Shown piece after piece: positions 1 through 21,728 of a stretch of 21,728 bases of DNA. Source of the DNA: a virus; IMG/VR virus record IMGVR_UViG_3300047471_000919, positions 1 to 21,728 of that record. One strand, given 5' to 3'. A program made the position numbers and the translations under genes. The notes beneath the pieces are model-generated. The model was not told the origin of the DNA. It saw only the letters and a program-made list of their open reading frames with translations, and searched no databases. How positions within the stretch are numbered: position 1 is the stretch's first letter; each line of letters starts with the position of its first letter.

Positions 1-7
1 CCAGCGG

Positions 8-208
8 ATGCTCAATTCCGATGACGAGACGCTCAAGGAGATCGTCCCCAAGGTGGAAGCCTGCCATGCAGTCAACGAACGGCAGGGGTGGGATATCGAG
101 CGGAACTCTCGTGATATCTCTGCCTTGACGGAGCAAGTGAAGCAGACCAATGAGATGATGCAGACTTACTTTCAGGCCATGATGAAGGAAGGGCGGATCC
201 CCCGGTGA
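8..208 (+). CDS. Small hypothetical protein, possibly 5'-truncated by the window edge
   Basis: Encodes at least 66 residues, charged and mostly helical, with no Cys pairs and no membrane segment. The frame is open to the left edge of the window, so the true start may lie upstream of the first visible ATG. The heptad-like stretch around residues 30-58 (ISALTEQVKQTNEMMQTYF) suggests a short coiled coil. The stop overlaps a possible GTG start of the next gene (GTGA). It comes first in a three-gene run that ends at a terminator. Small coiled-coil and membrane proteins in such a position in phages are often lysis or tail accessory genes, but nothing in the sequence proves that role here. I do not recognise the family. 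Confidence 0.55.
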   Translation: MLNSDDETLKEIVPKVEACHAVNERQGWDIERNSRDISALTEQVKQTNEMMQTYFQAMMKEGRIPR

Positions 209-261
209 ACATCCGCCAGTTGCTTTTTGTTCGCCGACTATTCAAGAAGGAGGGTCCGCTT

Positions 262-462
262 ATGCGGCAGTATCTGCATGGAGCTCAGTGGCTCAACGTT
301 CTGGCCCTGGTGGCCACGGTCCTGAATAACGCTCTGGGCGTCTTCCCTGCTCTCGGGATGAATCCCTATGTGCTGGCCCTCCAGGCGGCTCTGGGGGCCA
401 TCCTGCCGTCCTTCGCTGGCATCTCGCACAAGATCGACGGAACGGTGGTTGTCCCCAAGTAA
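262..462 (+). CDS. Small two-helix membrane protein, holin-like in size and shape
   Basis: The 66-residue product has two hydrophobic stretches, about residues 8-30 (WLNVLALVATVLNNALGVFP) and 36-55 (YVLALQAALGAILPSF), and ends in a short polar tail. The ATG at 262 is chosen because AAGGAGG at 247-253 lies 8 bases upstream. A GTG at 205, overlapping the previous stop, would add 19 residues and cannot be excluded. Size, two likely membrane helices and a neighbouring coiled-coil protein fit a holin or another small phage inner-membrane protein. No family motif was recognised, so the holin idea is inference. Confidence 0.6.
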   Translation: MRQYLHGAQWLNVLALVATVLNNALGVFPALGMNPYVLALQAALGAILPSFAGISHKIDGTVVVPK

Positions 463-546
463 ATGTCTTTCCGCTTCGAGGTCCGGGAGAGACTTGGCCG
501 GATCGAGGCACTGTTAATCAGTCTCTCTCTCACGGAGGAATCGAAC

Positions 547-744
547 ATGGCAGACCTCAGCAGTGAAGTAGCGGACCTGAAGGCGGCACTGGCGGATCTC
601 ATCGGCAAGGTCGACGCCATCCTGAATAACATCGCCTCGGCCCAGACGCTGGCGGACGTTCAGTCCCTGGTGGATGCCGCCAAGGCCGAGACGGCCAAGG
701 TGGATGCCGTGCTGAATCCGCCGCCGCCCGCACCAGCTCCGTAG
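547..744 (+). CDS. Small coiled-coil protein with Pro-rich C-terminal tail
   Basis: From the ATG at 547 the product has 65 residues: a long amphipathic helix with heptads (VADLKAALADLIGKVDAIL), a second helix rich in Ala and Val, and a Pro/Ala tail. GGAGGA at 534-539 is well placed for this start. An ATG at 463, immediately after the previous stop, is in frame and would add 28 residues whose sequence (RLGRIEALL) also looks coding, so two starts are possible. This is the last gene before the terminator at 766-798. The function is unknown; it is probably an oligomeric structural or lysis-accessory protein. Confidence 0.6.
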   Translation: MADLSSEVADLKAALADLIGKVDAILNNIASAQTLADVQSLVDAAKAETAKVDAVLNPPPPAPAP

Positions 745-765
745 TCTCCACCCTCCGACCGGAAG

Positions 766-798
766 CCTCCGGGCACTCCCACCCGGAGGTTTTTGTTT
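766..798 (+). terminator. Strong rho-independent terminator
   Basis: An 8-bp perfect GC-rich stem (CCTCCGGG at 766-773 with CCCGGAGG at 782-789) encloses an 8-base loop and is followed at once by TTTTTGTTT (790-798). It ends the leftmost rightward transcript 21 bases after the last stop codon. It lies directly beside the 5-base-period tract, which belongs to a convergent minus-strand transcript. Read on the minus strand the hairpin has no U tract, so it is a weaker stop for that transcript. Confidence 0.92.
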
Positions 799-800
799 CC

Positions 801-945
801 CTTGCCATGCCCAGCATCGCCCAGCCCGGCCGGTCCGCGCCTCGCCTAACCTTGCCATACCTCGCAGTGCCATGCCCTGCCCCGCCCGGCCGCGCCAGGC
901 ATCGCCAGGCCCCGCCTTGCCACGCCCATCCTCGCCCAGCCGCGC
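801..945 (-). repeat. 5-base-period tract (GCNNG on the minus strand), 29 units, 3' of the RAMP-like gene
   Basis: From 801 to 945 the sequence divides without any register slip into 29 pentamers of plus-strand form CNNGC (minus-strand GCNNG). By direct count, base 5 is C in 29/29 units, base 4 is G in 25/29 and base 1 is C in 26/29, while bases 2 and 3 vary freely (TT, AT, CA, TC, GC, AG and others). It begins right after the forward terminator and ends 4 bases from the stop codon of the minus-strand gene, so it would form that gene's 3' untranslated region. It is not a simple microsatellite because the two middle bases change from unit to unit. It is not a CRISPR array because there is no long repeat. 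Confidence 0.9.
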
Positions 946-949
946 CCTG

Positions 950-1522
950 TTATTTTGATTGTTCCTCAAAAGAGACAACCCTGAATCGCCCAAACGGCCC
1001 ACGCTTCTCCGGGCGGAAATCTCCGATCCCGATGGACTGTCCGGCTTCATTCAGTAATTGATGGGCCATCTCGGAGGAGAGCAGATCGGAATCAATCTCA
1101 AGATCGAATCTCGCGCCCCACACATCGAAGCGCGGACGATGACGCATGATGCGACCCTTCGTGGCTGGGATAGTCACCGGGCGGGAATCCACCTCAAACG
1201 ACTTGGCTGGACCATCACCATTAAGAATAGTCACCGCATCGGTCAGCATCCTTACTGCCGAGGGGACCGTGAAGCGCAGTGTTTTGCGCGTTCCTGTGGC
1301 CTTGTGATTGGCGCCGGCAGCGGACATCGCGTTGGGGATGGCGAAGGCGGAAAAATAGAATGTCCCATCCTTGGCATTGATATAAGCCGCCTTCGTCGCT
1401 TCCTCTCGCGGATCTCGGTTCTTTACTTCGATCCTCCTCGTTTTCCCGGCCTGTTCCGCTTGTTCTCCGAATCGATGAATCAAGAGTGACGTAATTCCGC
1501 GGATTTCCACCTTAACGATCAT
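950..1522 (-). CDS. RAMP/Cas7-like candidate RNA-binding protein, stand-alone
   Basis: This 190-residue protein is the only minus-strand gene in the window. The ATG at 1522 has AGGGGAG about 8 bases upstream. The layout recalls ferredoxin-like RAMP proteins (Cas5/Cas6/Cas7). A first strand reads IVKVEIRGITSLLIHRF (2-18), with the basic motif PATKGRIMRHRPRF at 119-132. A C-terminal glycine-rich segment, GIGDFRPEKRGPFGRF (165-180), resembles the RAMP G-rich loop (GxGxxxxxGxG). No catalytic His pair of Cas6 type is obvious. It is flanked by two 5-base-period tracts on its own strand and is read from a promoter at 1695-1723. The gene call is firm. The RAMP-like assignment rests on motif resemblance only and needs a profile or structure search. 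It could instead be another phage RNA- or DNA-binding family. Confidence 0.85.
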   Translation of the reverse strand: MIVKVEIRGITSLLIHRFGEQAEQAGKTRRIEVKNRDPREEATKAAYINAKDGTFYFSAFAIPNAMSAAGANHKATGTRKTLRFTVPSAVRMLTDAVTILNGDGPAKSFEVDSRPVTIPATKGRIMRHRPRFDVWGARFDLEIDSDLLSSEMAHQLLNEAGQSIGIGDFRPEKRGPFGRFRVVSFEEQSK

Positions 1523-1558
1523 CTAGTCTCCCCTGCGCTCAACGCGCTTAAAATGTCC

Positions 1559-1683
1559 CTTGCCAAGCCACGGCACGCCTAGCCCCGCACCGCCTCGCCC
1601 CTTCCTGCCGAGCCATGCCTTTCCTCGCCAGGCCTCGCCGAGCCTTGCCGAGCCATGCCAATCCTCGCCTTGCACAGCCTTGC
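1559..1683 (-). repeat. 5-base-period tract (GCNNG on the minus strand), 25 units, 5' of the RAMP-like gene
   Basis: Twenty-five consecutive pentamers of plus-strand form CNNGC occupy 1559-1683. Base 5 is C in 23/25, base 4 is G in 22/25 and base 1 is C in 23/25, with the middle two bases variable. Units such as CTTGC, CTCGC, CATGC and CGAGC recur, and all but CGAGC are shared with the 801-945 tract. On the minus strand the tract starts within about 5 bases of the predicted transcription start (near 1688) and ends 37 bases before the ATG at 1522. It would therefore make up nearly the whole 5' untranslated region of the RAMP-like gene. A long minus-strand frame runs through it, but its first ATG (near 1696) lies upstream of the predicted transcription start. 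Confidence 0.9.
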
Positions 1684-1694
1684 CTAGATATTGC

Positions 1695-1723
1695 ATATTA
1701 CGGCGACGCCGGAGTCTTGTCAA
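1695..1723 (-). promoter_or_regulatory. Minus-strand sigma70 promoter with palindromic operator in the spacer
   Basis: On the minus strand, TTGACA (1723-1718), a 17-base spacer and TAATAT (1700-1695) form a near-consensus promoter. The spacer ends with the palindrome CGGCGTCGCCG (1711-1701) touching the -10 box. The predicted start near 1688 places the 5-base-period tract at the very 5' end of the transcript. The same palindrome sits in the same place in the two plus-strand promoters at 1732-1760 and 1908-1936, so one regulator probably controls all three. Confidence 0.82.
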
Positions 1724-1726
1724 GAC
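1714..1726. promoter_or_regulatory. Inverted repeat GTCTTG-T-CAAGAC overlapping the minus-strand -35 box
   Basis: A 13-base palindrome with 6-base arms (GTCTTG at 1714-1719, CAAGAC at 1721-1726) covers the TTGACA of the minus-strand promoter. It lies 6 bases from the -35 box of the divergent plus-strand promoter. Its position suits a second operator distinct from CGGCGWCGCCG. No repressor gene in the window can be paired with it from sequence alone. Confidence 0.5.
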
Positions 1727-1731
1727 TTATC

Positions 1732-1760
1732 TTGCGGTGCGGATGGCGACGCCGTATAAT
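1732..1760 (+). promoter_or_regulatory. Plus-strand sigma70 promoter with the same spacer operator
   Basis: TTGCGG (1732-1737), a 17-base spacer and a perfect TATAAT (1755-1760) are followed 6 bases later by the ATG at 1767. The predicted transcription start therefore falls on or next to the start codon, giving a leaderless mRNA. The spacer ends with GGCGACGCCG (1745-1754), the same palindrome as in the minus-strand promoter apart from one outer base (T1744 in place of C). Confidence 0.82.
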
Positions 1761-1766
1761 TCCCCC

Positions 1767-1898
1767 ATGCCCACGAGAGATCAGCGATACAACGCCACCG
1801 AAAAAGGTAAGCAGCGCAACCGGAAATATGAAGCCAGCCGGAAGGGACTGCGGAGACGGAAGCGGCACCAGGCGAAGAAGTCCGCGCGGGCTGCCTGA
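1767..1898 (+). CDS. Small, highly basic protein with two RY-x-A-[TS]-x-KG repeats
   Basis: The 43-residue product is mostly Arg, Lys and Ala. It holds two copies of a short motif, RYNATEKGKQRNR (7-19) and KYEASRKGLRRRKR (20-33). Small phage proteins with repeated YxA(T/S)EKG units are familiar from other genomes but have no agreed function; the charge suggests nucleic-acid binding. No Shine-Dalgarno is present. The ATG lies about where transcription should start from the promoter at 1732-1760, so translation is probably leaderless. It reads away from the RAMP-like gene and shares its operator motif. Confidence 0.6.
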   Translation: MPTRDQRYNATEKGKQRNRKYEASRKGLRRRKRHQAKKSARAA

Positions 1899-1907
1899 AA
1901 ATAAGGC

Positions 1908-1936
1908 TTGACATTCTGACGGCGACGCCGTATTAT
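1908..1936 (+). promoter_or_regulatory. Plus-strand consensus promoter for the structured leader and early genes
   Basis: TTGACA (1908-1913), 17 bases and TATTAT (1931-1936). The spacer ends with CGGCGACGCCG (1920-1930) directly against the -10 box, exactly as in the two promoters upstream. The predicted start is near 1942-1943. The transcript would run through the folded leader into the gene at 2279 and probably on into the early gene run. Confidence 0.85.
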
Positions 1937-1941
1937 TCTCA

Positions 1942-2127
1942 CGTCATGAACAATCTTCCCCGTCCGCCCCTGAAGTACAGCGCGCTCCGCACTCATGAGC
2001 CGCTGGCTGTGCGAGTAGTCTCCCAAGCGACCATGGACGGGGATGTAGACCGGCCCGCCGGAGCCGTCGATCCGGTGTCTGCCCAGGCGGCGGGGGAGCG
2101 CGATCGGACCCGCGCCGCCGGGCGGAC
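1942..2127 (+). ncRNA. Structured leader RNA, 5' part: three consecutive helical domains
   Basis: Three stems follow one another with almost no linker. The first pairs CCCCGTCC (1958-1965) with GGACGGGG (2035-2042) and encloses CGCAC/GTGCG (1988-1992/2009-2013). The second pairs ACCGG (2049-2053) with CCGGT (2072-2076). The third is a 15-bp helix with one bulged A and one G-U pair, 2077-2092 with 2113-2127 (GUCUGCCC/GGGCGGAC, then GGCGGCG/CGCCGCC). An ATG frame starts at 1946, but its 107-residue translation looks random and overlaps all the helices, so I read the stretch as RNA. High GC content makes some pairing likely by chance, although not the 15-bp helix. Confidence 0.6.
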
Positions 2128-2130
2128 GTT

Positions 2131-2275
2131 CCCTCTTGAGATGGTTGGCCCTCGTCGTGGGAGCGCCACGAGCGGCGGCGGTACCGCGTCCCACCGTCCC
2201 CGGCGCGATGGTTGGCGCCGGGAAAGGGACCGACTGGGGAGAATCGCCCCGGCGGGGCCAACCATCTGAGGAGGG
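2131..2275 (+). ncRNA. Structured RNA domain A, closing helix sequesters the downstream ribosome binding site
   Basis: Bases 2131-2151 pair with 2255-2275 in a 20-bp helix broken only by a G.G mismatch (2138/2268). The 3' strand ends with AGGAGGG (2269-2275), the Shine-Dalgarno of the gene at 2279, so the fold would block its translation. Inside are hairpins at 2155-2171 (CGTGG/CCACG), 2199-2222 (8 bp, CCCGGCGC/GCGCCGGG) and 2234-2252 (CTGGGG/CCCCGG). The loop of the 8-bp hairpin, GATGGTTG (2207-2214), repeats the 5' strand of the closing helix (2140-2147), so the 3' strand has two possible partners. A second copy of the closing helix occurs at 6323-6448 with compensatory changes. Confidence 0.72.
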
Positions 2276-2278
2276 TTC

Positions 2279-2491
2279 ATGAATAGCCCGCGTATTCTCT
2301 GCCGCTGCTGCGACGTGGACCTGGACCGCCAGTTACCGAGCTGGCATCCGGCCAGAATAGATGGACCGGCCAAGCGAGCTCTCGTGCTGCGCGTCTGGCA
2401 CAACCGCCATCTGCGTGTCTGCGCGGTCGAGGACGTTCTGTGCAGGGACTGCGCGGACCATTATGGGCGCGTGCAGGGGAGGGCTGCATGA
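2279..2491 (+). CDS. Cys-rich small protein, likely zinc-binding
   Basis: The 70-residue protein has Cys at 8, 10 and 11 and again at 48, 55 and 58 (CRDC), plus several His. This is a spacing that could bind one zinc ion. It is the first gene after structured RNA domain A. Its Shine-Dalgarno (AGGAGGG, 2269-2275) is the 3' strand of that RNA's closing helix, so its expression may depend on opening the fold. Its stop overlaps the next start (ATGA). The family is not recognised. Small zinc-knuckle proteins are common in early phage regions and may bind nucleic acid or host proteins. Confidence 0.72.
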   Translation: MNSPRILCRCCDVDLDRQLPSWHPARIDGPAKRALVLRVWHNRHLRVCAVEDVLCRDCADHYGRVQGRAA

Positions 2492-2757
2492 GCATTGGCG
2501 ACCATAATCATTTCCTCGGCCCATCGCGCGACGACTGTCCACGCTGTATTCGCATCCGGAAAATCCTGTCGCCAGCGAAAGCGCCCGGGCTGCGCTGTGA
2601 GAAGGGCCACACGGACATCACCGTTATCTGCGGACGCTGCGGGGATCCGCTTCCGGCAGTCAACGGCGGGTGCTGCAACACAATCCACCCGCCGATCTAC
2701 TTTTGCGGCGATTGTGAACGGGACGTGGAGGTCACGTCCGAGTCGGAGTCTGCATGA
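2488..2757 (+). CDS. Small protein with several CxxC pairs (zinc ribbon-like)
   Basis: The 89-residue product has CPRC (17-20), Cys37, CGRC (48-51), CC (62-63) and CGDC (73-76), enough for two zinc sites of ribbon type, followed by an acidic tail. The ATG at 2488 overlaps the upstream stop (ATGA) and is preceded by GGGGAGGG, which is why it is chosen over an ATG at 2440 in the same frame. It is translationally coupled on both sides. The function is unknown; CxxC-rich ribbons usually mediate nucleic-acid or protein contacts. Confidence 0.72.
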   Translation: MSIGDHNHFLGPSRDDCPRCIRIRKILSPAKAPGLRCEKGHTDITVICGRCGDPLPAVNGGCCNTIHPPIYFCGDCERDVEVTSESESA

Positions 2758-2936
2758 CCCGCTGCCCGTCCTGCGCATGCTCGCTACGGAGCCGGCTGGA
2801 CGTCCAACTCCACCGCTGCGACGTGCGGCTCACTCAGTCGGTCATGAAATGGACGCCGGACCTGGAGGCCAAGGAACGGGCTTTCAGCGCCCGCCAGAGG
2901 AAGCGCAACCGGAAGCGGACCAAGGAGGCAGCATGA
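2754..2936 (+). CDS. Small basic protein with one C2HC-like finger
   Basis: Sixty residues. The N-terminus has CPSCAC (4-9) followed by His20 and Cys22, a possible single zinc finger. The C-terminal half is strongly basic (ARQRKRNRKRTKE), suggesting nucleic-acid binding. The start overlaps the upstream stop (ATGA) and its own stop overlaps the next start. No family was recognised. Confidence 0.65.
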   Translation: MTRCPSCACSLRSRLDVQLHRCDVRLTQSVMKWTPDLEAKERAFSARQRKRNRKRTKEAA

Positions 2937-3139
2937 AGCACCCGGATTGGGTTCCCTGTCCCGTCTGCAACCACATGCGCTATTACCACCAGTCGGTCTA
3001 TCAGAGTCCAGCAGGGGACGGGACGAGCGGGATCAAGGGCAGACACGGATTCGCCTGCATGACCATCGGCTGCCGGTGCTTCCTGACGGAGTTGTTTAAG
3101 AACTCGCCGCAGGGCGACCTTTTCAAGGAGGGAGATTGA
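2933..3139 (+). CDS. Small Cys-rich protein
   Basis: The 68-residue product has CPVC (9-12) and CMTIGCRC (42-49), with His at 14 and 19. AAGGAGG at 2921-2927 precedes the ATG at 2933, which overlaps the previous stop. The pattern C-x2-C ... C-x4-C-x-C would suit one zinc site. It sits immediately before the ssDNA-binding-like gene at 3140, again with no spacing. The function is unknown. Confidence 0.68.
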   Translation: MKHPDWVPCPVCNHMRYYHQSVYQSPAGDGTSGIKGRHGFACMTIGCRCFLTELFKNSPQGDLFKEGD

Positions 3140-3697
3140 ATGCCTCTTTACGCCAGCAACAAAGGGAATACCGAGTTCGAGCCGACGCCAGCCGGACCAC
3201 AGCACATCATCTGCTGTGACGTGGTGGACCTGGGGATGGTCCTCAACCAGAAGTTCGCCAAGATGCAGCACAAGTGCCAGCTGCGGTGGCAGAGCGAGCA
3301 CACCATCCCCAAGACCGGCAAGCCGTTCCTCCTCATTAAGCGGTACACCCTCAGCCTCAACGAGAAGGCCAGTCTGCGGAAGGATATCGAGGCGTGGATG
3401 GGGCGGCTACTGACGGATGAGGAGGCCATGGAGTTCGATATCGAGAAGCTCCTGGATAAGGTGGCGTTCGTCAACGTGGTCCATGCGAAGACGAACGGGA
3501 AGACCTACGCCAACATCGCCAGCATCATGCCGGCGCTGCCGAACGCCCCGATCATGTCCATCCGGGATTACGAGCGGGTGTCGGCAAGGGTCGGGTACAA
3601 GCCGCCAGAGTATGCGACCGTCCCGCAGTCCGAGGATGAGCCGCCGACGCATGATGATGCAGACCGCGGACCCGAAGATGACCCGATCCCCTTCTAG
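3140..3697 (+). CDS. Probable phage single-stranded-DNA-binding-like protein
   Basis: This 185-residue protein has a beta-rich core (CQLRWQSEHT, PFLLIKRYTLSL, VAFVNVVHAKTNGKTYANIAS), a helix with the pattern NEKASLRKDIEAWMGR (114 LLDKVAF follows), and an acidic, flexible tail ending in DDPIPF. The last feature is typical of SSB proteins, whose acidic tip recruits replication partners. The segment 'YTLSLNEKASLRKDIEAW ... GKTYANIAS' recalls phage OB-fold proteins found next to recombination nucleases, and a RecB-like nuclease gene follows at 3854. This fits a replication or recombination module. The assignment is by pattern, not a profile match. Confidence 0.72.
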   Translation: MPLYASNKGNTEFEPTPAGPQHIICCDVVDLGMVLNQKFAKMQHKCQLRWQSEHTIPKTGKPFLLIKRYTLSLNEKASLRKDIEAWMGRLLTDEEAMEFDIEKLLDKVAFVNVVHAKTNGKTYANIASIMPALPNAPIMSIRDYERVSARVGYKPPEYATVPQSEDEPPTHDDADRGPEDDPIPF

Positions 3698-3857
3698 TCT
3701 CAGGTGGTGGTTCGTGCGCCTGACGGCGTTACCGTTATTTATAGCAGCGCTCTCTGGATTTGTGTTCGGAATCAGGGGCCTGGAGGCCTTTGCGCTGTTC
3801 TCGATCATCGTATTCCTTGTCATTCTGTTTCTTGACGCAGTGGTGGATACGCAATGA
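3678..3857 (+). CDS. Small membrane protein
   Basis: From ATG 3678 the product is 59 residues with two hydrophobic stretches: about residues 10-30 (WFVRLTALPLFIAALSGFVF), and 35-53 (FALFSIIVFLVILFLDAVV). The positively charged N-terminus (RSPSSLRWWFVR) suggests it starts in the cytoplasm. It overlaps the end of the ssDNA-binding-like gene in another frame, and its stop overlaps the nuclease start (ATGA). Tandem ATGs at 3651-3657 are alternative starts. The function is unknown. Confidence 0.6.
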   Translation: MTRSPSSLRWWFVRLTALPLFIAALSGFVFGIRGLEAFALFSIIVFLVILFLDAVVDTQ

Positions 3858-4633
3858 ATAACTGGGCATCAGAGTCCGGCCATTGGTATGACGCCATCAC
3901 GGGCGAGCCGCGCTACACCATCGTCGGCAAGAACGGCAAGGAACGCGCTACGCACGTCGGAGACGCGAGGAAACACGGTTATGTCCCTGGCGTCACCACA
4001 ATCATCAACTGTGCGTCCAAGTTCGGCCTGGAGCGTTGGAAGGCCGAGCAGCTCCTGCACGCCGGGCTGACGCTGCCGCACCTGGAAGGCGAGTCAGAGG
4101 AGCAGTGGATTGACCGCGTGTGGAAGGACAGCGCCGAGCAGGGGAAGAAGGCGGCAGAGCGTGGGACGGAGATCCATGGGGCCATCGAGAGTTGGTACAG
4201 ACTTCCCCATGATGTATCGGGAGAATTCGCCCCATGGATCTCTCAAGTCGTTTGTGCGGTGGGTGGATGGTTCGGGAGTCAGAAATGGTCCACCGAGAAG
4301 TCCTTCGCGCACCCGCTGGGCTATGGCGGCAAGGTGGACCTGCACTCTCCGGAAGTGGTCATCGACTTCAAGACCAAGGACTCGCTGGCGGGCGTGAAGT
4401 TGTATGACGAGCACCTCATGCAACTCGCGGCATATTCCTATGGAACATCAAATATGCCAGAGATGGATTATCCGTGCCGTGCCGCCATCGTATTCATCCA
4501 CCGGACTGAACCGAAGGCCACCATCATCGAGGCCAGTCAGGAGGAACTTGACCGTGGCTGGCGGATGTTCCGGGCTCTCCTGGACTACTGGTATGCGGCG
4601 AACGACTTCAAGAGGCAGGAGGTTACAGTATGA
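3854..4633 (+). CDS. PD-(D/E)XK exonuclease of RecB/Cas4-like type
   Basis: This 259-residue protein carries the RecB-family nuclease signature in order: RGTEIHGAIE (His108, Glu111), a Glu at 148 before the core, GKVD (Asp162), VIDFKTK (Asp171, Lys173), and the QxxxY motif QLAAY (Gln190, Tyr194). Such phage enzymes degrade or resect DNA ends and pair with a recombinase or ssDNA-binding protein. The SSB-like gene two genes upstream supports that. No four-Cys iron-sulphur cluster of the Cas4/AddB kind is visible. The start overlaps the upstream stop (ATGA). Nuclease class is well supported; substrate and polarity are not. Confidence 0.85.
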   Translation: MNNWASESGHWYDAITGEPRYTIVGKNGKERATHVGDARKHGYVPGVTTIINCASKFGLERWKAEQLLHAGLTLPHLEGESEEQWIDRVWKDSAEQGKKAAERGTEIHGAIESWYRLPHDVSGEFAPWISQVVCAVGGWFGSQKWSTEKSFAHPLGYGGKVDLHSPEVVIDFKTKDSLAGVKLYDEHLMQLAAYSYGTSNMPEMDYPCRAAIVFIHRTEPKATIIEASQEELDRGWRMFRALLDYWYAANDFKRQEVTV

Positions 4634-4842
4634 CCTACCGCTTCCCCGTCCCTGAAACTCCCCGCGAGTTCTCCGGACTCCGCATGACGCGCCTGACGAA
4701 CCGGATGCAGGAGCCGCGTCCGCCGGCATGGCTCGGGTGGATCGGCTGGGCGGTCATATCCGTGTTTGGCTCGGCAGGCCTCTGGACCTTCGTCCGGGCG
4801 CTACAGCACGCCATCGATATTGTTCGGACGGTGGGAAGGTGA
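4630..4842 (+). CDS. Small single-pass membrane protein
   Basis: Seventy residues. A basic, Pro-rich N-terminal half is followed by one hydrophobic segment (about residues 34-56, WLGWIGWAVISVFGSAGLWTF) and a short polar tail. AGGAGG at 4617-4622 lies 7 bases before the ATG, which overlaps the nuclease stop. The stop in turn overlaps the GTG of the next gene. The function is unknown. Confidence 0.65.
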   Translation: MTYRFPVPETPREFSGLRMTRLTNRMQEPRPPAWLGWIGWAVISVFGSAGLWTFVRALQHAIDIVRTVGR

Positions 4843-5522
4843 AGAAGCAACCGGAGTCACGTATTGGGTGGCACTTCCTTCCGGAGGATCGCCGCGTCCC
4901 GCGCCTCGGCACTATCGTGGAGCTCGGCACGAAGGAGGTCCACGAAGGGGAACTGAGGCCCTGCTATTCTGGCCTCCACTTTTCGCCGCGCGTGATCGAT
5001 GCGCTTCGCTATGCGCCCGGGCCGGTGCTTCGGGAGGTCCGCGTCTCCGGCGCGATCGTCATGGATACCGACAAGGGCGTGGCAGCGGCGCGGGAGACGC
5101 TGTGGATCGATGATGTGACTCCGCTACTTCGCGCCTTCGCGCGCTGGTGCGCTTGGACGGTCCGCGATAAATGGAGTCCTCCACCGATCGTCCTGAAGTA
5201 CCTCCGCGAAGGCCTGGAGATCGATCGGGCCGCCGCGGGGGACGCCGCGAGGGCCGCCGCGTGGGACGCGAGGGACGCCGCGAGGGACGCCGCATGGGCC
5301 GCCGCGTGGGCCGCCGCGTGGGACGCGAGGGACGCCGCGAGGGCCGCCGCGTGGGCCGCCGCGGAGGCAGCCGCGTGGGCCGCCGCGGGGGACGCCGCGA
5401 GGGACGCCCAATCCACACACCTCGATCGCATGGTCGCCGAATTCCAGTCGGAGCGCGAACGTTCCAATCCTACCAGGCAGAGAAAGCCTCGTCCGCGATG
5501 GTCAGACCAGGAGGACCGATGA
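4839..5522 (+). CDS. DUF7666-like phage protein with Ala-rich helical repeat domain
   Basis: Starting at GTG 4839 (GTGA overlap), this protein has 227 residues. Residues 8-110 resemble a domain frequent in phages and bacteria (GWHFLP ... ELRPCYSGLHFSPRVIDALRYAPGPVLREVRVSG ... TLWIDDVTPLLRAFARWCA), which I associate with DUF7666; that name is from memory. Residues 131-190 are almost only Ala with Trp, Arg, Asp or Glu about every fourth residue (AAW, DAAR units), a long helix encoded by 12-base repeats. A charged tail follows. Its function is unknown. The repeat number may vary between related phages by slippage. Confidence 0.78.
   Translation: MKKQPESRIGWHFLPEDRRVPRLGTIVELGTKEVHEGELRPCYSGLHFSPRVIDALRYAPGPVLREVRVSGAIVMDTDKGVAAARETLWIDDVTPLLRAFARWCAWTVRDKWSPPPIVLKYLREGLEIDRAAAGDAARAAAWDARDAARDAAWAAAWAAAWDARDAARAAAWAAAEAAAWAAAGDAARDAQSTHLDRMVAEFQSERERSNPTRQRKPRPRWSDQEDR
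5229..5408 (+). repeat. 12-base coding repeats (Ala-rich helix)
   Basis: Degenerate repeats of GCCGCCGCGTGG and GACGCCGCGAGG type follow one another in frame, encoding AAAW and DAAR-like four-residue units inside the protein at 4839-5522. The period is 12 bases and the reading frame is kept, unlike the non-coding 5-base tracts at 801-945 and 1559-1683. Such tracts are prone to expansion and contraction. Confidence 0.8.
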
Positions 5523-5845
5523 GCCACCAGGACGGCCGCTGCGATGAATGTACCTCCAGGAACCCGCAGTTCGCGTTCCACGGCGTCATCGGCAAGGTCA
5601 CGCTCATGCTGTGCCGTCGGTGCGCCGGTGTCGCGGCTCAAATGCTCCTCAGATACATCCGTGGCCATGACAAGGAGCACGCCCCCAAGCGTCCGCCTCC
5701 AGCCAACCCGGCCTTCCCGAGACGTGACTCGTTCCACCAGGCCCGTTGCCGGGAGTGCGAGATCAAGTTGGTGAATTGGAACATGGGGGATTCGCCATAC
5801 TGCGTTCCGTGTCTCGCGAGGAAGGCGACGGAGGCATCCCTGTGA
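5519..5845 (+). CDS. Four-CxxC small protein (two zinc ribbons)
   Basis: The 108-residue protein has four Cys pairs: CDEC (8-11), CRRC (32-35), CREC (77-80) and CVPC (95-98), consistent with two separate zinc ribbons joined by a Pro-rich linker (about residues 55-70). The ATG at 5519 overlaps the upstream stop and follows AGGAGG (5509-5514). An ATG at 5498 in the same frame is possible. It is the last gene before the long non-coding stretch, and a 10-bp RNA helix starts 3 bases after its stop. The function is not recognised. Confidence 0.75.
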   Translation: MSHQDGRCDECTSRNPQFAFHGVIGKVTLMLCRRCAGVAAQMLLRYIRGHDKEHAPKRPPPANPAFPRRDSFHQARCRECEIKLVNWNMGDSPYCVPCLARKATEASL

Positions 5846-5847
5846 GC

Positions 5848-6281
5848 CAAGGGGCTCCAGCTCACCGGTTTCCCGTGTCTTCGCCAGAGCCCCTTGACGC
5901 GCTGAGACCACAAGTATTACCCTGCGGTCATGTCTGTGGCGGAATCAGGCTACATCACCCACCCGCAGGAAAGCAACCTCCGTCTCGGCATCCCAGCATT
6001 CGGCGACACCAGTCCCTGGGTCACAGTAGGACCGGGCTCCCTTCCCGCTCGACACCATGGCAGGCCGCATCCGTTCGCTTCCACGCTCTCCTGCTCCGTA
6101 TCGACAGGTCGGGAACATGCTTCGCTCAGTACCCTGGTAAGACACCGGATGGGCCTGACACAGCTCATGTCCCTGGAAACCGGACGCCCTTAAAAGCGAC
6201 AGCAGGGACCACAGGGGAAAGGCTTAAGAGGGACATGGCCGTGAGCCCCATCCGGCCTGTAACTAAGTGTCATGGTCTACC
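5848..6281 (+). ncRNA. Candidate large structured non-coding RNA region
   Basis: No frame here gives a convincing protein, but several long perfect helices can be drawn: 5848-5857 with 5887-5896 (10 bp), 5921-5927 with 5963-5969, 5992-5996 with 6016-6020, and 6060-6064 with 6090-6094. A nested set follows: 6136-6143 with 6275-6281 (one bulge), 6145-6153 with 6247-6255 (9 bp, CCGGATGGG/CCCATCCGG) and 6166-6174 with 6229-6237 (9 bp, CATGTCCCT/AGGGACATG). The size, near 430-600 bases with the next domain, is in the range of large phage RNAs such as ROOL or GOLLD. I cannot identify either from sequence alone. A weak promoter-like pair (TTGACG 5894-5899, TATTAC 5915-5920, 15-base spacing) is present. 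Confidence 0.55.
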
Positions 6282-6322
6282 CAAGGCGATATGCACACGA
6301 TTTCCACGGGAGCATTGAGGAG

Positions 6323-6448
6323 GATCCTTTTGAGATGGTTGGCGGTGGTCCGGGGAACCTGCCACGCAGGGATAGGACTGGCGCTCCGTGTAACCCGGAG
6401 GCCCCGGCTGCCCAAGCCAAGCAGCCCGCCAACCTTCTGAGGAGGATC
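6323..6448 (+). ncRNA. Structured RNA domain B, paralogue of domain A at 2131-2275
   Basis: Bases 6323-6345 pair with 6426-6448 in a helix broken only by a G.G mismatch (6332/6439) and a U.U mismatch (6336/6435). The G.G mismatch and the flanking sequences TTGAGATGGTTGG and TCTGAGGAGG are shared with domain A. Three pairs differ in a compensatory way: C-G 2131/2275 against U-A 6325/6446, C-G 2150/2256 against G-C 6344/6427, and C-G 2151/2255 against G-C 6345/6426. Inner hairpins lie at 6358-6370 (CCTGC/GCAGG), 6384-6400 (CTCCG/CGGAG) and 6406-6426 (GGCTGC/GCAGCC). Unlike in domain A, the GGAGG in its 3' strand is about 30 bases from the next start codon. GAGGAGGATC also occurs just before the domain (6317-6326), forming direct repeats. 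Confidence 0.7.
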
Positions 6449-6474
6449 GAGAACAGGCCCATTCCAGGACAATC

Positions 6475-6624
6475 ATGAAGGCCATCGAATCGCAGGGACA
6501 GGAGTTCCCAGTGCAGTGTTACAACTGTGACCATAAGTACAAAGCAGCGGTGCAGGCCAGTCTTGCGCCCACTTGTCCGAAGTGCGGGAAGATAGGGGCG
6601 ATGCCACAGGAGGTGGAGAAGTGA
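6475..6624 (+). CDS. Small zinc-ribbon protein
   Basis: The 49-residue protein has the classic two-knuckle ribbon CYNC (15-18) and CPKC (34-37), 15 residues apart, with a short acidic tail. The start at ATG 6475 has AGGA (6466-6469) close upstream. It is the first gene after RNA domain B. Its stop overlaps the GTG of the next gene. The fold is well supported; the partner and role are unknown. Confidence 0.75.
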   Translation: MKAIESQGQEFPVQCYNCDHKYKAAVQASLAPTCPKCGKIGAMPQEVEK

Positions 6625-6791
6625 CCCGCTGGCCTGATGTCCAATGGACGGAGACGCATCGTGTTGGATGTAACTGTGGACTGTGCAATAACACAGGATG
6701 CACGGCGACAATTAAGATACGTTCTTATTCTCTAGATGGTTATCTGTCACTCCTTCGTTTCGCGACTCAGCCAAGGAAGGCGGAGAAGTGA
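6621..6791 (+). CDS. Small Cys-rich protein
   Basis: Fifty-six residues from GTG 6621, which overlaps the upstream stop (GTGA) and follows AGGAGG (6608-6613). Four clustered Cys (17, 19, 22, 27: CNCGLCNNTGC) could hold one metal ion. The rest is short and basic. The function is unknown. It belongs to the run of Cys-rich small proteins in this region. Confidence 0.65.
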   Translation: MTRWPDVQWTETHRVGCNCGLCNNTGCTATIKIRSYSLDGYLSLLRFATQPRKAEK

Positions 6792-7012
6792 GCGCGCCGT
6801 GGTGGGAGGACATGGGGCAGATCGAAGCGTTTCTCAGGCAGCACGATTTCTCTATCGATTTGCACCGGAAGCACCTTGTGCGAATAGTCGCCCGCACGGC
6901 CGTAGAGACGCATGGGCACGCTCGTGGCTGCGTGTGCCATCTAGAATGTAAACATCCGGCGGGTCAGGCGTGTGGTGATCGTGATCCCCGCTGCCTCTCT
7001 GATGCCAAGTGA
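6788..7012 (+). CDS. Small His/Cys-rich protein
   Basis: Seventy-four residues from GTG 6788 (GTGA overlap). The N-terminal half is a helix (DMGQIEAFLRQHDFSIDL). The C-terminal half has Cys 48, 50, 54, 62 and 69 with several His (GHARGCVCHLECKH), a likely metal site. Its stop overlaps the next GTG. The function is unknown. Confidence 0.65.
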   Translation: MSAPWWEDMGQIEAFLRQHDFSIDLHRKHLVRIVARTAVETHGHARGCVCHLECKHPAGQACGDRDPRCLSDAK

Positions 7013-7317
7013 ACGCCCCCGAGAAGCCTGAGAAAGAGTCCCCGTTGGAGAGGGCGAGGCGGCATTTGGTAGAGAAGATGAATGACGAGGTTCACGCTCA
7101 GGTGCGATGGTATCTAGATAAGGCTGATGCTAACTCTGAGTATTGGCCCCACGTTGAATATGCTCAGTCGCTCGTGAAAGCCTCCATCGACCGGCTCGTG
7201 GAGGTGGCAATCCTAACGGAACGCCTTGTGTGCCACCTCGATAGGTGTTCTGACTGTTTAATCGACAATCCGTGTGCCGGCAGAAAGCGCCTTCTGGCCG
7301 AGATGGAGCGCAAGTGA
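7009..7317 (+). CDS. Small helical protein with C-terminal CxxC cluster
   Basis: The 102-residue product begins at GTG 7009 (GTGA overlap). Residues 10-74 are predicted helical and charged. The C-terminus has CHLDRCSDCLIDNPC (75-89), a C-x4-C-x2-C-x5-C cluster that could bind zinc. The stop overlaps the GTG of the methyltransferase-like gene. No family was recognised. Confidence 0.68.
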   Translation: MNAPEKPEKESPLERARRHLVEKMNDEVHAQVRWYLDKADANSEYWPHVEYAQSLVKASIDRLVEVAILTERLVCHLDRCSDCLIDNPCAGRKRLLAEMERK

Positions 7318-7829
7318 AGTCCGCGCTTTGGCTTTGCGGTCCTCCACGTCGAGATGGACGACGCCAGGGATTCCCCTCTCGATTCTGGCTCTATTTCAAG
7401 CGGGAGTTTGCATCCAATGGGGAGCGCGGGATTCATCTTTTCGGAGGGAGCGCCCCGGACTGGCCGAGAGTGGATAGCGATCCCGAGAGCGGTGCGGAGT
7501 TTGTGCAGGATGCTTTCGCAGCTCCACCGGAATCTCAGCGTGCGTGCTACGACGTAGCGCTTGCCGATCCGCCGTATACCAAAAAGTTCTCCGGGGATTG
7601 GGGCGTCGAGCAGCCTAGCCCCAAGGCCATCCTTGAAGCAGCCCGTCTATGGGTGAAACCTGGAGGGGTGATCGCGCTCCTGCACATTCTTGTACCGGCT
7701 CGTCCGAAATGGTCCGAGAGGGCGGCGATCATTGGAGTCCTGAGCGGCCCGCACAATGTTATCCGTTGCTTAAGCGTTTATCGAGTGGCCGAGATGGAGC
7801 GAAAGGAGAAGCATGAAGCTGCCGAATAA
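7314..7829 (+). CDS. DNA methyltransferase-like phage protein (DPPY motif)
   Basis: The 171-residue protein has HLFGGSAP (41-48), resembling an AdoMet-binding loop, and ADPPYTKKF (84-92), the DPPY catalytic motif of N6-adenine/N4-cytosine methyltransferases. A helix, the strand VKPGGVIALLHIL (115-127) and a C-terminal strand (VIRCLSVYRV) follow. The motif order fits a compact beta-class-like enzyme without an obvious target-recognition domain. Similar short proteins are common in phages and may guard phage DNA from host restriction. The start GTG 7314 overlaps the upstream stop. Enzyme class is likely; activity and target site are not shown. Confidence 0.75.
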   Translation: MKSALWLCGPPRRDGRRQGFPSRFWLYFKREFASNGERGIHLFGGSAPDWPRVDSDPESGAEFVQDAFAAPPESQRACYDVALADPPYTKKFSGDWGVEQPSPKAILEAARLWVKPGGVIALLHILVPARPKWSERAAIIGVLSGPHNVIRCLSVYRVAEMERKEKHEAAE

Positions 7830-8007
7830 GTTATTTGTGGCAATCGAGGGAAGTCCCGGCGAACAGTATTTGGTCGCCTATGAGTCTGCCGAGGAGATGG
7901 AGGAAGGAGAGAACGAAGGCCGTGGGGCCATATATCATCTAGCGCACCACATCTCGGTGAAGAAAACCGTCACGGTCTCATTCCCCAGAAAGAAGCATGG
8001 CGAGTGA
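7813..8007 (+). CDS. Small acidic-basic hypothetical protein
   Basis: Sixty-four residues starting at ATG 7813 inside the end of the methyltransferase-like gene (17-base overlap), with AAAGGAG just upstream. It is strand-rich at both ends (KLFVAIEG, QYLVAYES, KKTVTVSFP) with an acidic middle (EEMEEGENEG). There are no Cys pairs and no membrane segment. The function is unknown. Confidence 0.62.
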   Translation: MKLPNKLFVAIEGSPGEQYLVAYESAEEMEEGENEGRGAIYHLAHHISVKKTVTVSFPRKKHGE

Positions 8008-8140
8008 GAAAGATAAAGTCATGCCGAAGGTGTGTGGGAGGTGCGGGGAGCCCGATAATCATGGCGCCTGTTACCCCGTGCGTGCACTAGCCTTGTGTGA
8101 ATTGGCCGAGTTGTACCTACGGTCGGTGCGAAATGACTGA
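7997..8140 (+). CDS. Very small CxxC protein
   Basis: Forty-seven residues from ATG 7997: CGRC at 13-16, then His22, Cys25 and Cys34, a possible zinc site. It overlaps the preceding gene by 11 bases and the following gene by 8 bases in other frames. The ribosome binding site is poor (AGAAAGAAG), so translation may depend on coupling. The function is unknown. Confidence 0.5.
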   Translation: MASEKDKVMPKVCGRCGEPDNHGACYPVRALALCELAELYLRSVRND

Positions 8141-8330
8141 ACCTCTCGACCCGGATGTTCGTATGAGCCCGCTCTTGTGCGAGACCTGTGGTTCTAATTA
8201 TGGCGAGACGCCAGAGAACGATTTCGTTACCGCGATGATCCGTGCGCGAGCGCATGGGAAGGTGTGCTCGAAGGCGGATCGCAGAATCTTCGTCATCGGC
8301 AGACTTGGGCTCTTCTGGAGACGCTCATGA
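8133..8330 (+). CDS. Small protein with CxxC...HxxxC
   Basis: Sixty-five residues from ATG 8133. CETC (16-19) and HGKVC (41-45) give a C2HC pattern suited to one zinc ion, followed by a basic hydrophobic tail. Its start lies 8 bases inside the previous gene and its stop overlaps the next ATG (ATGA). The function is unknown; it is similar in style to its neighbours. Confidence 0.58.
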   Translation: MTEPLDPDVRMSPLLCETCGSNYGETPENDFVTAMIRARAHGKVCSKADRRIFVIGRLGLFWRRS

Positions 8331-9145
8331 TCGATCTCGACCCGGATGTGGTGGAGATTCTCCGGCTCACAAACTGTTCGCATGATGGTGCTTGCAAATG
8401 TCGCCTCTGCCAAATAGTCGCGCTCGTCGAGAAGGTGGTCAAGGAACGTCACATCATCGCAGGCCAATGGGAGCATGCGGTCAAGGCGTGTGACTTGCTG
8501 AAAGAGGAACGCGATGCCGCCCTCTCCGCCCGTAACGCCCTCGCCAAGCAAGCCAATGAGATGGAGGAACGGGCGGAGAGGAATGCGGCGCTGCATGCGG
8601 AGGTCATGAGAGAACGCGACGCCCTCCTGAAGCCGCACAACTCTGACGGGACGATCACCTGTCCGGAGTGCGGCAAGTCGATGGGCGGGGATGGGCTTGT
8701 GGAGGCGCTGAGGGGGGCCATTGAGGAACGCGATCAACTCTATGCTGCTAACGATGAAACAAATGTTACTGTGATGCGAATGCAGGCGGACCTCGACGCA
8801 GCCCTCGCGGCGCAGAAGGATCTCCAACAAGCACTCGATCATCTAACTGAGGATCGAGACGCGGCCGTAAAAGACATGCTCGCTACTGAGGCGGCGCAGA
8901 AGGACGCGGATCGCGAGCGCGGCCTTCTTCGCGACAAGTGGAATCAGATGGAGGCGTATGGGTTCGACTCGCCGTCGAAGGTGTTCGCGCGACTGGAGTT
9001 GGTAGAGAAGGCGCAGAAGGAGGCGGAGGAGAGGCTGAAGTGGCACCATGATCCGGAAACCCGTGCTGCTGGTTATTGTGAAGCATGCGCTAACGCCATT
9101 AACAATAGTGACTATCTCCGCACCCGCACCGAGACGAAGGCGTGA
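8327..9145 (+). CDS. Long coiled-coil protein with three Cys clusters
   Basis: Starting at ATG 8327 (ATGA overlap), the protein has 272 residues. Segments 31-104 and 124-240 are long heptad-patterned helices rich in Glu, Lys, Arg and Ala (ERDAALSARNALAKQANEME). Three Cys clusters frame them: CSHDGACKCRLC (17-28), CPEC (112-115) and CEAC (251-254), giving zinc knobs at both ends and in the middle of a rod. It may be a structural or scaffold-like protein, or a DNA-metabolism accessory such as the coiled coils of SMC/Rad50-type proteins, but no ATPase domain is present. The role is unknown. Confidence 0.75.
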   Translation: MIDLDPDVVEILRLTNCSHDGACKCRLCQIVALVEKVVKERHIIAGQWEHAVKACDLLKEERDAALSARNALAKQANEMEERAERNAALHAEVMRERDALLKPHNSDGTITCPECGKSMGGDGLVEALRGAIEERDQLYAANDETNVTVMRMQADLDAALAAQKDLQQALDHLTEDRDAAVKDMLATEAAQKDADRERGLLRDKWNQMEAYGFDSPSKVFARLELVEKAQKEAEERLKWHHDPETRAAGYCEACANAINNSDYLRTRTETKA

Positions 9146-9300
9146 GTAAGCCGCATGAATGGGTTGTTTGTAAACTCATATGTCAAATTCCCGTTATCGG
9201 TAGCATGATACGAATTTGGCAATGCGACGTGTGTAAAGCATGTATTTGTACTAATGAAGATTACCCTGCATGTACGGGCGATAAGATAGGGAAGCCATGA
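9142..9300 (+). CDS. Very small Cys-rich protein
   Basis: Fifty-two residues from GTG 9142 (GTGA overlap), with seven Cys (10, 14, 28, 31, 34, 36, 44), including CDVCKACIC. This is enough for one or two metal sites or disulphides. The middle (IPVIGSMIRIW) is hydrophobic. Its base composition is AT-richer than its neighbours'. Its stop overlaps the next ATG. The function is unknown. Confidence 0.6.
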   Translation: MSKPHEWVVCKLICQIPVIGSMIRIWQCDVCKACICTNEDYPACTGDKIGKP

Positions 9301-9506
9301 TCAAACCCAAGCGGCGGAAGGCGAGGGAGTGGGCGCTGCATCGGACCGGATTGGATGGAAAAGGAAGCCTTGGGATCTGCCTATCTGGCCATATTGAGTA
9401 TTGCCTATGCTGGTATTCCCTGTCGAATGCCATGCGGATCCGTCCAATCATTAAAGTCCGCGAAATCCTGAAGCCGCGCGAGAGTCGCAAGAGGGGGGAG
9501 AAGTGA
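9297..9506 (+). CDS. Small basic hypothetical protein
   Basis: Sixty-nine residues from ATG 9297 (ATGA overlap), with strongly basic ends (MIKPKRRKAREW, KPRESRKRGEK) and a central neutral stretch (LGICLSGHIEYCLCWYSL) with three Cys. It may bind nucleic acid. The stop overlaps the GTG of the nuclease-like gene. No family was recognised. Confidence 0.58.
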   Translation: MIKPKRRKAREWALHRTGLDGKGSLGICLSGHIEYCLCWYSLSNAMRIRPIIKVREILKPRESRKRGEK

Positions 9507-9835
9507 GCGGCATTTCCCCCAATGCCCGCAGCCTCGCCCAACTCCGCGCAGAGGGCTGGACGGCGCAGATAGTGGAGCACACCGTTCCGCATACCTTCAT
9601 CAAGCGCGACCTGTTCCACTGCATAGACATCGTGGCGGTCAAGGCAGGAGAGGGCGTGTTAGGGATTCAGGCGACCACTGGACCGAATGCCGCCGCCCGA
9701 GTGCAGAAGATCCAGGAGAGCATTCAGGCTCAGGTCTGGCTACAGTCCCCGGCGCGCCTGGAGGTATGGGCCTGGTCGAAGCGAGGGATGCGCGGTGAAC
9801 GGAAGATGTGGGAAGTCCGGAGGATCAAACTGTGA
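9503..9835 (+). CDS. PD-(D/E)XK-like phage protein, possibly nuclease-related
   Basis: The 110-residue protein starts at GTG 9503. The arrangement of a helix (ARSLAQLRAEGW), then FHCIDIVAVKAGEGVLGIQATTG, then a basic segment (RVQKIQESIQAQ) and a strand-rich end (LEVWAWSKRG, MWEVRRIKL) resembles small restriction-fold proteins of phages. The Asp in CIDIVAV and the Gln in GIQATT sit where the PD and ExK motifs would be. The usual Lys is replaced by Thr, so activity is uncertain. Resolvase-like and inactive-fold roles are both possible. Confidence 0.62.
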   Translation: MSGISPNARSLAQLRAEGWTAQIVEHTVPHTFIKRDLFHCIDIVAVKAGEGVLGIQATTGPNAAARVQKIQESIQAQVWLQSPARLEVWAWSKRGMRGERKMWEVRRIKL

Positions 9836-10908
9836 GTGAATGGAAAGTCCCTCTCATGCGGCACACGTTCATGCAGGATGCCGATACCAGGAAGGCGCTG
9901 GCGGATTTCGTGCTGCATGCGGAGCGCCTGTCCATGGGCGACAAGGTGGCCGAGTTCGAGGAAGCCTTTGCCAAGTGGCAGGGCCGGCGATTCGCGGTCA
10001 TGGTCAATTCCGGCAGCTCGGCGAATCTGGCGTTGATTCAGTCCTTGCTCAATCTGGGGAGGCTGAAGCGTGGCGACAAGGTCGCGGTGTCGGGGGTGAC
10101 ATGGGCGACAAATGTCATGCCTCTTGGGCAACTTGGATTAAGACCGATCGCCGAAGACGTGCTTCCGGAGGATCTCAGCCATTTATCTAGATTTGGCAAG
10201 TTGGAATTGGATGCATGGTTCATGACCAACCTCTTAGGCTGGGCTGTATTGCGCACGAAGGCCCCTTTGTTGGAGGACAACTGCGAATCGCTTGGCACAG
10301 TGGTCCACGGCGGGAAGGCTGGCAATCTAGGCTTGGCTTCAACCTTCTCTTTTTTCGTCGGCCATCACCTCTCCACCATCGAAGGCGGGATGGTCTGCAC
10401 GGATGACCCGGAACTCCACCGCATGCTCGTCATGGTCCGGGCTCATGGCTGGGGCCGTAACCTTCCAGGGGCGCGGCCGCAGGATGCATTCACCTTCTAT
10501 GTTCCCGGCTTCAACATCCGCCCCACGGAGAGCGCTGGCTTTCTCGGGCTGCATCAGCTCCCCATGCTTGACGAGTCCATCGCCCTCCGGGAAGCCATTT
10601 ACGACCGTCTACAGCCGCAGTCGCAACTCATCGTCCGCAAACCTCCATGGATCAAGCGCCTGTCCCCCATGGCCCTGCCGTTCATCTGCGAGCCGGGGAC
10701 ACGGGACGCCACGGTGAAGCGCTTCAACGAGGCCGGTATCGAGACGCGGCCAATCGTGGCCGGGAATATCCAGCGTCAACCGTTCTGGACATGGAAGAAG
10801 ACGCATACGCCAGGGGCTGACCGGATTCATGATGATGGGTTCTACTGCGGGCTGAGGCCTGATATGACCGAGGAAGAGATCGCGATTGTGGAGGGATGCC
10901 TGCGATGA
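9832..10908 (+). CDS. colD: ColD-type GDP-4-keto-6-deoxymannose 3-dehydratase (PLP-fold, His active site)
   Basis: The 358-residue protein is of the DegT/DnrJ/EryC1 fold: NSGSSANLALIQ (59-70), EDNCESLG (148-155) with Asp149 for the PLP ring, and SFFVGHHLSTIEGGM (173-187). In sugar aminotransferases the position seven before EGG's first Gly carries the PLP-binding Lys; here it is His178. That swap is the hallmark of ColD, which removes the 3-hydroxyl of GDP-4-keto-6-deoxymannose using PMP and glutamate on the way to GDP-L-colitose. Genes for the step before (12735) and a plausible step after (14317) are nearby. The GTG start overlaps the upstream stop. An aminotransferase role is unlikely without the Lys. 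Confidence 0.82.
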   Translation: MSEWKVPLMRHTFMQDADTRKALADFVLHAERLSMGDKVAEFEEAFAKWQGRRFAVMVNSGSSANLALIQSLLNLGRLKRGDKVAVSGVTWATNVMPLGQLGLRPIAEDVLPEDLSHLSRFGKLELDAWFMTNLLGWAVLRTKAPLLEDNCESLGTVVHGGKAGNLGLASTFSFFVGHHLSTIEGGMVCTDDPELHRMLVMVRAHGWGRNLPGARPQDAFTFYVPGFNIRPTESAGFLGLHQLPMLDESIALREAIYDRLQPQSQLIVRKPPWIKRLSPMALPFICEPGTRDATVKRFNEAGIETRPIVAGNIQRQPFWTWKKTHTPGADRIHDDGFYCGLRPDMTEEEIAIVEGCLR

Positions 10909-11654
10909 TCTCTTTCGTTCCTGGGTATTATGGCCACCTCGGTAATCAGATGTTCCAGTATGCCGCGACGCGGGCATTAGCGGCTGCTAAGAGATCCGGA
11001 GATGGGACGCGACCGGCAGTAGGATGGCCCGGCGACAAGCGGCCAAATCTATATGACATCTTCCCTAATCTGGAAGGTGACAGAAGGCAGATCCGGACAG
11101 AGATTCATTATGACGAGAAGCATTTCCATTTCGATCCGGAATTCTTTTCGCTTCCGGACGGCATACAACTGGCCGGCTATTTTCAATCATGGAAGTATTT
11201 CTCCGACATATCCGGACAGATCGCCTATGAGTTCTCCCTGCCGACCGATGACTGGAGTAGCGGAACCGTCTCCGTTCATGTACGCCGCGGCGATTACCTT
11301 TCCTTCCCGGACCATCATCCGCCTCTGCCGGTGGATTATTACCGTGAAGCCATGGGCCATTTCCCCGGCGCTGACTTCGTGGTGTTCTCCGATGATCCTG
11401 GGTGGTGCCTTCTGAATCTAAGGCCGCTAGGGAATGTGCAGATTGTGACTGGCGGGAGCGCCGTCGAGGATTTGACACGAATGATCGCATGCTCAGGCGG
11501 TCATATCATCGCCAATAGCTCCTTCTCGTGGTGGGGCGCATGGCTGGATCCCAATCCCCATAAGAAGGTAATCGCCCCGATGAAATGGTTCGGGCCTGCT
11601 AAGGCCGACTGGGATACCAAGGACCTGATTCCTTCGGGATGGGAACGGATATGA
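10905..11654 (+). CDS. GT11 family alpha-1,2-fucosyl/colitosyl-transferase
   Basis: Starting at ATG 10905 (overlap with the dehydratase stop; GAGGGA 8 bases upstream), the protein has 249 residues. It shows the GT11 motifs: GYYGHLGNQMFQYA (7-20), HVRRGDY (125-131, the GDP-sugar-binding HxRRxD motif), FSDDPGW (161-167) and ANSSFSWWGAWL (203-214). GT11 enzymes transfer L-fucose from GDP-fucose to Gal; related transferases occur in colitose-containing O-antigen loci. Given the ColD-type neighbour, the donor may be GDP-L-colitose. Acceptor unknown; it is probably cytoplasmic, working on a lipid-linked or LPS sugar or on a virion protein. Confidence 0.88.
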   Translation: MISFVPGYYGHLGNQMFQYAATRALAAAKRSGDGTRPAVGWPGDKRPNLYDIFPNLEGDRRQIRTEIHYDEKHFHFDPEFFSLPDGIQLAGYFQSWKYFSDISGQIAYEFSLPTDDWSSGTVSVHVRRGDYLSFPDHHPPLPVDYYREAMGHFPGADFVVFSDDPGWCLLNLRPLGNVQIVTGGSAVEDLTRMIACSGGHIIANSSFSWWGAWLDPNPHKKVIAPMKWFGPAKADWDTKDLIPSGWERI

Positions 11655-12484
11655 AAGTCAACCTCTTCGATCATGCCTTCGCCCATGTCGCCTATTCCGT
11701 CCCCGACAGGACATGCAGCAATATCCACTGGGTCCGCAATCCCACCGCCATGAGCTACCGCTATCCAACCGTCGTCACCGACCGCAGCCTGCTGGCGCTG
11801 CCTGTATCCACCGGCCCGGCCCCGCTCATCGGCTGGCTCCTGGAGGGCCGTGCCTATGGCCGGGAGGTCTATGAGCGCGTGCCGTCCTTCATCGACCGCC
11901 TGGATATGTTGCTGACGCACGACCAAGCGCTGTTAGATGCCTATCCGCAGAAGGCCAGGTTCGTTCCATTCGGCGGCTGCTGGATTCCCGATGCCGAGTG
12001 GGGCATGCGACCGAAGACGAAACTAGTCAGCATGATTTTCAGCGCCAAGGACTTCATGCCCGGACACCATCTGCGGCATGAGGTCGCGGCCCTCGGAGGA
12101 CTGGACCTATTCGGTTATGGATCCGACCGGCCGATCAAGTCCAAGGTTGAAGGGCTGGCGGATTATCGGTTCTCCGTAGTTATCGAGAATGATCGGGCGG
12201 ACAACTATTTCACGGAGAAGCTGATCGATTGCTTCGCGCTGGGGACGATCCCGATTTATTGGGGGACTCCAAATATCGGCAAGTTCTTCGATGAGCGCGG
12301 AATTCTCATGGTCGGCAACGCCACGGATATCGCTGTCGAGTTGGGAGAATTAGGGAATAGAGATCGATATTCACCGCGCCTTGCCGCCGTCGAATCAAAC
12401 CTCGTGGAGGCCCGCAAGTATCGGCTGCCGGAGGATTACATTTACACTCACTATCTTAAGGCTTATGACAGGGGGGAAGGATGA
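11651..12484 (+). CDS. GT10 family (alpha-1,3-fucosyltransferase-like) glycosyltransferase
   Basis: From ATG 11651 (ATGA overlap) the product has 277 residues. The C-terminal donor-binding region is diagnostic: YRFSVVIEN (172-180) and DNYFTEKLIDCFALGTIPIY (184-203), followed by WGTPNIGKFF, the Glyco_transf_10 signature. The N-terminal half (1-130) would bind the acceptor. GT10 enzymes use GDP-fucose or related GDP-sugars, which matches the GDP-sugar pathway in this cassette. The exact sugar and linkage cannot be read from the sequence. Confidence 0.85.
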   Translation: MKVNLFDHAFAHVAYSVPDRTCSNIHWVRNPTAMSYRYPTVVTDRSLLALPVSTGPAPLIGWLLEGRAYGREVYERVPSFIDRLDMLLTHDQALLDAYPQKARFVPFGGCWIPDAEWGMRPKTKLVSMIFSAKDFMPGHHLRHEVAALGGLDLFGYGSDRPIKSKVEGLADYRFSVVIENDRADNYFTEKLIDCFALGTIPIYWGTPNIGKFFDERGILMVGNATDIAVELGELGNRDRYSPRLAAVESNLVEARKYRLPEDYIYTHYLKAYDRGEG

Positions 12485-12738
12485 AACGGATCGCGCTGGT
12501 GCTGTTCGTCTCGGCGTTGTGTCTCGGGTGTCTCCGGGAGAAAACCACAGTCACACCGTGGTCTTCCTCTTTTCCGCCTCCCCCTGGCGCCGCTGGCTGT
12601 CCGGCTCAGGAGCAGACCTGTTATGACTTTACCAAGGTCGGGCCGCCGCTGCTATTCGGGAAGGACTGCACGCCGAAAGCCTGCTGCACATTAGACACCT
12701 GCTGGTATAACTGCCCAGATTGGGCGATGCCTAAGTGA
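12481..12738 (+). CDS. Small Cys-rich lipoprotein
   Basis: Eighty-five residues. The N-terminus MKRIALVLFVSALCLGC is a lipoprotein signal peptide with a lipobox (CLGC) and the lipidated Cys at 17. The mature part is Pro- and Cys-rich (CPAQEQTC, CTPKACCTLDTCWYNC), suggesting disulphides in an extracytoplasmic setting. The ATG overlaps the upstream stop and its own stop overlaps the GTG of the dehydratase. A phage-encoded surface lipoprotein inside a sugar cassette could act in superinfection exclusion, by analogy with other lipoprotein conversion genes. That is inference. Confidence 0.75.
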   Translation: MKRIALVLFVSALCLGCLREKTTVTPWSSSFPPPPGAAGCPAQEQTCYDFTKVGPPLLFGKDCTPKACCTLDTCWYNCPDWAMPK

Positions 12739-13703
12739 AGATAGCGTTGATCACCGGCATCTCCGGGCAGGACGGCTCCTACCTCGCCGAATTGCTGCTG
12801 TCCAAGGACTATCAGGTCTTCGGCATGGTCCGGCGCTCCAGCTCGGTGAATACCTGGCGGCTGGACGGCGTGTTCGAGCACCCGCATTTGCATCTGGTGT
12901 ATGGGGATGTCACGGACGCCAACTCCGTGCGCTCGCTGTTCGAGAAGTCCATGCCGGATGAGGTCTATCACCTGGCGGCGCAGAGCCATGTCCGTGTCTC
13001 ATTCGACGTGCCGGCCTATACGACCGAGTCCGTGGCGCTTGGGACCACGAACCTGCTGGAGGCGCTCCGGGAGATTGCCCCGCACGCCCGCTATTACCAG
13101 GCGAGCTCCTCGGAGATGTTCGGCAGTAGTCCGCCGCCGCAGAGCGAGACGACACCCTTCAAGCCGCGAAGTCCCTATGCCTGTGCGAAGGTCTTTGCCT
13201 ATCACATGGCGCAGAATTATCGGGACGGCTTCGGCCTGCACATCAGCAACGGCATCCTCTTCAACCATGAGAGTCCGAGGCGCGGCGAGACGTTCGTCAG
13301 CCGGAAGATTGCCAAGGCCGTGGCGCGGATCGCCGCCGGGAAACAGACGACTCTCTCGCTCGGGAACCTGAAGGCGCGGCGGGACTGGGGATGGGCTCCC
13401 GAGTACGTGGAGGCCATGCATCTGATGGTGCAGCAGGAGAGCCCGGGCGACTATGTTATCGCCACGGGTCAGTCCTATAGCGTTCGGGATATGGTGGATG
13501 CGGCCCTATCCCATGCCGGGCTGCCATTCTCTCCGCATGTTATAACCGACCTCCGGCTGCTGAGGCCCACGGAAGTGGAGGATCTCCGCGGCGATCCAAC
13601 GCTGGCCCAAGAGCATCTAGGCTGGTCTGCGCAGGTCACTTTCGAGACGATCATGCAGCGCATGGTGGTGGCCGAGATGGAAGCGCTGAGGCTGGCGGCA
13701 TGA
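12735..13703 (+). CDS. gmd: GDP-mannose 4,6-dehydratase
   Basis: This 322-residue short-chain-dehydrogenase-type enzyme has the NADP-binding GISGQDGSYLAELL (8-21), RRSSSVNT (33-40), ASSSEMFG (123-130) with the catalytic Ser/Glu, the Tyr148-Lys152 pair in SPYACAK, and NHESPRRGETFVSRKI (177-192), all typical of GMD. It converts GDP-mannose to GDP-4-keto-6-deoxymannose, the shared precursor of GDP-L-fucose, GDP-rhamnose, GDP-perosamine and GDP-colitose. It is slightly shorter than typical bacterial GMD (about 340-370). The start GTG 12735 overlaps the lipoprotein stop. Function is near certain from motifs; the end product depends on the neighbours. Confidence 0.93.
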   Translation: MKIALITGISGQDGSYLAELLLSKDYQVFGMVRRSSSVNTWRLDGVFEHPHLHLVYGDVTDANSVRSLFEKSMPDEVYHLAAQSHVRVSFDVPAYTTESVALGTTNLLEALREIAPHARYYQASSSEMFGSSPPPQSETTPFKPRSPYACAKVFAYHMAQNYRDGFGLHISNGILFNHESPRRGETFVSRKIAKAVARIAAGKQTTLSLGNLKARRDWGWAPEYVEAMHLMVQQESPGDYVIATGQSYSVRDMVDAALSHAGLPFSPHVITDLRLLRPTEVEDLRGDPTLAQEHLGWSAQVTFETIMQRMVVAEMEALRLAA

Positions 13704-14320
13704 AGCGAGGCGTTCCTGCCGGGCAAGCGCTGATGATCCGCGGGGACACTCCTGAGGTGGAGGCCACTTTAAGTCTCAGGAATAACCGCATAAAGCAAAT
13801 GAGGCTCCAGGAAGGGCTAACCCAGGCTCGATTAGCCAAACGCGTCAAGTTGTCTCACGCGACGCTCAATAAAGCAGAAAACATGGCCCGAGTTAGTCGG
13901 TCGGTGGCGGCGAAAATAGCGAAATACTTCGGGGTCGATGTCGAATATTTATTCCCCGCCTCAATTATGGCTTATGGCGGACCGCGCCGAATTTCCACGG
14001 CCATATCAACAGCAGATCTTTGCCGACCGTCTTTTGTAATGCATGAACAAGACCGTCTCTTACAACCTTCACCCGATGACATGGTATTCGCCACGGAAAG
14101 GAGCGTTGCACTGAATAATGCTATAAAAACGTTGAGCCCGAGAGAGAAGATAATTATTCAAATGAGATTTGGTCTCGGTAATTTCAAGAAGGAATATACA
14201 TTCGCAGAAGTTGCGGAGGCGTTTGGCGTTACTCGGGAGCGTATCAGGCAAATTGAAATTGGGTCCCTGAGGAAACTGCGCCATCCCTCCCGCGCTCATG
14301 GCCTTCGGAAAGTTCTATGA
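13700..14320 (+). CDS. XRE helix-turn-helix fused to sigma70 region 4 (candidate regulator)
   Basis: Two DNA-binding domains lie in one 206-residue protein. Residues about 26-87 form an XRE/Cro-type HTH (IKQMRLQEGLTQARLAKRVK ... LNKAE ... AAKIAKYFGVDVEYLF). Residues about 136-200 match sigma70 region 4 closely (TLSPREKIIIQMRFGLG ... TFAEVAEAFGVTRERIRQIE, then LRKLRHPSRAHGLR), the -35-binding and flap-contact part of RpoD. There is no region 2, so it cannot melt promoters alone. It may tether to RNA polymerase and redirect it, or act as a repressor/activator. It sits between two sugar enzymes and is visibly AT-richer than both, suggesting separate acquisition. The start overlaps the gmd stop (ATGA); ATG 13733 is an alternative. 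Confidence 0.85.
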   Translation: MKRGVPAGQALMIRGDTPEVEATLSLRNNRIKQMRLQEGLTQARLAKRVKLSHATLNKAENMARVSRSVAAKIAKYFGVDVEYLFPASIMAYGGPRRISTAISTADLCRPSFVMHEQDRLLQPSPDDMVFATERSVALNNAIKTLSPREKIIIQMRFGLGNFKKEYTFAEVAEAFGVTRERIRQIEIGSLRKLRHPSRAHGLRKVL

Positions 14321-15159
14321 CTCCTCAGATCGCTGTCACTGGCCGAACCGGGATGCTCGGTCAGGCGCTCCTCCGGGCGATGCCTGCCCAGCCAGCGAAT
14401 GGCCCCAGATACCTGATTATCGCCGCGGGACTCGTGGGCGGGATTCGGGATAATGTGGCCCGGCCAGTCAACTATCTTCGGGCGAATCTGCAAATCGTCC
14501 TCGACTTCCTGGCGGCAGCGCAGGCGAATGAAGTCAAGCGGGTGGTGTTTCTCGGCTCGTCCTGCATGTATCCACTCCACTGCCGGCAGCCAATGCGGGA
14601 AATGGATCTGTGGAGCGGGCCGCTGGAGCCCACGAACGAAGGCTATGCCATTGCCAAGCTGGCGGGGGAGGCGCTCTGCCGGGCCTACCGGACTCAACAC
14701 GATCTCGACTTCCGGACGGCTATCCTCTGCAACCTATATGGCCCAGGAGACCGCGGCTTCAAGGACCAGGAGAAAGCCCATGTCATCCCGGCGCTGATCC
14801 AGAGATTTCGGGCCGCCAGGGATGCCGGTGAGAAGACGGTCACGCTCATGGGGACAGGCCGGGCTCTCCGGGAATTCATGCATGTGGATGACGGAGCCCG
14901 CGGCGTGCTGGCCTATCTTGGGCTGGATACCGACCATGCGAGGATGAATATCGGCAGCGGGGAGGAAGTCACGGTTAAGACGCTGGCGGAGGGGATTGCG
15001 GCACTGGTTGGCTTCAAGGGCGCAGTCAAGTTCTCCGGACATGGGGGGGATGGAATGCCGAGGAAGGTGCTGGATAGCCGGAACATGCGGAAACTCGGAT
15101 GGGCGCCGACTGTCTGCTTGTGGGATGGGCTGGAGGCCCTCGTCAAGGAGACGCGGTGA
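14317..15159 (+). CDS. GDP-L-fucose/GDP-L-colitose synthase-type epimerase-reductase
   Basis: This 280-residue SDR enzyme of the Fcl/WcaG (ColC) type has TGRTGMLG (8-15) for NADP(H), LGSSCMYP (79-86) with Ser81 and Cys83, Tyr110-x3-Lys114 in EGYAIAK, GPGD (142-145), His155 in KAHVIPAL, and REFMHVDD. Cys83 and His155 align with the C5-epimerisation residues of Fcl, so both epimerisation and C4 reduction look intact. Fcl makes GDP-L-fucose from the GMD product; ColC makes GDP-L-colitose from the ColD product. With a ColD-type gene in the same operon, colitose synthase is the better reading, but motifs alone do not separate the two. It is about 40 residues shorter than usual Fcl. Confidence 0.87.
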   Translation: MTPQIAVTGRTGMLGQALLRAMPAQPANGPRYLIIAAGLVGGIRDNVARPVNYLRANLQIVLDFLAAAQANEVKRVVFLGSSCMYPLHCRQPMREMDLWSGPLEPTNEGYAIAKLAGEALCRAYRTQHDLDFRTAILCNLYGPGDRGFKDQEKAHVIPALIQRFRAARDAGEKTVTLMGTGRALREFMHVDDGARGVLAYLGLDTDHARMNIGSGEEVTVKTLAEGIAALVGFKGAVKFSGHGGDGMPRKVLDSRNMRKLGWAPTVCLWDGLEALVKETR

Positions 15160-15938
15160 AAGTCACCATCCTGACCTGCGTCCATGATAAGCCCTTGGAC
15201 GTCTGGAACAGGACGCTGGCGGGCCTTGCGGCCCAGAACGCTGACCAGCTGGTAATCGTCCATGATCGTTCGCCTGCGGCCATCCTGGACGCAACCAAGG
15301 CCATATTTGATCCGCAGGCAATCACGGTCCTCAACCTGGAAGGCCGTCCCGGTTGGCGCAGCCCCTGTATTGCCGGGAATGCGGGGCTTGCAGAAGCCAC
15401 GGGCAATATCGTTGTCTACAGTCCTTCGGATGTGGTCCAAGCCGCCGGCAACACGGCATTTCTTCGCGTCCACTTCGCCGAGCATCCAAAGTCCGTCCTC
15501 TTCGGCCGAGTGACCGAGTCCGATCCGGAGCTCTGCAAGGGCACGGGCCATGCTGGTCCGGTGCTGCAAGGCTCTGACTGCGCCCGCCCCATGACTTTCC
15601 TGACGGCCTATCCGACCGCGGCCCTCCGGGCTATTGGCGGGTGGGATGAGGCATTCCAGGAGGGGGTGTGCTATGAGGACGATGATTTGGCGGCACGGTT
15701 GTGGAAACACGGCCTGGACTTCGTATTCGATGACCGTTTTTCAGGTATCCACCAGAGCCATGCCCGTGCCTTCGATGGGAACAACGCGACTCAGGGGTAC
15801 TGGACGGAATATCGTGTCGGGCTGAACCGGACCATCATGGTCAAGAAGCATGGTCGGGACAGCGCCTTGAATGTCGTCATGCAGGATAGGCCTCTGGTCA
15901 TAACCGAAGATGGGAAAGTCACATGGAAACACGCCTGA
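15156..15938 (+). CDS. GT2-like (GT-A fold) glycosyltransferase
   Basis: Starting at GTG 15156 (GTGA overlap), the product has 260 residues. An N-terminal nucleotide-binding strand-helix-strand (VTILTCVHDKPLDVWNRTL, LVIVHDRS) leads to SPSDVV (89-94) near the metal-binding position. The C-terminal motifs are IGGWDEAF (160-167) and YEDDDLAARLWKHGL (173-187), the ED-containing acceptor/catalytic region found in galactosyltransferase-like GT2 enzymes. It is probably cytosolic and adds a hexose in the same glycan as the GT10/GT11 products. Donor and acceptor are unknown. Confidence 0.82.
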   Translation: MKVTILTCVHDKPLDVWNRTLAGLAAQNADQLVIVHDRSPAAILDATKAIFDPQAITVLNLEGRPGWRSPCIAGNAGLAEATGNIVVYSPSDVVQAAGNTAFLRVHFAEHPKSVLFGRVTESDPELCKGTGHAGPVLQGSDCARPMTFLTAYPTAALRAIGGWDEAFQEGVCYEDDDLAARLWKHGLDFVFDDRFSGIHQSHARAFDGNNATQGYWTEYRVGLNRTIMVKKHGRDSALNVVMQDRPLVITEDGKVTWKHA

Positions 15939-16471
15939 CCGATTTCGGCATACTCCCGCCCAAGCCACTCGTCTGGGATGCCGGAGCTTTCGAGGGCGGC
16001 TGGGCCAAGGACATGCAGGCCCGTTACCAGGATGCCGATATCGTCCTGTTCGAGCCCGTACCACTCTACAGCAGGCCACTAATCGAACAAGGCTTCAACG
16101 TCCACCCCTATGGCCTTTCGGACAAGGAAGACACCGTTGAAATCACCGTAGCCGGAGACCGCTCAAGTACTTATGAGATGGGCCACCAAGGCTATGGAAA
16201 GTCCTGGGCGACACTTGCGGATGTTTCCACAGTCCTCGGCGATCAACTGGTCCATGTCATGAAGCTCAACGTGGAAGGCGCCGAATATCCAATCCTTCGG
16301 AGGCTTATATCTACCTGCCAGATAGACCAGATCGACCATCTCCTCATACAGTTCCACACCTTCATCCCCCACTTCGGGGAACTCTACCTGGACATAAAGA
16401 AGGACCTGAAGAAGACCCATACCATGGCGTGGCGTACCCCATTCGTCTGGGAAAGGTGGGATCTAGTGTGA
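15923..16471 (+). CDS. FkbM-type AdoMet-dependent methyltransferase
   Basis: The 182-residue protein shows the FkbM pattern: VWDAGAFEGGW (18-27, motif I), IVLFEPVP (40-47, acidic residue for the AdoMet ribose), PYGLSDKEDTVEI (62-74) and VMKLNVEGAEYPIL (112-125), ending with strand-rich sequence. FkbM enzymes O-methylate sugars or polyketides. In this cassette, O-methylation of the glycan, perhaps to cap it, is likely. It overlaps the upstream gene by 16 bases in another frame. It is shorter than many FkbM proteins but keeps the core. Confidence 0.8.
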   Translation: METRLTDFGILPPKPLVWDAGAFEGGWAKDMQARYQDADIVLFEPVPLYSRPLIEQGFNVHPYGLSDKEDTVEITVAGDRSSTYEMGHQGYGKSWATLADVSTVLGDQLVHVMKLNVEGAEYPILRRLISTCQIDQIDHLLIQFHTFIPHFGELYLDIKKDLKKTHTMAWRTPFVWERWDLV

Positions 16472-16650
16472 CTAAGTCGCTGACGTTCACTTGCGCAGGA
16501 TGTAAAGGCAAATTCACTAAGGAAAGAAGCGATGAGGAAGCCTTCGAGGAAGCAAGGTTAACGTTTGATGGCTTCGACCCAACCGGACAAGGTGCAGCCA
16601 TTATCTGTCATGATTGCTGGGTATGCCTTATGAGCAGGATAAATAACTAG
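16468..16650 (+). CDS. Small zinc-finger-like protein
   Basis: Sixty residues from GTG 16468, which overlaps the methyltransferase stop (GTGA). Cys pairs CAGC (9-12) and CHDCWVC (47-53) flank an acidic helix (RSDEEAFEEARLTF), giving a typical two-knuckle zinc site. It is the last gene of the long rightward run that starts at 2279. The function is unknown. Confidence 0.68.
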   Translation: MTKSLTFTCAGCKGKFTKERSDEEAFEEARLTFDGFDPTGQGAAIICHDCWVCLMSRINN

Positions 16651-16678
16651 AGCATATACAATCACTTACCTGACCCCC

Positions 16679-16708
16679 TTGACAAGCCTCCCATGCTTGG
16701 GGTAAATC
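16679..16708 (+). promoter_or_regulatory. Candidate promoter for the packaging/head genes
   Basis: TTGACA (16679-16684), an 18-base spacer and TAAATC (16703-16708). The spacer region contains the inverted repeat CAAGC (16683-16687) / GCTTG (16695-16699), a possible operator. The palindrome CGGCGWCGCCG of the left promoters is absent, so regulation would differ. A transcript from here would have a leader of roughly 500 bases before the terminase genes. Confidence 0.55.
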
Positions 16709-17046
16709 AACGCATCTCACCTTCTCAAGCGTCGATTCTTAGACGTGGTTGACCTCGGATGATCCTCCCCTCCACCCACAACCCACCAGTCCAATCCAGC
16801 CAGCAGATGCCCATGCATGTGGATATAGCGTGACAGGCGGAGCGACCGATCATCAGGCAAGCCTCCACCTGTTCCACAATGTGAACCACGTCCGATAACG
16901 GGTATTATGTCAACCTGAGCCAGGGGAAAGGACTTCAGCCCATGTCCAGCACGATAGGATGGGGTCGGAAATTAACGGCAGATAGGCGGAATATAGGACT
17001 CAGTTCCCCCCTCCAGAATTGTCCCGTGGCAGAGGAGGGTGGAAAG

Positions 17047-17133
17047 GTGCTGGTGGACATGACGGAGGAGGAGTTAGAAGCCTATTTCCGCCAGTTACTG
17101 GTGCTGGTGATGTATGAGGGGACTGAGCAGTAG
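17047..17133 (+). CDS. Possible very small acidic-hydrophobic peptide gene
   Basis: A GTG at 17047 lies 8 bases after GAGGAGG (17032-17038) and opens a 28-residue frame (MLVDMTEEELEAYFRQLLVL and a short tail), a single amphipathic helix. The good ribosome binding site is the main support. The length is too short for composition to tell, and an ATG at 17059 is an alternative. It lies alone in the gap before the terminase genes. Confidence 0.3.
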   Translation: MLVDMTEEELEAYFRQLLVLVMYEGTEQ

Positions 17134-17192
17134 ATTCCCGACTGATAGCAGGGCCTGCCTGAAATAATCCCGCCTGAAGTATTGACTCCACC

Positions 17193-17207
17193 GTTACAAA
17201 ATGTAAC
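17193..17207. promoter_or_regulatory. Inverted repeat GTTACA-AAA-TGTAAC before the terminase genes
   Basis: Six-base perfect arms separated by three A residues end 13 bases before the likely start codon at 17221. It could be an operator or a short mRNA hairpin affecting translation of the small-terminase-like gene. No matching repressor is apparent. Confidence 0.4.
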
Positions 17208-17220
17208 AAGCCTTGGCGGA

Positions 17221-17730
17221 ATGAGTGAGTCCGTCGAACCGCCTGACACGACTACAGGGACAGCCGAGGAGATTGCAGCCCAGCGGGTAGTGGTTGCTGC
17301 TCTCAAGTTGAAGGCTGCCGACCGGAATCCGATAGCCATGCGGGAATGGCGACGGGCGAACCTGCATCTGGCGAGGCTTATGCGGTCGAAGGTAAAGCCG
17401 ACCTCGCCGCGGAACCTGCGGGTGGCGCGGGCGACTGTTGCCGAGCGGATTGCCCGTCGGGCGACCATGGAGGCGGCGGGGATTCTGGAGGACTCGGCGC
17501 GGGTTCTCAGGGCCGGGGTGAACGTCTACGGGAAGATCGCGGCTCAGGAGCTCGCGGAGTACTACCGGGACCGGCTGCTGAACGGGTCGCCGGCGGAAAA
17601 GACCGATGCGGCGAAGAATCTGAGCGCCATCTACAACCGATCCCTTGACCTCCTCATGCTCAACCGGGAGCGGGCGAAGGGCACCCGCCAGGCGATTGCC
17701 ACATGGCCCTCGGAAGGTGAAAAGGGATGA
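17221..17730 (+). CDS. Probable small terminase subunit
   Basis: From ATG 17221 the product has 169 residues, mostly helical and rich in Ala, Arg and Glu (LHLARLMRSKVKP, ARATVAERIARRATMEAAG, KIAAQELAEYYRDRL, EKTDAAKNLSAIYNRSLDL). No clear N-terminal HTH is visible. The call rests on position, directly upstream of and overlapping the large terminase (ATGA), and on the helical, oligomer-like composition. In-frame extension to a TTG at 17182 is possible but lacks a good ribosome binding site. It might instead be another small packaging or head accessory protein. Confidence 0.65.
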   Translation: MSESVEPPDTTTGTAEEIAAQRVVVAALKLKAADRNPIAMREWRRANLHLARLMRSKVKPTSPRNLRVARATVAERIARRATMEAAGILEDSARVLRAGVNVYGKIAAQELAEYYRDRLLNGSPAEKTDAAKNLSAIYNRSLDLLMLNRERAKGTRQAIATWPSEGEKG

Positions 17731-18968
17731 GGCGCGAGACCGCGGCGGTCCGCGGGTTCGAGGTTCCCATCCTGTTGCCGCAGTTGTGGCCCCACCAGCA
17801 GGCATTCGTGGACGACCCGGCGCAGTTCACCGTCTGTAAGTCGGCGACCAAGTGCGGCAAGTCCATGGCGGCTGCCTGGTGGTTGGCGGATCAGGTCATG
17901 CGGCAGCCAGGCGGACTCTTCTGGTGGGTCGGGCCTACGAACGAAGTCGGGCTAATCGGCTACAAGACTGTCCTGCACCTGCTTTCGGAGATGGTGGAGC
18001 GGAAACAGGAGCGCCCGTGGAAGTTCAAGACCGTTTCCGGGGCCATGGTGGCCCTCAAGACCGCTCAGGAGCCCGAGTTTCTCCGCGGCGCCGGGGTCTC
18101 CGGCATGGTCCTGGACGAGGCCGGCTCCGCCGACTTTGACAAGGCATGGCCGGAGATCCGCACGACCATCTCGGCGACGAGAGGCCGGCTGAAGATTATC
18201 GGGAATCCTGGGGACGCCGGCCAGTTCATGGACCGGGCGGAGAAGTGGGGCTCGGACCCGGACATGCCCGAGTGGTCCTTCCACCGCTGGAAGTTCCTGG
18301 ACCGGCCGACGGCGACCGAGGAGGACCTGGAGCAGGCGCGGCGGGAGCTGGGGGCGGAGTCCACGGAGTTCCGGAGGTATTACCTTGGCGAGACCATCCA
18401 CGGAGCCGGCAGCTTCTTCCATAACCTGGACGCGGTTGCGACGGCTAGTCCGGAGCCGCCGGTCGCTGGAGTGGCTTATTTACTTGGCGTCGATACGTGT
18501 ATTTCATCGGACTATTTCGTCGCCACGGTCTGGCGGATCAACGACCGGCGGCAGGTCTACTACAGCCGCTACAAGGGCGTCCCGACCGAGCAGCAGGAAG
18601 AGGAGATCGACCGGGTCTCCAAACTCTATAACGGCGCCCCCATCGTCATCGAAAGCAATGGCCCGGGCGGGCCGATAGCGCGGAACCTGATGATCCGCGG
18701 CCGGACGGTCTATCCGTTCGAGACCACCGGCAAGAGCAAGCCGACCATCCTCTACGAGTACCGCTCCGACATCGCCCACGGGACGGTGACTCTGCTCGCC
18801 GACGAATATCAGAAGGCCGAGCACATCTCCTATCAGAGCCGGACGACGCGGATCGGGTCGATCAAGTTCGGCGCGCCCCATGGCGGGCACGATGACATGG
18901 TCATGGCGAACGCCATTGCGAATAACGGGCTGCGCCGCGCGGTCACTCCGGAGTTGATATGGCTCTGA
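17727..18968 (+). CDS. terL: Large terminase subunit (packaging ATPase-nuclease)
   Basis: The 413-residue protein has the ATPase motifs KSATKCGKS (Walker A, 38-46), GMVLDEAGS (Walker B with Asp130/Glu131, 126-134) and KIIGNPGD (coupling motif, 156-163). The RNase H-like nuclease acids follow: LLGVDTCIS (Asp256), VIESNGPGG (Glu309) and HGGHDDMVMA (Asp389/390). It threads DNA into the prohead through the portal and cuts the concatemer. The protein is complete and typical in order, a little short among large terminases. It overlaps the small-terminase-like gene by 4 bases and the portal gene by 10. Confidence 0.93.
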   Translation: MRRETAAVRGFEVPILLPQLWPHQQAFVDDPAQFTVCKSATKCGKSMAAAWWLADQVMRQPGGLFWWVGPTNEVGLIGYKTVLHLLSEMVERKQERPWKFKTVSGAMVALKTAQEPEFLRGAGVSGMVLDEAGSADFDKAWPEIRTTISATRGRLKIIGNPGDAGQFMDRAEKWGSDPDMPEWSFHRWKFLDRPTATEEDLEQARRELGAESTEFRRYYLGETIHGAGSFFHNLDAVATASPEPPVAGVAYLLGVDTCISSDYFVATVWRINDRRQVYYSRYKGVPTEQQEEEIDRVSKLYNGAPIVIESNGPGGPIARNLMIRGRTVYPFETTGKSKPTILYEYRSDIAHGTVTLLADEYQKAEHISYQSRTTRIGSIKFGAPHGGHDDMVMANAIANNGLRRAVTPELIWL

Positions 18969-21079
18969 CGGAACGGATTCGCGCCGCCCTCCATGTGCTG
19001 ACGGCCCCCGGCGCCGCAAAGTCCTCCGGCAGTCAGCAGGCATGGAACACCATCTTCACGACAGGGATGGACAGATTTTTCAGCGCCACGAAGATGACCC
19101 AGCCGTATGCCCAGCACCCGACCGTGCACGCGGCCATCTCGGCTATCGCGACGTCCATCTCGGCGCTCCCCTTGGAGATGTTTACCGACTCGCCGACCGA
19201 GAATGAGGATTCCGAGAAGCGGATTACCAACTCCATCGTCGGCGACCTGCTGGGAAATCCAGGTCCGGACATGGACGGCCCTCAGTTGATCGAGGGGACG
19301 GTCATCTACATGAAATTGCACGGGGAAGCCTTCTGGTTCCTGGACGGACTTGCCCGTCGCGACCCCCGTGGCCCGCAGTTTCCCACCAGCATCACGATGT
19401 GGGATCCGGCTTGCGTCAAGGCGATCAGTAAGAATGGCGCGCTTATCGCCTGGGAATATCAGGACGGCTCGCAGGGCGACGTCTTCCGCACCGCCCCCGA
19501 GAACGTTGTCCAGTTCAAGCATTTCAATCCTTACGATCCCATCCGCGGGCTCTCGCCTCTGGGGGCTGCCAAGCTGGCAGCGACCGGAGGATATAAGGCT
19601 CTCCTCTACCAGGATTCATTCTTCGACAATAACGCCGTCCCCTACGGCATCCTGACGCCCAAGGGCGATCAGATCGTTCAGCCGGAAGCCATGCTTCGCC
19701 TTCGTGACGAGCTCGAAGGCCGGCAGATGGGAGCCGGGAAGCATGGGCGGATCGGCGCACTCAACTCGCAAATCGAGTTCCAGGAATTGGGCATGTCTCA
19801 CAAGGACATGGATTTCCCGGTATGGCTGGACGCCGCGTCCGCCTTCATCCTCATGGTCTTCAAAGTCCCGCCTTCGGTCGCGGGGATCCAGAAGGACGCC
19901 AATTACAACGAGTCGATCCATCAGTCCAAGCGCTTCTGGTACAACCATCTACCGCTTGTCCATTACCTCGAACGTCGCATTGAAAAGCGCCTCTGCGAAC
20001 AGTTTGGCATTCCCGAGGAACCATATTTCCAGACGGAAATGATCCTGCCGCTGATCGAGGACCAAGAATCCATGGCCCGGCGGGCCCGCGACCTGTGGAA
20101 TATGGGCGTCCCCTTCACCGAGATCAACCGTCGCCTGAAAATGGGATTCGATCTGACGAATCACCTCTCCGCGGATACGCCGTGGGTGCCGTTCTCCATG
20201 GTCAACGCGGACGACCAGGCGCAGGCCATCCCGGCCCGCGAGCAGGTCACTGGCCAGCCGACTCCAGGGCAGCAGAACAAGCCGGGCGATATGCCGACAC
20301 AGGACCAACCGACCGCCGGCAAGGGGATGAACCTGGACCCGCGCGAATGGACCCGCTCACTCTCGTGGCGGACCTTGATCTCTAAGGTGCGCGTCGAAGA
20401 GGAAGCCTATGCGCGCGCCGTCCGGCAGCACCTGTATCTGCTCCGCAATGAGGTCCTGACGAAACTGCGCGGCCGCAAGGGTCTGAAGCTGGCCGGGGAT
20501 ATCAACGTCGAATCGATCATGTTCGATGAGGACAGGGCCGCTAAGGACATCGAGAAGAAGGTCGAGCCCATCTATAAATCCTCCATTGAGAAGGGCGTCG
20601 AGACGGTGATCGCGGAACTTCGTCTTGATATCGATTTCAGCCTTCTCTCCCCGGCGGTCGCCAAGTTCCTGCACGAAAAGATGTTCGAGATCGCCGACCT
20701 GGTTGATGGCCCAGTCGCCGACATGCTGCGGACTCAACTCGAAGAGGGCATCCGCCTCGGGGAATCGGTGGACAAGATCGCCGACCGGGTGACAGAGGCC
20801 TTCGATACCCAGCGCTTCCGCGCCTATCGTATCGCCCGCACCGAAGTCGCCGAGAGTTTCAACAGCGGCCGTTACGGGACGATGAAGGACGCCGGAGTCG
20901 AAAAACTGGAATGGCTGTCCGCCCGCGATGACCGTGTCCGCGACTCGCACCAGGAAGTGGACGGCGAGGTCATCATGCTGGGCGACCATTTTAGTAATGG
21001 GCTTCTTTATCCGCTCGATCCATCCGGACCGCCTGAGGAGATCGTCAACTGCCGGTGCGTCAGCGTGCCGGTGGCTTAG
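18959..21079 (+). CDS. Portal protein fused to a Mu F/SPP1 gp7-like head protein
   Basis: One 706-residue frame combines two phage head proteins. Residues about 1-430 are an HK97-type portal (HGEAFWFLDG, DNNAVPYGILTPKGD, FKVPPSVAGIQKDANYNES, LERRIEKRLCEQF). After a Pro/Gln-rich linker (about 425-460), residues about 480-706 form a Mu F/gp7-type minor head domain. Its signature RIARTEVAESFN, WLSARDDRVRDSHQEVDGE and terminal VNCRC (697-700 for NCRC) are present. The frame reads straight through without frameshift. In most phages these are separate neighbouring genes. The portal forms the DNA entry channel; the MuF domain is a capsid-internal protein. Confidence 0.9.
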   Translation: MALTERIRAALHVLTAPGAAKSSGSQQAWNTIFTTGMDRFFSATKMTQPYAQHPTVHAAISAIATSISALPLEMFTDSPTENEDSEKRITNSIVGDLLGNPGPDMDGPQLIEGTVIYMKLHGEAFWFLDGLARRDPRGPQFPTSITMWDPACVKAISKNGALIAWEYQDGSQGDVFRTAPENVVQFKHFNPYDPIRGLSPLGAAKLAATGGYKALLYQDSFFDNNAVPYGILTPKGDQIVQPEAMLRLRDELEGRQMGAGKHGRIGALNSQIEFQELGMSHKDMDFPVWLDAASAFILMVFKVPPSVAGIQKDANYNESIHQSKRFWYNHLPLVHYLERRIEKRLCEQFGIPEEPYFQTEMILPLIEDQESMARRARDLWNMGVPFTEINRRLKMGFDLTNHLSADTPWVPFSMVNADDQAQAIPAREQVTGQPTPGQQNKPGDMPTQDQPTAGKGMNLDPREWTRSLSWRTLISKVRVEEEAYARAVRQHLYLLRNEVLTKLRGRKGLKLAGDINVESIMFDEDRAAKDIEKKVEPIYKSSIEKGVETVIAELRLDIDFSLLSPAVAKFLHEKMFEIADLVDGPVADMLRTQLEEGIRLGESVDKIADRVTEAFDTQRFRAYRIARTEVAESFNSGRYGTMKDAGVEKLEWLSARDDRVRDSHQEVDGEVIMLGDHFSNGLLYPLDPSGPPEEIVNCRCVSVPVA

Positions 21080-21088
21080 GAGACATTC

Positions 21089-21728
21089 ATGGATATGAAG
21101 AATTGCGTTCAGCACATGCAGGAGATTGGCCTGCCGCAGGGGACCGCGACAGCCCTCTGCGAGATTCTCGTTGCGGCATCTCCCGGCGATGGTCCTCTGC
21201 CGAATACGGTTGACGGCGCCGCCAATCCCACAGTCACCAAGCCGCCCAAGTTGGAGCGCTGCGTCCAGCATCTCATCGCTCAGGGTCACAGCAAGGACAG
21301 CGCTTATGCGATTTGTAACGCGACGCTGGAGGCGGCAGGCGAACCAGAAGAGATCGCCGGCATGACCGTCAAGAGCATCGAGAAGGTGGATCAGGATCTC
21401 AAGTTCGTGCGCAAATCCTATGTCTCGATGGAAACCAAGGCCCTGAAGAATGGCGATATCGAGGCTTACGTTTCGACCGAGGCCATTGACCGCGTCGGCG
21501 ACGTCATCAAGGCGAAGGGATGGATGCTCGACAACTTCAAGCGCACGGGAGCTCCCGTCCTCTTCAGTCACGATTACGGACAGCCGCCCATCGGCAAGGC
21601 TGTCGAGATGGAAGTGCAGCGTAAGGGCCTCTGGTCGGTGACTCGCTTCCATGAAAAGACGCAGATGTCCCGTGACCTGGCGAAACTCGCCCGCGATGGG
21701 GACATGCGTTCGTGGTCTGTCGGGTTCA
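21089..21728 (+). CDS. HK97-type prohead protease with duplicated N-terminal Cys motif (cut by window end)
   Basis: The ATG at 21089 follows AGGAGA. The 213 visible residues run to the window edge without a stop. Residues from about 108 match the U35/HK97 prohead protease (YVSTEAIDRVGDVI, GAPVLFSHDYGQPPIG with His161, MRSWSVGF with Ser210). Before it lies an extension of about 100 residues with two copies of a short helical motif: NCVQHMQEIGLPQGTATALC (5-24) and RCVQHLIAQGHSKDSAYAIC (57-76). The protease trims scaffold and capsid proteins during head maturation; the motif pair is of unknown role. The major capsid gene is expected just outside the window. Confidence 0.87.
   Translation, partial: MDMKNCVQHMQEIGLPQGTATALCEILVAASPGDGPLPNTVDGAANPTVTKPPKLERCVQHLIAQGHSKDSAYAICNATLEAAGEPEEIAGMTVKSIEKVDQDLKFVRKSYVSMETKALKNGDIEAYVSTEAIDRVGDVIKAKGWMLDNFKRTGAPVLFSHDYGQPPIGKAVEMEVQRKGLWSVTRFHEKTQMSRDLAKLARDGDMRSWSVGF

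What the first reader, a model, noticed from the sequence alone, without database searches (positions are those of the whole stretch)
801..1683. Two non-coding tracts with a strict 5-base period flank a lone RAMP-like gene on the same strand
Seen directly: 29 units (801-945) and 25 units (1559-1683) of GCNNG on the minus strand, with three near-fixed and two free positions per unit and no register slip over 145 and 125 bases. They abut the gene at 950-1522 on both sides, and the upstream tract begins at the predicted mRNA 5' end. Known: Cas7-type RAMP proteins coat RNA with a regular step per subunit (six bases in CRISPR effectors). Inference: the protein may coat this repeat RNA with one subunit per five bases, the fixed bases marking the register and the two free bases possibly carrying information. 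The free positions make slippage an incomplete explanation. This is my best candidate for an undescribed system.
Basis: partly seen in the sequence, partly recalled or inferred. Interest (0 to 1): 0.92.

Follow-up and report, generated by a model that had tools for sequence, protein, structure and literature searches.

The report
Phage VIPR locus with guide-RNA repeats
The two five-base repeat tracts and the gene between them are a VIPR system, a very recently described RNA-guided weapon that viruses of bacteria use against rival viruses; this copy is a real new member, with longer guide tracts than those described, but not an unknown system.

Summary
On the minus strand, 25 GGCNN units (1560-1684) and 29 units (802-946) flank the gene at 950-1522 in strict five-base register. 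The gene belongs to PHROG 4652 (function not annotated there). A profile of 76 relatives matches PDB 36pp, "SUSP1 Vipr protein" (E 6e-39), and the AlphaFold2 model (pLDDT 94) matches the Cas7-group RAMP Csm3 (Z 12.6). Gene and tracts go together in both directions: of 136 loci with the gene, 131 have sense-strand GGYNN tracts beside it, three have them on the other strand, two are cut at a contig end. A blind search for the tract alone gave 80 loci; 61 of their records carry the gene. The system is VIPR, described in a 2026 preprint (PMC13142463): Vipr binds RNAs of alternating GGY/NN, and the NN pairs read double-stranded DNA with a one-base skip, repressing rival phages and satellites. This clade lacks a recurring accessory gene and has long unbroken tracts (median 20.5 units, up to 98; the preprint gives 9-16). 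No convincing target of the window's guides was found. Verdict: new member of a known kind.

The parts
950..1522 (-). vipr gene (RAMP protein, 190 aa, PHROG 4652)
   Evidence: Profile A1 against PDB 36pp_D 'SUSP1 Vipr protein' E 6.1e-39; BLASTP to SUSP1 Vipr E 3e-12; Csm3-like fold; phrog_4652 E 4.5e-18.
1560..1684 (-). upstream guide-RNA (vrRNA) repeat tract, 25 GGYNN units
   Evidence: Register and counts; the same kind of tract beside the gene in 131 of 136 loci.
802..946 (-). downstream guide-RNA (vrRNA) repeat tract, 29 GGYNN units
   Evidence: conserved in kind in relatives.
1695..1723 (-). predicted promoter TTGACA-17-TAATAT whose start falls at the first repeat unit
   Evidence: Consensus scan, 10 of 12; prediction only.
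1523..1559 (-). candidate 3' tail of the upstream vrRNA and vipr leader (GGGACATTTTAAGCGCGTTGAGCGCAGGGGAG)
   Evidence: Read directly from the sequence; the small GCGC hairpin folds only weakly better than shuffles, z -1.4.
760..801 (-). candidate 3' tail or end hairpin of the downstream vrRNA (GGGAAACAAAAACCTCCGGG...CCCGGAGG)
   Evidence: Hairpin -22.4 kcal/mol, z -1.8; also an intrinsic-terminator-like site for the plus-strand genes. Both window tracts run into GGCAAGGGAMA.
1702..1710 (.). operator-like GGCGACGCC inside the spacer of the vipr promoter (further copies at 1745-1753 and 1921-1929)
   Evidence: Three copies in the window, all in 1702-1929; the one at 1921 lies in the spacer of the plus-strand promoter 1908-1936. 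Function inferred.

Best explanation
The locus is a VIPR (Viral Interference Programmable Repeat) system of a tailed phage. The two GGYNN tracts are transcribed on the same strand as the vipr gene, the upstream one from a promoter whose start lies at its first unit. Vipr, a single-domain RAMP of the Cas7 group, binds the repeat RNA; the GG-pyrimidine triplets set the register and the NN pairs form the readable code. By the published rule each NN pairs with two target bases and one target base is skipped. The complex then binds double-stranded DNA of a competing phage, satellite or prophage and blocks its transcription. Shown here: the gene family, the fold, the tract-gene-strand association and the GGY/NN pattern. 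Taken from the preprint on relatives: RNA binding, skip rule, repression. Inferred: that this particular locus is expressed and active, and what it targets.
For: Profile match to the solved SUSP1 Vipr and direct BLASTP. Csm3-like fold at pLDDT 94. Sense-strand tracts at 131 of 136 gene loci. In 2.8 Mb of longer pieces of vipr-bearing records, 223 tracts lie within 2.5 kb of a vipr, 222 of them sense; the other 15 lie in pieces in which no vipr was detected. Blind tract search: 61 of 80 records carry the gene. The same unit finder recovers four tracts in SUSP1, the number sequenced in the preprint. The third position is C or T in 98% of 7,576 units while the NN are mixed (the finder favours C/T there, so the C-T mixture is the informative part). 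Between the window and L021, whose Vipr is identical, the upstream tract differs at one base, a C to T at the Y position.
Against: No transcript data for this phage. Its tracts have 25 and 29 units, the preprint reports 9-16. No accessory (vap) gene recurs in 35 loci of this and neighbouring clades, whereas the preprint calls two genes typical. No convincing target of the window guides was found, and a pooled search of all guides in 2.8 Mb did not single out the one-base skip.
Confidence: 0.95

Rival explanations
1. The tracts are binding sites by which the protein regulates its own mRNA, as the TRAP ring does on triplet-plus-two-base repeats, with no guide function.
For: Same five-base triplet-plus-two-spacer layout as TRAP targets (own knowledge); tracts lie next to the gene on the same strand.
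Against: Tracts sit downstream of the gene alone in 54 loci and on both sides in 34, and number up to dozens, which suits guide arrays better than a leader. Fold is a Cas7-type RAMP, not TRAP. In the characterised relatives the NN pairs direct DNA targeting (PMC13142463).
Confidence: 0.03
2. The tracts are ordinary slipped-strand microsatellites in a GC-rich phage that happen to flank a gene.
For: Tracts gain and lose whole five-base units between close relatives.
Against: Free positions carry near-maximal entropy while GGY stays fixed; tight gene and strand association over families sharing about 20% identity.
Confidence: 0.01
3. The locus is a decayed VIPR: gene and tracts are remnants no longer made into working guides.
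For: Some units depart from GGY (for example GAAGG, GCCGT, TGCGG); no accessory gene; no target found.
Against: Gene intact and identical in protein to that of L021 despite DNA differences; promoter intact; about 91% of fixed positions kept.
Confidence: 0.05

Closest known systems
VIPR of Escherichia phage SUSP1 (type II; PMC13142463, PDB 36pp)
   Same: Single-domain RAMP gene in a phage, flanked on both sides by GGY/NN tracts on the coding strand; detectable protein homology; four tracts recovered there with the same finder.
   Different: SUSP1 has four tracts of about 10-15 units, mostly GGT, and an accessory gene vap1; the window has two tracts of 25 and 29 units, mostly GGC, and no accessory gene beside vipr. 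Window protein shares 33% identity over 97 aligned residues with SUSP1 Vipr.
Cas7-group RAMP Csm3 of type III-A CRISPR-Cas
   Same: Fold: Z 12.6, rmsd 3.9 over 159 residues; RNA-coating role in Csm (established knowledge).
   Different: No CRISPR array and no cas genes noted around the locus; guide code is gapped pairs, not a continuous spacer; sequence identity only 11-14%.
TRAP (trp RNA-binding attenuation protein)
   Same: RNA target is a triplet repeated every five bases (own knowledge).
   Different: Different fold and triplet; TRAP reads the triplet only and the two spacer bases carry no code.

Membership tests
VIPR | Vipr-family RAMP protein | tested here: met
   Profile E 6.1e-39 to SUSP1 Vipr in PDB 36pp; BLASTP E 3e-12.
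VIPR | RAMP fold: RRM core, glycine-rich loop, no second RRM | tested here: met
   190-residue model matching Csm3 along its length; conserved GIGDFRPEKxGPFGxF motif near the C terminus, a likely G-loop. The thumb was not examined; residues 21-30 have pLDDT about 65.
VIPR | vrRNA tracts of alternating GGY/NN beside the gene | tested here: met
   Window tracts; family-wide composition.
VIPR | 9-16 units per vrRNA | tested here: not met
   25 and 29 units here; clade median 20.5, 61% of tracts over 16. The preprint derives 9-16 from the SUSP1 and P. fulva clades and reports other architectures in other types, so this is taken as variation, not exclusion.
VIPR | Structured 3' tail on the vrRNA | tested here: inconclusive
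   Both tracts run into GGCAAGGGAMA and then different hairpins; folding only weakly better than shuffles.
VIPR | Accessory vap gene | tested here: not met
   No recurring neighbour in 35 loci of this and neighbouring clades. The preprint says 'typically'; with six vap genes and seven types a vap-less type is possible (inference).
VIPR | Transcribed vrRNAs bound by Vipr | not testable with these tools
   Promoter prediction only.
VIPR | NN pairs match a target with a one-base skip | tested here: inconclusive
   No convincing target for the window guides in IMG/VR or vipr-bearing records; pooled search showed no clear excess for any skip.
Class 1 CRISPR-Cas | CRISPR array and multiple cas genes | tested here: inconclusive
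   The tandem-repeat listing of the window shows no CRISPR-like array. No dedicated cas gene scan of the window was made; only the vipr family was scanned against PADLOC.

The most novel reading that the evidence does not exclude
The clade of this window is a VIPR subtype without accessory gene whose long unbroken tracts (25-98 units in one register) are read differently from the short vrRNAs described: either one very long guide, or many overlapping guides cut from one transcript.
Probability: 0.35. Interest if true: 0.6.

Novelty: new member of a known kind. Interest (0 to 1): 0.5.

Why it matters
VIPR is a newly described RNA-guided system with a gapped code and is proposed to predate CRISPR. 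This locus and its relatives extend it to uncultivated phages and show, independently of the preprint, how tightly gene, tract and strand go together. The long unbroken tracts of this clade raise a concrete open question: how many guides one tract makes and how many units one complex reads.

Tried and rejected
Targets of the window guides: tblastn of the two antisense-strand wobble-phase peptides against phages gave nothing; the search for related loci with ambiguous peptides found no relative, and each scan used only two short patterns; four exact nine-unit one-skip patterns in IMG/VR gave 1, 1, 0 and 1 hits, about what chance gives by my rough estimate, and none extends convincingly (the last hit reaches 21 of 22 bases but lies in no listed ORF). 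A 13-unit pattern with three mismatches found nothing in 84 records. Pooled test of the skip rule with 2,232 guide windows against 2.8 Mb: counts for skips 0-3 were alike (23-29 hits) and only slightly above permuted guides (14-26). The best one-skip match outside the guide's own tract (L138 guide in L383) is 27 bases with 2 mismatches, but its skip falls on codon position 1, not the wobble base, so it is not claimed. Hammerhead-interspersed arrays: no Rfam match in 14 loci at gathering scores. Pfam, NCBIfam and PADLOC gave no usable family for the protein. TRAP-like autoregulation and plain slippage were considered and set aside. The preprint's supplement could not be read, so the type is unassigned.

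Full report
Observation. The minus strand carries 25 GGCNN units at 1684-1560 and 29 at 946-802, on either side of the gene at 950-1522. The five-base register is strict and far above shuffles. A promoter TTGACA-17-TAATAT at 1723-1695 on the minus strand puts the expected transcript start at the first unit of the upstream tract.

The gene. Pfam has nothing; PHROGs places it in family 4652, function unknown, and all 76 relatives in alignment A1 match that family. A profile of these 76 finds one significant PDB sequence, 36pp 'SUSP1 Vipr protein', E 6.1e-39. Direct BLASTP of the window protein to SUSP1 Vipr gives E 3e-12 over the C-terminal half. AlphaFold2 with the alignment gives pLDDT 93.9; the best solved matches are Csm3, the Cas7-group backbone protein of type III-A CRISPR (Foldseek E 4e-7; Z 12.6, rmsd 3.9 over 159 residues). 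36pp is not among the Foldseek matches shown; the Foldseek library stops at April 2026.

The association, tested from both ends. Starting from the gene: 76 IMG/VR loci, nearly all with tracts on the gene's strand. Starting from the tract: a blind search for nine exact GCCNN units filled its 80-locus limit; 59 of these loci hold the gene and two further records hold it elsewhere. With GGY scoring, 132 of 136 gene loci have a scored tract on the sense strand; one of these (L169) is spurious and its real tract is on the other strand, as in L067 and L124; L094 and L095 are cut at a contig end. In 2.8 Mb of longer pieces of such records, 223 tracts lie within 2.5 kb of a vipr, 222 of them on its strand; the other 15 lie in pieces in which no vipr was detected. 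The tracts lie downstream only in 54 loci, upstream only in 44, both in 34. Many loci are near-copies of each other, so these are counts of records, not of independent events; the protein family nevertheless spans identities down to about 20%.

The code. Over 7,576 units the first two positions are G in 95.5% and 97.6%; the third is C in 76% and T in 22%; the last two use all four bases (the finder favours GG and C/T, so these figures are partly built in, but the C-T mixture and the free NN are not). In this clade some loci use mostly GGT (L041) and others mostly GGC (window). Window and L021 have identical Vipr; their upstream tracts differ by one base, C to T at the third position, and their downstream tracts differ in NN pairs and whole units. 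Loci L057-L063 encode identical Vipr proteins with different guides.

What it is. A search of the literature for 'Vipr' found one work, a 2026 preprint from the Doudna laboratory (PMC13142463). It describes Viral Interference Programmable Repeat systems: a phage RAMP, Vipr, and RNAs of 9-16 YNNGG units with a structured tail; the NN pairs read double-stranded DNA with one skipped base, usually the wobble base; the complex silences transcription; targets are satellites, prophages and rival phages. My unit finder applied to SUSP1 returns four tracts, matching the four RNAs sequenced there. The window locus is therefore filed as VIPR. What is shown here is homology, fold, tract pattern and association; RNA binding, skip rule and repression are carried over from relatives.

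How this member differs. No accessory gene recurs in 35 loci of this and neighbouring clades. Tracts in the window's clade are long, median 20.5 units with 61% over 16 and a maximum of 98; the middle group (40-65% identity) and the distant group have a median of 11, with single tracts up to 28 and 175. Whether a long tract is one guide or several overlapping ones is open. The preprint mentions staggered arrays and single-RNA systems, so this need not be new. With six vap genes for seven types, this could be a vap-less type; the supplement was not available, so this is inference.

Targets. None convincing, by the routes listed under Tried and rejected. This neither supports nor refutes the guide role: the rivals of an uncultivated phage are unlikely to be well sampled.

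Regulation (inference). GGCGACGCC occurs three times in the window, at 1702, 1745 and 1921. The first is inside the spacer of the vipr promoter and the third inside the spacer of the plus-strand promoter at 1908-1936, so one repressor may control vipr and the divergent early genes together.

Noticed in passing
1702-1710, 1745-1753, 1921-1929: Three copies of GGCGACGCC, all within 230 bases, two of them inside promoter spacers on opposite strands; likely operators of one phage repressor.
   Followed up: partly
9808-15159: GDP-fucose-type sugar cluster in a phage: DegT aminotransferase, glycosyltransferases of families 11 and 10, GDP-mannose 4,6-dehydratase and, by the look of its sequence, an epimerase/reductase at 14317-15159.
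   Followed up: partly
13700-14320: Protein with a Cro-like helix-turn-helix joined to a sigma-70 region 4 domain, set inside the sugar cluster.
   Followed up: no
5227-5408: 57-base and 12-base tandem repeats inside an ORF coding for an alanine-rich AWDARDAARDAAWAA-type repeat.
   Followed up: no
L067, L124, L169: Vipr homologues whose GGY tracts lie on the opposite strand from the gene, so transcribed separately if at all.
   Followed up: no
L101:6310-7010 and L123 downstream of vipr: Very long in-register tracts of 140 and 175 units.
   Followed up: no
window 802-946 (minus strand): The downstream tract RNA is predicted to fold into a long hairpin, z -4.05, which might compete with protein binding.
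   Followed up: no
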